DNA from: Armatimonadota bacterium
Lineage (GTDB): Bacteria > Armatimonadota > Zipacnadia > Zipacnadales > JABUFB01
Assembly (NCBI GenBank): GCA_013314775.1
Contig: JABUFB010000009.1
Coordinates: 1-64,000, forward strand
Length of the DNA stretch: 64,000 nucleotides
Direction: 5' to 3'
How positions within the stretch are numbered: the stretch's first letter is position 1; each line of letters opens with the position of its first letter. Positions 1-64,000 of the stretch are shown piece after piece. The notes below the pieces were generated by a model. That model saw only the letters and a program-made list of their open reading frames with translations, was not told the DNA's origin and did not search any database. Position numbers and translations under genes: made by a program.

Positions 1-105
1 GTGGCTGTGGCTAAGGCTTCTTTCAGACCCCGCCTCGCGGCGACGCCCTTGCCTTCGCTTAACGGTTACGGTCTCCGATACCGTAGAGGACTTCCACCTC
101 CGAGA

Positions 106-555
106 TCATGAACATGCCCGGCATACGAACACACCGCCGCGCACGGCGGCTTCGCGGTACAGCAGGACTTCCAGGCCCGGAAACGCAAACGGAACGATGA
201 CCTGGGGCGAGTCCGGCGGTAGATCGGGCTCGGGGAGAACAGTCAGTAGCCCAGTGCGGTCGGGAAGGACTTGGAGGACTCGGTCGAACTCAATGCCCTC
301 GCGCTCATTACCGTAACGCAGGTACAAAGAGCGGTCGTCGCCCACGAGGCTCCACACTTCCCGCCCTCGGAACAGCAGTGGCCTATTACCCGTGTCGGGA
401 AGGTTCCCGATCCGAACTTCGATATCGAGGTCCGGAGACTGTCCGTCCACGAGGAACCGGCTGTCCGGCTCGGGGCAGTGCAGCCTGACATGGGGTTGCA
501 CGGTCCAGGCCCGCGCGCTCATCCCGGCGATGCGGATCTGTAACTCATGCACCAT
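106..555 (-). CDS. HprK-like protein, N-terminal part only (probably truncated)
   Basis: 149 residues; ATG with GGAGG 11 nt upstream. No catalytic motif is present. The layout recalls the N-terminal part of HPr-kinase-related proteins that accompany small modified-peptide genes: short strand-like stretches (FRGREVWSL, SLYLRYG), then a helix LEVLLYREAAVRGG followed by VFV. At that point those proteins normally continue into VHAxG and a P-loop. Here the frame ends at CRACS, and none of the three minus-strand frames in the remaining 105 bases to the window edge encodes a P-loop. It therefore looks like a remnant or a frameshifted copy. It follows the peptide gene 757..903 on the same strand, with a terminator-like hairpin between. 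The family link is from remembered pattern only; it may simply be a hypothetical protein. Confidence 0.45.
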   Translation of the reverse strand: MVHELQIRIAGMSARAWTVQPHVRLHCPEPDSRFLVDGQSPDLDIEVRIGNLPDTGNRPLLFRGREVWSLVGDDRSLYLRYGNEREGIEFDRVLQVLPDRTGLLTVLPEPDLPPDSPQVIVPFAFPGLEVLLYREAAVRGGVFVCRACS

Positions 556-606
556 GGGCCGGACTGCCTCCGGGGGAATGATTCCCGCAACACTTCACGA
601 CCAATG

Positions 607-638
607 AAAACCGGTGCCACCTGAACGGGCAGCACCGG
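607..638 (-). terminator. Intra-operon terminator / attenuator
   Basis: On the minus strand a perfect 7-bp stem CCGGTGC / GCACCGG with a 14-nt loop is followed directly by TTTT. It lies between the peptide gene ending at 757 and the HprK-like gene starting at 555. A leaky terminator here would give more peptide than enzyme mRNA, as is common in precursor-peptide operons. Confidence 0.55.
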
Positions 639-756
639 GGTTATTACACGACAGGAGATGCGCACGAGCATACCCGCGCACATCTCGACCACCTACGTCT
701 CAACGGAAGCGGGAACTGTACCTAACCCGAAACCGAGAGACTACAGGATGGTTGCC

Positions 757-903
757 TTAGGAGCCCGCGGCAAACTCCTGGATACCGCCAGGCTGGCAGC
801 TCGGGAGCTGGACCGGCCCTACCATCTTGCACGCGGCCACGACTGCGTCTTCCGGGCGGATCGCGAAGCGCGACACGGTCGGCTTGACGTAAGTCTTCTT
901 CAT
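757..903 (-). CDS. Small YxxP-leader peptide, putative RiPP precursor
   Basis: 48 residues. The ATG at 903 is chosen over an in-frame ATG at 912 because GAGAGGG sits 9 nt before 903 but touches 912. The N-terminus MKKTYVKPTVSRFAIRPEDA is basic with a YxxP motif, like leaders bound by PqqD-type recognition domains; it continues VVAACK and ends in a Gly/Pro/Gln-rich tail with a second Cys (LPSCQPGG) and final AAGS. Such leader-plus-short-core layouts are typical of ribosomally made, modified peptides; YxxP leaders and HprK-like neighbours are known from lasso-peptide loci. There is no Thr at the usual lasso penultimate leader position and no cyclase or protease in view, so the class is unknown. 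It is preceded by a promoter and followed by an attenuator and an HprK-like gene. Confidence 0.6.
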   Translation of the reverse strand: MKKTYVKPTVSRFAIRPEDAVVAACKMVGPVQLPSCQPGGIQEFAAGS

Positions 904-912
904 AAGTGCCAT

Positions 913-1308
913 CCCTCTCGTTTCATCGGGAACAAAGTCCAGCCAAGTACATACCCGTCACCACGCATAACATTAGCATATACGCCTTCTCCATGCAAGA
1001 GACATTTGGTATCCAGGAGATAAAGGTTCACTAAAGATGTGCCGATAATATGCAGAGCGCTCGCGGATTGGGTCATAGCAGGCACACTGTCGCCTCTATC
1101 TTACGGAAGAATCCACGAATCACCCGAGGTAGATTTGATGCCTCGAGTGCCACGGACGCAACACCTGCACCTTCGTTACTTCGACCTAGCCCTTTGGCGC
1201 CCCCGATCCACCCGACTATTTGTCGCAACCAAAAGAAGGTCTTTCGGGGCCGTGAGAGAAATGAGCACGCAGCGGTTGCCGTCTCACGCTGACATGGGAG
1301 TGATCTCA
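913..1308. other. Divergent intergenic region
   Basis: About 400 bases between the peptide gene (minus) and the secreted protein (plus). Its left half is clearly more AT-rich than the surroundings and holds the predicted minus-strand promoter at 970..998. Open frames on both strands here have no ribosome binding site or recognisable product, and the plus-strand frame running into the secreted protein lacks coding character before 1309. I see no RNA gene. Confidence 0.5.
970..998 (-). promoter_or_regulatory. Predicted sigma-70 promoter of the peptide gene
   Basis: On the minus strand TTGCAT (998..993) and TAATGT (975..970) are separated by 17 nt, inside a locally AT-rich stretch. The expected transcript would start near 963, about 60 nt upstream of the peptide start codon at 903. 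Confidence 0.4.
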
Positions 1309-2472
1309 GTGCGCGTCACAATGCTTTGCGCCGCCATCGCCCTCAGTCTGGCAATCTCGGCGGATGTGACCACACAGCCTGCCGCGGCCTCGGCTGCACA
1401 CGACCTGCTTCGCGCCACCGCGCCTGGAGCTTTCTCAGTCCGCTATCTGCCGGACCGCGCCCTCATCTCAACCAGCGCATCCGAACCCTTCCGGCTCAGC
1501 ATCCACCTGCCGCGGCCGCCTCTGTGGGCCTATCTGAACGGTAAGCCCTTTGCTGTTGATGCAGTAACCTGGGACGAAACCGGCAGGATGGCGACGGTTG
1601 CTCTCGAGGCTGGGACCCACTCAGCGGAGATCGGCTGGGCGGGCACGGGAGAGCGACCTGCGCCGGGGCAGACGATCCCCCTGCTCGTCGGCGGCACCCG
1701 CATTGCCCAGCTTCCTGTGAGCTTCACCTTCGACAGGTTGGAAGCTCAGGGGACGGTGAAGCTACCTCTCGGCGTGGCTCGGGTGTGGCTCGATGGCTGC
1801 CCGCAAGACGAGGCGCCTCCGGCTGTGGTCAGGTTGGGCAACGACTCAGTCTCCGAATGGCGACGTGTGCGCGACCGCTGGCAGGGACGCGGCCACGTGA
1901 TTACGTCCGGAGAGAGCCTTGTCTCCTTGGTCTATTCCGGCAACGGACTCCTGACCAGTCCCATCGTAGCCGTCGAAATCGAGCCTCTATCCATCGCTGC
2001 AGACCCCGTGAAGGTCGACGCTATGCCGGACACGGGCATCCTGATTGAGGCCGAAGACTTCGTTGCGCAGGGCAATGGCGACGTGAAGATATCCGAGGGG
2101 GAGCACGTGGATCAACACGGTGGCAAGAGCATCTACACCTTCACCGGCGACGGCCACTGGCTCGAATGGGAATTCACCGTGCCGCAGGATGGCAAGTATG
2201 ACTTGTTCGCAAGAGTGGCCACGGGTGAAGCCATGTCCTTCCGCGAAATCACCGTGGACGGGGAGTTCCCGGCACCGGGATATCGGCTGGTGAGATTTCC
2301 GGGCACGGGCGGCTGGGCGCACTCGCCAGGCGAGTGGTGGGCGATGCACGTCGCGGGGGCCAGCGACGCTCTGCCCGCGCTGGATCTCAAGGCGGGGACT
2401 CACAGACTGAGGGTTACGGGCGTCTTCCAGTACCACCTGAACGTGGACTATTTCGTCCTGCGACGTCGGTAA
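1309..2472 (+). CDS. Secreted protein with C-terminal CBM6/CBM35-like domain
   Basis: 387 residues from a GTG at 1309 chosen because GGGAG lies 8 nt upstream and a good signal peptide follows (VTMLCAAIALSLAISA, then an Ala-rich cleavage region). The frame is open further upstream but without signal-like or coding sequence. Residues about 30-240 have no motif I recognise. The last 135 residues look like a carbohydrate-binding module of the CBM6/CBM35 beta-sandwich type: ILIEAEDF near its start, GDGHWLEWEFTVPQDGKYDL in the middle, and an end strand YHLNVDYFVL. Likely exported and bound to a polysaccharide, but no hydrolase domain is visible. It converges with the DUF2330-type gene. The CBM call is fairly secure; the overall role is not known. 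Confidence 0.75.
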   Translation: MRVTMLCAAIALSLAISADVTTQPAAASAAHDLLRATAPGAFSVRYLPDRALISTSASEPFRLSIHLPRPPLWAYLNGKPFAVDAVTWDETGRMATVALEAGTHSAEIGWAGTGERPAPGQTIPLLVGGTRIAQLPVSFTFDRLEAQGTVKLPLGVARVWLDGCPQDEAPPAVVRLGNDSVSEWRRVRDRWQGRGHVITSGESLVSLVYSGNGLLTSPIVAVEIEPLSIAADPVKVDAMPDTGILIEAEDFVAQGNGDVKISEGEHVDQHGGKSIYTFTGDGHWLEWEFTVPQDGKYDLFARVATGEAMSFREITVDGEFPAPGYRLVRFPGTGGWAHSPGEWWAMHVAGASDALPALDLKAGTHRLRVTGVFQYHLNVDYFVLRRR

Positions 2473-2508
2473 TTTCCAGGGCCTCCCACGGCGCAGGGGG
2501 GGCGCGGC

Positions 2509-5500
2509 TTATTCCCCGAACATCGCGATGCCCTGGGGAGGCGTGCCATCCTCGCCCAGGAGCACGATCTCGCCGCTGGCCGGCTCATCCTGCCAAAGGT
2601 GCAGAAACAGGTAGCCGGTGGCATCGTGCTGGCCGATGACGAGGCCGTGCCGCCACTTTACCCCCGGCGGGGCGACCGGCGAGAGATCGGCCGCGGAGCG
2701 CCCTCGCATGTCGTGAATGAGCAGCCGCTCAGCGGTCTTGCGCTCCTTGCTGCTGTGGCTGTTGATCAGGAGAGTGGCCGTTCGTTCCCCGGACAAACAA
2801 TGGAAATCCATCACTCTCCCGCCGCCTGTCTCCAGGGTCCGAACGCTTCCCCGGCGCAGAGGGATCATCCTCAGCTTATTCGTTGTATCCAACGCGAAGA
2901 CAGAGCGGATGTTGGCGGCAAGGACAGTGTCACGGAACCTGAGTTCGGGCGTCAGCGTGTCCGTCTGTCCATCGGGCCAGATCTGAACCAGCCTGCAGTT
3001 GGACGCCGCGCCGACACCGGTGTTGCCGGCGGTGCGCACAAGTGCGAACAGTGGCATTCCTGATGGATGCCAGGCGACGCGCGCCACATCCTCGGCCAGC
3101 GGGCCAAGCCACTCGCCTCTGTCGCCCAGCGACCAAAGCTGCCTCACTGGCTTACCCGATGGCCCGGGGCGCTCCAGAATACAGGCGACCCGCACCCCAT
3201 CGGGCGCGGCCTCGAGTTGGGTCACTCGCCCGCGCACGGGTGGGCCCATTACGCCGATATGGTGTCCCGCGCTGGTGACTTCGAACACCGCTGTGCTGTC
3301 CGAGACTCCTCTGGCGGTAGAGATCCCTTCGCTGCCCCTGCGTACGGCGCAAGCGAGCACCATGTTGGTGCTGCCCGGAATCGATGACAGGCGGGGCGAA
3401 GTGATGCCCGGTACATCGTGCACCGCGACAACCGCGCCTTTGAGCAGCCTGACCGCGACTGCCCGTGCCACTGGGGTGCCGTCGGCCTCGGCGTCCATCC
3501 GGAACAGTGCATCGCCCTCGCCCCAGATCATCGACGCAATCGGCCCCAGGGCCTCTCGTACGCCGGCGGCACGTGGCAGCTCCCAGTGACGCCGAAGCAC
3601 CGGCTCGGAAGCGGCCCCGCGCGTGGGCGCGCTCACGTGGACGCGGAAGGCGCTACTTTCCACGAAGTCGGGGCGCAACGGGCTATAGAGCCAATCTGCT
3701 GTGTTGGAGTCCAGGGGATCGGCAGGGATTCGGGCCAGGAAGCGGCGCGAAGCACCGCGTGTCGTATTGGACTCCACCGTGTTCCCTGCCTCGTCAATGC
3801 CCGATTTCGGCGCAGTTGACCTGGTCAGCGCCTCAAGCGATTTGGGAAAACATCCGTAGGAAGACGCGAAATCGACGATTGCCTCCCGCAGCAGGGACAG
3901 CTCCTCATCCAATGCGGTTTTCAAAGACCCTGCGCGTTCCTCCACCTGGGCCTGAGACTGCGTGGAAACCCCGACTCGTGGCGTCAGGAGGGTCCAGACC
4001 AGCGCAATTACCAGGAACTCAGCGCACACCACCTGCCCCCGCAGAGAACCTGCAAGCCCCAGCTGAAGCAGGGCGCCCGCGAGGGCGGCGAGCGCGGTAA
4101 TGGCAAGGAGCGCTGTGCTCTGAGCGATGGCCAGGGACTCGGTGGACCCCAGACGGGAGGCTTCACGCATGGCCGGGGAGGGTGCGAAGACCACTGTCAC
4201 CGCCAGCGCTGCCCAGACCACGCTCGCAGTCAGGGCGAACAACCACCTGCCTCGGGCCTGACCGCGGCGGTTGCGGACCACGAAGATGATGCAGGCCAGG
4301 GACCAGGCGAGAAGCAGCGCTCCCCACCAGCATGTGGATAGCAGCGGCAACTGCCCGGACACGAACAGCCGCACCGGCCGCAGCGAATCCAGACTTCCCC
4401 CCAGCGCGTGAAAAACAGCAGGCAGGAGCAACACCGCACCGCAGTACACCAGCAGCCGCCCCACATAGCCCACCGCGGACGGCTCATTCCCGTGTTTTTC
4501 GCGCGCTGATGATTGGTCGGCGGTCAGCCCAGCGCCCCATAGCAGCAGCCCCGCCGCCAGCAGGATGAGCAGCGGGATGAGCGACCTTGCTCGCGCTGCT
4601 CCCGGCCGCTGTCGGCTCTGCGTGGCAGCCAGGTCGCGCGTGCGCGCCACGTGCACCCGAAAAGCCGCGCCCTTCGGGTCTGCTACGAAACTCAAATCCG
4701 CAAGCCTCGCCGGCGGCAGCAATCCGAAAAACCGCGTGGCCCACAGTTTGGCCCAGCGCGGGTCACGCACCCCCATCCAGCGCCGGGTCTCGTAGTGCAA
4801 ATCCGAGTACTCGCAGGCGCCCCGCACCACTGCTTCCCGAGCGAGCTTGCCCTGCGCTTCGCGCGCACGGTAGTCCTCATAGCTCTCGCCCGGCTCCAGA
4901 GTCACTTGCCGGGTCAGGTCCGCCGCCGCCCATGATGCCACGACCACCGGCGTGGTCCCGAGCACCACGATCTCCAGCGCCGTCACCTGTGGCGCACCCA
5001 GGCGCGACAGTGCCAGGGGGTAGATTGGCCCCCTGGTGGCGAAGCGAATGCCCAGGGGGCGCAGACGCGCTGACACCCGCTTCTCGCTGTCCGCTTGCGG
5101 GTAAACCTTTACCACGACGAACCGCCAGTCACGGTCCAGGTAGCGCTTGATTGCCGTCTCGAAGCCCGGCGGGACCTGGTACCCTGCCCACCCAAGCCAC
5201 TCTGCCAGGCGTTCGCAGTTCCGGCGATTCGGCCGGTCGATGCGGTAGTCACCCGTAGCCAGCCAGTCACTGGCGCGCGCCGCCGAATAGTAAGGGACGC
5301 CTGTGATCGCATCCGCCCCGTCGTCCCGGACATCCCCGGAACTTCCCGAATCCATGATCTCCGTGGAAACAAGCGGCGCGGTGTGCTCGAATACCGCGTC
5401 AATGAACTCCTGGGAAGCCAGGAATACGTCGTCGGGGCCCGGGCGTTCCGGCACAGGGATGATCCAACAGAATTCCTTCAGGGGGCCGTGGTAGGACGGC

Positions 5501-5688
5501 TGCAATAAGAGGACCTGCGAATCGGCGTCGGGGCGGTAGATGATAGCACGGTGCACCGGCAGACGTGGCACCACCGGCTTTGTTTCACCCCAGGCAGACT
5601 CGGAGGGCACCAGCAGGCCCGACGCCCGGGCGGGCACCACGCTCATCATGGGAATCGTGATCAGGACAACTGCACTGCGCAGCCTCAT
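2509..5688 (-). CDS. Large DUF2330-family membrane protein with pseudopilin-like segment
   Basis: 1059 residues. A signal peptide (MRLRSAVVLITIPMMSVVPARA) leads into a region of about 300 residues with the DUF2330 pattern: VLLLQPSYHGPLKEFCWIIP followed by VPERP, typical of that uncharacterised extracytoplasmic family. Residues about 365-560 hold roughly six membrane segments (e.g. LIPLLILLAAGLLLWGAG). Next comes a segment like the soluble part of type II secretion G pseudopilins: LREAIVDFASSYGCFPKSLE and ARIPADPLD with DWLYSP. The final 350 residues are strand-rich with repeated short blocks, suggestive of a beta-propeller. The fusion of these parts is unusual. Molecular function is unknown. 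Confidence 0.7.
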   Translation of the reverse strand: MRLRSAVVLITIPMMSVVPARASGLLVPSESAWGETKPVVPRLPVHRAIIYRPDADSQVLLLQPSYHGPLKEFCWIIPVPERPGPDDVFLASQEFIDAVFEHTAPLVSTEIMDSGSSGDVRDDGADAITGVPYYSAARASDWLATGDYRIDRPNRRNCERLAEWLGWAGYQVPPGFETAIKRYLDRDWRFVVVKVYPQADSEKRVSARLRPLGIRFATRGPIYPLALSRLGAPQVTALEIVVLGTTPVVVASWAAADLTRQVTLEPGESYEDYRAREAQGKLAREAVVRGACEYSDLHYETRRWMGVRDPRWAKLWATRFFGLLPPARLADLSFVADPKGAAFRVHVARTRDLAATQSRQRPGAARARSLIPLLILLAAGLLLWGAGLTADQSSAREKHGNEPSAVGYVGRLLVYCGAVLLLPAVFHALGGSLDSLRPVRLFVSGQLPLLSTCWWGALLLAWSLACIIFVVRNRRGQARGRWLFALTASVVWAALAVTVVFAPSPAMREASRLGSTESLAIAQSTALLAITALAALAGALLQLGLAGSLRGQVVCAEFLVIALVWTLLTPRVGVSTQSQAQVEERAGSLKTALDEELSLLREAIVDFASSYGCFPKSLEALTRSTAPKSGIDEAGNTVESNTTRGASRRFLARIPADPLDSNTADWLYSPLRPDFVESSAFRVHVSAPTRGAASEPVLRRHWELPRAAGVREALGPIASMIWGEGDALFRMDAEADGTPVARAVAVRLLKGAVVAVHDVPGITSPRLSSIPGSTNMVLACAVRRGSEGISTARGVSDSTAVFEVTSAGHHIGVMGPPVRGRVTQLEAAPDGVRVACILERPGPSGKPVRQLWSLGDRGEWLGPLAEDVARVAWHPSGMPLFALVRTAGNTGVGAASNCRLVQIWPDGQTDTLTPELRFRDTVLAANIRSVFALDTTNKLRMIPLRRGSVRTLETGGGRVMDFHCLSGERTATLLINSHSSKERKTAERLLIHDMRGRSAADLSPVAPPGVKWRHGLVIGQHDATGYLFLHLWQDEPASGEIVLLGEDGTPPQGIAMFGE

Positions 5689-5914
5689 CTTGCGATGCTA
5701 CCGGCCCCTTTGTGAGAGCATGCACCCGCAGGCTGCGGACCGCAATGCCGGAGAACCTCGCGCCGTGGAATCAGGGAGGGTATATTCTCAGCGTTAGACC
5801 CTTCTGCGGCCGGTTGGTTTCCGCCGCAGCATTCCGGTGAACGCGCGGCCCCGCCGTAAGATTTCCCTTGGCGCCCTGAACAAAGCTCCGGCCCACGCGT
5901 CTATGAGCGTGAAA

Positions 5915-5932
5915 ACTACTATTGACAGTAGT
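5915..5932. promoter_or_regulatory. Palindrome over the -35 box, candidate operator
   Basis: Perfect inverted repeat ACTACT / AGTAGT with a 6-nt centre, covering the -35 hexamer TTGACA. A repressor bound here would block the promoter. A related TACTAC / GTAGTA palindrome lies before the next gene at 6548..6564. TAC/GTA half-sites are typical of BlaI/MecI/CopY repressors, but the spacing of the two sites differs and no such repressor is encoded in the window. Confidence 0.4.
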
Positions 5933-5950
5933 AAGTCAGACGACTATAAT
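5922..5950 (+). promoter_or_regulatory. Consensus sigma-70 promoter
   Basis: TTGACA (5922..5927), a 17-nt spacer, then TATAAT (5945..5950): a full match to the vegetative consensus. The transcript should begin near 5957, about 30 nt before the chosen start codon at 5988. It is the strongest promoter by sequence in the window, driving a small secreted protein. The upstream part of this intergenic region (5689..5914) shows no other feature. Confidence 0.8.
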
Positions 5951-5987
5951 CCATACAAGTATGAGGAGGGTGAGAGGTGTAAGACCC

Positions 5988-6485
5988 ATGAGCCTTATAG
6001 CAAAGGGGTTCCTGACGTGCACCTTGACAACCGTGGCAATCGCTTTCAGCAGCATCGCCGCGAATGCCCAGACTCTCTGGTACCGCGGGTATTTCGATGG
6101 CGAAGTCACGCTCCGCGATGGTCCGGGTGCGGGAGCTTACTACCGGCCATCTCGCCCCACCACCTACCCGCTTTACGAAGCAGAACGCTTTTCGGACTAC
6201 CTTCCGTGCAGCACTTGTGGGGCCTACCACCGATCAGGGTATTACTCGCCCGCCACCGGTAAGGTCTGCGAGGGAAACGGCACTCACCTGGACCCGGATA
6301 TCGTTTACAGGCGCGCTCCAGACCTGCTACCCGGTCAGTACTACTACGAGAAACAGAACCACTACAACTTCCGCACACCGATCACTGCCGGATGGCCTTA
6401 CGTGAAGTATGAGCAGCGTTCCGAACAGAGCGGGCCATACAGCATGGGAAGGCTGTCCGAGCGATACAGGGGATCACGCAGATAG
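5988..6485 (+). CDS. Small secreted Tyr-rich protein of unknown function
   Basis: 165 residues. An in-frame ATG at 5961 is only about 4 nt after the predicted transcription start, whereas the ATG at 5988 has GAGAGG at good spacing and begins a clean signal peptide (MSLIAKGFLTCTLTTVAIAF, cleavage probably after AANA). The mature part is rich in Tyr, Gly, Arg and Pro and contains a CSTCG pair. No family is recognised. The strong promoter with an overlapping palindrome suggests high but controlled expression. It is followed by another small secreted protein with its own palindrome, so the two may share regulation. Confidence 0.7.
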   Translation: MSLIAKGFLTCTLTTVAIAFSSIAANAQTLWYRGYFDGEVTLRDGPGAGAYYRPSRPTTYPLYEAERFSDYLPCSTCGAYHRSGYYSPATGKVCEGNGTHLDPDIVYRRAPDLLPGQYYYEKQNHYNFRTPITAGWPYVKYEQRSEQSGPYSMGRLSERYRGSRR

Positions 6486-6510
6486 CCCAACCGCTGTTGA
6501 GTCGAATCCC

Positions 6511-6582
6511 GGGGCCGTGCAGGCGGCCCCAAAAAAAGGGGCGCAATTACTACGACATGTAGTATCGGCGGCAACAGCCGCC
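6511..6582 (+). promoter_or_regulatory. Leader hairpins and TACTAC palindrome upstream of the GX3 gene
   Basis: Three structures lie in the spacer. A 7-bp hairpin GGGGCCG / CGGCCCC at 6511..6530 is followed by seven A, so it is not a plus-strand terminator. The palindrome TACTAC / GTAGTA with a 5-nt centre is at 6548..6564. A 6-bp hairpin GGCGGC-AACA-GCCGCC is at 6567..6582. The middle one resembles the palindrome over the upstream promoter. No convincing -35/-10 pair is seen here. Confidence 0.4.
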
Positions 6583-6608
6583 AGAATAATGGAAAGGAGC
6601 TGGACAAG

Positions 6609-7115
6609 ATGACCGCTGCTGCCACACACAGTCGTTTCGTATTGCCCGTCGTGGCTGCTCTGCTCCTATTCACCACGGCGGCGCCGAGGGCACACGCGGG
6701 GGACCTCGGCAAGATCCTGGGAGCGCTCGCGGTGGGGTATGTCACGTACGAGGTCCTTGACGGTCTCGATGACATCAGAGACAACACGCGGGGAGGATAC
6801 TGCAGCCCGCCACCAGCGGCTTGTCGTCCCGCCCCGCCCCCTGTCCACGACAATTACAACCCGCCGTCCCCTTATTACCACGGTGGCGAGAGCCGCTACT
6901 GGTACAACGAGGGCTACCGGGACGGTTTCAAGGACGGCGAGCAGTACGGATACAGAGAAGGCCACGTGGATGGGTATCGGCAGGGCGAACGCAACGGCTA
7001 TAGCAGAGGCGTCAAGACCGGATACCGCTACGGGTACGGCGACGGGTACGACGATGGTCATCACGACGGGTTCATTGAGGGGGTGCGCGTTCCTCGTGGA
7101 CGTGGTCGCTGGTAG
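6609..7115 (+). CDS. Secreted protein with fourteen consecutive GX3 repeats
   Basis: 168 residues; AAAGGAGC lies about 8 nt before the ATG. A signal peptide (VLPVVAALLLFTTAAPRAHA) is followed by a short segment GALAVGYVTYEVLDGLDDI, a Pro-rich linker, and then a run in which every fourth residue is Gly for 15 glycines: EGYRDGFKDGEQYGYREG and so on to HHDGFIEG. X positions favour Tyr, Asp, Arg and Glu. GX3 arrays of this kind occur in Yae1-type helical repeats and in glycine-zipper proteins; the signal peptide points to a cell-surface or periplasmic role. Function unknown. It follows 5988..6485 and is separated from the convergent oxidoreductase operon by palindromes and a bidirectional terminator. 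Confidence 0.75.
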   Translation: MTAAATHSRFVLPVVAALLLFTTAAPRAHAGDLGKILGALAVGYVTYEVLDGLDDIRDNTRGGYCSPPPAACRPAPPPVHDNYNPPSPYYHGGESRYWYNEGYRDGFKDGEQYGYREGHVDGYRQGERNGYSRGVKTGYRYGYGDGYDDGHHDGFIEGVRVPRGRGRW

Positions 7116-7129
7116 CCGGCACCAGATTG

Positions 7130-7174
7130 GGTGACCCGCGGGTCACCGTGACGGGGCCGGACACTGATCCGGCC
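7130..7174 (+). terminator. Two palindromes downstream of the GX3 gene
   Basis: A perfect 18-bp palindrome GGTGACCCGCGGGTCACC at 7130..7147 and a 7-bp hairpin GGCCGGA / TCCGGCC at 7155..7174. Neither has a T-run, so they may protect the mRNA end or terminate weakly. Confidence 0.4.
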
Positions 7175-7241
7175 ACAACAATCTAATACGCATCTGCCCT
7201 CCTGCAGAGCGTGTGCCGCCGCAGCCGGCGCAAGCCGGCAA

Positions 7242-7281
7242 GCGAAAACCCCCATAGGCCCATGGCCGCGGGGGTTTTCGC
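7242..7281. terminator. Bidirectional rho-independent terminator
   Basis: A 12-bp perfect stem GCGAAAACCCCC / GGGGGTTTTCGC with a 16-nt loop. The stem itself supplies A and T runs on both strands. It sits between the convergent GX3 gene (plus) and the translin-like/oxidoreductase operon (minus) and can end both. Confidence 0.75.
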
Positions 7282-7300
7282 GTGTCTTCACTTTCGAGCA

Positions 7301-7936
7301 TCAGCCGCCGAGCTTGTCTTCCAGTTCCGCCAATCGCTCCTCCAGCCGTTTCTGCCGCAGAGCATTGGTCACATCACCCCTGGTCCTCTCCACAAACCCG
7401 CGAGCCGCATCGGACCGCCCGCGCAGCCCCAGGGAGATAGCGTTCGGATAGTCGAAGCCCATGATGAGATGGTAGATGTCATCCATGGCGGACAGGAACT
7501 GCTCGGCCCGCTCGATATTGTCCTCGCGGATCGAATCCAGCACATGCCTGCGGAACTCCCCTGCCGCTTCAGCCAGCCCATTTAGCCACGCCGCATCGTC
7601 CACGCCCAGTTCCTCAGGCCCCGGCAGTGGCTCATTCTGTATTGCCGCGATGGTGATCGCAGCCTCAGCGTACTCCTTCTGCGCATCCGTCACGAACCCG
7701 CCGTAGCGCAATTCGATGCAGCCATCCAGCGCCGCCACCATCTGCCGACACAACTCCGCCGCTTCCGCCAGACGCTCGTGGGCGCCCTCGATTTCCTTCC
7801 GGTGCACCCGCTTGATAGCTTCCGAGGACACCCGCACAACCTGTCGAGAGATCACATACGCTTTCTCCCGGCCCTCATCCAGCGTGTCGAAATGCTCGCG
7901 GATCCTCTCAGCGATCTGGTCGATGTTGTCGAGTAT
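7301..7936 (-). CDS. Translin-family protein, likely AUA start
   Basis: The first ATG (7855) gives 184 residues, but the reading frame and family-like sequence continue upstream: LDNIDQIAERIREHFDTLDE and REKAYVISRQVVRVSSEAI resemble the N-terminal helices of translins. A strong ribosome binding site, GGGAGGG, lies 6 nt before an in-frame ATA at 7936, 15 nt after the preceding stop, and no ATG/GTG/TTG lies between. I therefore start at ATA, giving 211 residues, close to usual translin size. The protein is all-helical and ends in a charged coiled coil. Translins bind RNA or single-stranded DNA and, with TRAX, form an endoribonuclease in eukaryotes; the role of bacterial homologues is unclear. 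Last gene of the oxidoreductase operon. Confidence 0.7.
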   Translation of the reverse strand: MLDNIDQIAERIREHFDTLDEGREKAYVISRQVVRVSSEAIKRVHRKEIEGAHERLAEAAELCRQMVAALDGCIELRYGGFVTDAQKEYAEAAITIAAIQNEPLPGPEELGVDDAAWLNGLAEAAGEFRRHVLDSIREDNIERAEQFLSAMDDIYHLIMGFDYPNAISLGLRGRSDAARGFVERTRGDVTNALRQKRLEERLAELEDKLGG

Positions 7937-7951
7937 GTCAGACCCTCCCTG

Positions 7952-8500
7952 CTATCCTGCCTTTTGTTGGGCCGCTTTGGCACCAGCCCTCAATGCCGCG
8001 GCGTTCATGGGAATCAGCTTGTGGTGGCGCTCGGGCAGCACCCTCGCCAGCGCGTCCACCGCATTCTCGATGAGTTGCGGCATCACAAGTTGCATCCAGG
8101 CCCCCGCCAGCACAAGGTTCACCACGCGCTCCGAACCCGTCTCACGGGCGATCGCGTTCGCATCGACTTCGACCACCCGAAGGTCATCCCGGCCTATCGG
8201 AGCCCTGCCCATCCCCACATTCAGCACCGCAATGCCGCCGGGCTCGATTTTCGGCGCGTACTGCTCGACGCACACCGGCGCCATGAGAATCGCGGCCTGC
8301 GGCCTGCCGACCACCGGACTGCCCACGCGACCATCAGCGACCACCAGCGTGCATTCCACCGAGCCCCCGCGGACTTCGGGCGAGTAACTGGGGAACCACG
8401 AGGTCTCCAGACCCGCTTCAATCGCGGCCTGGGCCAGCAGTTGCCCGGCCATCAGCACACCCTGGCCGCCGAGACCACTCATCAGCACATTGTGTCTCAT
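7952..8500 (-). CDS. korC: 2-oxoacid:ferredoxin oxidoreductase, gamma subunit
   Basis: 182 residues, typical for the separate gamma subunit. It begins NVLMSGLGGQGVLMAGQLLA, the conserved glycine-rich GxGGQG turn of the family, followed by SYSPEVRGG. The gamma domain helps hold CoA in enzymes that convert 2-oxoacids plus CoA to acyl-CoA, CO2 and reduced ferredoxin. Third of the oxidoreductase genes in transcription order after alpha and beta, with 4 nt to beta upstream and the translin-like gene downstream. The substrate (2-oxoglutarate or branched-chain 2-oxoacids) cannot be decided from sequence; the kor name is provisional. Confidence 0.9.
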   Translation of the reverse strand: MRHNVLMSGLGGQGVLMAGQLLAQAAIEAGLETSWFPSYSPEVRGGSVECTLVVADGRVGSPVVGRPQAAILMAPVCVEQYAPKIEPGGIAVLNVGMGRAPIGRDDLRVVEVDANAIARETGSERVVNLVLAGAWMQLVMPQLIENAVDALARVLPERHHKLIPMNAAALRAGAKAAQQKAG

Positions 8501-8504
8501 CGTT

Positions 8505-9323
8505 TCACTCAGTCCTGGTTGCGCCGCTGTCCGCCGAAGGCTTCTCAGCGTACGGGTCGCGGAAAACCTTCAAAGGGTACCGCGCGATCACTTCGGTCCG
8601 CACGTGCTCCAGCGCTTCTATGGGCGACATGTGCCAGCAGTGCGGGCAGGTGCTCAGGATTTCAACCAGCGAGAAGCCCAACCCGTCCAGTTGCGCCTGA
8701 AATGCTTTTCTCACAGCCTTCTGCGCGCGCATCACGTGCTTCGGGTCGATGGCCGTCTCGCGCGACAGGTACGCCACGCCGTCAATTTGGTCCAGGATAC
8801 GACAGACATCCAGCGGGAACCCGGCTTCGGCCACTGTGCGTCCGGCCGGGGTCGTCGTAGTCTTCTGGCCCAACAGTGTGGTTGGCGCCATCTGGCCGCG
8901 GGTCATCCCGAATACGCCGTTGTTGATGAAGATCACCGTGATGTTCTCAGCCCGGGTGGCCGCCTGAAGCACCTCGCCGAGCCCGATGGCTGCCAGGTCA
9001 CCGTCCCCCTGGTAGGTGAAGACCACGGCGTCCGGCCGTACACGCTTGATCCCCGTGGCCACCGCGGGTGCGCGCCCGTGAGCCGCCTGCACACTGTCCG
9101 TGTTGAAGTATTCGTAGGCATACACGGAGCAGCCCACCGAAGCCACCGCCACCGTGCGGTCGCGCACCCCCAGTTGATCAATGGTCTCAGCCACCAGCCG
9201 ATGCGCGATACCGTGGGTACATCCGGGGCAGTATCGCAGAGGGGTATCCGTGAGTGCCTCGGGGCACTCGTAGATCGGTTCTCCTCGCAGTTCTCGGTCT
9301 GTGTCGATTGTTGCCACGGTCAC
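8505..9323 (-). CDS. korB: 2-oxoacid:ferredoxin oxidoreductase, beta (TPP-binding) subunit
   Basis: 272 residues. It has the conserved YCPGCTHGIAHRL cysteine motif near residue 30 and the thiamine-diphosphate/Mg motif YQGDGDLAAIGLGE with downstream FINNGVFGMTRGQMAPTT, as in beta subunits of archaeal-type four-subunit enzymes. It forms the catalytic core with the alpha subunit. The gene lies between alpha and gamma on the minus strand. The enzyme points to ferredoxin-dependent, low-potential metabolism. Substrate specificity is open, as for the other subunits. Confidence 0.92.
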   Translation of the reverse strand: MTVATIDTDRELRGEPIYECPEALTDTPLRYCPGCTHGIAHRLVAETIDQLGVRDRTVAVASVGCSVYAYEYFNTDSVQAAHGRAPAVATGIKRVRPDAVVFTYQGDGDLAAIGLGEVLQAATRAENITVIFINNGVFGMTRGQMAPTTLLGQKTTTTPAGRTVAEAGFPLDVCRILDQIDGVAYLSRETAIDPKHVMRAQKAVRKAFQAQLDGLGFSLVEILSTCPHCWHMSPIEALEHVRTEVIARYPLKVFRDPYAEKPSADSGATRTE

Positions 9324-9359
9324 GCCGCCTTCCCACAGGCTTGCTTGCTACGCCCCCGC

Positions 9360-10421
9360 TCAACGGCCAAGGATCTCCACTACGTGGTCTAGCACGTCTT
9401 CCGGAGTGCAGACCACACCCCCGGTCCGTCCATAGTGGCTTACCGGGCAGAGGCCCTGGACGGAAAGCCGGATGTCTTCGATGAATTGCCCCAGCGACAG
9501 CTCCACCACCAGGCAGTGTTTCGCGCGCCCGGCGAGAGACCGGATCGCCTGATCCGGGAAAGGCACCAGCGAGATGGGACGAAACAGCTTCGCCGCGATA
9601 CCGCGCTCCAGACACCAGTCCACCACGGTCTCGCATACCCGGGCCATGATGCCGTAAGCGCACAGGACAATCTCCGGCTCCGGCGCCCCATACTCTTCCC
9701 ATCGGGTCAATTCCGCTTTCGCGCGGGCCAGCCGGTCCGCCATGCGCAGGTTCATCTGCTCCATGACTTCCAGATTGGTCCACAACGAGTTGACGATATG
9801 CCTGTCCCGGCCCTCAAGCCCGCCGCCGACCGTCCAGCCAAGTTGCCGCGCCAAGGGCGCATCCCCCACGGGCCGCAACAGACACGGCTCTCGCATCTGG
9901 CCGAGATACGCGTCTCCCAGCACCGTCACCGGCAACCGGAAACGCTCCGACAGCTCGAATGACTCGGCGGTAATGTCGTGGAGTTCCTGGACGCTATACG
10001 GCGCCAGCACCAGCGTGCTGCCGTCCCCGTGCCCGGCTCCGCGAGTCGTGATCCAGTAGTCGGACTGGGCCGCGCCGATATTCCCCAGGCCCGGGCCACC
10101 CCGGGCGATGTCCACCACTACTCCGGTGATCTCAGCCCCAAGCATGTAGGACAGGCCCTCCTGCATCAGCGAGATTCCCGGCGAGGAGGACGAGGTCATG
10201 ACCCTCGCGCCTGCCGCCGCCGCGCCGTAGACCATATTGATCGCGGCGACTTCGCTTTCGGCCTGGAGGTAGATGCCGCCCACCTGGGGCATGCGCCACG
10301 ACATGTACTCCGGAATCTGACTCTGGGGCGTAATCGGGTAGCCGAAGAACGCTCGACAACCGCCGGCGATAGCGCCCTCCGCCACCGCCTCATTGCCCTC
10401 CATCAGGACGCGTTCACTCAC
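9360..10421 (-). CDS. korA: 2-oxoacid:ferredoxin oxidoreductase, alpha subunit
   Basis: 353 residues from a GTG at 10421 that overlaps the ferredoxin stop as GTGA. Upstream in-frame sequence has no family character and overlaps the ferredoxin gene. Conserved blocks: LMEGNEAVAEGAIAGGCRAF then GYPITPQSQIPEYM, LQAESEVAAINMVYGAAAAG, TSSSSPGISLMQEGLSYMLG, and RGGPGLGNIGAAQSDY, typical of separate alpha subunits of the VorB/KorA type. It pairs with the TPP-binding beta subunit. Gene order ferredoxin-alpha-beta-gamma is the usual one for these four-subunit enzymes. Confidence 0.92.
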   Translation of the reverse strand: MSERVLMEGNEAVAEGAIAGGCRAFFGYPITPQSQIPEYMSWRMPQVGGIYLQAESEVAAINMVYGAAAAGARVMTSSSSPGISLMQEGLSYMLGAEITGVVVDIARGGPGLGNIGAAQSDYWITTRGAGHGDGSTLVLAPYSVQELHDITAESFELSERFRLPVTVLGDAYLGQMREPCLLRPVGDAPLARQLGWTVGGGLEGRDRHIVNSLWTNLEVMEQMNLRMADRLARAKAELTRWEEYGAPEPEIVLCAYGIMARVCETVVDWCLERGIAAKLFRPISLVPFPDQAIRSLAGRAKHCLVVELSLGQFIEDIRLSVQGLCPVSHYGRTGGVVCTPEDVLDHVVEILGR

Positions 10422-10648
10422 GGGGTCTTCGCCTCTTCCGGGGAGACTCGGTACAGGGCAATCGCCACGGCGGGACACATAAGCACGCACAGCTTGCAGC
10501 CGGTGCAGGCGTCCTCCGTCGTGGGCTGCACTGGGTACACGCCCCGCTCATTGATCTGTTCCGAAAGCGCCAGGTTGTGCCTGGGGCAGACTTCCACGCA
10601 CAGACCGCACCCCATGCAGCGCTTGCCGTCGATGACTACCTTGACCAT
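10418..10648 (-). CDS. korD: 2x[4Fe-4S] ferredoxin subunit of the 2-oxoacid oxidoreductase
   Basis: 76 residues starting at MVKVVID (10648); a longer frame adds 11 residues without family character. Two cluster motifs are clear: CMGCGLCVEVCP and CTGCKLCVLMCP, each CxxCxxCxxxCP. It carries electrons from the TPP site to external ferredoxin. First gene of the operon, about 30 nt after recN and coupled to alpha by a GTGA overlap. It may therefore also be transcribed from the long housekeeping operon upstream. Confidence 0.9.
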   Translation of the reverse strand: MVKVVIDGKRCMGCGLCVEVCPRHNLALSEQINERGVYPVQPTTEDACTGCKLCVLMCPAVAIALYRVSPEEAKTP

Positions 10649-10677
10649 GGATGCACCTGCGAACCGCGCCGCGCAAA

Positions 10678-12435
10678 TCATCCGGCGCGCTGGTTTGCCC
10701 CCAGTCTCTCGCGTAAGCTTTTCGCATCTTCCAACATCTTCTCGGCATGCCCGCGAGCGGCCTCGTCCGTCTCCGCTCCTCCGAGCATCCGGGCAAGCTC
10801 AGCAACTCTCTCGGCTTCGTCCAGCACCTCCGCGCTCACCACCGTGCGCCCGGATCGCACCGCCTTGCTCACGTGAATATGGGTATCCGCCAAGCGCGCG
10901 ATCTGCGGCAGGTGGGTCACGCACAATACCTGTGCCGCTGCCGACAGGCTCACCAGCCTCTCACCCACCGCGTGTGCCACCCTGCCTCCGATACCCGCGT
11001 CCACCTCGTCGAATACAATCGTCGGGATCTCCGCGCCCCGGGTGCAAATGGTCTTGAGCACCAACATCAAGCGGGAGAGTTCGCCACCGGAAGCCACCTT
11101 GCTCAGGGGCCGCAGTGCCTCGCCCGCATTCGCACTGAACAGGAACCGCACGTTGTCAATGCCTCGCGAGGTCGCCCGATAACGCCTGCCGTCAGCACTC
11201 AGCACCCCATCCGGGTGCTCCTCCCGCGACAGCTCCAACTCCAGCCGTGGCGCGTCCATCCCAAGGCCTTTGAGGTCCCGGGTGACCGTCTTGGCCAGTT
11301 GCCCGGACAGCTTGGCCCTGCTCGCCGAAAGCTGGTCCGCAAGCACACCAGCTTGCCGCCTGGCTTCTTCCGCCTCGGCTCGCAGTTGTTCCTCCCGGCT
11401 TTCCAGGTTCTCAAGACCGTCCAGTTTCGCACGCGCCTCTTCAAGGAACGCCAGGACGTCGGCGATGCTATCCCCGTACTTGCGCTTCAGCGTGGACAGT
11501 TCGGCCAGCCGCGTTTCGATCTTCTCCAGCCTGTCCGGATCCGCGTCGAGGCCGTCCAGCATCTGTCGCAGCGACCGGGCGGTCTCCTGCAATGACACCG
11601 CCGCATTTGCGAGCTCCGCCGCCAGTGGCTCCAGCTCCGGATCGAACCGCGCCACGGTGCGCACATGATGCTCCGCAGCCTGGGTCGCGGCCAGTGCCGC
11701 CGGAACCCCATCCGCGTCCCCGTCCAGCAGGTCTCTCGCCGTCGTAAGCGCTTCCCGCAGCTTCTCGGCGTGCTGCAAACGGGCCTTCTCCGCCGAAAGG
11801 GCTTCGTCCTCTCCCGCTTCTACTCGCGCCTCCTCAATCTCGCGCACCTGGAATCGCAGCATGTCCTGGCGCTGCGCCCGTTCTCTCTCGTCCATACGCA
11901 ATTGCCGCAGCGCCTCGAGGGCGGTGTGGTAGCGTCCAAAAGCCTCGGCATACCGCGCCCGCAACTCGAGGTGCTCGGCACCGCCAAAAGCATCCAGAAA
12001 CGCCAGGTGGTTCTCTTCGTGGAAGAGCGTCTGGTGCTCGTGCTGGCCGTGAATGTCCACAAGGTGCCGACCGATATCCTGCAGTACCGACAGCGTCGAT
12101 GGTCGGCGGTTGATGCGGTACGAACTGCGCCCACTGGCGATCTCCCGGCTGAGGATCACCAGCGTCTCGTCACCATCTCGCAGCCCAGCCTCATCCAGAT
12201 CCTGCAAGGCACGGGGGCAGTCAGCAGCATCGAAGACCGCCTCCACCCTCGCGGTCTTCTCGCCGCTGCGTATTGCGTCCGATCCAACGCGCTCGCCGAG
12301 TACCGCATTGAGCGCGTCGATGATAATCGACTTACCCGCTCCGGTCTCCCCCGTGAGCACCGTGAATCCAGCCCCCGGGCGGAGCGTCAGCGACTCAATG
12401 AGCGCGAGGTTCTCGATGGTCAGTTCGTGTAGCAT
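10678..12435 (-). CDS. recN: DNA repair protein RecN
   Basis: 585 residues, usual size. SMC-like ATPase acting in double-strand-break repair. The N-terminal Walker A is GETGAGKS near residue 32, a long coiled-coil region lies at about 150-370, the ABC signature is ASGGELSRLMLVLK near 445, and Walker B is TIVFDEVDAGIGG near 470. It follows nadK with a 30-nt gap, as in Firmicutes, where argR often lies between the two; no argR is present here. Start ATG with the expected MLHELTIENLALIE. Confidence 0.96.
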   Translation of the reverse strand: MLHELTIENLALIESLTLRPGAGFTVLTGETGAGKSIIIDALNAVLGERVGSDAIRSGEKTARVEAVFDAADCPRALQDLDEAGLRDGDETLVILSREIASGRSSYRINRRPSTLSVLQDIGRHLVDIHGQHEHQTLFHEENHLAFLDAFGGAEHLELRARYAEAFGRYHTALEALRQLRMDERERAQRQDMLRFQVREIEEARVEAGEDEALSAEKARLQHAEKLREALTTARDLLDGDADGVPAALAATQAAEHHVRTVARFDPELEPLAAELANAAVSLQETARSLRQMLDGLDADPDRLEKIETRLAELSTLKRKYGDSIADVLAFLEEARAKLDGLENLESREEQLRAEAEEARRQAGVLADQLSASRAKLSGQLAKTVTRDLKGLGMDAPRLELELSREEHPDGVLSADGRRYRATSRGIDNVRFLFSANAGEALRPLSKVASGGELSRLMLVLKTICTRGAEIPTIVFDEVDAGIGGRVAHAVGERLVSLSAAAQVLCVTHLPQIARLADTHIHVSKAVRSGRTVVSAEVLDEAERVAELARMLGGAETDEAARGHAEKMLEDAKSLRERLGANQRAG

Positions 12436-12465
12436 CCCGTGCCGTCACGCACCGTTGGCGAGGGC

Positions 12466-13389
12466 TTACCGTTCTGCATCCCAGTGGAGTTTCGTGCGCA
12501 GTCGCTCGAAGAAGCTGCCGGCTGCCACGCGCACCAATCGCGCGGCGAATGGAGCCCGATAAACGCGAACCAGGTCCCCCGGCTGCAGATCAACGACGTC
12601 CTGACCATCCAGCGTCACACTCACATCGGCCGCCGGCTTTCCCCGCCGCCATGCAGTGACTTCAATCACCGCCGTTGGCTCCACCACAACGGGCCGCGTA
12701 TAGAGAGTGTGCGAGCAGATCGGGGCAATCAGGAGTGACTCCACCGCAGGCGACACGATCGGCCCGCCCGCCGATAGGCTGTAGGCAGTCGAACCGGTGG
12801 GAGTGCTGATGATCAGACCGTCCGCCGGGTAAGTCGCCATGTGTTCTCCGTTCACCCGGGTGAACAGATGGACCAGGTGCCCCACCGTGCTGCTGGCGAT
12901 GACCGCCTCATTGAGCCCGTAGTACTCCCCCACCACTTCTCCCGCGCGCAACACGGTGGCCGCGACCATCAGCCGGTTCTCGGTGGCGAAGTCGCCCGCG
13001 ATGATGCGGTCCAGGTTGTCAAGCAGCGTCGAAAACGTCTCGGCGGCGAGGAAACCGAAGCTCCCAAGGTCGATACCCAGCAGGGGGGTGCCGCGAGGCC
13101 CGGCCTCGCGCGCCACAGCCAGGAGAGTGCCATCGCCGCCCAAGGAAATGACCAGGTCTGCCGCGGCCAATTCCGAGAAGCGCACCAGCCGGCACTGAAC
13201 TCCCGCGCACTCACTGAGGTCCGCGGCGTCGGGGCCCAGCAGTATCTGGCAGCCTGCCTCGCCAAGTGCCCGGCACAGCTTGAGCGCGCACGTGTGGACC
13301 TCGGCCTTATGGTGCGCGGTCGCGATGCCGATCGTCCGCAAGGGCTTGCTCACGGCGCCAACCGTCTCCCTGTCGGGCGGCGTCTCCAT
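12466..13389 (-). CDS. nadK: NAD kinase
   Basis: 307 residues. Phosphorylates NAD to NADP. The catalytic GGDGT motif is in LVISLGGDGTLLAVARE, the second conserved block is TPTGSTAYSLSAGGPIV, and NE of the family appears as GLNEAVIAS. The start codon ATG shares one base with the stop of the upstream TPR gene. The sequence before LRTIGIATAHHK is about 17 residues longer than usual, so a later start is possible but none stands out. Part of the conserved dxs-nadK-recN series. Confidence 0.95.
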   Translation of the reverse strand: METPPDRETVGAVSKPLRTIGIATAHHKAEVHTCALKLCRALGEAGCQILLGPDAADLSECAGVQCRLVRFSELAAADLVISLGGDGTLLAVAREAGPRGTPLLGIDLGSFGFLAAETFSTLLDNLDRIIAGDFATENRLMVAATVLRAGEVVGEYYGLNEAVIASSTVGHLVHLFTRVNGEHMATYPADGLIISTPTGSTAYSLSAGGPIVSPAVESLLIAPICSHTLYTRPVVVEPTAVIEVTAWRRGKPAADVSVTLDGQDVVDLQPGDLVRVYRAPFAARLVRVAAGSFFERLRTKLHWDAER

Positions 13390-14861
13390 CAGCCCCCGAC
13401 CGCAGGGCCCATGTTCAAGCGGTCCAGGTTCTTGCGCGCCGGCTCGAAGTTCGGGTCCGCGGCCAGCGCCTTCTCGTACTGCGCGCGAGCCAGATCTCGC
13501 TGTCCCTTGCGCTCCAACGTTACACCGAGGTTATTGATCGCGTACAGGTTATCCGGCTGTGCCTGGATAGCCGCTGCAAAGTGCACCCCGGCGGCGGCCA
13601 GATTGTTGCGCCGCAGGTAGATCAGCCCCACATTGTTGTGGGCATGCCCGTCCCCCGGCGCCAGTTCCAGTGCGTACAGATACTCGCGCAGCGCCTCGTC
13701 ATAGAGCTCCAACTTGAGATACAAGGCAGCCAATGCGCGGTGCGCCGCGGCGTCGTCCGGAAATCGGGCCACTACCTGCTCCCACTGGGCGAGAGCAGCC
13801 GTCTCATCTCCCGCAGCCGCGTGGCAGCGTGCAAGGTTCACCTGCACGTCTTTGTTGCCCGGGTCAAGCATCTGCGCCGCGCTGAGAGCCGCTACTGCTC
13901 CTGCCCAGTCCTGCGCCTTCATCTTCAACAGGCCGATCTGCTCCTGCGCCGCCGCGGACGACGGATCGACATTCAGCGCTTTCTCGTAACTGGCGATGGC
14001 CTCTTCATCCCGGCCCAACTGAGCCAGGGTCTGCCCGAGATTGTAGTACGCCACGAAGCTGTCCGGAGCCAGTCCGGCAGCCACGGAAAACCACTCCGCC
14101 GCTTCCTGATATTTGCCATCCATGTAGTACGCCGCGCCGAGCTGCAGGTGCGCCGGCACATTCTGCGGATCCAGCTTGATGACCCCGGTGTAGATCTCGA
14201 TGGCCTTTGCATGGTTGCCCAGGTTCGCATACAGCGTACCCAGGGTGAGCAGCAGCGGCAGGTTGTCCGCAGCCACGGTGCGCGCAAGCTCGTACTGCAC
14301 GATGGCCTTCCGCGTGTCCCCCGCAAGCTCAAGCGCCCGCCCATAGCCCACTAACGCTCCGAAATCCAGGGGCCGGATCTCCAGAGCCTTCTCATACTCC
14401 GCGAAAGCCCGGTCGTTCTGTCCAAGCCGGCTCAGAGCGGTCGCCAGGTTGTAATGCCCCTCGAAGCCGCCGGGGTCGAGCTCCACAGCTTTCTCGAACT
14501 CGGCCACCGCAAGGTCGGCGCGATTACTGCGCAACTGCGCGGTGCCCAGGTTGTTGCGACTCACGGCGCTGTTCGGGTCCGCGGTGAGGGACGCCGTCAG
14601 GTATTTGATCGCATCCGGCAGTTCACCGAGCGCCAGGGCCACGGTGCCGCGCCATTGCAGGGCCACGGCGCTCTCCGGCATGCGCTCCAGGAGGGCATCC
14701 AGTTCGGTCTTTGCCTGCTCGTACGCGCCATCGCGATACAACGCATCCACCCGCTCCAGCACGCTCTGCGCGTCCTCCTGCGCCACCGCAGGCGCTATCA
14801 CCACCACCGGCAGCACCAGGCAGAGAAACATCTTGCAGATCTGGGCGCTCATCGGCATCAC
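13389..14861 (-). CDS. Exported TPR-repeat protein
   Basis: 490 residues. A signal peptide (MFLCLVLPVVVIAPAVAQ) is followed by about twelve tetratricopeptide repeats that fill the protein, e.g. AVSRNNLGTAQLRSNRADLA, GHYNLATALSRLGQNDRAFA and HNNVGLIYLRRNNLAAAGVH. TPRs form a superhelical binding scaffold; the partner is unknown. Translation is coupled on both sides: the start overlaps the dxs stop as ATGA and the stop overlaps the nadK start. It sits where Firmicutes usually carry tlyA, so it is an insertion into a conserved block. Probably periplasmic. Confidence 0.85.
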   Translation of the reverse strand: MMPMSAQICKMFLCLVLPVVVIAPAVAQEDAQSVLERVDALYRDGAYEQAKTELDALLERMPESAVALQWRGTVALALGELPDAIKYLTASLTADPNSAVSRNNLGTAQLRSNRADLAVAEFEKAVELDPGGFEGHYNLATALSRLGQNDRAFAEYEKALEIRPLDFGALVGYGRALELAGDTRKAIVQYELARTVAADNLPLLLTLGTLYANLGNHAKAIEIYTGVIKLDPQNVPAHLQLGAAYYMDGKYQEAAEWFSVAAGLAPDSFVAYYNLGQTLAQLGRDEEAIASYEKALNVDPSSAAAQEQIGLLKMKAQDWAGAVAALSAAQMLDPGNKDVQVNLARCHAAAGDETAALAQWEQVVARFPDDAAAHRALAALYLKLELYDEALREYLYALELAPGDGHAHNNVGLIYLRRNNLAAAGVHFAAAIQAQPDNLYAINNLGVTLERKGQRDLARAQYEKALAADPNFEPARKNLDRLNMGPAVGG

Positions 14862-16792
14862 AATCCTATCGGGGCTTGCGGGTCATCAGGCGCAGCATCC
14901 GGCCGAGCGCCTGCCCCGCAGACTTCGAGACACGCCCGCTCAATACCTTTCGCGTCAATCCCGCACTGGCCACGCAAGTCGTCGGTCTGACCGTGGGGCA
15001 CGAAGCCGTCGGGAAGACCCAACCTCCGAACCGCCGCAGTATGCACCCCGGCGTCTGCGAGACACTCGCACACCGCTGCGCCGAACCCGCCGATGAGGCA
15101 GCCCTCCTCCACAGTCACCAGCTTGCCCACCTCGGCGGCCAGCCGGTATACGAGTTCCTGGTCAAGCGGCTTCACGAACCGCATGTTCACAACGGTCGCC
15201 TCAATGCCCCGCGCCGCCAGCGCTCTCGCCGCCTCCATCGCCGCTGACACCTGAGGCCCCAGGGCCAGGATCGCCACATCCTTGCCTTCGCGCAGCACCT
15301 TCGCCTTACCCAGTTCCAGCGCGGTCGGAGGGCGATCGTACCCGCAGCCCTCGCCGCAACCCCGGGGATAGCGGATGCTAGCGGGCCCGTCCAGTTGCAG
15401 CGCGGTGAGCAGCATGTCACGCAGTTCGGACTCGTCGGCGGGAACCATCTCCACCATTCCCGGCGCGTGGCGCATGTAGGCAATGTCGAAGGCACCGTGA
15501 TGCGTGGGCCCGTCATCGCCCACGATCCCCGCGCGGTCCATGCAGAACACCACCGGTAGCTTCTGCAGGGCCACGTCGTGCAGGATCTGGTCATACGAAC
15601 GCTGCAAGAAGGAGGAGTAGATCGCCACTACGGGCCGCATCCCCGCCGCCGCAAGACCGGCCGCGAAGGTCACCGCATGCTCCTCGGCCATGCCCACGTC
15701 CAGGCAACGGTCCGGAAACCGCTGGCGGAAGCACTGCAGCCCGGTCCCGTCGATCATCGCCGCCGAAATGGCCACGATCCGGTCGTCCTGCTCCGCCAGT
15801 TCGGACAGGGTCTCGCCGAAAACGTCGCTGTACGTCGCAGGGCCCTCGCGCGGCGCGCACTTACCGTTTTCGATGTTGAAAGGTCGGGTGCCGTGGAACC
15901 TGCTGGGATCCTCTTCAGCCGGTGGATAGCCCCGCCCTTTTTTCGTGTGCACATGCACCAGCACCGGCCCGCTGAGCTTGAAGGCCTGCTCGAACACCGC
16001 CAGAAGCTGGCTCATGTCATGCCCGTCAATCGGACCGAGATACGTGAACCCGAACTCCTCGAAGAGCATCCCAGGGACCACGAGCTGCTTCAGGCCATCG
16101 CGGAACCGGTCCATCGCTTCGAGCATCGCATCGCCCAGCGGCAGGCGCTCCAGCATGCGCGACACATCACGCCGCGCCTGCCGAATTGCGGGCTCCACAA
16201 TCCCCGCGCGGATGCGGGCCAGGTATGCCGACATCCCGCCCACATTGCGGCTGATGCTCATCTCGTTATCGTTGAGCACCACTACGAGGTTGGTCCGCCG
16301 GGCACCCGCCTGGTTCAGGGCTTCCAGCGCAAGGCCGCCCGTCAGCGCGCCGTCGCCGATGACCGCGACGATCTTCTCATCCCCGCCGCGCAGGTCCCGC
16401 GCTTCCGCGAAACCCAGAGCCGCGGAGATCGAAGTACTGCCATGGCCAGTTCCGAAGGCGTCGTGCGGGCTTTCGTCGCGGCGCGGAAAACCCGACAGGC
16501 CGCCGGGCTGTCGAACCGTGTGAAATTGCTCGCGCCGGCCTGTGATCAGCTTGTGGGTATAGCACTGGTGCCCCACGTCCCAGATCAGCCGGTCACGGGG
16601 GGAATCCAGACAGCGGTGAAGGGCGATGGTGAGTTCCACTGCACCCAGGCTGGGCGCCAGGTGGCCCCCGGTGGCCGCAGTGGTCTCGATGATCCGCTGG
16701 CGACATTCAGCCGCAAGCTCCACCAGTTCCGACCGGCTGAGCCGCTTCAGGTCGCGCGGTGAATCGATCTGGTCCAGATACTTGGTTGCCAT
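14858..16792 (-). CDS. dxs: 1-deoxy-D-xylulose-5-phosphate synthase
   Basis: 644 residues, usual length. First step of the MEP isoprenoid pathway: pyruvate plus glyceraldehyde-3-phosphate to DXP, TPP-dependent. Seen motifs: IWDVGHQCYTHKLITGR, GTGHGSTSISAALG, the TPP site GDGALTGGLALEALNQ, the linker GPIDGHD, and the second-domain block DRAGIVGDDGPTHHGAFDI. It is 43 nt downstream of xseB and overlaps the TPR gene by ATGA. No ispA is found beside it, unlike the Firmicutes arrangement. Confidence 0.97.
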   Translation of the reverse strand: MATKYLDQIDSPRDLKRLSRSELVELAAECRQRIIETTAATGGHLAPSLGAVELTIALHRCLDSPRDRLIWDVGHQCYTHKLITGRREQFHTVRQPGGLSGFPRRDESPHDAFGTGHGSTSISAALGFAEARDLRGGDEKIVAVIGDGALTGGLALEALNQAGARRTNLVVVLNDNEMSISRNVGGMSAYLARIRAGIVEPAIRQARRDVSRMLERLPLGDAMLEAMDRFRDGLKQLVVPGMLFEEFGFTYLGPIDGHDMSQLLAVFEQAFKLSGPVLVHVHTKKGRGYPPAEEDPSRFHGTRPFNIENGKCAPREGPATYSDVFGETLSELAEQDDRIVAISAAMIDGTGLQCFRQRFPDRCLDVGMAEEHAVTFAAGLAAAGMRPVVAIYSSFLQRSYDQILHDVALQKLPVVFCMDRAGIVGDDGPTHHGAFDIAYMRHAPGMVEMVPADESELRDMLLTALQLDGPASIRYPRGCGEGCGYDRPPTALELGKAKVLREGKDVAILALGPQVSAAMEAARALAARGIEATVVNMRFVKPLDQELVYRLAAEVGKLVTVEEGCLIGGFGAAVCECLADAGVHTAAVRRLGLPDGFVPHGQTDDLRGQCGIDAKGIERACLEVCGAGARPDAAPDDPQAPIGL

Positions 16793-16835
16793 GCTCTCAG
16801 TCCGGTGTCGCGTACGTGCCCCGACCGCTCGGGGT

Positions 16836-17096
16836 CTACTGGAAGGGATCGTCTTCGTCGGCCTGAAGGTCGATCTGGGGCTCCATCTCGGCGCAGTACT
16901 GCTCGACGACCGCTTCCGCCTCGGTGAGCAGCCGGACGCACAGGTCCTTCAGCGCCATGCCCTCCTGGAACAGCCGCATCGACTCGTCCAGCGGCAGATC
17001 GCCCCCGTCCAACCGGGCCACAATTTCTTCCAGCCGGGCAAGGGCCTGCTCGAAGCTCATCTCTGCGCTCTCAGCCATCTCTGCATCTCCCGGCAC
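16836..17096 (-). CDS. xseB: Exodeoxyribonuclease VII small subunit
   Basis: 86 residues, with [20 protein letters not shown] and [16 protein letters not shown], the helical hairpin typical of XseB; several small subunits bind each XseA. The family core starts at MSFEQA (residue 13), so MAESAEM at 17078 or the first ATG are both possible starts. The acidic C-terminal tail is longer than usual. It lies between xseA and dxs, as in Firmicutes; a 179-nt spacer to xseA shows no gene or RNA that I can support. Confidence 0.92.
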
Positions 17097-17275
17097 TGGT
17101 CAGTCTGCTCTCTTGCCCACTGCTCGTACGAGCTCCGCGCACTGGACGTGGATGAGACCCCGTACTTGATCCCCGATGCTGCCGCAATGTTGCCCTTGCG
17201 ACGTCTCCACCGCCAAAGGCATCACGCCGCCGTCCACCCAACGAGGTCAGGTCTCGCACCTGCGAAAAGCTGATT

Positions 17276-18526
17276 TCACTCTGCCGCCGGCCGGTGCCCC
17301 TTGACGGTGCCCAGCAGGTCTCCGTCCCCTACCATGACCTCGATATCTTGCCCCACTGGCGCATCTGCCAGCCGCCGCACCAGACTCCCGTCCGGGAGCG
17401 TGCAGATCGCGTACCCGCGCTGCACCACCGCCGTCGGGTTCATAGCCGCCAATGCTACCGACACCCGTTCCAGTCGGTGAGCCAGACGCTCCAACCGAGC
17501 CCGCTGCGCGCTCTCAATCCCCCGGATCGCCTCGTCCAATCGCTGCTCGCGCTGCTCCAGCAGCGCCCGCGGCCTCTGGAGCAATGGGTGCCCCGCCAGC
17601 GCCCGGAAACGCCCTTGCTTGCGCTCCAACTGCGCCCCAAGCGCCGCCCGTAGCCGCTGCGCCACAACTCCCAGGCTGGCCAGCAACTCGCGTGAGTCGG
17701 GCGTCACCATCTCCGCCGCCATAGACGGCGTCGCGGCACGGGCATCCGCCACGTAGTCGGCCAGCGTGAAATCTGTCTCGTGGCCCACCGCGCTGACCAC
17801 CGGCTTGTGGCAGGCGAAAATCGCGCGCACCACAGGCTCCAGGTTGAATGCCCACAAGTCTTCAGTGGACCCGCCGCCGCGACCGACGATGATCACGTCT
17901 ACATCGTCCATACCATCCGCAATCTGCAGAGAACGAACAATGCTGGCGCAGGCCTCGTCCCCCTGGACGATGGTGGGAATCACCACGATCCGCGCCGGTG
18001 GATAGCGCCGCGCCAGAATGCTCGTGATGTCCCGCACGGCAGCTCCCGTGGGCGATGTACAGACTGCCACCGCCTTCGGAAACCGCGGCAGTTCGCGCTT
18101 GCGCGACGGGTCGAACAGGCCTTCGGCTTCGAGTTGCGCCCGCAGAATTTCCAGCGCCGCGGCAAGCTCCCCCACACCGTCGGGCCGCATGAACCGGACG
18201 ACCAGCTGGTACTTGCCGCCCCTCTCATAGACGCTGATACTGCCGCCCACCACCACACGGTCGCCGTCTTTCGGGTCGAACCGCAGGCCGGACGCGGCTC
18301 CGCGGAAACAAACGCACCCCAGTTGGCTCGACTCATCTTTCAGCGAAAAGTACAGGTGCCCCGCCGTCGACCGGGTAAAGTTCGAAATCTCGCCGCGCAC
18401 AATCACATTCTGCAGGAACTCGTCACGGTCCAGCAGATGCTTCAGGTAAGCGGTGATCTCGCGAACTGACAGGATCCCGTCGCTTCCAGGCCTTGTCGGC
18501 TCGAGAGGCAATCCATCAGGACCCAC
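17276..18526 (-). CDS. xseA: Exodeoxyribonuclease VII large subunit
   Basis: 416 residues. An N-terminal OB-fold (VIVRGEISNFTRSTAGHLYF, SSQLGCVCFRG) is followed by the catalytic domain with PTGAAVRDI, VIIVGRGGGSTEDLWAFN and VVSAVGHETDFTLADYVAD. Degrades single-stranded DNA from either end together with XseB. The first residues before ILSVREITAYLK are longer than usual, and the start overlaps the end of the small gene 18516..18710 by 11 nt. Belongs to the conserved nusB-xseA-xseB block. Confidence 0.95.
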   Translation of the reverse strand: MGPDGLPLEPTRPGSDGILSVREITAYLKHLLDRDEFLQNVIVRGEISNFTRSTAGHLYFSLKDESSQLGCVCFRGAASGLRFDPKDGDRVVVGGSISVYERGGKYQLVVRFMRPDGVGELAAALEILRAQLEAEGLFDPSRKRELPRFPKAVAVCTSPTGAAVRDITSILARRYPPARIVVIPTIVQGDEACASIVRSLQIADGMDDVDVIIVGRGGGSTEDLWAFNLEPVVRAIFACHKPVVSAVGHETDFTLADYVADARAATPSMAAEMVTPDSRELLASLGVVAQRLRAALGAQLERKQGRFRALAGHPLLQRPRALLEQREQRLDEAIRGIESAQRARLERLAHRLERVSVALAAMNPTAVVQRGYAICTLPDGSLVRRLADAPVGQDIEVMVGDGDLLGTVKGHRPAAE

Positions 18527-18710
18527 GTTGCCGTCGCTCCAGTTGCTCGACGCGATCTTCGAGTTCCCTGACCCGCCGCAAGAGCTCTCCGGGACTGGTC
18601 TCGAAAGGCTCGCGCCCGCGCAGGCCGGCCATGGTGGTCAACATCAGCCAGGCGATAAGCGCCAGGCAGACGACGGTCCCTGCGATGACCATCAGCACTT
18701 GCAGGTTCAT
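18516..18710 (-). CDS. Small single-pass membrane protein with coiled-coil tail
   Basis: 64 residues. One N-terminal membrane helix (LMVIAGTVVCLALIAWLMLT) and then a charged heptad-like segment ELLRRVRELEDRVEQLERRQ. No family is recognised. It lies between nusB (25 nt upstream) and xseA (11 nt overlap) on the same strand, so it is very likely translated as part of this operon. The topology resembles small scaffold or divisome-type proteins, but that is only a shape comparison. Confidence 0.65.
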   Translation of the reverse strand: MNLQVLMVIAGTVVCLALIAWLMLTTMAGLRGREPFETSPGELLRRVRELEDRVEQLERRQRGS

Positions 18711-18735
18711 ACGTCTCGCCTCCGCAAGGCACTCA

Positions 18736-19266
18736 TCACTGAGCGTCGGCGATCAGCTTCTCGCGCCGCGCATATGCTCCGAGAATACCGTTCACGAATT
18801 TCCCCGACTCGGGCGTCCCGTAGGTCTTGGCCAGCTCCACGGCCTCGTTGATCGCCGCGCTGGTGGGCACGTCGGGCAGGTGTCGCAGTTCCGCGAGGGC
18901 CATGCGCAGGATGTTCCGATCAATCCCCGGCATGCGGTCGATGGCCCAGTCATGGGACAACTCATTGATGATCTGGTCGATGACTTTCGCGTCCCGGAAA
19001 TAGGCTTCGAAAAGTCTGCGCCCGAAGTCTTCGATCTCAACCCGCAGCTTCTGGCGTTCCTCCAGCGCCATCTGCCACTGCTCGAAGAACATGTCCAGCG
19101 TCTCATCAGCGCCGATGATGGCCCCGCCGGCATTCAGACCACCCACATCGGCCATGAACAGCAGACCCAGGGCGAACTCCCGTCCCTTGCGGCGTGCTCC
19201 CCCTTTGCTCGCAATGTCCCCTTGCGGCGTCTTCGGCTCACTCCTGCGGCGTCCCCGATCCGGCAT
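18736..19266 (-). CDS. nusB: Transcription antitermination factor NusB
   Basis: 176 residues, longer than the common 140-150 because of a basic N-terminal extension of about 25 residues before ARRKGREFALGLLFM. The helical NusB core is visible in FDRN-like blocks: DWAIDRMPGIDRNILRMALA, LPDVPTSAAINEAVELAKTY and GKFVNGILGAYAR. Acts with NusE/S10 on boxA RNA in rRNA antitermination. It follows accC by 8 nt, matching the accC-nusB order of Firmicutes without the intervening Asp23 gene. Confidence 0.94.
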   Translation of the reverse strand: MPDRGRRRSEPKTPQGDIASKGGARRKGREFALGLLFMADVGGLNAGGAIIGADETLDMFFEQWQMALEERQKLRVEIEDFGRRLFEAYFRDAKVIDQIINELSHDWAIDRMPGIDRNILRMALAELRHLPDVPTSAAINEAVELAKTYGTPESGKFVNGILGAYARREKLIADAQ

Positions 19267-19274
19267 GAAACCCC

Positions 19275-20621
19275 TCAGTTTCCCTGTGTCATCTTCTCGA
19301 TGAAGCTGGTATCTGTCTCGCCCCTCTGGAAGCTCTCGACAGCGAGGGCGCGCAGATGGAACGGAATGGTGGTCTTGACGCCCTCGATCTGCATGCCGCG
19401 CAGGGCCGCCTGCATGCGGGCAATCGCCCGCGGGCGGTCCTCCGCCCAGCAGATGACCTTCGCGATCATCGGGTCATAGTACGGCGGGATAGTAGAGCCC
19501 CCGCCCACGCCACTGTCCACGCGGATGCCGGGTCCAACCGGCATGGACCAGCGCTCGATCTTCCCCGGTGATGGTCGGAAGCCGTCGTCTCCGTCAGCCG
19601 CGAGGATACGGCACTCAATGGCATGACCGTTGAACCAGATGCTGCCCTGCTCACAACTGAGTTTCTCGCCGCTGGCCACGCGTAGCTGCTCGCGCGCAAT
19701 GTCCACGCCGGTGAGCATCTCGGTGACAGGGTGTTCCACCTGAATCCGGGTGTTCATCTCCAGGAAGTAGAACTTGCCCTTCTTGTCCATGAGAAATTCT
19801 ACAGTGCCCGCGCCCACATAGCCAACGGTGCGGGCCGCTTTCACCGCGGCTTCTCCCAGCTTGCGTCGCGTGGCGCTGTTTACGGCCGGTGACGGTGCTT
19901 CCTCGATGAGTTTCTGCTTGCGGTGCTGGACCGAGCAGTCGCGTTCACCCAGATGCACCACGTTGCCGTGAGTGTCCGCCAGAACCTGAACCTCGATGTG
20001 CCGTGGGTGGATCAGGCACTTTTCTATGTACACTTCGCCGCTGCCGAAAGCCGCTCGCGCCTCAGACCGCGCCTGCTCCAGCTGGGTCGCCAGATCAGCC
20101 GGATCATGGACCTCACGGATACCCCGTCCACCGCCACCCAGCGCGGCCTTGATCATCACCGGGTAACCCAGCTGTTCGGCAATCTCCCGCGCATCTCTGA
20201 CGTTGCCCACGGGCTCCTGCGTCCCCGGAATCACCGGCACCCCCGCGGCCTGCATGGCCCGCCGCGCTTCGCTCTTGTTGCCCATCCGCGCGATCACGTG
20301 AGACGGTGGGCCAATGAACACGATCCCGCTGGCCTCGCAGATCTCCGCGAAACTCGTGACTTCCGACAGGAAGCCGTAGCCGGGGTGGATAGCCTGCGCG
20401 CCGGTGATCTTGGCCGCGCTGATGATATTGGCGAAGTTGAGGTAGCTCTCGCGGGGTGGAGGCGGTCCGATGCAGACCGCCTCGTCGGCGAGACGGGTGT
20501 GCAGGGAATCCTTGTCCGCCTCGGAGTAGACCGCGACCGTAGCGATCTTCAACTCCCGACAGGCCTGGAAGATACGACAGGCAATTTCGCCACGGTTTGC
20601 GACCAATACTTTGTCAAACAT
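19275..20621 (-). CDS. accC: Acetyl-CoA carboxylase, biotin carboxylase subunit
   Basis: 448 residues, usual length. ATP-dependent carboxylation of biotin on the carrier protein. Seen: VLVANRGEIACRIFQACREL at the N-terminus, the ATP-grasp glycine-rich loop GGGGRGIREV, ERDCSVQHRKQKLIEEAPSP, and the catalytic EMNTRIQVEHPVTEM. All look intact. Its usual partner AccB is two genes upstream, with a pseudopilin-like gene between. No carboxyltransferase subunit is in the window. Confidence 0.97.
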   Translation of the reverse strand: MFDKVLVANRGEIACRIFQACRELKIATVAVYSEADKDSLHTRLADEAVCIGPPPPRESYLNFANIISAAKITGAQAIHPGYGFLSEVTSFAEICEASGIVFIGPPSHVIARMGNKSEARRAMQAAGVPVIPGTQEPVGNVRDAREIAEQLGYPVMIKAALGGGGRGIREVHDPADLATQLEQARSEARAAFGSGEVYIEKCLIHPRHIEVQVLADTHGNVVHLGERDCSVQHRKQKLIEEAPSPAVNSATRRKLGEAAVKAARTVGYVGAGTVEFLMDKKGKFYFLEMNTRIQVEHPVTEMLTGVDIAREQLRVASGEKLSCEQGSIWFNGHAIECRILAADGDDGFRPSPGKIERWSMPVGPGIRVDSGVGGGSTIPPYYDPMIAKVICWAEDRPRAIARMQAALRGMQIEGVKTTIPFHLRALAVESFQRGETDTSFIEKMTQGN

Positions 20622-20662
20622 GCACGTCTCCTGCCAGGGGGCGCATTCTCTCGGGGTAGAGT

Positions 20663-21010
20663 TCAGTAGGTCTCGTGCCCGGGAGTTGTGCAGCGAACGC
20701 TCCCGGTTAAAGGGTCATACGTATACGGTTTGCCGCTGACTGGGCACCTGCTCATGCTGTTGTTCGGGTCCAGCGCGGCGGGATACTGTCCGTCCTCGGC
20801 CACCTTCATCTGGATCGTCATGCGAAGCTGGTTCAGGTTGTTGGCGCATTCCACGCCCCGGGCTTTGTCCGTCGCGGCCTTTGGCATGGACTTGCCGTCC
20901 TCACCACCGACAGACCGCCGGAAAAGCCCGAGATAGGCACCGGCCAGAAGCACGATGATGACCACGACGACAATGACCTCGATGAACAACGAGCCCCGCC
21001 GGTCACTCAT
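20663..21010 (-). CDS. Pseudopilin-like protein (type IV prepilin signal)
   Basis: 115 residues. The N-terminus MSDRRGSLFIEVIVVVVIIV fits a class III prepilin signal: short basic leader, Gly as cleavage point, Glu at position +5 and a hydrophobic helix. Position +1 is Ser rather than the usual Phe. The rest includes CANNLNQLRMTIQMKVAEDG QYP-like sequence, as in pseudopilins and DUF1559-type proteins, and a small CPVSGKPYTYDPLTG domain with two Cys. Probably cleaved by prepilin peptidase and held in the inner membrane. It lies between accB (6 nt) and accC (about 40 nt), an odd location for this protein class. Confidence 0.75.
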   Translation of the reverse strand: MSDRRGSLFIEVIVVVVIIVLLAGAYLGLFRRSVGGEDGKSMPKAATDKARGVECANNLNQLRMTIQMKVAEDGQYPAALDPNNSMSRCPVSGKPYTYDPLTGSVRCTTPGHETY

Positions 21011-21016
21011 CGCGGC

Positions 21017-21475
21017 CTACCTCTGCTTCGTGCGGATCCTGATCAGCGGAGTTCCCCACTCCACCGACTGCCCGTCTTCGGCAAGGTGCTCAATGACGTC
21101 TCCGGCTTCCGGAGCCGGCACCACGGTGATCTTGCCCAGTGCCTCGATGGTCGCGATCGGAGCATCCGCCTGCACCGTGTCGCCGATGTTCACCAGCGGC
21201 GGCTGCCCGGGCCCTTTGCCCCGGTAGAACCGGCCCACGAGCCGAGCCCTGACCACCAGGTCATCGGGCGCGGCCGCCTTTGGGGCATCGGCAACCGAAG
21301 CCGCCTCAATCGATCCCTGATCCCCACGCGACGGTGCGGGAACATGCACTGTCGGCGAGACCACCGGCGCCCGGCGCACCCGGATGTAAAGGCCCTCCTC
21401 GCGCACCGCAAGCTCCATGGCGGAGGAGTTCTTGAGCATCGCAATGACCTGTTCCACGCGCTCGCGGTCGATCAT
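21017..21475 (-). CDS. accB: AccB-like biotinyl/lipoyl-domain protein with atypical biotin site
   Basis: 152 residues. N-terminal helix (IAMLKNSSAMELAVREEGLY), Pro/Ala-rich linker, and C-terminal barrel RFYRGKGPGQPPLVNIGDTV with EDGQSVEWGTPLIRI, exactly as in biotin carboxyl carrier proteins. The biotinylation turn, however, reads IEALGKITVV where the family has EAMKM: Gly occupies the usual Lys position and Lys comes one residue later. Biotinylation is therefore uncertain. The start overlaps the efp stop as ATGA. The context efp-accB-accC supports an acetyl-CoA carboxylase role, but a non-biotinylated or differently modified carrier is possible. Confidence 0.85.
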   Translation of the reverse strand: MIDRERVEQVIAMLKNSSAMELAVREEGLYIRVRRAPVVSPTVHVPAPSRGDQGSIEAASVADAPKAAAPDDLVVRARLVGRFYRGKGPGQPPLVNIGDTVQADAPIATIEALGKITVVPAPEAGDVIEHLAEDGQSVEWGTPLIRIRTKQR

Positions 21476-22029
21476 GCTCGCTCGACATACTCCCCGCTGC
21501 GGGTATCCACCTTGATCTTTGTACCGACTTCGATGAACAACGGCACTGTGACGGTGGCGCCGCCCTCGATGACTGCGGGCTTGCTGCCGCCGCTGGCGGT
21601 GTCGCCGCGCAGGCCGGGCTCAGTCTGGATAACCTCGCGGATCACCGTATTGGCGACTTCAAGACCGATCAGCTCGCCCTCGTACGTCACCAGCTGGACA
21701 TCCTCGCCATCCTTGAGCCACTTGGCCAGTTCGCCAACCTGGTCGGCGGTGAGCTCGATCTGCTCATACGAATCGTTGTCCATGAAATAGTACGTATTCG
21801 CGGCGCTATACAGGTACTGATAGTCCTTGCGCTCCACGTGGGCGCGTTCTACCTTCTCGCCGGAACGGAAAGTCTTGGCGAACACATTGCCGGTCTTGAT
21901 GTCGCGAAGCCGAGTTCGCACCACTGCCTGGCCCTTGCCGGGCTTGTGGTGTTCGCTGGAGATAATCTGGTAAACGTGACCATCCAGTTCGATGGTCAGA
22001 CCGGGCTTGAAATCTTGCGTCGAGACCAA
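21472..22029 (-). CDS. efp: Elongation factor P
   Basis: 185 residues from a TTG at 22029, chosen because AGAGGTG lies 6 nt upstream and the product then begins MVSTQDFKPGLTIELDG like other EF-Ps; a GTG at 22038 overlaps that binding site. EF-P relieves ribosome stalling at polyproline. The tip loop reads EHHKPGKGQAVVRTRL with Lys at the usual modified position. Conserved signature AANTYYFMDNDSYEQIEL and the C-terminal TRSGEYVERA are present. First gene of the operon behind the promoter at 22147..22175. Confidence 0.95.
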   Translation of the reverse strand: MVSTQDFKPGLTIELDGHVYQIISSEHHKPGKGQAVVRTRLRDIKTGNVFAKTFRSGEKVERAHVERKDYQYLYSAANTYYFMDNDSYEQIELTADQVGELAKWLKDGEDVQLVTYEGELIGLEVANTVIREVIQTEPGLRGDTASGGSKPAVIEGGATVTVPLFIEVGTKIKVDTRSGEYVERA

Positions 22030-22146
22030 ACATATCACCTCTTGCCGGGCTGACGTATCCTGGCTGCGCCGGCTCTTCGGTCCCTGTGTGGGAATGCCGC
22101 GATCGGCCCGCGAAAAGGCGCGCCGACGACTGCTCTGACCGAAGCG

Positions 22147-22175
22147 AGTTTACACGATAAGAACGGCGAAGTCAA
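22147..22175 (-). promoter_or_regulatory. Predicted sigma-70 promoter of the efp operon
   Basis: On the minus strand TTGACT (22175..22170), a 17-nt spacer and TAAACT (22152..22147). The transcript would start near 22140 with a leader of about 110 nt before the efp start. Together with the terminator at 22340..22358 it separates the aroQ-peptidase transcript from the efp-accB-accC transcript. Confidence 0.55.
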
Positions 22176-22339
22176 AGCCAAGGGACTGGCCAGGACCATC
22201 AGTTTTGTGGGATGCGTTCCTGTCTCGTGTCTGGCCGGCACCCGGTGCCCGTTGCGTCGGAGCCGTGCCGTGTGCTGTCAGGCTCCGGCAGGAGCCGTCC
22301 GCATCTAGCCCCCGGCGGAGGTCGGAGGATTCCGGCGCC

Positions 22340-22358
22340 AAAAAAGGGCCGCAGGCCC
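22340..22358 (-). terminator. Rho-independent terminator downstream of the M24 peptidase
   Basis: On the minus strand a 5-bp GC stem GGGCC-TGC-GGCCC is followed by TTTTTT. It lies about 320 nt after the peptidase stop and before the efp promoter, so it likely ends the glycan-aroQ-peptidase transcript. Confidence 0.6.
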
Positions 22359-22440
22359 GAAGGGGCGGCCGGACCCGATGCGCGGGCAACGGTCGGTCGC
22401 CCTCGTTCAGGGGCTCAAAGCGTAACGTGGGACGGGAATC

Positions 22441-22494
22441 CGGGGGCTTCTGCCCCCGGCTACAGGCTGCCACCCGCTTCGCGGGCTGTGGGGC
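22441..22494 (-). repeat. Intergenic hairpin repeat, copy 1
   Basis: In minus-strand orientation: CACAGCCCGCGAAGCGGG, then TGGCAGCCTGTAGCCGG and GGGGCAGAAGCCC. A closely matching copy lies at 58616..58663 on the plus strand (few substitutions over about 48 bases). Each copy can fold into two small GC hairpins. REP-like behaviour is inferred. Confidence 0.6.
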
Positions 22495-22676
22495 AAAAGG
22501 CCCACCGGCGAGATGCCGGCACGCTATCAACACCTTTGGCTTGCTGAGCGAATCCCAGACAGACAAAGCCCGCGGTCTCGGTGGGACCAGACACCCTCGA
22601 GCGAGGGATCAACTGACGCGCAGATGCCTGGACCTCACGGTACCCCTGACGGACTTGACCAGCGCACCTTTGTCGA

Positions 22677-23747
22677 TCAGCGGCGCGGCGGTTCGGCCTT
22701 AGGCGCATTGGTCAGGCGCTCGCAACCGCTGCGGGTGATTGCCACGCAGTCCTCGATACGCACCCCACCCCAGCCCTCGATGTAGATCCCAGGCTCGATG
22801 GTCACCACCATGCCGGGGCGAAGTATCTCGTCGCTGCGCGAACTCACCCGCGGGCCTTCATGCACTTCCAGCCCCACGCCATGCCCCAGGCTGTGGCTGA
22901 AATGATCCGCATAGCCACGCTCTGCGATGATCTCCCGGGCCACAGTGTCCAGCTCGCGCCCTGTGATCCCCGGACGCGCCGCCTCCACCGCAGCTTGCTG
23001 TGCATCGTACACCGCCGAGTAGACCTCAACGAACCGCTCATCTGGTTCCAGTGGCGGCACCGTCCGGGTGATGTCCGAGCAATAACCGTCCAGTTTCGCG
23101 CCGCAGTCAATCTTGATCATATCCCCCGCGGTAAGCTTTCGCTGCCTGGGCACCGCGTGGGGAAATGCGGCCGAAGACCCGAAGGCGCAGATAGTGCTGA
23201 AAGCCATGGCTTCGGCGCCTGCGAGTCTGGCCGCACGCTCTAGTTCCAGCGCCATCTCCTTCTCGGTGATGCCGATCTCAACCGTGGGCAGCACCGCATC
23301 AAGCGCCTGATCCATGATCGCCGCGGCCCGCCGGATGCAGTCGATCTCCGCCGGCTCCTTGGTCATCCTCAGCTCCTCGACCACCTTGCGCGCGGGAACG
23401 AGTTCTGCGTCCGACAGCTTGCTCTTGAGGGTCTCGAAGGCCGAATAGAGGGTGCTGTCCGCTTCGAACGCCACCTTGCGCGCCTGAGCGGACTGCAGGT
23501 ACTCTACCGCACCCGCCAGATGACCATCGGGAACCAGCGCCACCTTGACACGTCCCGGGAGTCCGGCGGCCTCCAGTTCGTATCGGCGGTCCGTGCTGAC
23601 CAGGGCATCCCGGCCCACCACCCCGAGACCTTCCCCTGCGAATCCGAATAGATAGCGCAGGTTCGCCTCGCTGGAGATCAGCAGGGCATCCACACCGTTG
23701 GCGTCCAGCCAGTCTCGCAGCTTCCTGCGACGCTTCGCATAATCCAT
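22677..23747 (-). CDS. Xaa-Pro peptidase family protein (M24)
   Basis: 356 residues, usual size for PepQ/PepP-like enzymes. N-terminal creatinase-like domain (RRRKLRDWLDANGVDALLIS, RYLFGFAGEG) and C-terminal pita-bread domain with the dimetal ligands: Asp pair in IKIDCGAKLDGYCSDITRTV, His in HSLGHGVGLEVHEGPRVS, Glu in MVVTIEPGIYIEGWGGVRIE. Cleaves peptides with Pro at the second position, cytoplasmic. The neighbourhood aroQ-peptidase-efp is conserved with Firmicutes; the link to EF-P-dependent proline-rich translation is attractive but unproven. Confidence 0.93.
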   Translation of the reverse strand: MDYAKRRRKLRDWLDANGVDALLISSEANLRYLFGFAGEGLGVVGRDALVSTDRRYELEAAGLPGRVKVALVPDGHLAGAVEYLQSAQARKVAFEADSTLYSAFETLKSKLSDAELVPARKVVEELRMTKEPAEIDCIRRAAAIMDQALDAVLPTVEIGITEKEMALELERAARLAGAEAMAFSTICAFGSSAAFPHAVPRQRKLTAGDMIKIDCGAKLDGYCSDITRTVPPLEPDERFVEVYSAVYDAQQAAVEAARPGITGRELDTVAREIIAERGYADHFSHSLGHGVGLEVHEGPRVSSRSDEILRPGMVVTIEPGIYIEGWGGVRIEDCVAITRSGCERLTNAPKAEPPRR

Positions 23748-23755
23748 GGGCGCAA

Positions 23756-24199
23756 TCAGGCTTCCTGTTCAATTATGGCGTGGGCGGCGCGAAGTGCGAA
23801 GACGTAGCTCATGGCCTGGAATCCCGCCACAACCCCCACGCACACCGAGGCCGTCATCGACTTCTCGCGCCATTCCTCCCGCGCCCAGATGTTGCTCAGG
23901 TGGACCTCAATGGTGGGCAGGCGCACGGCTGCAATTGCGTCCCGGATGACCACACTGGTGTGAGTGTAGCCCGCCGGGTTGATGATCACTGCCTGGCAGT
24001 CGTTGAAAGCCCGCTGGATGGCTTCCACGATCTCGCCCTCGTGATTGGACTGGATGATCCGCAGCTCCAGCCCGAGAGACGCTGCTTCAGCTTCCAGCAT
24101 CTTGTTGATCTCATCCAGCGTCTTGCTCCCATACACATCGGGCTCGCGCATTCCCAGCATGTTCAGATTCGGCCCATGGATTACCAGCACCCGCGGCAT
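23756..24199 (-). CDS. aroQ: 3-dehydroquinate dehydratase, type II
   Basis: 147 residues starting at MPRVLVIHGPNLNMLGMREP (24199); the frame is open 19 codons further but without family character. Third step of the shikimate pathway. The conserved catalytic Tyr lies in DVYGSKTLDEIN, INPAGYTHTSVVIRDAI carries the substrate-binding block and EVHLSNIWAREEWREKS holds the conserved His and Arg. Eight nt upstream of the M24 peptidase gene. Clear assignment. Confidence 0.96.
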   Translation of the reverse strand: MPRVLVIHGPNLNMLGMREPDVYGSKTLDEINKMLEAEAASLGLELRIIQSNHEGEIVEAIQRAFNDCQAVIINPAGYTHTSVVIRDAIAAVRLPTIEVHLSNIWAREEWREKSMTASVCVGVVAGFQAMSYVFALRAAHAIIEQEA

Positions 24200-24252
24200 G
24201 TCGTCGATCCCTCCCGTACCTTGACAGGCAGCCGCCCGGATGGCCACCCGAA

Positions 24253-26643
24253 TCACTGGGCCGCGGCCCGGACCGCGGCCTCGAATGCCACTGTATCTTC
24301 GGCGCGCCAGCCTGGAAACGGTTCCGGCCCGGCTTCCCGCAGCGCCCTCAGTGTCTCGCGCGCCATGGGAATGGCCGTCTCTCTGAGGGCTCGCGCCGTC
24401 TCATCCTCGTCAAGCTGCAGCAGCACGTCCACCAGCGTCAGGTGCGCCTGCGCAAGCACGACCTTTTTTTCCAGATCGCCGGCCTGGTCCGTCCTCCGGA
24501 TGATGTCCTCCAGAACACCCCTGGCTTCCTCATACTCGCCCAGGCGGTACGCATTCAGCGCATAATGGTAATTCCCCAGCGGCGTGCCGAGTTCCTGCAG
24601 CAATCCCATGGCCTCCCGCGCCACGTCTTCCACTCGCTGGATCTCCGCGGGATCGTACCGTCCGCCGACTTCGAGAAGCTGGCGGTTGGTGCGCTGCTGC
24701 AGGACCCAGAATGCCGCCACATCCGCCGCCTTGATGGCCGGGTACAGCGCCCCATCGCGGTCGCCGGCCTTCATTCGCTCCTGCGCCAGGAGCAGGAAGG
24801 CATCGGCGAAATGCTGGTCTGTGAAGTACTCAACCGCCTGGGCCGTGCGAACCGGGCTGTCATACAACCCTGCCAGTCGTCGCGCCGTCTGCAGAGCCGC
24901 ATCGTCCTGCGCGGTGCGTTCCTGGAGCAACAGCATTCGTCCGAGGATCTCGGTGGAGGTCGGGTATGCCTGTACCCCGCGTTCGAGCCAGTCCAGCGCT
25001 CTTGCGTACCAGGCCGCATCCCGGGTCTGGTCGCCCAGGCCCTGGCAGATCCGCGCCATCGCGTAGTAATGGGTGGGCTCCGTGGGCTGAAGATCGATGG
25101 CTCTCTGCCGCAATTCCAGCGCCTTCCTGAGCTCATCCGGCCGCCCCCGCGATCCCAGACGCTCACGTATGCGCGACCCATCGGCCCAGCGTGCCGGATC
25201 GATAGGAAGCACTCGCGACAGGTGATGCTCCGCAAACTGATCTGCGCCGATCTGCGCGAAGTACCGCCCGATATTCACCTCGATCTGCGAGAACAGCGTC
25301 ACCGCGCCGAACAACACCAGAGCTCCCGCAAGCACCGACGTGGGCCATCTCTTGGTGTCGCCTGCCGGCGTCGGTTCATCCTGCGCGCAGCAGGTCAGCC
25401 CCAGAATCAGCCAGAAAGCCGCCTGATGCGCCACCACATACCACGTGTAGTCCACGAGATTGTGGACCCACAGCCCCAGAGCTCCCGCAAGGCCCGCGGC
25501 AGAGAGCAGCCGTTCCGGGCCGGTCTGCCGACCGGTGTTACGCCAGGCCTGAGCGAGTAGCGCCCCGATGGCAACCAGTACCGGCAAGCCGCCCAACACC
25601 CCCTGTTCGGCAAGAATCTGCAGGGGGGTCTGGTGGGCCTGCCGGGTGAAGCCCGCCCGGGCATGGCGTGGGTAGGCATGCTCGAAGGTGCCGGGGCCGT
25701 ACCCGAGCAACGGGCGCGCGGCGATCATCTCCGCAGTTCCCTGCCAGGTGCAGATCCGGAAGTTCCCCGAGTTCTGCTGGCTACTGAAAGCCGAGAGGAT
25801 GCGGTTTCTCACCGAGGGCACAGCGAGCGCCCCGAGCACTGTGACCAGCACAAGCCCGATGGCGGCCAGCCTCAACACTCGGGCCAGCGCGGTGCCTCTG
25901 TGCGCCGCGAGGAGACCGAAAACCAAGGTTGCCGCCATGATCGCCAGCAGGGCGCCTTTCGAGCCTGTCACCAGCAGACCCAGGCCGCAGATAAGCGCCG
26001 CGAAGAACCCGGCGATCTCCGCGTAGCGCGGGGGGTAGTCGTCCGGCACGGCCGGTTCTCGCTTCTTTCCGCGCCTGGGTCTCTCAGCAGGTTCATCCGG
26101 GCCCATTCGGGCCACGAGCAGCAGCGCCACAGGCACCAGCAGGCAAAGAGCGAGATATCCGCCGAGACAGTTGGGATTGTAGAACGGGCCGAAGGCGCGC
26201 CAGCTTGTATTACCGGCAGCGATGGCGCTGTGGGAGTACTCGCGCAGCCCCCAGACTCCCGCCAGGAATGCCCCGGCGACCAGCGACCACCACGCTGCCA
26301 TGCGCCAGCCCGGCTTGCTAAGGCTGGCGCGTGCAAGCCAGAGCATCGCGATACCCGCGGCAAGGAGGGCTGTGCGCAGAAGGCTGTCATAGATGGACAC
26401 AGAGGAAAAGCAGGCGAGCGCAGTGCCGGCAAACGCCGACACCAGCAGGCTGTCTACCCCCGTCCAGGGGCTCGGCAGGGCGCTTCGCCCGCCCAGGTAC
26501 CAGAACGCAAGAGCAACTCCCACGGACAGGACGAACGCGCACATCTCCCAGTCCTGCAGCCGCCCGAACACGATGGGCGCGAGGCCTGCCAGCCCCACAA
26601 GGACCACCCGACAGGCTCCGCGCAACACGCTGCGGCGGCTCAT
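24253..26643 (-). CDS. O-antigen ligase/polymerase-like membrane protein with TPR domain
   Basis: 796 residues from the ATG at 26643, which overlaps the upstream glycosyltransferase stop as ATGA. The first half has about twelve membrane helices (e.g. LGGYLALCLLVPVALLLVAR, GLGLLVTGSKGALLAIMAAT) and a long periplasmic loop with RPLLGYGPGTFEHAYPRHAR and HQTPLQILAEQGVLGGLPVL, the pattern of the Wzy/WaaL O-antigen ligase superfamily. The second half is soluble and helical with TPR-like repeats (LQPTEPTHYYAMARICQGLG). Likely polymerises or ligates glycan on the periplasmic side; many such fusions act on proteins or lipids, and the acceptor is unknown. Last glycan gene before aroQ. Confidence 0.85.
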   Translation of the reverse strand: MSRRSVLRGACRVVLVGLAGLAPIVFGRLQDWEMCAFVLSVGVALAFWYLGGRSALPSPWTGVDSLLVSAFAGTALACFSSVSIYDSLLRTALLAAGIAMLWLARASLSKPGWRMAAWWSLVAGAFLAGVWGLREYSHSAIAAGNTSWRAFGPFYNPNCLGGYLALCLLVPVALLLVARMGPDEPAERPRRGKKREPAVPDDYPPRYAEIAGFFAALICGLGLLVTGSKGALLAIMAATLVFGLLAAHRGTALARVLRLAAIGLVLVTVLGALAVPSVRNRILSAFSSQQNSGNFRICTWQGTAEMIAARPLLGYGPGTFEHAYPRHARAGFTRQAHQTPLQILAEQGVLGGLPVLVAIGALLAQAWRNTGRQTGPERLLSAAGLAGALGLWVHNLVDYTWYVVAHQAAFWLILGLTCCAQDEPTPAGDTKRWPTSVLAGALVLFGAVTLFSQIEVNIGRYFAQIGADQFAEHHLSRVLPIDPARWADGSRIRERLGSRGRPDELRKALELRQRAIDLQPTEPTHYYAMARICQGLGDQTRDAAWYARALDWLERGVQAYPTSTEILGRMLLLQERTAQDDAALQTARRLAGLYDSPVRTAQAVEYFTDQHFADAFLLLAQERMKAGDRDGALYPAIKAADVAAFWVLQQRTNRQLLEVGGRYDPAEIQRVEDVAREAMGLLQELGTPLGNYHYALNAYRLGEYEEARGVLEDIIRRTDQAGDLEKKVVLAQAHLTLVDVLLQLDEDETARALRETAIPMARETLRALREAGPEPFPGWRAEDTVAFEAAVRAAAQ

Positions 26644-27554
26644 CCCTGGGCCCGCACCTCCTGTCGGCCGGCTCGCCGGGCGATCTGCAGCAGTCTGCCC
26701 CAGACATGACGGGCCAAGTCCTGCAGGATCACCACGCCCGCGCGCGTCCACACTCCCAGCCATACCAGGGCCCGCGAAACCGGGTTGGTGGCGATATGCT
26801 TGCTATACAGCCGGTACATGCTCCGGTGATGCCTTACAATGGTCCGAAACACCACCTGGTTCGTGCTGCGGCCAACGAGGTGCGTGATTACCGGGGATGG
26901 CGTATACAGAACGCGCCAGCCTGCCTTATGCGCGCGCCAGCAGAAGTCCACGTCTTCCGAACCCCAGTAGAAGCCGGCGTCCAGGTCGCCCACCTGTTCG
27001 TAGGTCTCTCGCCGCACCATCAGGCATGCGCCGGACACCCAGTCCACCTCGCGCACGCTGGAATGGTCCCAGTCTTCCATAAGGTAGCACGAGCTGGCCC
27101 GGGCCTTTGGGAACAACCCGCCCAGCACGGTGTTGCGGAACAATGCGGCCTGGACCGTTGGAAAGCACCGGCACGAGGCCTGGAGACTGCCGTCGCCATA
27201 GACCAGCTTCGGGCCTACGATTCCGGCCTCCGGGTGGGCATCCGCGAAGTCCACCAGTTCACGCATGGCCCCCGGGGGCACAAGGGTGTCGGGGTTCAGC
27301 AGCAAGATGTATCTGCCCGAGGACTCATGCATCGCCTGGACGTTTGCCGCGGCGAAGCCCACGTTAGCGTCATTGACGATAAGCCGCACGTGGGGAAACC
27401 GTCGCTGCACCATCTCCACGCTGCCGTCCGCCGAGGCGTTGTCAACCACGATGATCTCCCCATCCACACCCCGCATTCCACCACGCAGGGATTCGAGGCA
27501 GTTGGCGAGATCATCGCACACGTTCCAGTTGACGACGCACACCGACAGATCCAT
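26640..27554 (-). CDS. Family 2 glycosyltransferase (rhamnosyltransferase-like)
   Basis: 304 residues. GT-A fold: LSVCVVNWNVCDDLANCLES at the N-terminus, EIIVVDNASADGSVEMVQRR, the metal/nucleotide motif LLLNPDTLVPPGAM, VSGACLMVRRETYEQVGDLD, and the catalytic-base region WGSEDVDFCWRAHKAGWRV. A C-terminal amphipathic segment probably contacts the membrane. Similar in plan to 27825..28673 and 28746..29774, so the three look like paralogues adding successive sugars. The donor and acceptor cannot be deduced. It overlaps the Wzy-like gene by ATGA. Confidence 0.9.
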   Translation of the reverse strand: MDLSVCVVNWNVCDDLANCLESLRGGMRGVDGEIIVVDNASADGSVEMVQRRFPHVRLIVNDANVGFAAANVQAMHESSGRYILLLNPDTLVPPGAMRELVDFADAHPEAGIVGPKLVYGDGSLQASCRCFPTVQAALFRNTVLGGLFPKARASSCYLMEDWDHSSVREVDWVSGACLMVRRETYEQVGDLDAGFYWGSEDVDFCWRAHKAGWRVLYTPSPVITHLVGRSTNQVVFRTIVRHHRSMYRLYSKHIATNPVSRALVWLGVWTRAGVVILQDLARHVWGRLLQIARRAGRQEVRAQG

Positions 27555-27602
27555 TCGCTTGGTGCGAAGGCGGACAGGGCTTCACCAGCGGGCCCGGGCG
27601 GC

Positions 27603-27794
27603 CTACTCCCCGGCTCCTTCGTCCGCGCCTTTCTCTTTCGTGTTGCGCGCCTCGTCGATGAGCATAATCGGGATATCGTTTCGGATCGGATACGCCAGGC
27701 TGCAGGAGTGGCAGATAAGCTCCTCGCCGGTGTACTCCAATTCGCCCTTGCACTTGGGGCACGCAATGATTTCAAGCAGCTTTTCGTCCAGCAT
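27603..27794 (-). CDS. Trm112/UPF0434-like zinc-ribbon protein
   Basis: 63 residues. MLDEKLLEIIACPKCKGELE is the characteristic start of the Trm112-like/UPF0434 family, and four Cys in two pairs (CPKCKG, CHSCS) form a zinc ribbon, followed by LAYPIRNDIPIMLIDEARN. In eukaryotes and archaea Trm112 activates methyltransferases; in bacteria it is often next to lipid-A or glycan genes and its role is not settled. It lies between two GT2 genes in the glycan block. Confidence 0.9.
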   Translation of the reverse strand: MLDEKLLEIIACPKCKGELEYTGEELICHSCSLAYPIRNDIPIMLIDEARNTKEKGADEGAGE

Positions 27795-27824
27795 CCCGTC
27801 ATCCCTCCGCGGTGCGCGCCGTGC

Positions 27825-28673
27825 TCAGCGCGCGCCCAGCAATCTCACGGCATACGCCGCCCGGATCAGGGCCACGGTGATCTCGTACACGAGCCACGGA
27901 ATCCTGCCGCGGTAGTGCTTGCGGTAGTAGTCCACGAAACTGCGGCCGGACTCAATCAGCATCGCCCGGCGCACGAGCCGCGTCGATCCTCCGTGGTGGT
28001 GGACCATGCTCACCGAAGGCGTGAACCAGATCTCCCAGCCTGCATCCCACAGCCTCCGGCACAGGTCCACGTCATTGAAGAACATGGGGAACTGCTCGTC
28101 GAACAGGCCTACCTGGGCCAGCGCCACATCCCGGACCAGAAATGCGGATGCCATCGGCTGCGGTACTGGCCGGTCTTCATCGTAGTTCCACCAGGTCATC
28201 CGCCACTTGCCGAAGACCTTACTCCGGGGGAACAACCGGCTCAGGCCGGTGACTTCCCACAGCACCGTGTCCGGATCGGGGAAAGACCTGCACGACTGCT
28301 GAGGCCTTCCGTCCGGGTACACCAGGCGGGGTGCCACGGCTCCCGCCTTCGGGTGCTCGCCCATCCAGTCAACAAGCCCCCGCAGGCCATCGGGCGGAAC
28401 CTCGATGTCGGAGTTCAGCAGCAGCTTCAGCGGAGCGCGGGCAATGGTGAGCGCCTGGTTATTGGCCGCGGCGTAGTACCGGTTCTCCGCGTTGCGTACC
28501 AGTTCAACGTGCGGGAACTCCCGGGCGACCATCTCCGCGCTTCCGTCCGAGGAGCCATTGTCAACCACCACGATCTGCACATCCAGCCCCGCACGGGCCC
28601 GGTCGATGCTCTCCAGGCACGCCCGCAGCAGACCCCGGGTGTTCCAATTGACAATGCAGATCGACAGGTCCAT
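27825..28673 (-). CDS. Family 2 glycosyltransferase
   Basis: 282 residues. Same plan as its neighbours: MDLSICIVNWNTRGLLRACL, QIVVVDNGSSDGSAEMVARE, LKLLLNSDIEVPPDGLRGLV, SAFLVRDVALAQVGLFDEQF and MFFNDVDLCRRLWDAGWEI. Asn-Ser-Asp replaces the Asn-Pro-Asp seen in the other two copies at the metal site, keeping the Asp. Predicted cytoplasmic, membrane-associated transferase of the surface glycan pathway. Confidence 0.9.
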   Translation of the reverse strand: MDLSICIVNWNTRGLLRACLESIDRARAGLDVQIVVVDNGSSDGSAEMVAREFPHVELVRNAENRYYAAANNQALTIARAPLKLLLNSDIEVPPDGLRGLVDWMGEHPKAGAVAPRLVYPDGRPQQSCRSFPDPDTVLWEVTGLSRLFPRSKVFGKWRMTWWNYDEDRPVPQPMASAFLVRDVALAQVGLFDEQFPMFFNDVDLCRRLWDAGWEIWFTPSVSMVHHHGGSTRLVRRAMLIESGRSFVDYYRKHYRGRIPWLVYEITVALIRAAYAVRLLGAR

Positions 28674-28745
28674 GGTTCCCCGGCAGAGCAGTCTGCCGCG
28701 AGTTGTTTTCAGTGTGCAGCGCGTTGGTCGAAGATTGCGGCGATC

Positions 28746-29774
28746 TTACTCCGTGGCGCTGTCCGTGGCCCTGGCCTGGGGCTCGGAAGATGCGTCGCCC
28801 TGCCTCCGGTTGCCAGGTGGTACGAAGTCTCGTCCGTCCAGGGACGACCGGGGCGGAAAGCCCAGGGCCGTCCGCAACACGGCCAACGCGGTGCGCAAGC
28901 TGCGCCGGGTGTCATGAGAGGGCCGCACCAGCGCCCGCAGGGTTGCCCACAGCGCCTTTGGAAGGAAGGTCAGGATCGTCAGCGCCCGCAGTGCCAGGGC
29001 GCTCAGCGTTCCGTGGTGCTTCGCGAAATACCGGAATGCCGCCATGTGCAGGGGAACGATCTCATCCGCTTCATCCCCGCCCCAGGAGCGGCCGTGGTGG
29101 TGGAGGACCTGCGCTGAAGGCAGGTACCAGCGGTCGAGACCCGCTTTCTGCAGGCGCTTCTGCCAGTCAAGATCGGCGGCGGGAAGAAAGAACCCCTCAT
29201 CCAGCGGGCCCACCTTCTGCCAGGCCATGCGGGTGAACATAAGCGCGGCACCGCTCAGCCAGTCTACCGCGCGGGGTTCCGAATGATCCCACCAGCTCAT
29301 CAGGTAGTGCCCGAACACTCTGCTGCCGCTGAACGCCCGCGAAAGCCCGGTAAGGTCCCACAGAGCGTTCATCAGCGTGGGGAACTCCCGGCAAGAGTTC
29401 TCCGGGTCACCGTCGGGATCCACGAGTTTCGGCCCAACAGCCCCGATCCAGGGCCGCTCGCGCACGAACCGCAGCAATGCACCCAACGCATCCCCCACGA
29501 CCTCAGTATCCGGGTTCAGCATGAGGATGACCTTGCCTGTTGATGCCTGCACCGCCTGGTTCATGGCCACCGAAAAGCCCCGGTTCTCGGGGTTAGCCAG
29601 CACCCGCACCCAGTAGTAATGTTCCTTGAGCATGGTGACCGCGCCGTCGGTGGAGCCATTGTCCACCACGATCACTTCATGCTCAACCGACGGGCGGTTG
29701 GCCCGAATGCTCTCCAGGCACCGCCGAAGTTTCTCCCTGCATTCGTAACTCACAATGCAGATCGACAGGTCCAT
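28746..29774 (-). CDS. Family 2 glycosyltransferase
   Basis: 342 residues. MDLSICIVSYECREKLRRCL, EVIVVDNGSTDGAVTMLKEH, VILMLNPDTEVVGDALGALL and SGAALMFTRMAWQKVGPLDE are present; the acidic motif is FFLPAADLDWQKRLQKAG. The C-terminal extension of about 60 residues after the hydrophobic segment (LSALALRALTILTFLPKALW) is not in the two paralogues. Its start codon directly abuts the stop of the KdsC-like gene. Sugar specificity unknown. Confidence 0.9.
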   Translation of the reverse strand: MDLSICIVSYECREKLRRCLESIRANRPSVEHEVIVVDNGSTDGAVTMLKEHYYWVRVLANPENRGFSVAMNQAVQASTGKVILMLNPDTEVVGDALGALLRFVRERPWIGAVGPKLVDPDGDPENSCREFPTLMNALWDLTGLSRAFSGSRVFGHYLMSWWDHSEPRAVDWLSGAALMFTRMAWQKVGPLDEGFFLPAADLDWQKRLQKAGLDRWYLPSAQVLHHHGRSWGGDEADEIVPLHMAAFRYFAKHHGTLSALALRALTILTFLPKALWATLRALVRPSHDTRRSLRTALAVLRTALGFPPRSSLDGRDFVPPGNRRQGDASSEPQARATDSATE

Positions 29775-30290
29775 CTATTCCCCGCCCTCCTGCTCCAGTT
29801 CAGCATTCCACACCATGATCTGGTCCAGTACTTCCCGCACGGCCCCGTGCCCGCCCGTGCGCTCGGTGACCCAATCCGCCGCAGCCAGCACGGCCGGCAT
29901 CGCGTCCGCTGGACACGCCGTGATCCCCACCACTTCCATGCCCCCGAGATCGCTCAGGTCATCGCCCATGAAAACAACCTCGTCAGGCCGCAGGCCCTTG
30001 CGCTCCAGAAGCGCGTGCACACATTCCCGCTTACCCTCAACACCTGGGCACACGCATTCTATCCCGAGTTTGCGTGCCCTCGCCCGGGTAATCGCGGAAT
30101 CGTCCCCGGTCACCCACACAATCTGTATACCCGCCCGCTGGGCGAACTGCACAATGTACCCGTCTTTGACGTCAAAACGCTTCATGGCCTGGCCGACCTG
30201 GCTGAAATACATCCCGCCGTCGGTCCAGACCCCGTCGACATCCGAGAACAGCGCTTTGATCCTTCTGCCGGGCCTGTCTGGCTTGCGCAA
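29775..30290 (-). CDS. KdsC-like HAD-superfamily phosphatase
   Basis: 171 residues. The HAD motif I is LFSDVDGVWTDGGMYF with both Asp, motif II VWVTGDDSAITRARARKLG (a Thr as expected), and motif IV FMGDDLSDLGGMEVVG; this is the pattern of 3-deoxy-D-manno-octulosonate-8-phosphate phosphatase and related acylneuraminate/sugar-acid phosphatases. No KdsA, KdsB or KdsD lies in the window, so a Kdo role is not established; nonulosonate pathways use the same fold. Placed among glycosyltransferases, five nt after the GT-C gene. Confidence 0.85.
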   Translation of the reverse strand: MRKPDRPGRRIKALFSDVDGVWTDGGMYFSQVGQAMKRFDVKDGYIVQFAQRAGIQIVWVTGDDSAITRARARKLGIECVCPGVEGKRECVHALLERKGLRPDEVVFMGDDLSDLGGMEVVGITACPADAMPAVLAAADWVTERTGGHGAVREVLDQIMVWNAELEQEGGE

Positions 30291-30295
30291 TGGTT

Positions 30296-31945
30296 TCAGT
30301 CCTCAATCTGTTCGGCCGGAGACTGGTCTTCAGGTGTCATCCGGAACACGTAGATCAGCGGCACGCCGTCAATACCATCAGTGTATGCCGGCCTCGCGCT
30401 CTCCACTAACCTGCGGGCAGGGGGGCTGAACTCGATGGGCTTGTTCTGCGTTACCGCCCAGTCCGCTTCCGACAGCGTGTCTGGCCCCGAAGTAGTCTCC
30501 AGATCGGGTCTCAGGGGCATGATCTCGAATAGCCGCACGGTGCTTTCGAACCCCACCGGGTCCACCCAGACACGCTCCCCCTCACCGGCGTGTTCTGCCA
30601 GCCATAGGGCGGCTGTGCGGTAGGTGTCGCCCCAGTACGTCGGCTCCATTCCCGCCCGGACCGCACCGGGCAGGCCGCCGATGAAGGCATTATAGTATGA
30701 CAGGTGGTACGGTGTGAACCGAGCCACCGCCATGAGCGGCCCTACCAGCGCGAGAAAGACCGCCAGTGCCGCCAGCTTCGGCCTCAGGTCATCCACCTGC
30801 ACCCGGGGCCGCAGCAATTCCACTGCCCTGCCGAGGATCTCCTGAAACCCCACTGCGGCGAACAGCGCCAGATACGGGAAAACGGGCAGAAACAGCCGCA
30901 CGCCGCCGTATTTGGGCGTTTCGGGCAGACAGTTAGGCAGGATGTTCACCACCAGCGCCCACCCCGCAAGGACCAGGGCCGCCTTCCGTATGTGCATGGG
31001 TCCCCGTTCAAGCCGCTTTCGGCCCCAGAGCCTGCTCATGCCCACTACCGCCAGAACCAGCACTGCAGGCGGCGTGGTCACCAGCGTCATCACCAAGGGG
31101 TAATGCCACGGCGCGTAGTCCCAGTTGCGCCCCAGGTACATCACTGAGACCGGGTAATGCTGCAGATGGAAACGGAAGTACTCCAAGAATCGCGGCAGCG
31201 TATCGTGCCACAGCCACGGCCAGGTGACCCAGAAGCTCAGCGGCCCCAGCAACGCGAAACACGCCGCCAGGGGCCAAAATCCGCGCCTGGCGAACACCAA
31301 CACCCACGGGAAAACGATGAACGGCACGAAGAAGGCATTCAGCTTCGTGCCCAGTCCAAGCCCCCACAGCACTCCTGCCAGCGCTGCCCAACCCCACGAG
31401 CTTCGCCCAGCGCGCCGGCAAGCCGACCAACTAGCCACCACCGCCAGGAAGCTCAGGGACATGACAGGCGCATCCAGCGCCGCCAGGTGGCAGTGGGCGA
31501 ATACTCGCGGCATAAGCAGCAGCGATCCCGCCGCCACAATTCCCGCCGCGCGCCCCCAGAGCCCCGAGACCCAGCAACAAAGCCCTGCAACACACAGGGC
31601 GGCCAGCAGGTTTGTCCCCGTGCGCCAGGTGGCGTTGTACGCAACCAGCCTGCCCAGCGTGGCCCCGCAACTTGCAGTCAGGAGCTTGAAAAACCCCGGG
31701 TGCCGGTCCTTTGCCTGCCAGTAACGGTTCACGCCGAACTCCGACGTCGCCAGCCCGGGGCTCGTGGCGAAGAGCCGCAACCACTCCAACGCCTGGATCG
31801 ACTTTGACTGGTAGATCGGCTCATCATAGGTGATCCCATACATGCTGTCTGTGGCCATGAGAACCACCAGGGACAGCGCGAAGACCACCAGGGGCAGCGC
31901 GAGGCGTCGTGCCGGTACGGAGTTTTCAGCGGTCCGAGCCGTCAT
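30296..31945 (-). CDS. GT-C type membrane glycosyltransferase (GT39/ArnT-like)
   Basis: 549 residues from ATG 31945; a start at 31978 adds 11 residues. About eleven membrane helices. The first periplasmic loop carries MYGITYDEPIYQSKSIQALE with the acidic pair typical of GT39 and ArnT-like enzymes, which move sugars from polyprenyl phosphate to a periplasmic acceptor. A periplasmic C-terminal part of about 150 residues follows. Its start lies inside the end of the YfhO-like gene (20-nt overlap). The polyprenyl-phosphate sugar may come from the ALG5-like enzyme two genes upstream. Confidence 0.82.
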   Translation of the reverse strand: MTARTAENSVPARRLALPLVVFALSLVVLMATDSMYGITYDEPIYQSKSIQALEWLRLFATSPGLATSEFGVNRYWQAKDRHPGFFKLLTASCGATLGRLVAYNATWRTGTNLLAALCVAGLCCWVSGLWGRAAGIVAAGSLLLMPRVFAHCHLAALDAPVMSLSFLAVVASWSACRRAGRSSWGWAALAGVLWGLGLGTKLNAFFVPFIVFPWVLVFARRGFWPLAACFALLGPLSFWVTWPWLWHDTLPRFLEYFRFHLQHYPVSVMYLGRNWDYAPWHYPLVMTLVTTPPAVLVLAVVGMSRLWGRKRLERGPMHIRKAALVLAGWALVVNILPNCLPETPKYGGVRLFLPVFPYLALFAAVGFQEILGRAVELLRPRVQVDDLRPKLAALAVFLALVGPLMAVARFTPYHLSYYNAFIGGLPGAVRAGMEPTYWGDTYRTAALWLAEHAGEGERVWVDPVGFESTVRLFEIMPLRPDLETTSGPDTLSEADWAVTQNKPIEFSPPARRLVESARPAYTDGIDGVPLIYVFRMTPEDQSPAEQIED

Positions 31946-34256
31946 GCCTGGTTCGCCCGCCCCCCTTCTCCGCAACAATCAGCCCCGCAATCATCCCCAA
32001 TGCCGTCAGCGTCAAGAAACCGCCAACCCATCCGCTCCCGGGCACGTACACATACCAGATCCCTCGCGCCGGCTCATCCACCGGTGTTGCGCGCAGGGCA
32101 TGGAACACCCGTCGCACCGGAACTGGTTTGCCGTCCGCGAACGCCCGCCAACCGGGGAAGTAAGTGTCCGCGAGAACCACCGCCTCGCCGGGGACAAAAC
32201 TACCACGAACCGTGACCACATTCGTCTCGTGCCGGACTTCACTCACTTCACCGCGCCCCTGTTTGCCCGGTCTGAAGCGCTTCGCCGCTACCTCCTGCGC
32301 GCTACCCGGGCTCTGCGGCATCTTCGCCAGCGCAAAAGCGCGGTCGAGGGCTTCCGCGTTCCGGTACAGGTATCCGTCGAAATCTGAAACCAGTGCCAGC
32401 CCGGCAACACCCTCCAGGGGGAAGGAGGAATGCACGAGCCGCACCCCCAGCAGGTCCATCACGGGCCGGCTCGGGTCAGGCTGCGGAAAGCCGCGCTCAT
32501 CAGTACAATACTCCGACCACACTCGCCGGTACGCGCCGATTTCCAGGGAGTCCGATCCCTGAATGTCCTGGAGCCCGAATAGCATGGGGGTATTCGGGGG
32601 CATGCGCCGTATCGGGTCCTTGCCCAGCGACAGTATGCGACACGGTCCTGGTTCCGCCTGCATGGTCTCCACTGCCCGAGCTTTCACATGGAGGTAGGCC
32701 GGGTTCGTGGCCGGAGTAAACTTGTCCACATACAGGTACAGATCGGCCGTCAGGCACAGGATGACGATGGAGACGCCGACCCGGTGGTTGGCCCGCATGA
32801 CCACCGCACCGGCCGCTCCAAGCACCACAAACAGCGCGAAGCGGCCAATCTGCGCCAACGTGTAGTCGCCAATACCTGGCAGCGCGCGCTCGAACTGCGC
32901 CGTCGCCATCCACACCCAGAGCCCAGCGATCAGCCCGATCAGCCCCAGGCCCAACCCGCACGCCGCCACCCGCCGTGCGATCTGGTCCGGCTCTTTCCGC
33001 GCCATCTCCAGCAGGGCGTGTGCCCCGTATGCCCCGAGCATAGAGACCCCGATGCAGATCATCACTACGGCCCGGCCAATCCCGGAGAGCGAACTGAACG
33101 AGGGCACCAGATAGTACAGAACCGCGTTCAGGTGGGTCCCCGTCGCCAGCAGCGCTCCCGCGACTGCCACCCCAAGCCAGAACAGGGGCTCGCGCCGGTT
33201 GTACGTGAACGCCAGCGGCGCGAACAGAAGCGGCAGCACCCCCACGTAGAAGGTGCTTTCGGTGTACGCCCGGTAGACCTTGCCCAGTTCCGCGCCCCAG
33301 TGGTTGTAGTCCACCGGATTGCCGAACAGGTCCGGCATGAGCCCCGCGAGAAGCGCCTGCGGAGCCAGCGCGTTCTCCAGTATCTTCAGATACGGAGCGC
33401 CTCCGGCCCGGCTGGAGAGGCCCGCGAGTTCCAGGGTGGGCAAGAGCTGAGCGCAAGCCAGCGCCCCGCCGATTCCCACCCCACAGGCGATCCACCACGC
33501 TGCTGAAACCGCCCTCGAGCGGCCTTCCGCGCGCCATACAACCACAGACCGGAAGACCGCGTAGGCCGCGAAGATCAGGAGGATGTACAGGGAGATGTGG
33601 AGATTGCCCGCAAGAAATTGCAGCCCGGTGCAGAACGCGCAGATTGCAGCTCCCAGACCTCTGCGACCGCGCGCCATCATCTCCACGCCCAGCAGCATGC
33701 CCGGCAACCAGCCCGGAACCGACCGGAAGCTGGGGAAGCAGAGCCAGCCGATCACGAACCCGTTGAACATGAATGCGATTGCGCCGAGCAAGCACGCAGC
33801 TCGGCGCAATTCCAGCGCCCGCAGGAAGGCGTACATCAGCGCACCGGAAATCAGGAAGTAAACAGATGTCGCCCAGCCCAGCGCTCTTTCGGCGGGCATG
33901 AAGGCGCTCAGCCACGTCTCGGGGTAGAACACCGCGGACTGGTTATTGCCCACAAAGGGATTGCCGCAGAGCTCATACGGGTTCCAGAAGGGTATCTGTC
34001 CCGCGCGCAGGCTCTCTCCCGCGAACTTCCGCCAGGGGTAGAACTGCTGAACTGCGTCGAGGATGGGGTTGCTAACCTGCCGGAACTCCGGGAACTGCCC
34101 GGAATAGTGCTTCCAGGGCTCCATAAGCAGGAGCAGGTCCCCCGGCAGCATCACTTTCCCGCCGAAATTGCAGCGCCAAAGGAAGCCCACGGCTAGCACC
34201 GCGAGCACCGCGTAGGGGATGAACTCGCCCCGCTTACGGGCTCCCGGGCCGGACAT
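31926..34256 (-). CDS. YfhO-like membrane protein, copy 1
   Basis: 776 residues, about twelve membrane helices plus a soluble C-terminal domain. The N-terminal periplasmic loop has VQQFYPWRKFAGESLRAGQI, PFWNPYELCGNPFVGNNQSA and VFYPETW, conserved blocks of the YfhO family (GT-C fold, proposed to glycosylate lipoteichoic or other surface polymers in Bacillus). The C-terminal part contains AVVLADTYFPGWRAFADGKP, the end domain common in this family. A second copy is at 38232..40415. Overlaps the ALG5-like gene by 23 nt. Acceptor unknown. Confidence 0.85.
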   Translation of the reverse strand: MSGPGARKRGEFIPYAVLAVLAVGFLWRCNFGGKVMLPGDLLLLMEPWKHYSGQFPEFRQVSNPILDAVQQFYPWRKFAGESLRAGQIPFWNPYELCGNPFVGNNQSAVFYPETWLSAFMPAERALGWATSVYFLISGALMYAFLRALELRRAACLLGAIAFMFNGFVIGWLCFPSFRSVPGWLPGMLLGVEMMARGRRGLGAAICAFCTGLQFLAGNLHISLYILLIFAAYAVFRSVVVWRAEGRSRAVSAAWWIACGVGIGGALACAQLLPTLELAGLSSRAGGAPYLKILENALAPQALLAGLMPDLFGNPVDYNHWGAELGKVYRAYTESTFYVGVLPLLFAPLAFTYNRREPLFWLGVAVAGALLATGTHLNAVLYYLVPSFSSLSGIGRAVVMICIGVSMLGAYGAHALLEMARKEPDQIARRVAACGLGLGLIGLIAGLWVWMATAQFERALPGIGDYTLAQIGRFALFVVLGAAGAVVMRANHRVGVSIVILCLTADLYLYVDKFTPATNPAYLHVKARAVETMQAEPGPCRILSLGKDPIRRMPPNTPMLFGLQDIQGSDSLEIGAYRRVWSEYCTDERGFPQPDPSRPVMDLLGVRLVHSSFPLEGVAGLALVSDFDGYLYRNAEALDRAFALAKMPQSPGSAQEVAAKRFRPGKQGRGEVSEVRHETNVVTVRGSFVPGEAVVLADTYFPGWRAFADGKPVPVRRVFHALRATPVDEPARGIWYVYVPGSGWVGGFLTLTALGMIAGLIVAEKGGGRTRHDGSDR

Positions 34257-34977
34257 AGCAGCCCCTCCTGTCGTGAGCCCGGATGCGCAGAATCTCCTGG
34301 AAGGAGCTGATCGCCGCTGCGAGAGGACGCACCCGGGTCTCCCCTGAATCGCGCCAGCGTACCGGCGCCTCGCGCAGGTCCAAGCCCCACTTGCGAGCCA
34401 CGAAAATCAATTCCGCGTCGAACGCCCACCCGGTCTCCTGCTGTACCGAAAACAGGTCGCCGGCCACATCCCCGCGCATGCCTTTGAACCCGCAGGTCAC
34501 ATCGGACACCCTCAGCGGCAGCAAGGCCGCCGCGATGACTCGGAAGGCCGTGCCCATCCAGCGCCGGATCCAGCTTTGATGCACTTCAATCACTGCGCCC
34601 GGCATGTGCCGCGACCCAATGACTACATCCGCGCCCCGTTCCAGTTCGGCCAGCAGTGAATCCGCCTGGTCCACCGGGGTCGCAAGGTCCACGTCCAGGA
34701 AGACGCGGAACTCGCCCTGTGCTTTCAGCATTCCCTCGCGCACCGCGTATCCTTTGCCGCGATTTGGGGCGTGGGTCAAGACTTTCACCCGTGAGTCGGC
34801 GTTGGCAACCGCCTGTGCCTTCTCCAGCGTGTCATCGCGGCTACCGTCGTTCACCACCACCACTTCGCCTGCGATGCCCCGGGAATCCAGGTACGCCAGG
34901 GCCTCGCGCAGCGCAGTCTCGATGCGCGCGGATTCATTGTACGCAGGGAACACCAGGGACAACCTGGGCTGGATCAC
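34234..34977 (-). CDS. Polyprenyl-phosphate glycosyltransferase, ALG5/DPM1-like GT2
   Basis: 247 residues from a GTG at 34977 with GGGAGG 12 nt upstream; an ATG at 35025 would overlap the upstream gene further. Motifs: LSLVFPAYNESARIETALRE, EVVVVNDGSRDDTLEKAQAV, NRGKGYAVREGMLKAQGEF, FLDVDLATP (the acidic metal motif), DVVIGSRHMPGAVIEVHQSW and RVSDVTCGFKGMRGDVAGDL. These match dolichyl-phosphate glucosyl- or mannosyltransferase types. It should make a polyprenyl-phosphate sugar as donor for the GT-C/YfhO enzymes next to it. Confidence 0.88.
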   Translation of the reverse strand: MIQPRLSLVFPAYNESARIETALREALAYLDSRGIAGEVVVVNDGSRDDTLEKAQAVANADSRVKVLTHAPNRGKGYAVREGMLKAQGEFRVFLDVDLATPVDQADSLLAELERGADVVIGSRHMPGAVIEVHQSWIRRWMGTAFRVIAAALLPLRVSDVTCGFKGMRGDVAGDLFSVQQETGWAFDAELIFVARKWGLDLREAPVRWRDSGETRVRPLAAAISSFQEILRIRAHDRRGCYVRPGSP

Positions 34978-36832
34978 GCGGTCTGTCTGCCTCCCGCACC
35001 CGTCGGTAGATGCGCACGGTATCATTGGTGTACACAGTCTTCAGGCCGGGCAAGCCGGCAGCAACATCCACCGGCTCGTCGCCCTGTGCTTCCTGCAGCA
35101 GACGCTCCTGCGGGCCGTACCAGACGTACTCCGCGCGGCAGTAGTCCAAAGCGGCCAGACGCTCCGGCGCCGCCGTCGTCGGCCTGTAGAAATGCCCGAC
35201 CGTGGCCACGTAAGCCGCGAAATTGATGGTCTCAGCCCAGTGCCCGGCGACCACGCGGCAGGGCGCGTGCGCCGGGATGTGGTTCCCCGTCAGGCTCGAG
35301 GCCATCACGATGCTGCCCTCCGCCGCATTGTCGGCCAGCCAGCGCATCCCCTGCAGTTCCGACCTCGCCAGGTACACCGGCGGCGCGAGAACGTGCAGGA
35401 GCGTCCGGTTATTGGCGCGCACGTGGCGCATGCAGTCGCTCACGAGCAGCAGGTTCGACGGCAGCGTGGCCACGACCAGGGCCGCCGCAAGCCCAACCCG
35501 GACTGGTCTCCCCAGACCCGCGAGGATTCCCGGGGGCCTCTGAATGAGGCTCGCCAGCGCGATCCCCGCCAAAATGCAGAGCGGGATATGCAGCCCTTCC
35601 AGCATTTTCCGCTGAAAAGGTGCGGGCAGATAGATCACCGCGAACCCACATGCCGCCCATAAAACCGGGAACGCTCTGCGCCAAGGGACATCTGGTTCAC
35701 CCTTCAGACCCGAGGTGGCCACGAGCGCCAGCACCGGGAGCAAGAATGCGGCGAACTTCAGGCTCCCCGGCATCCCCGGCACGTGCGCGAGAGCAGACGC
35801 GATAGCCACCAGCGCGCAGCCCACCGCAAGGACCTGACCCAACCTGCCTGTGCGCTGCCCGCAGGCGATGCGCACCCCGGCCGCCGCCATCACCAGCACC
35901 AGTCCGAACCCAAGCGCCACGTCCAGCGGGCGAGGCGACAGCGTCGGCGTGTTGATCTTCGCGGCGTAACTCGGGTCTGCCTGTGCGCCATACCAGGCCC
36001 AGATCACCGACGGCGCGGAGATGGCCGCCATGAGCGCATACAGGGCCACCCCTCGCACCCAGTTCAGGCGCCCGGCCAGACAGTTCGCGAGCAGCCAGCA
36101 CAGCGCCAGAGCATGCAGCACGAAAATGTCATAGCCGTGTATGTTGCCCAGCACCAGAAGCGCCAGACCCGCCCGGACTGCGCCCCAGAGCCCATCCGGC
36201 GCCGACATCCTGAGCAGTTCCCGCGCCGTGAGGGCCATCAGGGCCAGGGACAGGGCAAACAGGGGGTTGAGCAGCAATGATAGAAAGACGATGGCCTCGG
36301 GCTGGGTCTGCCAGCCATTGGAGACATCCATGGGCTGGAAGCTCAGGCTGCCAAGCTGACCGCCTTCGGACCCGAACATCACCACGAGCCAGCCCAGCCC
36401 CGAAGACACCGACGCCAGCACCAGCGCCGCCGCCCGGGCGATTCTGCTCGCGGTTACTTCCGCCGCCAGCAGGTAGATGGCCAGCAAACACAGGACTCCG
36501 CAGGCATATCGCGAACCCATAAACGCCGCCGGCGGTGTGATCCCGGTGACACGGCAGATTCGCCCGAGCGCCAGCAGGAACAGGTTCAGGAAATGGGGGG
36601 ACTGGTCCTTCGTGGTGTACGGGTTGCCCAGGAGCAACTTGCCCTCGGCCGCCTGCCTCACCCACGACAGGTACACATTCCCATCATCCACGCCCCAGAT
36701 GAAACCCGCGAAGGCGCGCTCCGGCCCGGCTTCCGCTCGCGCAAGTGCATACGGGACCGCGGTGGCGCCCATCACCGCCGCGGCCCAGACCAGCACCCAC
36801 ACAACTTCTCGCCCGGAGACTCGTCCTTTCAT
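34934..36832 (-). CDS. Polytopic membrane protein, probable GT-C glycosyltransferase
   Basis: 632 residues with about twelve hydrophobic segments. The first loop after helix 1 contains FIWGVDDGNVYLSWVRQAAE, GKLLLGNPYTTKDQSPHFLN, with an Asp pair where GT-C enzymes carry their catalytic acidic residues. The last 120 residues are soluble (RSELQGMRWLADNAAEGSIV, VYTNDTVRIYRRV). No named family is recognised with certainty. It lies between the radical SAM gene and the ALG5-like gene on the same strand, so a role in periplasmic sugar transfer is the best guess. Confidence 0.7.
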   Translation of the reverse strand: MKGRVSGREVVWVLVWAAAVMGATAVPYALARAEAGPERAFAGFIWGVDDGNVYLSWVRQAAEGKLLLGNPYTTKDQSPHFLNLFLLALGRICRVTGITPPAAFMGSRYACGVLCLLAIYLLAAEVTASRIARAAALVLASVSSGLGWLVVMFGSEGGQLGSLSFQPMDVSNGWQTQPEAIVFLSLLLNPLFALSLALMALTARELLRMSAPDGLWGAVRAGLALLVLGNIHGYDIFVLHALALCWLLANCLAGRLNWVRGVALYALMAAISAPSVIWAWYGAQADPSYAAKINTPTLSPRPLDVALGFGLVLVMAAAGVRIACGQRTGRLGQVLAVGCALVAIASALAHVPGMPGSLKFAAFLLPVLALVATSGLKGEPDVPWRRAFPVLWAACGFAVIYLPAPFQRKMLEGLHIPLCILAGIALASLIQRPPGILAGLGRPVRVGLAAALVVATLPSNLLLVSDCMRHVRANNRTLLHVLAPPVYLARSELQGMRWLADNAAEGSIVMASSLTGNHIPAHAPCRVVAGHWAETINFAAYVATVGHFYRPTTAAPERLAALDYCRAEYVWYGPQERLLQEAQGDEPVDVAAGLPGLKTVYTNDTVRIYRRVREADRPRDPAQVVPGVPCVQ

Positions 36833-36854
36833 CCCAAGCCGTGTCTGGGTCCCA

Positions 36855-38225
36855 TCAGAATCGCATCAGCTTGAGCAACGTCTTCTGCAGGCCCATGGGT
36901 GAGCAGACCGACTGCACCGTGCGCCAGAACCGCTTGCGTCCCAGGTAGAAACGCAAGTAAGCTTCGCGCTTGAGCCGCACCAGCTTCCCGGGCGGCAAGA
37001 CCTGCGCCGAACGGTAGGCCGGCACCTTGTAGTAGTCCATGTCCGTCATTTCCAGGCCCACAAGCTGCCGCGTCATATCCCACAAGTGGGTATGGGGTAA
37101 GGGTGTGGTGATGCTGAAGGTGGCGTCGTCCAGGGGCAGCGAGCAGGCCAGTTCCACCGTCGCCCGCGCCTCCTGCTCAGTCTCCGTGGGCGCGCCCAGC
37201 ATGAAATACCCCCGTGCGCACAATCCCAGATTCTTCGCCATCGCCACTGCGCCGCGCACCTGGTCGATGGTGATCCCCTTCTGGTAGATCTCGTCCAAGA
37301 TCCGCTGGCTTGCGGATTCGATCCCCAGGTGAATGATCCGAAGCCCTGCTTCCTTCATGACCGCAAGTGTCTCGCGGTCCACCACGTCCGCGCGCACATT
37401 GCATCCCCATACCAGCCCCAGCCGCGCCCGAACCATCTCCCCGCACAGTTCGCGCATCCAGGCCCGGTCCAGCAAGAAGGTGTCGTCCAGCCACATCACG
37501 CCGTCGATCCCGAAGCGGCCCTTGAGTTCCGACAGCTCCGCAACAACATTGCCCGTAGAGCGTCGCCTGATCTGCTTGCCAAAGATTGTGTGCAGCGTGG
37601 GTTGGCAATATGCGCAGTTGAATGGGCAGCCACGCGACGCGATGATCGACGTCCCACGCAGCCCCATGCCCACAGCATCCAGATGGTACCACAGCCGCAG
37701 GTAGCGGGGCATATCCAGCAGGTCCCACGCCGGGAACGGCACATCATCGAGGTCATCCACCGGCTGTGCGCAGCCGGTGGAGATGAAATGCCCATTCTCC
37801 ACGTAACCGAACCCCTGGATGCCTCGCCAATCCAGGTCGGCATTGAGTAGCGCCGGAAGCGCGCGTTCGCCTTCGCCCACACAGACGGCACTCACTCCAG
37901 GCAACCGCGCGGCGCTTTCCGGCTCAACGGTTGGATGCGGCCCTCCGAGGACAATCACGGCTTCGGGCAGGACGTCCGCTGCAATCCGGGCCATCCGCGC
38001 CGCGCTGTCCAGCATCGAGGTGAGCGTCGAAATAGCCACCAGACGTGGCCGATGCTCATTCAGCTCGCGGGCGAAGTCCTCGAAGGGGCGCTTGCAGAAA
38101 GTAGCATCGAAAATGCGCGCTGGATGCCCCGCCTCTCGCAGGCATGACGCAAGGTAAGCCACCCCAAGCGGCGGGTCGCCTGAGGGATACCTGGTTCGCG
38201 GAAACACCAGCAGGGTCTCATGCAC
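36855..38225 (-). CDS. B12-binding-domain radical SAM protein
   Basis: 456 residues. N-terminal cobalamin-binding-like Rossmann domain (LLVFPRTRYPSGDPPLGVAY, AVIVLGGPHPTVEPESAARL, VGEGERALPALL) and a central radical SAM domain with the cluster motif RGCPFNCAYCQP (CX3CX2C), then VMWLDDTFLLDRAWMRELCG and HLGIESASQRILDEIYQKGI. The classic DxHxxG cobalamin motif is absent, as in many members of this class. Such enzymes methylate or rearrange unactivated carbons, or modify lipids. Six nt from the YfhO-like copy 2, inside the glycan block, so the substrate is probably a lipid or sugar intermediate; this is inference. Confidence 0.9.
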   Translation of the reverse strand: MHETLLVFPRTRYPSGDPPLGVAYLASCLREAGHPARIFDATFCKRPFEDFARELNEHRPRLVAISTLTSMLDSAARMARIAADVLPEAVIVLGGPHPTVEPESAARLPGVSAVCVGEGERALPALLNADLDWRGIQGFGYVENGHFISTGCAQPVDDLDDVPFPAWDLLDMPRYLRLWYHLDAVGMGLRGTSIIASRGCPFNCAYCQPTLHTIFGKQIRRRSTGNVVAELSELKGRFGIDGVMWLDDTFLLDRAWMRELCGEMVRARLGLVWGCNVRADVVDRETLAVMKEAGLRIIHLGIESASQRILDEIYQKGITIDQVRGAVAMAKNLGLCARGYFMLGAPTETEQEARATVELACSLPLDDATFSITTPLPHTHLWDMTRQLVGLEMTDMDYYKVPAYRSAQVLPPGKLVRLKREAYLRFYLGRKRFWRTVQSVCSPMGLQKTLLKLMRF

Positions 38226-38231
38226 AGGCAG

Positions 38232-40415
38232 CTAACCGATCCCGGGCTCTGTCAGGTGCACATCGCGCCGTCTGAAATACTCAAAGGCCAGAAGCCCGGC
38301 AATGGTTCCTGCCCCCACAAGATGAAGGAACAGCCCCGCTAGCACAGTCCCGGGCCAGTAAGCGAGGAACACCCGGCCAGCGGCGCCCGAATCGAGCTTC
38401 AGAGCCTGAAACACGCCGCCTACCGAATGAACCGGGAGAGCCCTGCCATCCTGCCAGGCGCGCCACCCCGGATAGGCGGTGTTGGTGATGACTAGCCGTC
38501 TGCCCGGAGGCAGCGCAGGGGTTTCAGCCGCCAACGCACCGGGCTCCAGAGACGTGATCCGCACTCTTTCGGATGGCTGAGACATAGCCAGCCGCGTGAG
38601 CATCCGCGTGCCTCGGCGTTTGTCTTCCACCGGCAGGCGAGTGACGAAAGCCCTGGGAAGCGTGTCGGCCCGCGGCGTAATGCGCACCCCGTTCACCACA
38701 TCGTCTCCTGATGCCGAACTCGCTTCGGTCAGCACCCGGCGCACCCCCGCGAGCCGCAGCAGCGGCGACTGGGTGTTCTCCAGCAGAATCATGTTCCCAT
38801 TGGCTTCGGGCGAAGGCGTCGCGCCGTTCTCGATCAGGCCGGCCAGCGTCAGACTGGCGCGGGGGTAGAGCGAATCGTAGCCTTGAATGCTCTCCAGGCC
38901 CGGGTAAGCGGAGGCTGAGTTGGGGGGCATCAGCGCCCGGGGCCTTTGCAGGAGCGTCCACTGGTGGCGCGGGGTGACGGCGAGCAGCCTTTCCCCGGGC
39001 GCCGCTTCCTCCTGGAGCCTGTGGATCAGCGCAGTATCCGGGTACAGGCGATCCCCCGGGGCGCGGGGAATGGTCATCCAGCCCCACCCGGTGAGTTCAG
39101 CAGACAGTACGACAAGCACCGCCACGGCTGCAACCGGCGCAAATCTGGCCAGATCCGGTCGGCAATTGGTCAGCCGGGACTGTAACGCGTCCAGCCCCAG
39201 GGACGCGAGCACAGCAAGCCCGAAGGTATACAGGAACAGCAGCCTCACAAAGCCTCCCGCAAGACCCACGCCGGGCACCAGCCTGAAAACCAGCAGGGCA
39301 GGTGGTCCGGCCATGGCCGCCCATAGTACGAGGACCGCCATGAGAAAGAAGGCCCAACGCCACCATCGCCTGGACAACGCCAGCCCCATTACAGCCAGCA
39401 GCAGCGCACTGATGCCTGCAAAGCCGGCACGTTCGCCGTAGCTGAAAAGCGGGTAGTCACTGCGCGCTGGGTGCCCCAGGGCATCCGGGAACACAAAAGT
39501 GATCAGCTCTGCGGGCTGCAGCGCAAAACGTTTGTGGAACCCGAACAGACCGGGATCCGCCTGGGCCCCGCCGCGCGGGGAAAGCTGCGCGAGTTCGAGC
39601 CCCGGAAGCAGCTGCACCGAAGCAAGCAGCCCGGCGGTCAGCCCCGCGACCAGCAGCCACGAAAGCCCTCGTCCCTTGCCGTGCAGGAGAGCATGCAACC
39701 ATCGCGCTGCCGCGTAGACCAGTGTCGCCAGCAGAACATACGCCGCGATCTGAAGGTGCCCGGACAGGACGGCCATCCCGGCGCAGCCTCCGCACACTAC
39801 GGCGCCGGTTCTTGCAGAGCCTCGGCGCCTGCGTGAGATCATCTCAACACCCAGCAGGCACCCGGGCAGCCATGCAGCGGCATTGGTCATGGTGGGCAGG
39901 GGAACCAGGCCGATCATCGGCCCGCCGAGGGCGTATGTCATGCCCCCAAAGGTAGCGCTCACGGCGTTGATGCCCAAGATTCGCAGGAAGGCGAAGGTGA
40001 GCAGCGCAGCGAGTATGTGGTGGAGCAGCGCGGAGAGAACCAGGCACACGCGGGAAGGGATCATCGCGTAGAGCCAGTTGGGCGGATAGAAGATCGCAGA
40101 CTGACCGTTGCCGGCGAAGGGGTAGCCGCAGAACTGCTGCTCGTTCCATAGGGGGATGCGACCGGCAGCCAGTTCGCGCCCGAGTTTCGCGCGCCACGGG
40201 TAGAACTGCGCAACTCCATCCCACCACCAGGCTTGCCACTGCACGGGTTTCTCAATCGGCGGGTACTCATCCGCCCAGGGCAGCATCCATGTCTGCTGGT
40301 CGGCAGGCACCGGCACTTTGCCCTGCAGGTACCACGGCGCCCAGAACCCGGCGATCACCAGGATCAGAAATGCAGGCGCAAGAACCGCGGGCTTGCACCA
40401 CATCGGTGCGCTCAT
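38232..40415 (-). CDS. YfhO-like membrane protein, copy 2
   Basis: 727 residues, about twelve membrane helices. Shares with copy 1 the blocks VAQFYPWRAKLGRELAAGRI, PLWNEQQFCGYPFAGNGQSA and IFYPPNWLY, and a C-terminal LVITNTAYPGWRAWQDGRAL. First gene of the glycan transcript: a terminator lies just upstream at 40445..40467. Probably a GT-C-fold surface glycosyltransferase; the two copies differ enough in sequence to act on different acceptors or sugars. Confidence 0.85.
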   Translation of the reverse strand: MSAPMWCKPAVLAPAFLILVIAGFWAPWYLQGKVPVPADQQTWMLPWADEYPPIEKPVQWQAWWWDGVAQFYPWRAKLGRELAAGRIPLWNEQQFCGYPFAGNGQSAIFYPPNWLYAMIPSRVCLVLSALLHHILAALLTFAFLRILGINAVSATFGGMTYALGGPMIGLVPLPTMTNAAAWLPGCLLGVEMISRRRRGSARTGAVVCGGCAGMAVLSGHLQIAAYVLLATLVYAAARWLHALLHGKGRGLSWLLVAGLTAGLLASVQLLPGLELAQLSPRGGAQADPGLFGFHKRFALQPAELITFVFPDALGHPARSDYPLFSYGERAGFAGISALLLAVMGLALSRRWWRWAFFLMAVLVLWAAMAGPPALLVFRLVPGVGLAGGFVRLLFLYTFGLAVLASLGLDALQSRLTNCRPDLARFAPVAAVAVLVVLSAELTGWGWMTIPRAPGDRLYPDTALIHRLQEEAAPGERLLAVTPRHQWTLLQRPRALMPPNSASAYPGLESIQGYDSLYPRASLTLAGLIENGATPSPEANGNMILLENTQSPLLRLAGVRRVLTEASSASGDDVVNGVRITPRADTLPRAFVTRLPVEDKRRGTRMLTRLAMSQPSERVRITSLEPGALAAETPALPPGRRLVITNTAYPGWRAWQDGRALPVHSVGGVFQALKLDSGAAGRVFLAYWPGTVLAGLFLHLVGAGTIAGLLAFEYFRRRDVHLTEPGIG

Positions 40416-40444
40416 GCGGGCAGTCTGACCCTCCTGCAGACAGC

Positions 40445-40467
40445 AAAAAAGCCGGCATCCGCCAGCT
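40445..40467 (-). terminator. Rho-independent terminator after the DMT gene
   Basis: On the minus strand stem AGCTGGC-GGAT-GCCGGCT (one G-T wobble) followed by a T6 run. It lies between the DMT transporter stop (40507) and the YfhO-like start (40415) and marks the upstream border of the glycan transcript. Confidence 0.65.
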
Positions 40468-40506
40468 TCATTGTACTGTGTCCGGAATGTGCTGGGAACC
40501 GGGAGA

Positions 40507-40965
40507 TCAGTGGTTCCCCGTGCCTGCGTCTGACATAGCCGAAGGGGCAGGGGCGGACTTCGCGCTCTCTGCGCCTCCGTTTTCGGAACTGAAGGCCAGC
40601 ATCACGACCCCGGCGAGGATGACCGCAATCGCGGCGATGCGAAGCGGAGGGATCTCCTCATGGAACAGCTTCCACGATGCTGCAACCACGAGAACGTAGC
40701 TGAGGGCCACCATCGGGTAAGCCAGGCTCAGCGGGAGATGCTTGATGGCCACCAGGTAGACCAGCGAACTCAGGCCGTAGCAGACGAACCCCGCGAAGAC
40801 ACGGGTGTTGGTGAAGATGGACGCGATGATTGCGCTCACGGCGGCATCTGCCGGAAGTTGCTTCAGCCCGGCCTTGAGCATGATCTGCCCGGCTGCACCA
40901 AGGCCGATGGCGACGATGAGGATAATGAAGAATGGCAGCATGGTGGTCAGCGATCCCGGCTTCAT
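40507..40965 (-). CDS. Half-size DMT/EamA-type transporter
   Basis: 151 residues starting at MKPGSLTTMLPFFI (40965; AAGGTG 7 nt upstream). The frame is open 54 codons more but without coding character. Four membrane helices with FIILIVAIGLGAAGQIMLKA and SLVYLVAIKHLPLSLAYPMV, a typical EmrE/ArnE/EamA half unit, which works as a dimer. The soluble C-terminal tail of about 30 residues is Ser/Ala-rich. Related small proteins flip undecaprenyl-linked sugars or export amines; being next to the glycan block makes a lipid-sugar role possible, but a terminator separates them. Confidence 0.8.
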   Translation of the reverse strand: MKPGSLTTMLPFFIILIVAIGLGAAGQIMLKAGLKQLPADAAVSAIIASIFTNTRVFAGFVCYGLSSLVYLVAIKHLPLSLAYPMVALSYVLVVAASWKLFHEEIPPLRIAAIAVILAGVVMLAFSSENGGAESAKSAPAPSAMSDAGTGNH

Positions 40966-41053
40966 TGGCACACCTTCGCGCAGACAACACAACCCGGGTC
41001 CGGCGGACCGAATGCCACCGGACCCGGTATCAGACGCTTCTGTGCACAGCACT

Positions 41054-41686
41054 CTAGCCCAGCAGTTCTCTGACCTTGTCCACGGCGGACGCCGCATCCG
41101 GGGCGTACCCGTCCGCGCCGATCTCATCCGCGTAGTTCTGAGTCACGGGCGCGCCACCGATGACGACCTTGACCTGGTCGCGCACACCGGCCTCCTTCAG
41201 CGCATCAATGGTGTCCTTCATCGCGGGCATCGTCGTGGTCAGGAGTGCAGACAGCGCGACCACGTCCGCGCCCCCGCTCTTGACGGCATCCACGAACTTC
41301 TCGGCTGGAACGTCGACCTCGAGGTCCAGCACTTCGTAGCCGCCACCCTCGAGCATCATAGCCACGAGGTTCTTGCCGATGTCGTGCAGGTCGCCCTTGA
41401 CCGTGCCGATGGCAACCTTTCCTCGGGGCTGAACTCCACTTTCGGCCAGCAGGGGCTTGATGATGTCCATCCCCGCGTGCATGGCGCGCGCGGCGATCAG
41501 GACCTCCGGCACGTAGAACTCGTTGTTCTTGAACTTCTCACCAACGACGGACATTCCTGCGATGAGACCGTCATTGATGATGTCAGCCGGGGATACGCCT
41601 TCGTCCACGGCCGCTTGCGTCAACTTCGCGACATCATCGCGCTTGCCCGCGATGACACTGTCCGCCAAGGCCTGCAGGTCCGCCAT
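41054..41686 (-). CDS. Corrinoid protein (MtaC/MtbC-like, methyltransferase partner)
   Basis: 210 residues starting at MADLQALADSVIAGKRDDVA (41686). N-terminal helical cap (NDGLIAGMSVVGEKFKNNEF) and C-terminal B12-binding Rossmann domain with the lower-ligand motif GTVKGDLHDIGKNLV (DxHxxG), SALLTTTM and VKVVIGGAPVTQNYADEIGA. It carries the methyl group between a substrate-specific methyltransferase and an acceptor such as tetrahydrofolate or CoM. The RACo-type activator is directly upstream; no substrate methyltransferase of the MttB/MtaB type is adjacent, so the substrate is unknown. Confidence 0.92.
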   Translation of the reverse strand: MADLQALADSVIAGKRDDVAKLTQAAVDEGVSPADIINDGLIAGMSVVGEKFKNNEFYVPEVLIAARAMHAGMDIIKPLLAESGVQPRGKVAIGTVKGDLHDIGKNLVAMMLEGGGYEVLDLEVDVPAEKFVDAVKSGGADVVALSALLTTTMPAMKDTIDALKEAGVRDQVKVVIGGAPVTQNYADEIGADGYAPDAASAVDKVRELLG

Positions 41687-41727
41687 TGAACGTGTCCTCC
41701 TGTCTCCATTCGGAACCATCCGTGGGT

Positions 41728-41757
41728 CCGCATAGTGTAGCCGAAAGGCCTATGCGG
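41728..41757 (-). promoter_or_regulatory. Intra-operon hairpin between RACo and corrinoid protein
   Basis: Perfect 8-bp inverted repeat CCGCATAG / CTATGCGG with a 14-nt centre that itself can form GCC-TTTC-GGC on the minus strand. No T-run follows. It may stabilise the corrinoid-protein mRNA or reduce read-through from the activator gene. Confidence 0.4.
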
Positions 41758-41765
41758 TGCAACAC

Positions 41766-43601
41766 CTAAGGAAACATCATCGTTTCCATAAAGGCCATCT
41801 GGAACTCGGGCCGGCGCGAGAGCTCAATGTGCTCAGCCGAAGCGGCAATCTCCACCGACGTTCTGCGCTCTTCCTTCGAGATCAGGGCAAGCAGCGCACC
41901 GGCGCCCGCAGCGTTCCCGACCCCTTTGATCCGCTCCAGAGGAACAGGCGGAAGCATCCCCATGCGCAGGGCGCTCGCCGGGTCGATATAGTTCCCGAAC
42001 GCGCCGGCGAGCAGGATCTCGTCGAGATCGTCAGCGGAAAGGTCCGAAAACTGCAGAAGTAATTCGATGGCGGCACGAACAGCACCTTTCGCCAGTTGCA
42101 GTTCACGCACATCCCGCTGCGAAAGATAGATCGGACGCGCGGCATCCAGAGCGCTCAGCAGGAAACGACGTTCGTTACCGTCGCCCACAATACGCGCCTG
42201 AGCGGCCGCCGACATGTTCTCCGGAAGCGAACCGTTCACGAATCGCCCGCCCTGATCCACCACGCCCAGTTCCAGCGCCACCGCCAAGGCGTCGAAAAGC
42301 CCCGATCCGCAGATCCCCACGGGCTCTTGGCCGTCGATTGTCTGAATCGAGATGTCGTCGCCGTCGATTGAGACATGCTCAATTGCGCCGGGCGCGGCGC
42401 GCATGCCGTGCTCGATCTGTGCTCCTTCGAAGGCAGGACCAGCCGCGCAGGAGGTCACCAGCAGCTTTTTCCCGGTCCACAGTGCCACTTCGCCGTTGGT
42501 GCCAATGTCTACCGCAAGCACAGGACGCGGGCGCTCGATCATGTCGGTGGCCAGGATTACCCCTACAGTATCAGCGCCCACGAAACCGGCGATTACAGGG
42601 AGACAGAACACGTTGCCGCGCGGGTTCATTCTCAGCCCCGCGTCAGCCGGCCGCAACTCCTGGGGCCGCGAGCTTACAGGGATGTAAGGCGCCTGGGCGA
42701 CGTAGCGCGGGTCCAGCCCCATGAAGAAGTGGTTCATGGCCGTATTCCCGACCACCGTCACCTCGTAGATCTCTTCGTGTCGGCAGTCGCAATTTGCCAG
42801 CGCCTTGTCAATGACGTCATTGACCGTGCCCACAACCAGCTCCCGAAGCTCCTCCAACCCTCCCTCGTGGCTGTTGGAGTATTCAATACGGGAGATAACG
42901 TCCGCGCCATGACGACCCTGTTCATTGTAAGCCGCAGCCGCCGAGAGCTGCCTGCCGGTGAGCAAGTCTACCACATAGGCGACAACGGTGGTGGACCCGA
43001 TGTCCACTGCTACCCCCAGGGTGCGGGGCGGCTCGAGACCTGGGTGAACGTCCACGAGGCGTGAACCGACGATGGAGGCGACTACCTGGAAATGATCCGC
43101 CCGTAACGCTTCCGGCAGGCGCTGCAGAGCGGGTGGACAGGCATAGAGGCGCGGCACCAGCGGCTCAAGTGCGGTTGCGAGTCGGTCGAAGTCGCTGCGC
43201 TGGTCTTCGAGCGCCGGCGGATCGAGCTTCACCGGAATCTGCCGCACATTGGGCTCGAGCGCCACAGGCCGGACCAGTTCGCCATCGAGGGACTTGGTGC
43301 CGATGACGCGCGCAGTGGCAGGGACCAGAACGACTGCATCTCCCAGAACCCGCGTCTGGCAGGCGAGGCGCACGCCCTGAGCGAGCTCGGTTTCATCCAG
43401 CGCGCGTCTCTCAGCGTCAGTGGGTTCCGAGACGTTACCCTCAATGACCGTGAACTTGCACTTGCCGCAGGTTCCCCGCCCCGCGCATGGCAGGTGTAGG
43501 TCGATATCGGCCGCGTGGGTGATGTCGGACACCAACGTGCCGGCGACTGCGCGGACCTGCAGGCCGTCCGGTTGGATGAGTACGGCAATCTGTTCAGCCA
43601 A
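41766..43601 (-). CDS. RACo-type ASKHA ATPase, reductive activator of corrinoid proteins
   Basis: 611 residues from a TTG at 43601 (GAGG 8 nt upstream); the frame is open 22 codons more. N-terminal [2Fe-2S] plant-type ferredoxin domain with LPCAGRGTCGKCKFTVIEG and LACQTRVLG (CX5CX2C...C), a linker, and a C-terminal ASKHA ATPase domain with phosphate motifs GVAVDIGSTTVVAYVVDLLT and VLAVDIGTNGEVALWTGKKL. RACo proteins use ATP to reduce accidentally oxidised Co(II) corrinoid back to Co(I). The corrinoid protein is the next gene downstream. Confidence 0.93.
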   Translation of the reverse strand: MAEQIAVLIQPDGLQVRAVAGTLVSDITHAADIDLHLPCAGRGTCGKCKFTVIEGNVSEPTDAERRALDETELAQGVRLACQTRVLGDAVVLVPATARVIGTKSLDGELVRPVALEPNVRQIPVKLDPPALEDQRSDFDRLATALEPLVPRLYACPPALQRLPEALRADHFQVVASIVGSRLVDVHPGLEPPRTLGVAVDIGSTTVVAYVVDLLTGRQLSAAAAYNEQGRHGADVISRIEYSNSHEGGLEELRELVVGTVNDVIDKALANCDCRHEEIYEVTVVGNTAMNHFFMGLDPRYVAQAPYIPVSSRPQELRPADAGLRMNPRGNVFCLPVIAGFVGADTVGVILATDMIERPRPVLAVDIGTNGEVALWTGKKLLVTSCAAGPAFEGAQIEHGMRAAPGAIEHVSIDGDDISIQTIDGQEPVGICGSGLFDALAVALELGVVDQGGRFVNGSLPENMSAAAQARIVGDGNERRFLLSALDAARPIYLSQRDVRELQLAKGAVRAAIELLLQFSDLSADDLDEILLAGAFGNYIDPASALRMGMLPPVPLERIKGVGNAAGAGALLALISKEERRTSVEIAASAEHIELSRRPEFQMAFMETMMFP

Positions 43602-43725
43602 TGGTCTGCCCTCAGCACTTAGCCCGGGGCGATATGGTGTTTCGCGCTCCCGGGCCCGTACTCTCAAATGCCGCTACCGGCCTGGCCCCCCGGGGTGTTC
43701 GGGGGAATGCCGGCAGACAGAGGTG

Positions 43726-44085
43726 TTAGTAGTAGCTCAGGCTCTTCTTTGCTTCGCCTGCTTCACGGGACGACGGTGCGACCTCGACCACTCTTTCGAG
43801 ATACGGGCGCGCTTCATCGAACTCGCCCATCATTTCCAGGAACTTTGCCAGATCCAGGAGGAACCTGGGATTGTCGGGCTCCAGTTCGCAGGCTGTACGA
43901 AATGCCTCGGGGGCACCGTCAAAGTCACCGGAGTTCATGAGAACGTGCCCCATGGACCAGTGGCAACAGGCTTCATTGGGACAGGCCTGCGCCACTTCTT
44001 CAAGCAGTGACTTGGCTGTGGCGTAGTCTCCGTTCAGACGCGCCTGCTCGGCCTGCTCATAAAGCCGCTGGATAGCCTCTTCCAT
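43726..44085 (-). CDS. Small TPR-repeat protein
   Basis: 119 residues, no signal peptide. About three tetratricopeptide-like repeats: IQRLYEQAEQARLNGDYATA, NEACCHWSMGHVLMNSGDFD, and PRFLLDLAKFLEMMGEFDEA. Cytoplasmic protein-interaction scaffold; partner unknown. It lies between fmt and the RACo gene on the same strand, with a 53-nt gap from fmt, so it may be co-transcribed with either. Confidence 0.8.
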   Translation of the reverse strand: MEEAIQRLYEQAEQARLNGDYATAKSLLEEVAQACPNEACCHWSMGHVLMNSGDFDGAPEAFRTACELEPDNPRFLLDLAKFLEMMGEFDEARPYLERVVEVAPSSREAGEAKKSLSYY

Positions 44086-44138
44086 GAACTGCGACTCTTT
44101 ACTCCAAGGGTGGTCGCTCTACGTGTTTGCTCAATAAG

Positions 44139-45077
44139 TTAACCGAATTGGGCGCGAATTTCAAGCCGTGCTCCGTTCAGCCATTCGGCCGCTGACATAC
44201 TCGCCCTCCCCGCGCCCTGCACCTGGGTGACAACCAGAGCCCCCCTCCCGCATGCCACGGTGAAGCTCTCGCCGGGCTTTATTTCCACAACGGACCCGGG
44301 AATACCTTCAAGCCCTTCCTGGCTTTCCACGGGTTTCGCCTTCAGGATTCTCAAGAGTCGGCCACGGTAGCTCGTGTAGGCGCTCGGCCAAGGATAGTAT
44401 GCCCTCACCTCGCGCTCAATCTGTTCAGCCGGCTCGCGCCAGTCGATGAGACCATCCGCCTTTCGGATGCAGGGCGCCCACGTTGCCTGGCTCTCATCCT
44501 GCGGCACAGAAGGCGCGTTTCCGCTTTCGATCAAGTCCAGCGCATCATCCAGCGCTGCAAGACCGATCTCAGTCAGGCGGCTCATCAGAGACGCCGATGT
44601 GTCGTCCGGATGGATGGCGGTCCTGCGCTGCACAATGATGTTTCCCGCATCAAGCTCCTGCACGAGTTCCTGCACCGTTACCCCGGTTTCGGACAGTCCC
44701 TGCAAGATCGCATGCTGCACCGGCGCGGCGCCCCGAAGTTTCGGCAGCAGCGAGTAATGAACATTGATGAACCGCAGCGGGTCACGGTCATCCGGGAAGT
44801 CGCACGGAATGATCTGCCCGAATGCCACGACGACGCAGAGATCGGGTCGCGCGTCGCGCAGCTTCTCGCAAGCCTCGCCGCACGCCCCGCGTTCGGGCTG
44901 CAACACGGGCAGGCCGAGTTCTTCGGCCACTTTCTTCACCGCCGGTGGCTCGAGCGCGCCGCTTCTTCCACGTGGCCGGTCGCATTGGGTGACCACCGCC
45001 ACGATGTCATGCTTCGGAGCCAGATGCTCCAGGTACCTCGCCGCCGTCGCGGGTGTCCCGAAGAACGCCAACCTCAT
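44139..45077 (-). CDS. fmt: Methionyl-tRNA formyltransferase
   Basis: 312 residues, usual size. Formylates initiator Met-tRNA. N-terminal Rossmann domain MRLAFFGTPATAARYLEHLA, formyl-folate site FINVHYSLLPKLRGAAPVQH with the catalytic Asn/His/Asp set (N and H here, and ELDAGNIIVQRRTAI), and the C-terminal OB-fold domain AYYPWPSAYTSYRGRLLRIL. The start overlaps the def stop by ATGA; def and fmt are coupled as in most bacteria. Confidence 0.96.
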   Translation of the reverse strand: MRLAFFGTPATAARYLEHLAPKHDIVAVVTQCDRPRGRSGALEPPAVKKVAEELGLPVLQPERGACGEACEKLRDARPDLCVVVAFGQIIPCDFPDDRDPLRFINVHYSLLPKLRGAAPVQHAILQGLSETGVTVQELVQELDAGNIIVQRRTAIHPDDTSASLMSRLTEIGLAALDDALDLIESGNAPSVPQDESQATWAPCIRKADGLIDWREPAEQIEREVRAYYPWPSAYTSYRGRLLRILKAKPVESQEGLEGIPGSVVEIKPGESFTVACGRGALVVTQVQGAGRASMSAAEWLNGARLEIRAQFG

Positions 45078-45667
45078 CGTCCACCACTCCTGTTCCTGCG
45101 CATACGCTCGAAGCGCTCCTTGGCCTCCTCCCAGGTGGTCTCGTCGAAACGGTACCCATGCTCGGCGCTTTCGTCAGGGACCATCCACCTCAGCGTACCC
45201 TCTTCCGCGCGGTCCACGAAAAGTACGCCGTTGAGGTGGTCAATCTCATGCTGGATAGCACGGGCCATTAGCCCTTCGGCCTCGATCCGCAGATCCGCCC
45301 CGTCCAGGCCCACGGCCTCAGCGATCACCCGGGCGCTGCGGCGGACCACGGCGTGGAGTGTGGGCAGGCTCAGGCAGCCCTCCATACCCTCCTGTTCGCC
45401 TTCGCGTTCCACGATGCGGGGGTTGAGCAGGCAGACGATCTCCGCATCCTCGTCCTCCTCTGTCTCCGCATCTTCATCAATCCACTGCAGACAGACCGCG
45501 CGCAGGGACTCGCCCACCTGGGGTGCCGCAAGTCCTACGCCCCGGGCCTCGATCATGGTGGGAACCATGTCGTCGAAAAGCTGCAGGATCTCATCGGTTA
45601 TCGCATGAACCGGTTTTGCCTTCTTGCGCAGCACCGGATCTCCACAGAACAGAATCTCGCGTTTCAT
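45074..45667 (-). CDS. def: Peptide deformylase
   Basis: 197 residues, slightly long. Removes formyl from nascent N-terminal Met. The three motifs are intact: motif 1 GVGLAAPQVG, motif 2 MEGCLSLP with the metal Cys, and motif 3 IQHEIDHLNGVLF with two metal His and the catalytic Glu. An acidic insertion (EDAETEEDEDAEI) lies between motifs 1 and 2. Eighteen nt separate it from priA upstream; it overlaps fmt downstream. A def-fmt pair after priA is the Firmicutes order. Confidence 0.96.
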   Translation of the reverse strand: MKREILFCGDPVLRKKAKPVHAITDEILQLFDDMVPTMIEARGVGLAAPQVGESLRAVCLQWIDEDAETEEDEDAEIVCLLNPRIVEREGEQEGMEGCLSLPTLHAVVRRSARVIAEAVGLDGADLRIEAEGLMARAIQHEIDHLNGVLFVDRAEEGTLRWMVPDESAEHGYRFDETTWEEAKERFERMRRNRSGGR

Positions 45668-45684
45668 AGCACTCTTTTCTCATG

Positions 45685-48210
45685 TCACATCATGTCTTGC
45701 GGGTCGATGTCCACGGTTATCCGGGTCTCACCGACGTCGCCCAGCTGCTCGCACAGACCGTCGAGGGCGCGGCTGATGCGCGCCGGGTCCGGTCCTTTGA
45801 TGAGCATGTGGAAGCGAAACTGGCCCCGCAGCTTGCGCAGCGGCGCCTCCACCGGCCCCAGGTAGTGAACCTCACCACGTCCGCGTGCGACACCGGATTC
45901 CTCGAGGATCGCCGCGGCTCGCGCGGCGATTCGGGCAACCTGTTCGGGGTCCGGGTCAGCGAAAGTGATCCGGACCAGGGAGCTGAAGGGAGGATACCCA
46001 TTCTCGCGCCTCGAAGCAAGCTCTCGGTGGTAGAACTCGGAGTAGTCGTGACGGCTCGCGGCGGCAATTGCAGGATGCTCCGGGTTGTACGTCTGCACGA
46101 TCACCCGGCCCGGTCGGTCCGCGCGGCCAGCGCGCCCGCTCACCTGAGTCAAGAGCTGGAATGTCTGCTCGGAAGCCCGGAAATCAGGCCGATTGAGCCC
46201 CGTGTCCGCGTTGAGCACACCCACCAGGGTCACGTTGGGGAAGTCGTGGCCTTTGGCGATCATCTGGGTCCCCACGAGTACGTTGGCATCGCCTCGTGCG
46301 AATCGGCGCAGGATTTCGCCATACGCACCTTTGTTGGCGGTGGTATCCCGGTCCAGGCGGACCACAACCGCCCCCGCAATCCGGCGCTCCACCTGGTCAG
46401 CGACCCGCTCAGTACCCAGCCCGCGGTAGCCGATATCGTATCCCTGGCAGTTCTCACACTGATCGGGCACTGCACGCTCGTATCCGCAGTGGTGGCAGCA
46501 CGCCCGGCGCGTTCCGTGATGGTAGATGAGCGCAACCGCACAGTCCGGACAACGCAGGCTGTGGCCGCATTCGCGGCACAGGATGAAGGTGGAGAACCCT
46601 CGTCTGTTCAGGAACAGCATGGCCTGTTCGCCATTGTCTACGCACTCCTGCAGGGCCTGCAGAAGTGCCTCCGAGAACGTGCCGCCCTGTCCGTCCACCG
46701 GCTCTTTGCGCAGGTCCACAATCTGCACCGGTGGAAGCGGGCGGCTGTCGACACGCTCCGGAAGTTCCACCAGGCAAAGCCCGCTGTCTTGGGCCTTCGC
46801 TGCGAAGTACGTCTCAATTGACGGCGTCGCGCTACCCACGATGAGCACCGCGTTCTCACGCCGGGCACGCTCCGCTGCCACAAGCTGGGCGGCATAGCGC
46901 GGATCGGAATCCTGCTTATAGGCGCGCTCGTGCTCCTCATCCACCACGATCACGCCCACATTGCGGCACGGTGCGAAGATCGCGGAACGCGCGCCGATCA
47001 CGATGTCGGCATCGCCGCGCTGGATGCGGTCCCATTCATCGTACCGCTCTCCGGGCCCCAGCGAACTGTGGAGCACCGCCAGCCTTTCGCCAAATCGCGC
47101 GCGGAAACGCCCCACCGTCTGGGGTGTGAGGGCGATCTCCGGCACGAGCACGATAGCGCCGCGCCCTGCCTCCAGCGCCGACCGGATGCTGTGAAGATAC
47201 ACTTCCGTCTTGCCGCTTCCTGTCACGCCGAATACGAGCACCGCTTCGTGCGTACCCCGCGCCAGGGCCTGGCGCACCCGGTCCACCGCCGCCTTCTGCG
47301 CGGCGTTGAGGTTCAGGAACAACTCGCTCTCATTGCCGATCGACTGCTCCTGGGGCGCACGCTCCACTCGGCTTTGCCCAATGCAGACCAGCCCCGTCGC
47401 GCGCAGGGCATTGACCGCCTGTCGCGGAAGCTCCGATACCGGCACCGGTTCGTCGGCTTTCATCAGCGCCCGGATCACTTCAGCCTGCTTCGGGGCCCGG
47501 CGTTCCAGCCCCGCAGCGACGGCCTCCCAGTCCTCCTCAGCATCCCCCGCGAGTTGCGCGGTCAGACGGGTCTTCGGCGCGGCTGCGGGGCGGCTGACTT
47601 CCCGGCGCTCCACAACGAGCCCTTTCCTGATCAGCCCCTGGAGCGCCGCTCCGGCTTTCGCTGCCCCTGCCTTTCCGCCTCCGAAGGCCTTTCCAAGCTG
47701 CCAGACAGTGGCCGATTCTCGCTGCCTCAGTTCCTGCAGGACCACATTCTGATTGGGCGCCGATGAGACTGCCAGGTCCGCTGAGGCATGCCTGCCCGCT
47801 TCGGTCAGCTCCACCGTCCGAACTGCTTTCCTCACACCACCAGGAGGCAGGAAGCACCGCAGCGCATCGGCCAGCGAGCACCGGTAACGGTCCGCCATCC
47901 ACAGCGCAAGGTCAACGTCCTGAGGACGCAGAGGGTCTTCGTCGCTGAGCTTGTCGGTGATTGGGCGTGTGCGAAAGTCTGGCGCGGTCTCGGTGATGCG
48001 GATCACAAACCCGGGCACAGTCTGCCTGCCCAAAGGCACGCTGACGTAGCTGCCCACATGCACCTGTTGGCGCAGGTGCTCGGGCAGCGAATACGTCAAC
48101 ACCCGGTCCAGGGACCGGGTGTCAGCGTCAACGATGACCTCGCAATAGGCGTCGCTCTGACGCGCTTCGTCCGCGAACAGCGAAGCCTGAAACGGTTGCT
48201 TGCTCCTCAG
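45685..48210 (-). CDS. priA: Primosomal protein N' (replication restart helicase PriA), likely CTG start
   Basis: 841 residues as annotated. The first ATG/GTG/TTG codon is the GTG at 48102, which has no ribosome binding site and cuts into the 3'-DNA-binding domain; in-frame [19 protein letters not shown] upstream of it is typical PriA. The frame runs up to a CTG at 48210 that overlaps the metK stop as CTGA, with GGGAGG 10 nt upstream, matching the ATGA/GTGA couplings elsewhere here. Helicase motifs: Walker [12 protein letters not shown], Walker [15 protein letters not shown], and eight-Cys zinc region [27 protein letters not shown]. Restarts stalled replication forks. Start codon inferred; the rest is certain. 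Confidence 0.93.
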
Positions 48211-49382
48211 AGACCCGCGACCTCCCGCAGCCGGTCCACCATGTCCAGCTTCTCCCAGGTGAACTCCGGCTCATTGCGTCCAAAGTGACCGTACGCCGCG
48301 GTCTTCTTGTAGATCGGCCGCAGCAGGTCCAGCTTTTCGATCATCCCGCGCGGCGACAGGTCGAACTCATCCGCGACGATCTTCGCGATCTGCTCCTCAG
48401 GAATCTTCGCGGTCCCGAAGGTGAAGACCGCCACAGAGAATGGCTTGGGGTCGCCGATGGCGTAAGCGATCTGAAGCTCGCACTTGTCGGCGAGCCCCGC
48501 CGCTACGATATTCTTGGCCATGTAGCGGGTCATGTAGGCGCCCGAACGGTCCACCTTGGTGGGGTCCTTGCCGCTGAATGCGCCGCCGCCATGCCTCGCC
48601 AGGCCGCCGTAAGTGTCCACAATGATCTTTCGGCCGGTCAATCCGGTATCCGCCTGCGGCCCGCCGATCTCGAAAGCCCCTGTGCAGTTGAAAAGGAACT
48701 CCGGGTCGCCGTCGGGCAGCAGTTCCCGCGGAATGATCGGGTCAACCACTTGCTCGTACATCTCGCCCTTGATCGCTTCGCAGGAGATGCCGCGCTTGTG
48801 CTGGGCAGCCAGGAGCACCTTGGTTACCGCGACGGGCCGATCATCCTCGTACCGCACGGTCACCTGGGTTTTCCCGTCCGGGCGCAGGTAGTCCAATGCG
48901 CCGTTCTTGCGCACTTCGGCCAGCCGCTTGGCCAGCTTGTGGGCGAGGATGATCGGGGTCGGCATGAATTCGGGCGTCTCGTTGGTGGCGTAGCCGAACA
49001 TCATGCCCTGGTCGCCGGCCCCTCCGCGGTCCACACCCATTGCGATATCCGGCGATTGGCCATGGATCGCCGTGAGGACACCGATAGTCTCGGAGTCGAA
49101 CCCGTATTTGGCGCGGGTGTAGCCGATCTCTTCCACCGTCGCCCGGACCACATCATCCACGGGGCAATAGCAGTTTGTGGTCACTTCCCCCGCAACGATG
49201 CAGGTGCCCGTGGTAACGAGGGTCTCCACAGCCACGCGCACCGGTAGCTCATTGCCCTTGGCGTCCTTGTATTCGTGATGCGCCAATATGTAGTCCAGGA
49301 CAGCATCGGATATCTGGTCGCACATCTTATCGGGGTGGCCTTCCGTGACCGACTCCGATGTCAGGTGGTATACCCTCGCCAA
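48207..49382 (-). CDS. metK: S-adenosylmethionine synthase
   Basis: 391 residues from a TTG at 49382 with GGAGG 8 nt upstream; the frame is open 61 codons further but that part has no coding character. MetK makes SAM from ATP and methionine. Motifs: [20 protein letters not shown], the hexapeptide region [15 protein letters not shown], and the P-loop-like [19 protein letters not shown]. Complete. It sits between coaBC and priA, where Firmicutes have no metK, so it is an insertion into a conserved order. Supplies SAM that the radical SAM enzyme would use. Confidence 0.96.
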
Positions 49383-49383
49383 C

Positions 49384-50622
49384 TTAGAGCCCTCCTTGCG
49401 GTGAGACTGCCTCGGGTCCGAGGAGCCGTTCGACCTCGTCGAGTATCTCGATGGCCACTTCCCGCTTTCCGGTCTTTTCAACGTGCCGCGCCAGGCCGTC
49501 CCGGGAGTACATGGCGATCTCGTTGGTGTCGGCGCCGAAGCCGGTGCCCGGAGCCGTAATGTCATTGGCGCAGATCAGATCAAGTGCTTTGGCCGCAAGT
49601 TTTGCCTGCGCATTCGCTTTCAGATTCTCGCTTTCGGCGGCGAAACCTACGTGGATCTTGCTCCCCTTCAGAGAGCTAACACTTGCCAGAATGTCCGGCG
49701 TTCCCACGAGCTCCAGGCTCGAAAAGCCGCCCGACTTCTTGATCTTCTGTTGCGCGGTCGCCGCAGGCGCGAAATCCGCCGGTGCAGCCGCGCCGATGAG
49801 GACGTCACAGTCATCGTAGGCCGCGAGCACCGCGTCCAGCATCTCCCGAGTGGTCTCCACGGATACAACCTGCGCACCCCATGGCGGCCGCAGTTCCGTC
49901 GGCCCGCGCACAATAGTCACTTCTGCTCCACGCGCCATGGCCTCCTGTGCCAGCGCGAACCCCATCTTACCGGAGGACGGGTTGCTGATGAACCGCACCG
50001 GATCGATCCATTCCCGCGTGGGCCCGCAGGTGATGAGCACCTTGCGTCCCTTGAGCTTGCTATCGATCGGCCCCAGGCCTTGGTCAATCGCATCCAGAAT
50101 GTCTTCCGGCGGGCAGAGCCGTCCTTGTCCGGACTCCCCGCAGGCGAGATAGCCGCAATCCGGCCCCACGAACCCGTACCCCAGGTCTTTGAGTGTCTGC
50201 ACGTTGCGAAGGTTGATGGGGTTCTCCCACATCCGCCAGTTCATGGCGGGGGCGAAGATCACCCTCCCTGCCGCCGCGCAGATCGTGGTGGTCAGCAGGT
50301 CGTCGCAGATACCCGCGGCCACTTTCGCGATCACATTGGCGGTGGCCGCCACAATTACGATAACCTCACCAAACTCCGCCAGTGAGATGTGCTGGATGTC
50401 AACGGTCGGGTAGGCGCTGAACATCTCGCTGGCCACATTACAGCCAGACAAGGTGCGCAACGTGGTCTCGCCGACGAACTCGAGAGCGCTTTGAGTTGCG
50501 ATTACCCGCACCTCGGCCCCGGACTGCCTCAGGCGGCTGATCACATCGCAGGCCTTGTATGCCGCAATCCCACCGCAGACACCCACAACAACCCGCCGCC
50601 CCTGGAAGGTGGTGTGGCTCAT
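49384..50622 (-). CDS. coaBC: Bifunctional phosphopantothenoylcysteine decarboxylase/synthetase
   Basis: 412 residues, usual size. CoA synthesis, two steps. N-terminal flavin-dependent CoaC domain: [20 protein letters not shown], with the [20 protein letters not shown] region and the catalytic block [21 protein letters not shown]-terminal Coa[41 protein letters not shown], and the Lys region [20 protein letters not shown]. The usual His of CoaC that follows HI in HISLAEF is visible. Between gmk and metK; the small rpoZ that often lies between gmk and coaBC is missing. Confidence 0.96.
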
Positions 50623-50624
50623 CT

Positions 50625-51251
50625 TCAGCCCCCGCTTCCCAGAAGGCCCTTGACCAGCCCGTCGCGGTCAACACGAACAGCCCGGCAACCCTCAGCCACC
50701 AGAATAGCTTCCAGTTCGTCGGCCGCTTTCTTCACCGTTCCGTTCACGATCACGTACTCGAACAAGTCCATGTGGGCGATCTCGCGCCGCGCCGTATTGA
50801 GCCGCTGCCGAACTGCATCAGGCGACTCTGTCTCCCGGCCAACGAGCCTGCTCTCGAGCTCTTCCCAGCTCGGCGGCGCGATGAAGACCAACACCGCCCG
50901 GCGCCCAAGAGTGCAGCGCACTGTGCGTGCGCCTTGATAGTCAATTTCCAGGATGATGTCCTCCCCCGCCGCCAACGCATCCTCAACAGGCTTCCGGGGT
51001 GTTCCGTACGAAGTATCGGTATGGACAGTGGCCCATTCCAGGAGCTCGCCGGCGTCGCGCATGCGCGAGAATTCATCATGGGTGACGAAGAAGTACTCGA
51101 CCCCATGCGTCTCGTTCTTGCGAGCCGCGCGGGTCGTGCACGAAATCGAGCGGCGCAGTTGAGGACGCCGCCGCATGAGTTCACGGATAACCGTGCCCTT
51201 GCCGACCCCGGAGGGGCCGGAGACCACCAGGAGAAGACCTTCGCGCTGCAA
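50625..51251 (-). CDS. gmk: Guanylate kinase
   Basis: 208 residues. GMP to GDP. P-loop LVVSGPSGVGKGTVIRELM, GMP-binding ISCTTRAARKNETHGVEYFF, and the lid/dimer region EIDYQGARTVRCTLGRRAVL with PPSWEELESRLVGRETES. Start ATG of MQREGLLLVV. First gene of the gmk-coaBC-metK-priA-def-fmt run, with a weak promoter match at 51318..51346. Complete and unambiguous. Confidence 0.96.
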   Translation of the reverse strand: MQREGLLLVVSGPSGVGKGTVIRELMRRRPQLRRSISCTTRAARKNETHGVEYFFVTHDEFSRMRDAGELLEWATVHTDTSYGTPRKPVEDALAAGEDIILEIDYQGARTVRCTLGRRAVLVFIAPPSWEELESRLVGRETESPDAVRQRLNTARREIAHMDLFEYVIVNGTVKKAADELEAILVAEGCRAVRVDRDGLVKGLLGSGG

Positions 51252-51317
51252 CTTGCTCGCACCGGTTCAGGAGAGTAGAGTGCGCCCAGACGGTGAGGTC
51301 CGGCGCGCTCGAAGCGT

Positions 51318-51346
51318 AGGTTAGCACAAGCAAGGAGCATTGGCAA
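51318..51346 (-). promoter_or_regulatory. Possible sigma-70 promoter of the gmk operon
   Basis: On the minus strand TTGCCA (51346..51341), 17-nt spacer, TAACCT (51323..51318), about 65 nt upstream of the gmk start. The -10 match is modest. It is back-to-back with the tRNA promoter on the plus strand. Confidence 0.4.
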
Positions 51347-51381
51347 GCCACGAGCCGCCAATAAGAGAACATCCGTTCTGA

Positions 51382-51410
51382 TTGACAGGCCGCAGGTGCT
51401 TCGGTATCAT
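51382..51410 (+). promoter_or_regulatory. Sigma-70 promoter of tRNA-Gln
   Basis: TTGACA (51382..51387), 17-nt spacer, TATCAT (51405..51410). The expected start is only a few bases upstream of the mature tRNA 5' end at 51421. Confidence 0.7.
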
Positions 51411-51420
51411 AGTAGTCCGT

Positions 51421-51494
51421 TGCCGGGTGGTGTAATGGTAACACAGCTGACTCTGGATCAGCCATTCAAGGTTCGAGTCCTTGCCCGGCAGCCA
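51421..51494 (+). tRNA. tRNA-Gln (anticodon CUG)
   Basis: 74 nt including an encoded CCA. Acceptor stem TGCCGGG / CCCGGCA, D-arm GGTGTAATGGTAACAC, anticodon arm GCTGA-CTCTGGA-TCAGC with CTG at positions 34-36, T-arm with GGTTCGAGTCC, discriminator G. A U1-type weak first base pair (T-A) is typical for tRNA-Gln. It has its own promoter and terminator. The charged form may be made through Glu-tRNA-Gln by GatCA, whose genes are nearby. Confidence 0.96.
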
Positions 51495-51507
51495 ACCTCG
51501 CACACAG

Positions 51508-51546
51508 CGGCGCCCTGCTCAATGCGGGCGCCGTTCTCATTTTCCT
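51508..51546 (+). terminator. Rho-independent terminator of tRNA-Gln
   Basis: 8-bp perfect stem CGGCGCCC / GGGCGCCG with a 10-nt loop, followed by TTCTCATTTTCC, 14 nt after the tRNA CCA end. Confidence 0.7.
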
Positions 51547-51626
51547 GCACCTTTTCCCGCAAGGTTTCCACACGCCGCCCGGCGAAAGCAGCGACGACGC
51601 GTATCCCCGGCTGGAGACACCCTACC

Positions 51627-52631
51627 ATGTCCACCAATGCTCAGACCCTGCATCAGTCAGCCGTCATCATCGACGCACACAATGACAGCATCGTCCGCCG
51701 CATGGAACGCGGCCTGCCCACCGATCTCGCGGTGCCTGTGCCCGAGTTCCATGTGGACCTGCCCCGCCTGCGCGAGGGCGGTGTGACCGCCATGTTCACT
51801 TACTGCGGCAGCACGGACCTCGTCAAGTCCCTCCAGCTTATCGACGCCCTGCATGCCATGGTCGCGGAGCATCCCGATGGGTTTTCCCTCGCACTGACGG
51901 CCAGCGACGTGGTTGCTGCAAAGGAATCCGGCCGTATCGGTCTCATCCCCCAACTTGAGAGCCTGACCTGCTGCATGGGCAGCCTCGAGGTTCTCCGCGA
52001 CCTTTATCGCCTGGGGGTGCGCGTGGGCAATCTCACCCACGGCGAGGCGACCGAGCATGGGACGCAGAAGAAGCCGAGTATTTTCGACTACGTGGATGCG
52101 TCCGACCGCGAGACATTCCGCCGGCCCTACTACGGCCTCACCGACTTCGGCCGAGAGGCGATCCGCGAGATGAACCACCTGGGCATGGTGGTGGACCTTG
52201 CGCATGCCAGCGACGCGGCTTTCTACGAGGCGCTTGAGATCAGTACAACGCCCCCGATCTTCTCCCACGGTTCGGTTTTCGCGCTATGCCCCCATTCCCG
52301 CGGGCTGACGGACGACCAGATCCGTGCCCTCGCGGGAGCCGGCGGCGTTCACGGGGTGGCCTGCTACACGAGGTTCATCCACCGCGAGCACCCTGACATG
52401 AAGAGCCTCGTAGACCTCATCGAACACAGCATCAATCTCGTCGGTCCCGACCACGTGGGCATAGGCGCGGACTACGATGGCCTGCCGGACACGGAGATCC
52501 CTGTGCCACCTGATGTCGGGCGGCTGGGAGAAATCACTGCGGAAATGGCTTCGCGCGGCTGGGATGACGAGACAATTCTCAAGGTCCTCGGCGGGAACTT
52601 CATGCGCATTCTCACGCATGTACTGAAGTAG
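51627..52631 (+). CDS. Membrane dipeptidase family protein (peptidase M19)
   Basis: 334 residues; the longer frame upstream would run through the tRNA, so the start is MSTNAQTLHQ at 51627 (GGAG 10 nt upstream). Zinc dipeptidase fold: first metal site VIIDAHNDSIVRRM (HxD/N), IPQLESLTCC with the bridging Glu, His sites VVDLAHASDAAF and FSHGSVFAL CPHSRGLTDDQ region, then HVGIGADYDG. The first site reads HND where renal dipeptidase has HxD. No signal peptide, so cytoplasmic here. Probably hydrolyses dipeptides; sits alone after the tRNA, followed 54 nt later by the thioredoxin-like protein. Confidence 0.9.
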   Translation: MSTNAQTLHQSAVIIDAHNDSIVRRMERGLPTDLAVPVPEFHVDLPRLREGGVTAMFTYCGSTDLVKSLQLIDALHAMVAEHPDGFSLALTASDVVAAKESGRIGLIPQLESLTCCMGSLEVLRDLYRLGVRVGNLTHGEATEHGTQKKPSIFDYVDASDRETFRRPYYGLTDFGREAIREMNHLGMVVDLAHASDAAFYEALEISTTPPIFSHGSVFALCPHSRGLTDDQIRALAGAGGVHGVACYTRFIHREHPDMKSLVDLIEHSINLVGPDHVGIGADYDGLPDTEIPVPPDVGRLGEITAEMASRGWDDETILKVLGGNFMRILTHVLK

Positions 52632-52685
52632 TGGGCGGTATGGATCGGCATCGACCCGATCACGCGGGAAAGGGAGACGATGACC

Positions 52686-53426
52686 ATGAAAAAGGGAAAG
52701 TCGGGGAGCAATCCCGGGCGGTTGCTCCTCTTGATTCCGCTGCTGCTGGTGGTCGCTGTGGCCGTCAACTGGCCCGACATCTCCGCAATCGCCAGGGGCG
52801 AGAAGACGCTCAAAGGCGTAATCATGGGCAGGACGACCAATGCCTCGGCGGCGATGGAAGGGTGGAAGCTGCCCGAGGACATGGGCGCGGAAGACGCGAA
52901 GGTCACGGTGGAGATCTTCCTCCATCAGGGCGATGCCTGCCACGTGGACTTTCTGTATCTCGGGCAGAGCCTGGGCACAGTTGAGCCTGAGCGGCTGCGC
53001 GTTGACTTCGTCGACACCGGGAGCGAGGCGGGCCGGAAGCGCTTCTCGGAGCTCAGCGTGGGCTGCGAGCAGGGAATGGCGATCAACGGAAAGACAAAGT
53101 TCAAACTCCCGCCGCGGAAACCCAAGCCCGGCGCGGCAACAGACGCCGGGCAGGCTGCCACGCAGACCAATATGCGAGGCAGTGCTCCGACGGAGCAAGA
53201 ACCTGGCAAAGAGCGCACCCTGTACCTCACCCTGGATGGCGGCTGGGACATGGCGGACCTGCACCACATGCTGAACGGGGAGCTCGAAGCTGCTTATGAC
53301 GGCAAAGGCCTCAAAATGACGCCCGAAGAGTTCGAGACCCACGTCACTGCGAAGAGGGAGGAGTTCAGGACGAAGCTGGAAGAGGAGATGAAGGCGCGCA
53401 AAGAGGCCGCAAAGGACGAGGGGTAG
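52686..53426 (+). CDS. Membrane-anchored protein with thioredoxin-like region
   Basis: 246 residues from the second of two close ATGs (52686, with GGGAG 9 nt upstream; the first at 52680 is too near the site). N-terminal anchor (LLLLIPLLLVVAVAVNW), then AKVTVEIFLHQGDACHVDFL and VGCEQGMAINGKTKF, which have the strand-turn-helix shape of a thioredoxin-like domain with a single Cys at the usual active-site turn and another Cys later. Next a Pro/Ala/Gln linker and a long charged C-terminal helix (REEFRTKLEEEMKARKEAAK). Not a classical CxxC oxidoreductase. Function unknown. Confidence 0.7.
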   Translation: MKKGKSGSNPGRLLLLIPLLLVVAVAVNWPDISAIARGEKTLKGVIMGRTTNASAAMEGWKLPEDMGAEDAKVTVEIFLHQGDACHVDFLYLGQSLGTVEPERLRVDFVDTGSEAGRKRFSELSVGCEQGMAINGKTKFKLPPRKPKPGAATDAGQAATQTNMRGSAPTEQEPGKERTLYLTLDGGWDMADLHHMLNGELEAAYDGKGLKMTPEEFETHVTAKREEFRTKLEEEMKARKEAAKDEG

Positions 53427-53447
53427 ACGAGGGTCTTTGCCCGCCAT

Positions 53448-53479
53448 ACAAGGCCCGGCTCACGCGAGCCGGGCCTTGT
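53448..53479. terminator. Bidirectional terminator hairpin
   Basis: 13-bp perfect stem ACAAGGCCCGGCT / AGCCGGGCCTTGT with a 6-nt loop, between the convergent thioredoxin-like gene (plus) and gatA (minus). No T-run beyond the stem. Confidence 0.6.
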
Positions 53480-53504
53480 GGTTCAACACGCTGTCTCGCC
53501 CCTG

Positions 53505-54938
53505 TTACCTTCTTGCCTGCTCGAAGGCATACCCCGCGCGCAGTACAACATCCTCTGCGAAGGGTGCCCCCATGATCTGCAGACCGATGGGAAGGTGATC
53601 TTGCATCCCGCACGGCACGTTCATGGCGCAGATACCGGCGATGTTCACCGGAATCGTGCAGATATCCGCGAGTTTCATGGCCATCTGGTCGAACGCGCCG
53701 AAGTTCCACGCCACACAGGGGGACGTGGGCGAGAGCAGTATGTCGAACTTCTCGAAAGCCTCATCAAAGTCGCGCTTGATGAGGGTCCGCACCTGCAGCG
53801 CCTTCTTGTAGTAAGCGTCATAGTAGCCCGCGCTCAGGGTGTACGTGCCCAGCATTATGCGCAGGCGCACCTCATCCCCGAAGCCCTCCGCCCGAGTCTT
53901 TGAGTACATGTCGTGGATGTCATCGGCGGGCAGTTCAGTCCGGTGGCCGTAACGCACGCCGTCATAGCGAGCCAGATTTGACGAGCACTCCGCCGGGGCG
54001 ATGATGTAGTACACGGGCAGCGAATAGTCAATGTTGGGCAGGCTGACCTCTTCACACTCCACTCCGAGACCCGCGAGGGTGTCCACCGCCTGCAGAATCG
54101 AATCCTTGACCGGCGCGTGGATACCCTCGCCGTACACCAGTTCCTTGACGATCCCCGCCTTGAGACCCTTCACGTCATCCCCAAGGCAGGCCAGGTAATC
54201 CGGGGGCTCCATGCTCGCACAGGTGGAGTCCATCGGGTCCGGACCGGCGATGGTCTGCAGGAGAAGCGCACAGTCGCGTACATCTCGGGCGAAGGGACCG
54301 ACCTGGTCCAGTGAAGACGCATAGGCGATGACCCCGTAGCGCGACACGCGGCCGTAGGTGGGCTTCATGCCCACGATCCCACACAGCGACGCGGGCTGAC
54401 GGATTGAACCGCCCGTGTCCGTCCCCAGTGCCAGGAAAGCTTCCCCGGCCGCAACCGCCGCCGCGCTCCCACCCGACGACCCGCCGGGCACCTTGTCCAG
54501 GTCCAGCGGGTTGCGGGTGATCTGCAAGGCGGAGTTTTCGGTGGAGGAGCCCATGGCGAACTCGTCCATGTTCGTCTTGCCCAGCATGGGCATGCCAGCC
54601 TCGTGGCACCGGGCCACCACGGTGGCATCGTACGGGGGCACAAAATTCTCGAGAATCCGGCTGCAGCAGGTAGTGCGCACGCCGCGGGTGCAGAAGAGGT
54701 CCTTGTGCGCGATGGGCACCCCGGCAAGCGGCCCAAGCTTTTCCCCCGCCGCGCGCTTTTCGTCGACTTCGGCCGCGGCGGCCTCGGCATGGTCCTGGGT
54801 AAGCAGGACGAAAGCCTTCACGTCATCCTCTACCTGCTCGATCTTGTCGAAGCAGGCGGCCACGGCCTCCCGCGCGCTCACCTCGCCAGACTGAAGTCTC
54901 AGGGAAAGCTCGTATGCACTCAGTTCGGTCAGAGACAC
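53505..54938 (-). CDS. gatA: Glutamyl-tRNA(Gln) amidotransferase subunit A
   Basis: 477 residues from a GTG at 54938 (AGGTGG 7 nt upstream); the frame is open 80 codons more but that part is the shadow of gatC. Amidase-signature enzyme: catalytic Lys in GVPIAHKDLFC, cis-Ser region TDTGGSIRQPASLCGIVG and nucleophile Ser within that block, with GGSSGGSAAAVAAGEAFLAL preceding. Makes Gln-tRNA(Gln) or Asn-tRNA(Asn) from the misacylated form together with GatB and GatC. gatB is not in the window, so it is encoded elsewhere. Confidence 0.96.
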   Translation of the reverse strand: MSLTELSAYELSLRLQSGEVSAREAVAACFDKIEQVEDDVKAFVLLTQDHAEAAAAEVDEKRAAGEKLGPLAGVPIAHKDLFCTRGVRTTCCSRILENFVPPYDATVVARCHEAGMPMLGKTNMDEFAMGSSTENSALQITRNPLDLDKVPGGSSGGSAAAVAAGEAFLALGTDTGGSIRQPASLCGIVGMKPTYGRVSRYGVIAYASSLDQVGPFARDVRDCALLLQTIAGPDPMDSTCASMEPPDYLACLGDDVKGLKAGIVKELVYGEGIHAPVKDSILQAVDTLAGLGVECEEVSLPNIDYSLPVYYIIAPAECSSNLARYDGVRYGHRTELPADDIHDMYSKTRAEGFGDEVRLRIMLGTYTLSAGYYDAYYKKALQVRTLIKRDFDEAFEKFDILLSPTSPCVAWNFGAFDQMAMKLADICTIPVNIAGICAMNVPCGMQDHLPIGLQIMGAPFAEDVVLRAGYAFEQARR

Positions 54939-54990
54939 GGTAGACCCACCTTCGCGATCAGTTCGCGGAAATCGACAGACGCATACCAGG

Positions 54991-55284
54991 TTACTCCTCG
55001 ACGATACGCGGCACCCGGAAATACTCCTCGAGGCCGTCCGGAGCGTTCGCGACAACTTCCTCAACCGGCAGGGACGGGCGCACTTCGTCCTCCCGGTACA
55101 CATTGCGCATGGGTATCGCGTGGGACGTGATCGGCACGTCGGTGGTGTCCAGTTCCTGCAGGGCGCGGAAATGCTCAAGCACCCGGTTCAAGTCCTGCCC
55201 CAAGCGCTCCAGCTCAGCTTCGGTGAGTGCGAGATGGGCGAGTTTGGCGACGTGCTCAACTTCCTGGCGTGAAATCGCGGGCAT
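54991..55284 (-). CDS. gatC: Glutamyl-tRNA(Gln) amidotransferase subunit C
   Basis: 97 residues, usual length. Begins MPAISRQEVEHVAKLAHLAL and has DLNRVLEHFRALQELDTTDV, SLPVEEVVANAPDGLEEYFR and VPRIVEE, all characteristic. Non-catalytic, threads around the GatA-GatB interface. AAAGGTG lies 7 nt before the ATG, and a good promoter is at 55324..55352. gatA follows after 52 nt. Confidence 0.95.
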   Translation of the reverse strand: MPAISRQEVEHVAKLAHLALTEAELERLGQDLNRVLEHFRALQELDTTDVPITSHAIPMRNVYREDEVRPSLPVEEVVANAPDGLEEYFRVPRIVEE

Positions 55285-55323
55285 CGTGAATCACCTTTGC
55301 GAGGGACGAGAGGGACTGTGCGG

Positions 55324-55352
55324 ATTGTAGTCTCGGGCGGGGCTAGCGTCAA
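55324..55352 (-). promoter_or_regulatory. Sigma-70 promoter of gatCA
   Basis: On the minus strand TTGACG (55352..55347), 17-nt spacer, TACAAT (55329..55324). Start expected near 55317, about 33 nt before the gatC ATG. Confidence 0.65.
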
Positions 55353-55476
55353 GGAAGAGGATGGGGCCGCACCATGCGCCCCACGGTGTGCTGGTTTGAG
55401 GGAGCGCTGCTTCGGCCGCACCGAAAGCAGTGTCACCCGACCCGGTCCCCGGGACCGTCGGCCGAAGGCCCTCAGC

Positions 55477-55580
55477 CCCGTGCTTCAGCGCGGGGCGACA
55501 TTGTGTCAGGGGCCCGTGCTTCAGCGCGGGGCGACATTGCGTCAGGGGCCCGTGCTTCAGCGCGGGGCGACATTGCACCA
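55477..55580. repeat. Tandem 36-bp repeat, about three units
   Basis: Units begin CCCGTGCTTCAGCGCGGGG at 55477, 55513 and 55549; the first two are nearly identical (GACATTGTGTCAGGGG against GACATTGCGTCAGGGG) and the third diverges after GACATTGC. Each can form an 8-bp stem with a TTCA loop (CCCCGTGC / GCGCGGGG with one wobble). No spacers, so not a CRISPR. Confidence 0.85.
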
Positions 55581-55593
55581 CAGACGCCGCGCA

Positions 55594-56937
55594 TCACACG
55601 TCCGTACTGTCCAAAAGCCCCCGGCGCAGAGCGCTCCGGCGCACCTGGTCCAACGAGATCTTATTGTCGCGGATCTCCAGGACCTGCTTGTCCTGCAGGG
55701 CAATCTTGTTGGGCTCCAGGTCGGTGAACAGCAGCACACCGGGGCCAACCAGGGAGTTCGGGCCGATCTTTACACCAGGCATCAGCGTGGTATTGCTGCC
55801 GGTCTTGCAGTTGTCGGCCATGATGCAGCCCAGTTTCGGCGTGCCTGAATCCATGCGTCCTTTGCCCACGACCTCAACCTGCACGTTCTCTTCGTCGAAA
55901 CGGTAATTGGCCGTCACTGTGCCGGCGCCCAGAGAGCAGTAGTCTCCGATAACCGAATCCCCCACATACGAGGCGTGGGTCCAGCACTGCTCGCCGATGA
56001 CTGAGCGCTTCACCTCTGTGCCGAAGCCGATGACCGTGCCGTCGCCGATAGACGAACAGGCGCGGATCAGGCAGTTATTGCCGATGACCGCACCGTTGCC
56101 GATGTAGCAAGGGCCCTGGATCACCGCATGCTCGAAGACCCGGACATTCTCCCCGATATAGATGTGGTCGCCCTTGAGCACCGAGTGTTCGGAGATCTGG
56201 GCGGTCTCGGCGATATACGTGGGCTGGTGGGTGAGGAAATACTCATTGAGCACCAACAGGTCCCAGGGGAGCTTGTAGGAGCCGAAGAAGTCGCAGTATT
56301 CCACGGCCTCCACCTTGCGGCCCTGGTCGATCATCTTCTGGATCGCCTGTTCGTACTGGGCGTCTCCGGGGGGGCACTGTCGGATGTATCCGAAGATGTC
56401 CGGCGAGAGCATGTACACGCCGATAACGGCGTTGTTGGAGGGCTCCTTGCCTTTGTCGGGTTTCTCAACGATGCCGGTCACCCGCAGCCCATCCCCGCTG
56501 GTGTCCAGGCTGAGTATCCCGAACTTCCAGGTCTCCTCAACGGGTTGGCATGCGAACACCGCGTCGGCATTGACGGCCACGGGGAGCATCTTCTTGACCA
56601 GTCCGGGGTCGAACACGTCGTCACCGTTACATACCAGGAACTTGCCGTCACTCACCCGGGCCTCAGCGCTGAGGAGCGCGTCGGCCATACCCTTGGGCTC
56701 ATCCTGGCGCACATACTCAATGCTAACGCCGCTGTGGGATGAACCGAAATACTCCACGATCTGCTCGGACTGGTGGCCAATGACGACCACCGCATGACGG
56801 ACCTCTGCGGCCGCAAGCTCCTCCAGGACGTACTGCATCAGTGGCTTGCCCAGGAGCTTGAACATGGGCTTCGGCTTGTTCACCGCAAGGGGGAAGACGC
56901 GTTTGCCCGTGCCGGCCGCCAGAATCACTGCTTTCAT
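55594..56937 (-). CDS. Bifunctional sugar-1-phosphate nucleotidylyltransferase / acetyltransferase (GlmU-like)
   Basis: 447 residues. N-terminal nucleotidyltransferase: MKAVILAAGTGKRVFPLAVN with NKPKPMFKLLGKPL, of the archaeal-type (glucose-1-phosphate thymidylyl/uridylyl) signature rather than the classical bacterial GlmU L-x-G-T-R-M. Central LVCNGDDVFD and C-terminal left-handed beta-helix hexapeptide repeats (VLKGDHIYIGENVRVFEHAV, GAVIGNNCLIRACSSIGDGT). This matches archaeal bifunctional enzymes that convert sugar-1-phosphate to UDP-GlcNAc or dTDP-sugar. It overlaps the mutase gene by ATGA, so the pair make and activate the sugar phosphate. Confidence 0.88.
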   Translation of the reverse strand: MKAVILAAGTGKRVFPLAVNKPKPMFKLLGKPLMQYVLEELAAAEVRHAVVVIGHQSEQIVEYFGSSHSGVSIEYVRQDEPKGMADALLSAEARVSDGKFLVCNGDDVFDPGLVKKMLPVAVNADAVFACQPVEETWKFGILSLDTSGDGLRVTGIVEKPDKGKEPSNNAVIGVYMLSPDIFGYIRQCPPGDAQYEQAIQKMIDQGRKVEAVEYCDFFGSYKLPWDLLVLNEYFLTHQPTYIAETAQISEHSVLKGDHIYIGENVRVFEHAVIQGPCYIGNGAVIGNNCLIRACSSIGDGTVIGFGTEVKRSVIGEQCWTHASYVGDSVIGDYCSLGAGTVTANYRFDEENVQVEVVGKGRMDSGTPKLGCIMADNCKTGSNTTLMPGVKIGPNSLVGPGVLLFTDLEPNKIALQDKQVLEIRDNKISLDQVRRSALRRGLLDSTDV

Positions 56938-58280
56938 GACATTGCCTCCCGGACGAATTCCTTGCCCATGCTCACCAGTTGCTCCAGCCGTGACTCGTTG
57001 AACGCTTCGGCGTTCACCTTCATGTATGGCGATGTGCCGCTGGGGCGCACCAGGAGCCAGCCGTCCTCCCAGTCCACCCGCACCCCGTCGAGAGTACTGA
57101 TACGGCCGTCGAGAGCGGACATCCGCTCCCTTATGCGGTCCATCACAGCCCGTTTCTCGCTTTCCGGGCAGTCAATGCGGTTCTCGGATGAAAAGATCGG
57201 AGCAATGAAGCTCAACTCCTCGCGCACCGTGTTGATGTCCCGGTGAGCGAGAAGGAATGTGGTCGTGTACACGGTGGAAGAGAAGAACCCGAATGCCGGC
57301 AGGATGAAGTGGCCACACTCCTCCACACCCGCGACCGCGCCTCGATCATGCACCGCCCGGGCAATGTGGATGTCGCCAACCACTGTCCGGTGGAATGCGC
57401 CCCCGGCCTGGACCACCGCATCCTCAATGTATCGGCCGGACTCCGCCGACCCCACGATTTCCCCCCTGCCCCCTGCCTGCTCCAGAGCGACCCTTGCCAC
57501 GATGGCATTGGCCCGCTGGAAGCCCAGGAAACCCTCGCGGTCCAGGAACACGACCCGGTCATTGTCGCCGTCCAGGCAGATTCCCGCATCCGCCTGACTG
57601 GCATTGAGAAACTCGATGGTCTTCCCGAGCGTGGAAGGCATCGGCTCGACTACCCGGTCGCACTGTTCCACATCCGGGACGCAGTTGACTTCGAGCACAT
57701 CATGCCCCTGGCGGCGCAGGAACTCGGGAAGGTGGGTGGAGCTTGGTCCGCAGGCGCAGTCCAGCACCAACCTCAGGGGTTCCCGCGGCGCCGGGCAGAT
57801 ACGGGCCAGGTGTTCGTAGAGGATATCCGCGCCGGGCAGGAACTCTTCGTCGCCCGAGACCCTTGCCCGACATTCGGTGGCGGCGTAGAAGCAGGCCTCG
57901 ATGCTCTCCTGGTTCGCACACATACCGCGCGGGTCGCAGAGCTTGAACCCGTTATAGTTCGGGGGATTGTGGCTGGCAGTGATCATCACACCCGAGTCGA
58001 ATCCAAGCTCCCGGGTAAGGAAGTAAAGACCGGGAGTGGAGATCACGCCCAGGCGGGTGACGTGGACGCCGCAGCGACGCAGCTCTCTCGCAAGGATCCC
58101 TTCCAACTCGGGACCGCTGCGCCGAGTATCGCGCCCGATGCACACGCGCTTGCCTTCACCGAGATGCTCGGCGAAAGCTGCGGCGAGACGGACCACGAGC
58201 GGCTCCGTGATCTCCTCGCCCACTACGCCTCTCACTCCACAGGAGCCGAAAAGCCCGTTCACGAACTTGTCAGGCAGCAA
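56934..58280 (-). CDS. Phosphoglucosamine/phosphomannomutase family protein (GlmM-like)
   Basis: 448 residues from a TTG at 58280 (GGAGGG 9 nt upstream); the frame is open 20 codons more. Alpha-D-phosphohexomutase: N-terminal FGSCGVRGVVGEEITEPLVV, active-site Ser in GVMITASHNPPNYNGFKL, Mg loop AGICLDGDNDRVVFLDREG, and the C-terminal phosphate-binding LLVRPSGTSPYMKVNAEA. Archaeal/thermophile-like GlmM shape. Converts GlcN-6-P or a hexose-6-P to the 1-phosphate for the coupled nucleotidylyltransferase. Confidence 0.9.
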   Translation of the reverse strand: MLPDKFVNGLFGSCGVRGVVGEEITEPLVVRLAAAFAEHLGEGKRVCIGRDTRRSGPELEGILARELRRCGVHVTRLGVISTPGLYFLTRELGFDSGVMITASHNPPNYNGFKLCDPRGMCANQESIEACFYAATECRARVSGDEEFLPGADILYEHLARICPAPREPLRLVLDCACGPSSTHLPEFLRRQGHDVLEVNCVPDVEQCDRVVEPMPSTLGKTIEFLNASQADAGICLDGDNDRVVFLDREGFLGFQRANAIVARVALEQAGGRGEIVGSAESGRYIEDAVVQAGGAFHRTVVGDIHIARAVHDRGAVAGVEECGHFILPAFGFFSSTVYTTTFLLAHRDINTVREELSFIAPIFSSENRIDCPESEKRAVMDRIRERMSALDGRISTLDGVRVDWEDGWLLVRPSGTSPYMKVNAEAFNESRLEQLVSMGKEFVREAMS

Positions 58281-58547
58281 TGAAGAGCACCCTCCCCAGT
58301 CGTTGAAGCCTGCAGGCCACCTCGGCACATGCGTCCTCATCTGCTATCCGCAACGCACGAGGGCTCTGTCCGGCCGGATATGAGAACCTGGTGCACGGAA
58401 CAGACGGTGCAGCAGGGCAAAGGGTAATACAGATTCTGCGTCGCGTCAATTGCGAGAGGACCCGGAGCGCACGCAGGACCCTCGGTTTCGTGGGACGTTT
58501 GCCGGCCGGGGCCGAAGCCGCGTTCAGCGAGCCCTTTCCCCGGAACC

Positions 58548-58634
58548 GTTGTCTCACAGCCCACGGAGCGGGCCCGATCATCAGCGCTGGTCTTCCTGCG
58601 AATACCCCGTTGCCTCACAGCCCGCGGAGCGGGC
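58548..58634 (+). repeat. Direct repeat pair GTTG(T/C)CTCACAGCCC(A/G)CGGAGCGGGC
   Basis: Two 26-bp copies at 58548..58573 and 58609..58634, differing at two positions, 61 bp apart. The second copy is the start of the hairpin repeat copy 2. Confidence 0.75.
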
Positions 58635-58663
58635 GACAGCCTGTAGCTGGGGGCGGAAGCCCC
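58616..58663 (+). repeat. Intergenic hairpin repeat, copy 2
   Basis: CACAGCCCGCGGAGCGGGC, then GACAGCCTGTAGCTGG and GGGCGGAAGCCCC. Nearly the same as the reverse complement of 22441..22494. Two hairpins: CCCGC-GGA-GCGGG and GGGGC-GGAA-GCCCC. Confidence 0.65.
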
Positions 58664-58869
58664 GGACTGCCGCCCCGCGATGTGCCGTGAGCCCCCGAGG
58701 GGGGCGACAGGCCGTTCCCCGCACACTCGGGTCCGGCCGCCCCCCGGGGGGCAGGGCTCGACGACGGCGACGACATTCCCCACCTGCCCACCTGGGGGTG
58801 CCGTCAACCTCCTTGCCCGCTGTCACCCATCTATGTTACCGGCCGACATCGCGACAGGACCAAAGTATC

Positions 58870-58899
58870 TTAACAGCAGCCGGCCTTACGGGTTATACT
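58870..58899 (+). promoter_or_regulatory. Sigma-70 promoter of the zinc-ribbon / UroD-family operon
   Basis: TTAACA (58870..58875), 18-nt spacer, TATACT (58894..58899), about 57 nt upstream of the GTG start at 58956. Confidence 0.6.
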
Positions 58900-58955
58900 G
58901 AGACACTGCTTGAAATGCGCCGCACCCCAGCCCACACGCAAGGGAGATTGCCATC

Positions 58956-59189
58956 GTGTCCGAACACAAGCATGTTTGCCCGACCTGCGGAGAATCCACC
59001 TGCGAAGCGGGGCACCTGTGCACCCCGGTGCAGGGAGACGAGCACCAGTGCGAATGGTGCGGCGCCATGATCGTGGATGAGCGCCACATGTGCAAGGGCA
59101 AGCTCCCCGAGGTTGCCTACATCTGCAATAGCTGCGGCCGCACAGCTGTTTCGCCCGAGTACCTGTGCAAACCCGAAAAGATCAGGTAG
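58956..59189 (+). CDS. Small protein with three tandem zinc ribbons
   Basis: 77 residues from a GTG with GGGAG 9 nt upstream. Three consecutive units of the form CxxCG then a spacer and a further (H)xC: CPTCGESTCEAGHLC, CEWCGAMIVDERHMC and CNSCGRTAVSPEYLC, each about 25 residues apart. The third unit has Tyr-Leu-Cys instead of His-x-Cys. No named family is recognised. Its stop is three bases before the start of the UroD-family gene, so the two are translated together. A zinc-binding partner or RNA/protein adaptor is possible. Confidence 0.75.
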   Translation: MSEHKHVCPTCGESTCEAGHLCTPVQGDEHQCEWCGAMIVDERHMCKGKLPEVAYICNSCGRTAVSPEYLCKPEKIR

Positions 59190-59192
59190 CCG

Positions 59193-60287
59193 TTGAAGAT
59201 GACTTTCCGGGAGCGCCACCTGGCGACCTTCCGCCGTGAACCGGTGGACCGAGTGCTCTGGCAGCCACGTCTGGAGCACTGGTACGCCGTACACACCCGC
59301 AATGGCTCTCTGCCCGACCGCTATCAGGGCATCGGGCACCTCGAACTGTACGATGAGCTGAACTGCTCGCCTCGAACCTACTTCATGTTCAACCCCTGCT
59401 TCAAGACCATTCAGGAGGGCGACGTGGAGAGTTGGGGCGAGCAGGTTGGCGATACCTGCGTCAACACAGTTCGCACCCCCGTCGGCGAACTGCGCACAGC
59501 CCACCGCAATATCGGCTCCTCCCACATGACCGTGGAGTACCTCATCAAGACCCCCGCTGACATGAAGGTCCAGCAGTACCTGCTGGAACACCAGCGGGTG
59601 GAGTTCGATGAGGCCCTGTTCCGCCAGCGAGACGCCGAGCTTGGCGAGCGTGCCGCGCCCACCTGCTACCTGCCGCGCATCAACATCCAGCGGCTGTTTA
59701 TCAACTTGATGGGTTTCGAGAACACGATCTACGCCCTTCACGACTGGCCGGATGAGACCCGGGCACTCATCGAGGCAATCAACAGAGCCGATGACCTCTT
59801 CTATGAGGCCGTGAAGGCGTCGCCTATCGAGATCATCAACTTCGGCGACAATGTGGATGGCAACATGCTGTCCGTTCCCCACTTCCAGGAGTTCGTCCAA
59901 CCCTACTACCAGCGCCGTGCAGCTGAACTGCGTGCGGCAGGTAAGTACTGCCACCCCCACTGGGACGGGGCTCTCAAGACTCTCCTGCCCTTCTGCCGCG
60001 ACTGCGGCTTCGACGGCTTTGAGGCTCTCACTCCCGAGCCTCAGGGCGACGTGACCATCGAGCAGATCAAGGAAGCTCTCGGCGACGACCTGATTCTCGT
60101 GGACGGCATCCCCTGCACCCACTTCCTGCCGCAGCACAGCTACCGCGAGGTGGAAGAGTTCACGCTGAGGCTTCTGAATCTGTTCGCCCCGAACCTCGTG
60201 CTGGGCATCTCCGACGAAATCTCCCCTCCGGGCGACATCGAAAAGGTGCGCCTGATCTCCGAGATTGTGGAAGGCTACAGCGTCTGA
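59193..60287 (+). CDS. Uroporphyrinogen-decarboxylase-family protein (MtaA/CmuA-like)
   Basis: 364 residues from a TTG at 59193; an ATG at 59199 is also possible. It starts MTFRERHLATFRREPVDRVL and has the barrel shape and blocks of the UroD superfamily group that includes corrinoid methyltransferases MtaA and CmuA: IEIINFGDNVDGNMLSVPHF, YCHPHWDGALKTLLPFCRDC, GFDGFEALTPEPQGDVTIEQ and LVLGISDEISPPGD. True HemE has a different N-terminus. It probably moves a methyl group to or from a corrinoid protein; the corrinoid protein and RACo at 41054..43601 could be partners. Coupled to the zinc-ribbon gene. Confidence 0.85.
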   Translation: MKMTFRERHLATFRREPVDRVLWQPRLEHWYAVHTRNGSLPDRYQGIGHLELYDELNCSPRTYFMFNPCFKTIQEGDVESWGEQVGDTCVNTVRTPVGELRTAHRNIGSSHMTVEYLIKTPADMKVQQYLLEHQRVEFDEALFRQRDAELGERAAPTCYLPRINIQRLFINLMGFENTIYALHDWPDETRALIEAINRADDLFYEAVKASPIEIINFGDNVDGNMLSVPHFQEFVQPYYQRRAAELRAAGKYCHPHWDGALKTLLPFCRDCGFDGFEALTPEPQGDVTIEQIKEALGDDLILVDGIPCTHFLPQHSYREVEEFTLRLLNLFAPNLVLGISDEISPPGDIEKVRLISEIVEGYSV

Positions 60288-60430
60288 GCCGGCCACTGGG
60301 ATCCACCCCACTGTTTACATCAGAAACAAAGCGGAAACACGCTGGAAAGACCGAGGAAACACCGCTTCCTTATGCTCATGCCCGTTGAAGACCGTCGCTA
60401 CGGCGGGAACGAGCGTCAGGAGGCAGTGTC

Positions 60431-62254
60431 ATGCAGCGGGTTGTCGTCGTCTTACTGATTTCCCTGATACTGGTGGGCTTGCTCGTACAGTGTAGTTGGG
60501 CTGAGGGCGAAGCCCCCACCCTGGAGAGTCTGGCGGCCACAGCGGCCGAACTGAAGACTGCCGCGGACACGGTGTGGGTTGTGATCGCGGCGGTGCTGGT
60601 CTTCTTCATGCAGGCCGGCTTCGCGTACGTGGAAGCAGGGTTCACCCGGGCCAAGAACGCCACGAACATCCTCACAAAGAACCTGGTGGACTTCTGCGTG
60701 GGCGCTCTCGCCTACTGGATCGTCGGGTTCGGCATCATGTTTGGCGCCGGGAACGCTCTCTTCGGCACCAGCGGGTTCTTCCTGAATGAGAGCAGCCCTG
60801 ACACGTTCTCCTCCCTCAGCTGGACTGGTGTGCCCCTCGCAGCCAAGTATCTTTTCCAGCTCGTCTTCGCCGCCACCGCAGCCACCATCGTGTCCGGCGC
60901 CATGGCCGAGCGCACCCAGTTCCGGTCCTATCTTGTCTACGCCACGGTCATCTGCGCGGTGGTCTACCCGGTGAGCGGGCACTGGATCTGGGGCGGCGGC
61001 TGGCTGGCGAACCTGGGTATGTGGGACTTCGCCGGCTCCACCGTCGTGCATTCACTGGGCGGCTGGCTGGCGCTGATCGGCGCCTGGATGCTGGGACCAC
61101 GCATCGGCAAGTATGACAGGGACGGCAAGACCCTGGCCATCCCCGGTCACAGCCTGCCCATGGCAACCCTCGGCACCTTCATCCTGTGGATGGGCTGGTT
61201 CGGGTTCAATCCCGGCAGCACCATGGCTGCCGACGCCGATGCGATCAGTCACATCGCCGTCACCACCAACATGGCTGCCGCGGCCGGAGCCATGGCTGCG
61301 TTGCTCCTGAGCTGGAAGCTGTACGGCAAGCCGGACCTGGGCCTGTCTCTCAACGGTGCCCTCGCCGGGCTCGTTGGCATCACCGCAGGCTGCGCCTTCG
61401 TCTCGCCACTATCCTCTGCGATTATCGGCATCGGTTGCGCGGTCGCGATGATCCTCGCGGTGCGTTTCTTCGACAGCATTCACCTGGACGACCCGGTCGG
61501 CGCGGTTTCGGTACACGGTGTCTGCGGCGCGCTGGGGACCCTCGCGGTGGGCCTCTTCGCTCAGGACCAGTTCGCTCCCGGCACCACGGGCAATGGTCTG
61601 CTGTTCGGCGGCGGCTCAGGGCTGCTGGTTGCCCAGGCCATCGGTGTGGCTGCGGTGTTCGGCTGGGCGGCGGTCACCGGACTCGCGATCTTTGGCACAC
61701 TGCGGGCAACGCTCGGCCTGCGCGCCACTCCTCAGGAAGAGATCGACGGACTGGACATGCACGAGCACGGCGCGGCGGCATACACCGAGATCTTCGTCCA
61801 GAGCTTCCCAGGCCTGCCCACCGACATGCGAATCCCCGTGAGTGCGCTGCAGGAGGCCGAAGCCGTGCCTGTTGGCGATGGCATTAGCGAGAGCATCCAG
61901 ACCCCGGCAAGCCCCCTGGCCCTGCTGACTGCCATCATCCGGCCCCAGGAACTGGAGCGGGTGCGGGTGGCCCTGGCATCAGCCGGCATCAACTCCCTGA
62001 CAGCCACGGAAGTGCGGGGGAGCGGTCAGCAAGGAGGCTACAAGGAACGCTTCCGCGGTGTGGAATACACCGTCTCGCTCCTGCCCAAGGTACGCCTGGA
62101 CATCGTGGTGCCCCAGGATAAAGCCCAGATCGTTGCCGACACCATCATGTCTGTCGCACGGACCGGCGCAGTGGGAGATGGCAAGGTCTTCGTGACGGCG
62201 GTGGAAGATGCCATGCGTATCCGGACTGGCGAGCGTGGTCTGGCCGCCGTCTGA
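60431..62254 (+). CDS. amt: Ammonium transporter fused to a P-II nitrogen regulatory domain
   Basis: 607 residues (AGGAGG 8 nt upstream). A signal peptide and eleven membrane helices of Amt; ammonium-path residues are in VEAGFTRAKNATNILTKNLV, TVVHSLGGWLALIGAW and GAVSVHGVCGALGTLAVGLF (twin-His pair), with FILWMGWFGFNPGSTMA. After a linker, residues about 495-607 form a complete P-II domain: LLTAIIRPQELERVRVALAS, T-loop GYKERFRGVEYTVSLLPKV, and GDGKVFVTAVEDAMRIRTGE. The T-loop Tyr of the uridylylation site is conserved (VEY). P-II normally plugs Amt as a separate protein; here the regulator is tethered. Confidence 0.93.
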   Translation: MQRVVVVLLISLILVGLLVQCSWAEGEAPTLESLAATAAELKTAADTVWVVIAAVLVFFMQAGFAYVEAGFTRAKNATNILTKNLVDFCVGALAYWIVGFGIMFGAGNALFGTSGFFLNESSPDTFSSLSWTGVPLAAKYLFQLVFAATAATIVSGAMAERTQFRSYLVYATVICAVVYPVSGHWIWGGGWLANLGMWDFAGSTVVHSLGGWLALIGAWMLGPRIGKYDRDGKTLAIPGHSLPMATLGTFILWMGWFGFNPGSTMAADADAISHIAVTTNMAAAAGAMAALLLSWKLYGKPDLGLSLNGALAGLVGITAGCAFVSPLSSAIIGIGCAVAMILAVRFFDSIHLDDPVGAVSVHGVCGALGTLAVGLFAQDQFAPGTTGNGLLFGGGSGLLVAQAIGVAAVFGWAAVTGLAIFGTLRATLGLRATPQEEIDGLDMHEHGAAAYTEIFVQSFPGLPTDMRIPVSALQEAEAVPVGDGISESIQTPASPLALLTAIIRPQELERVRVALASAGINSLTATEVRGSGQQGGYKERFRGVEYTVSLLPKVRLDIVVPQDKAQIVADTIMSVARTGAVGDGKVFVTAVEDAMRIRTGERGLAAV

Positions 62255-62306
62255 GGGAGACACTGCCGCAAGCCGGACCGACGGTTTCCCCCGACCCTCG
62301 GGGGGC

Positions 62307-62378
62307 CCGGAGCGGGGTCCTCACCGCTGGATCCCTCCTGCTCCCGCTGGCAGTCCCGGCACAGGGACCCCGCTCCGG
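62307..62378 (+). terminator. Long inverted repeat between amt and the beta-barrel gene
   Basis: 14-bp perfect arms CCGGAGCGGGGTCC (62307..62320) and GGACCCCGCTCCGG (62365..62378) with a 44-nt loop, starting 53 nt after the amt stop. No T-run follows, so it may be an mRNA-end structure or an attenuator for the next gene. Confidence 0.5.
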
Positions 62379-62435
62379 AATACTCAGTGCAGCGCAAGGC
62401 GCATCAATCGAGACATACCGCAAGGAGACAGTGTC

Positions 62436-63125
62436 ATGACCCGTACAGTTCTGATCACAGTGGCCGTATCCCTGATCGCCGCCGGAACCAGTTTCGCAAC
62501 CCCCTCAACCCTGGTCTGGATCCCTTCTACCGATATTCAGGGGCTGAAGACCTGGCATTTCGGGGTGGATGATCTCATCAACTACGGCAGCCCCGAGAAG
62601 ATCAAGGCCGACGCCACCGTGGTCGGTCTCACCTACGGTGTGGCTGAGGGCTTCGAGGCAGGCCTGGACGTCTTCAGCGGCATCGACGACCCCCTGTTTC
62701 TCAACGGAAAGTGGTCATCCAAACCCTTCGGCAGCAATGGTGAATGGCAGGGCTCGCTGGGAGGCTACAACTTCGGCTTCGACAGCGCGACCTCGCCCGA
62801 CATTCTTTATGCCCTCGTCAGCTACAAGCCCGGCAAGGACCGCTTCCACCTGGGCTACTTCATGGGCGATGATACGGTGATGGTGGACCCAATCACAGGG
62901 GCCGATGAGAGCGATGGCATCCTCTTCGGCTGGGACCGGTCTTTCGGCAACAAGTGGTGGGGTGCGGTGGACTACCAGGGCGGAGACAGCACTTACGGAG
63001 CGATGAGCTTTGGGGTGGCGTATACACTTTCGGACAGCGCGTCTATCCTCGCGGGCATGAACTTCTACAACAACCCCGCGATCGACGACACGGTGACGAT
63101 TCAGTTCGACCTGAACTTCGATTGA
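62436..63125 (+). CDS. Outer-membrane beta-barrel-like protein
   Basis: 229 residues from ATG 62436 (AAGGAG 9 nt upstream). Signal peptide MTRTVLITVAVSLIAAGTSF, cleaved near FATPST. The mature chain is a series of short alternating strands: LVWIPSTDIQGLKTWHFGVD, TVVGLTYGVAEGFEAGLDVF, ILYALVSYKPGKDRFHLGYF, SFGNKWWGAVDYQGG, SASILAGMNFYNN and ends VTIQFDLNFD with a C-terminal aromatic/acidic strand. No named family. It indicates an outer membrane. It follows amt, whose leader shares the phrase GCAGTGTCATG-like start region, but the inverted repeat between them argues for separate or attenuated expression. Confidence 0.78.
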   Translation: MTRTVLITVAVSLIAAGTSFATPSTLVWIPSTDIQGLKTWHFGVDDLINYGSPEKIKADATVVGLTYGVAEGFEAGLDVFSGIDDPLFLNGKWSSKPFGSNGEWQGSLGGYNFGFDSATSPDILYALVSYKPGKDRFHLGYFMGDDTVMVDPITGADESDGILFGWDRSFGNKWWGAVDYQGGDSTYGAMSFGVAYTLSDSASILAGMNFYNNPAIDDTVTIQFDLNFD

Positions 63126-63147
63126 GGGAATGGCAAGGCGGAAAGTC

Positions 63148-63226
63148 TCGGGGCTCTGCCCCGAACCCCGCTGGGGCCACAGGCCCCAGACCCCGTACCT
63201 GCAGCAGCCTCCGGACATTCCGGGGG
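63148..63226. terminator. Cluster of three hairpins between convergent genes
   Basis: TCGGGGC-TCT-GCCCCGA at 63148..63164, CTGGGGCC-ACA-GGCCCCAG at 63171..63189, and an 11-bp hairpin CAGCCTCCGGA / TCCGGGGGCTG at about 63204..63228. No T-runs. They separate the beta-barrel gene (plus) and the nitrilase-family gene (minus). Confidence 0.5.
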
Positions 63227-63229
63227 CTG

Positions 63230-64000
63230 TTACAGATTCAGGTCCGCAATCACAAGATGCTCGCCCCGCGCGTCGGGGGCCTGCGCCAGGATCTCCGGCT
63301 CTGCTCCCACTTCCGTCGGGCGCGCGAAAACCATCGACTGTCCCTGGAACTCCAGACCCGCAAGACGCCCCACCCCCATCGCCTGTATGCCGGCGACACC
63401 AAGCTCCCGGCAGCGGGCGTAGAGCCCCTCACGATTGGACGCCTGCTCACTCTCGTCCCATTCCGCCGGGTTTGCCTGGGGCGAAGCGATCACCTGAGCG
63501 CCTTTCCCGGCGAGATGGGAGATGGTTGCCGGGTTCCAGACATCCTTACAGATGGCCACCCCCACGCGGGTCTCCCCGCAGTCGAAAACGCCCAGTTCCT
63601 CCACGCCGGCGGGCTGAAGACCCAGGTCCCGGGCTTCCATATCCAGCAATTCCACTTTGCAGGAGTCTACGATCCGGCTCCCGTCCGGCCCGAAAACGCG
63701 GGACAAATTGTGCAACGGCTTTGCATCATCTTTACCACAGGGCAGTGGCAGGCTCCCGGCCACGATGTGCAGGCCACATTCTCGCGCCGCGGCGGAGAAG
63801 GCGGCATTGTAGACCTCCTCCATGCGCGCGGCCTTGCCCTGAAAGAGTACCCGGGCCGGGTGGAATCCTGGCCGGAACGCGGCACCGGCGATCTGTTTCC
63901 AGTGGCGCTGAATGAGACCCATCGCGAGGCCAGTCACTGCGGTGGCGCGGGATGCCAGGTCGTAGTCGTCCAGACAGACCAGGGGCAGCCCCACATCCTC
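63230..64000 (-). CDS. Carbon-nitrogen hydrolase (nitrilase superfamily), 5' end beyond the window
   Basis: About 257 residues visible; the frame is open to the window edge, so the N-terminus with the start is missing. Catalytic triad: Glu in MEEVYNAAFSAAARECG-type region, Lys in DSCKVELLDMEARDLG, Cys in VGVAICKDVWNPATISHLAG; then QVIASPQANPAEWDESEQ. The Cys is followed by KDVW rather than the usual YD, as in NAD synthetase-glutaminase and carbon-nitrogen hydrolase subgroups that act on amides. The exact substrate is not clear. It converges with the beta-barrel gene. Confidence 0.85.
   Translation of the reverse strand, partial: EDVGLPLVCLDDYDLASRATAVTGLAMGLIQRHWKQIAGAAFRPGFHPARVLFQGKAARMEEVYNAAFSAAARECGLHIVAGSLPLPCGKDDAKPLHNLSRVFGPDGSRIVDSCKVELLDMEARDLGLQPAGVEELGVFDCGETRVGVAICKDVWNPATISHLAGKGAQVIASPQANPAEWDESEQASNREGLYARCRELGVAGIQAMGVGRLAGLEFQGQSMVFARPTEVGAEPEILAQAPDARGEHLVIADLNL

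Follow-up and report, generated by a model that had tools for sequence, protein, structure and literature searches.

The left edge of the stretch of DNA analysed here (the window, made up of the initial 64 kb of contig C9 in G000, a 6.1-Mb genome in 37 contigs) probably carries one half of a RiPP pathway, comprising the precursor, kinase and protease genes, with the other half located elsewhere in the same genome. The left edge of the window is also the end of the contig. The encoded peptide is very probably chemically modified after its synthesis. The features concerned are the following.

Positions 757..903, minus strand: RiPP precursor peptide gene, 48 aa, MKKTYVKPTVSRFAIRPEDAVVAACKMVGPVQLPSCQPGGIQEFAAGS, based on open reading frame and conservation.
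Positions 913..919, minus strand: Shine-Dalgarno-like GAGAGGG, 9 nt before ATG903, read from the sequence.
Positions 611..638, minus strand: terminator-like hairpin (attenuator) between the peptide and kinase genes, 11 bp stem, TTTT tail.
Positions 127..555, minus strand: 5' exon (143 codons) of a gene for an HprK-like peptide kinase, whose 3' exon lies at G000:C21:128-580(+).
Positions 1..126, minus strand: start (5' end) of a ~1.86-kb group II intron that lies within the kinase gene and runs in its sense; the assembly is broken at this point.

The peptide proposed in the preliminary description is real, as its reading frame is kept in the relatives G001, G002 and G003. That description had named the absence of homologous peptides near HprK-like genes elsewhere as a point against it; such peptides are present in other phyla. 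The precursor consists of a leader with the motif YVKP, a conserved first Cys (C25), a second Cys and the C-terminal end AGS, and both Cys are kept in G001 and G002. YVKP agrees with the proposed YxxP leader of the PqqD-binding kind, and [YW]xxP is common to the related precursors. Pfam and NCBIfam scans gave no match for the peptide. Another in-frame start codon, ATG912, has no Shine-Dalgarno motif at such a distance and, in G002, lies out of frame. In the comparison with G002, a dN/dS of 0.13 over residues 2-36 indicates purifying selection on the leader; the ratio against the closest relative is 0.61, with few changes. In a comparison with G001 (window:757-903 against L050:464-610), the peptide gene has a dS of 0.15 and the adjoining kinase part 0.80, as if the former had been subject to DNA-level constraint or recent exchange. 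The suggested terminator within the operon was borne out by the hairpin at 638..611(-), which has a folding energy of -20.9 kcal/mol (z = -4.7). Every change in the G001 hairpin is confined to the loop, leaving the stem conserved, and G002 has no hairpin. A promoter of its own had also been attributed to the peptide gene, and this found no support in a sigma-70 promoter scan, which gave 0 sites.

The kinase gene is interrupted by the group II intron. The open reading frame at 106..555(-) enters the intron at 126, so only 127..555 represents kinase coding sequence. Window bases 1 to ~130 also occur at the ends of C1, C2 and C10 and within C5, where a complete intron copy of 1862 nt is located (L012:1520-3381); it matches domains I-IV and encodes an intact RT-maturase (TIGR04416 417 bits, GIIM). 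Domains V and VI match RF00029 with 42.0 bits against a cut-off of 40 (L023:57-127), a match obtained with the C21 end, which has this sequence in common with the C5 copy. This match ends exactly at C21:127, and exon 2 begins at C21:128 with CTG CAC GGG. The intron is thus inserted after kinase codon 143, in phase 0 and in the same sense as the gene. The joined exons read ...REAAVRGGVF up to the junction and LHGSGLEFEGFGCLFCGLSGAGKST... beyond it, giving 293 codons with no stop and no frameshift. The start of C21 supplies the missing half of the kinase with the catalytic His, P-loop and DD; Hpr_kinase_C is the top-ranking match there, yet below its cut-off. Among four contig edges bearing intron 3' ends, C21 alone continues as HprK and the other three do not. 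The assembly at the C9 and C21 edges holds ~126 nt of each intron end, while the interior of the copy in the kinase gene is unassembled. In G002, the same gene order is found without the intron on a single contig, which provides independent support for the C9-C21 bridge. Based on these sequence comparisons, the two kinase halves most likely belong to one gene split by the intron, which would be spliced from the kinase mRNA.

The intron resembles known group II introns (RF00029, RF02001, RF01998, TIGR04416) in its domain I-IV and V/VI matches and in the intact RT-maturase of the C5 copy, but the copy described here is inserted into a gene of a biosynthetic pathway and has the same sense. The two copies examined in detail, in C5 (L012:1490-1520) and in the kinase gene (window:127-150), each directly follow a hairpin, which is terminator-like in C5 and coding in the kinase gene. 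Additionally, all 5/5 intron 5' exons end in TTC or TCC.

Owing to the divergence of the N-terminal half of the kinase, Pfam and NCBIfam scans gave no match for the portion within the window. The first half of an HprK-like protein that the preliminary description recognised is nevertheless genuine kinase coding sequence. In the alignment, the kinase keeps the H, G, K, S/T and DD residues; in the lasso kinase BsfK, His, the P-loop Gly/Lys/Ser and two Asp are important (PMC10368454). Its C-terminal domain is predicted by AlphaFold and structure comparison to adopt an HPrK/PEPCK fold. The model of residues 1-138 is poor (pLDDT under 50), and thus no structural claim is made for the N-terminal half. 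The G002 kinase has a 100%-identical copy on JALGSS010000052.1 (Candidatus Zipacnadia bacterium), which helps to place G000 in the class Candidatus Zipacnadia of the Armatimonadota; G001 is of the same genus as G000.

The operon gene after the kinase, with a 4-base overlap, encodes a 352-aa protein in which an S26/SipW-like peptidase is fused to a GNAT acetyltransferase, and a convergent gene beyond it closes the operon. The expected leftward continuation of the system therefore holds for the rest of the kinase and the S26-GNAT protein; it does not hold for a PqqD or B protein, and the operon contains neither a radical SAM (rSAM) enzyme nor an RRE. The S26 Ser, His and Asp are aligned across 8 proteins, and a Ser-His-Asp triad has been tested in the leader peptidase LppS (PMC13381572). 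TIGR02228 scores above cut-off in G010, 42 bits in G003 (cut-off 51.85) and 13 bits in the window protein, whose S26 domain alone is below family cut-offs. This domain has no strong hydrophobic segment. The predicted model of the fusion protein matches mainly GNAT folds, including RimI and NatC, and one LexA-like S24 structure is matched by its N-terminal domain. N-terminal acetyltransferases are among the structural matches of the modelled GNAT domain; its acetylation of the N-terminus exposed by leader removal is purely a guess. Among the loci scanned, the S26-GNAT fusion is found only in the family of the window.

The other half of the pathway is indicated by the relative G003, in which six adjacent genes encode an NTP-transferase (PF14907), PqqD, a radical SAM/SPASM enzyme, the precursor, an HprK-like kinase and S26-GNAT. 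In G000, an NTP-transferase, PqqD and rSAM lie together on C6 (L081:7974-10677), with identities of 35%, 59% and 46%, respectively, to their G003 counterparts. The same trio lies on a contig without the precursor in G001, and is broken over two contigs in G002, in which the gene order around the precursor is PQQ-propeller, S26-GNAT, HprK, peptide, CBM6-type gene and DUF2330-type gene. The joined cassette of G003 and the split arrangement of G000-G002 thus demonstrate two-locus splitting for the peptide family of the window. Beside the C6 trio of G000, no peptide showing the leader pattern of the precursors was noticed, and we infer that the C6 enzymes act in trans on the window peptide. As the rSAM enzyme is unlinked in G000-G002, its action on this peptide is proposed by analogy with G003. 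The chemistry of the enzyme is unpredictable, since none of its best NCBIfam scores comes near the cut-off.

Another PqqD of G000, on C8, is disfavoured as the cognate RRE, having 30% identity to the G003 RRE compared to 59% for the C6 PqqD. C8 carries a second cassette in L085 (G000:C8:1058000-1073000), where positions 7222-9315(-) encode a WxxP-type peptide MKWSKPVVKSYKEKELLAKLAAKAQTHEDGHLDQ, an HprK-like ORF, an S24/S26-like protein and PqqD. Nearby genes encode an NTP-transferase (11590-12786) and, within 10234-12546, a radical SAM protein of the SPASM type. The rSAM-like match at L085:10234-12546 was rejected as a part of the window system, being this separate SPASM protein. The presence of both YxxP and WxxP precursors in G000 recalls the LPP/paeninodin pair. 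In G003, a second, Cys-less precursor (L048:2744-2881) lies beside a kinase and an NTP-transferase with no local rSAM, and is possibly a phospho-only paralogue.

Related cassettes are found in many phyla. A genome-collection scan with the kinase, using three close sequences as query, yielded 74 loci. With G002's own locus left out, PqqD was found in 62/73 and rSAM in 55/73 HprK loci on the same strand within 3 kb; these counts come from home-made profiles built from members of the same cassette kind, and thus express resemblance rather than curated family membership. In the alignment, [YW]xxP and an almost invariant first Cys are common to the precursors located close to the kinase. Fifteen of 21 precursors have a C-terminal Ser, all as [GA]S, and the other six end otherwise; among small ORFs of the same loci, 11% end in Ser and 1.9% in [GA]S. 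Precursor candidates were chosen by position and YxxP instead of the C-terminus, and the 21 were then picked by eye for leader type, with Clostridia MYQSPDL-type peptides, which lack a final Ser, assigned to another branch and left out. Four of the 21 belong to the window's own family, and 12/18 end in Ser when the closest relatives are collapsed. Owing to the selection by eye and this family share, binomial values for the Ser excess serve only as a guide. One locus, L124, has an rSAM gene and a Cys-less precursor. In L145, L146, L161 and L166 (Clostridia/Ruminococcaceae MAGs), HprK-PqqD fusions are followed by a radical SAM gene; the MYQSPDL-type precursors of this separate branch contain Cys and have no Ser end. 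In an Omnitrophota cassette (L119:5882-7468), S26 and NTP-transferase matches occur in one ORF, apparently fused.

Gene order, conservation, the intron position and the open frame across the exon junction come from the sequence itself, and all the chemistry that we infer for the pathway would proceed as follows. The hairpin after the peptide gene would keep peptide mRNA above kinase mRNA, and the group II intron would leave the kinase mRNA in phase 0, restoring a 293-aa HprK-like kinase. The PqqD-type RRE of C6 would bind the YxxP leader and hand the peptide to the neighbouring radical SAM/SPASM enzyme, which would modify the Cys-bearing core. Subsequently, the HprK-like kinase would phosphorylate the terminal Ser of [GA]S-COOH, adding a phosphate that may then be decorated by the PF14907 NTP-transferase. 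The soluble S26/SipW-like Ser-His-Asp domain would cut off the leader, and the fused GNAT domain may acetylate the new N-terminus. The conserved [GA]S end fits the phosphorylation of a C-terminal Ser by earlier lasso kinases (PMC10368454, citing Zhu 2016 and Zyubko 2019).

A rather unlikely alternative is an LPP-like linear phosphopeptide made without an rSAM step, by the kinase and S26 only, with an RRE from C6 or C8 acting in trans and the C6 rSAM serving another substrate. The operon indeed holds only precursor, kinase and protease, LPP needs only an RRE, a kinase, SpI and an NTP-transferase (PMC13381572), and the Cys-less L048 precursor of G003 has no rSAM nearby. However, both Cys are retained in G001 and G002, the C6 trio is the counterpart of the one adjoining the same peptide class in G003, and no precursor of the leader pattern was seen beside it in G000. 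It is also conceivable, with quite a low probability, that the locus is decaying, the intron inactivating the kinase through inefficient splicing and the peptide being a relic. An intron inside a conserved enzyme domain and an operon without rSAM or RRE would suit such decay. The sense, phase 0 insertion with its continuous 293-codon frame does not suit it, nor do the structured intron ends matching Rfam models, the intact maturase ORF of the C5 copy and the purifying selection on the leader relative to G002.

That this is a lasso peptide locus like those of paeninodin and Bsf is extremely improbable, although phosphorylated lasso peptides also have a YxxP leader, an HprK-like kinase, an NTP-transferase and a C-terminal Ser. 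The genes read in the operon and in the G001-G003 neighbourhoods include no recognisable macrolactam cyclase or B2 protease. Moreover, Cys is the element conserved in the core, and there is no evident core start followed by Asp/Glu at ring position 7-9. The peptide alignment, in which the cleavage site is not fixed, conserves no arrangement of Thr (or Ile/Val) at leader position -2 ahead of such a core. The lasso precursor is hence disfavoured, with neither a cyclase nor a lasso-like core seen, in agreement with the preliminary description. The proposed kinase does resemble those of paeninodin and Bsf (PMC10368454) as an RRE-assisted HprK-like peptide kinase with H, P-loop GxxGxGKS/T and DD, and the paeninodin types phosphorylate a C-terminal Ser, which the [GA]S end resembles; the substrate class is different, and lasso cyclase and B2 protease were not seen here.

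The split pathway most likely works like LPP with an added radical SAM step. LPP (linear polyphosphorylated peptides; Nat Commun 2026, PMC13381572) combines HprK-like, S26/SpI, RRE and NTP-transferase proteins with YxxP precursors of the consensus YxxPxVLxHQxIxFETxxS, core Ser3 being the phosphorylation site, and is said to be restricted to Bacillota. Both systems have YxxP in a small precursor (here YVKP), an HprK-like kinase in the cluster, an archaeal-type/SipW-like SpI leader peptidase with Ser-His-Asp, and a discrete RRE and NTP-transferase without a cyclase, the latter two being on C6 and in the G003 cluster here. In contrast to LPP, the window operon lacks the RRE and NTP-transferase, its precursor YVKPTVSRFAIRPEDAVVAAC lacks HQ and FETxxS, and in place of the LPP core pattern there are a conserved Cys and a C-terminal [GA]S. 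Furthermore, the cassette includes a PqqD-linked radical SAM/SPASM enzyme, the peptidase carries a fused GNAT domain, no MsbA-like transporter was seen, and the genes are spread over two loci in the phylum Armatimonadota. Since the window precursor departs from the consensus and its operon has no RRE, the system is not filed as LPP. The claim of an undescribed peptide-modification system stands as regards a RiPP-type locus; 'undescribed' was too strong in view of LPP. PMC13381572 describes neither the rSAM branch nor the GNAT fusion, nor an occurrence in Armatimonadota.

A literature search, with subscription papers outside its scope, returned no 'SynChlorMet', no radical SAM with RiPP and HprK, and no radical SAM with PqqD and HPr. 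Within the literature searchable, the combination of rSAM, HprK, S26 and NTP-transferase with a conserved C-terminal [GA]S, a split pathway, a GNAT fusion and an intron-interrupted kinase is novel. The SynChlorMet (SCM) cassette was reportedly described by Haft and Basu in 2011. With this cassette (TIGR04248-TIGR04251), the system shares an HprK-like protein (ScmC being the best NCBIfam match of the kinase), the PqqD-like ScmD and the radical SAM/SPASM ScmE/ScmF. However, ScmC scored 33 vs 125 bits and ScmF 74-84 vs 400 (equivalog cut-offs), with the SCM PqqD/rSAM models scored on G010 and G003 proteins, and one rSAM together with S26 and an NTP-transferase is present here. As every SCM model was below cut-off, the system is not filed as SCM.

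Tentatively, these cassettes may form a RiPP family of their own that spans phyla. A single precursor would receive both an rSAM change at the conserved Cys and (poly)phosphorylation of the conserved C-terminal [GA]S, and a soluble S26 protease would remove its leader. Zipacnadia would be distinguished by two loci, N-acetylation by the protease-GNAT protein and a kinase dependent on intron splicing. Such a gene cluster can be hidden by a repeated intron that the assembly leaves unresolved and by the division of the pathway, as neither half alone resembles a complete RiPP cluster. The conserved C-terminal [GA]S offers a directly testable kinase site. If this reading is true, HprK/SpI-type RiPPs would reach far beyond Bacillota and merge with radical SAM chemistry.
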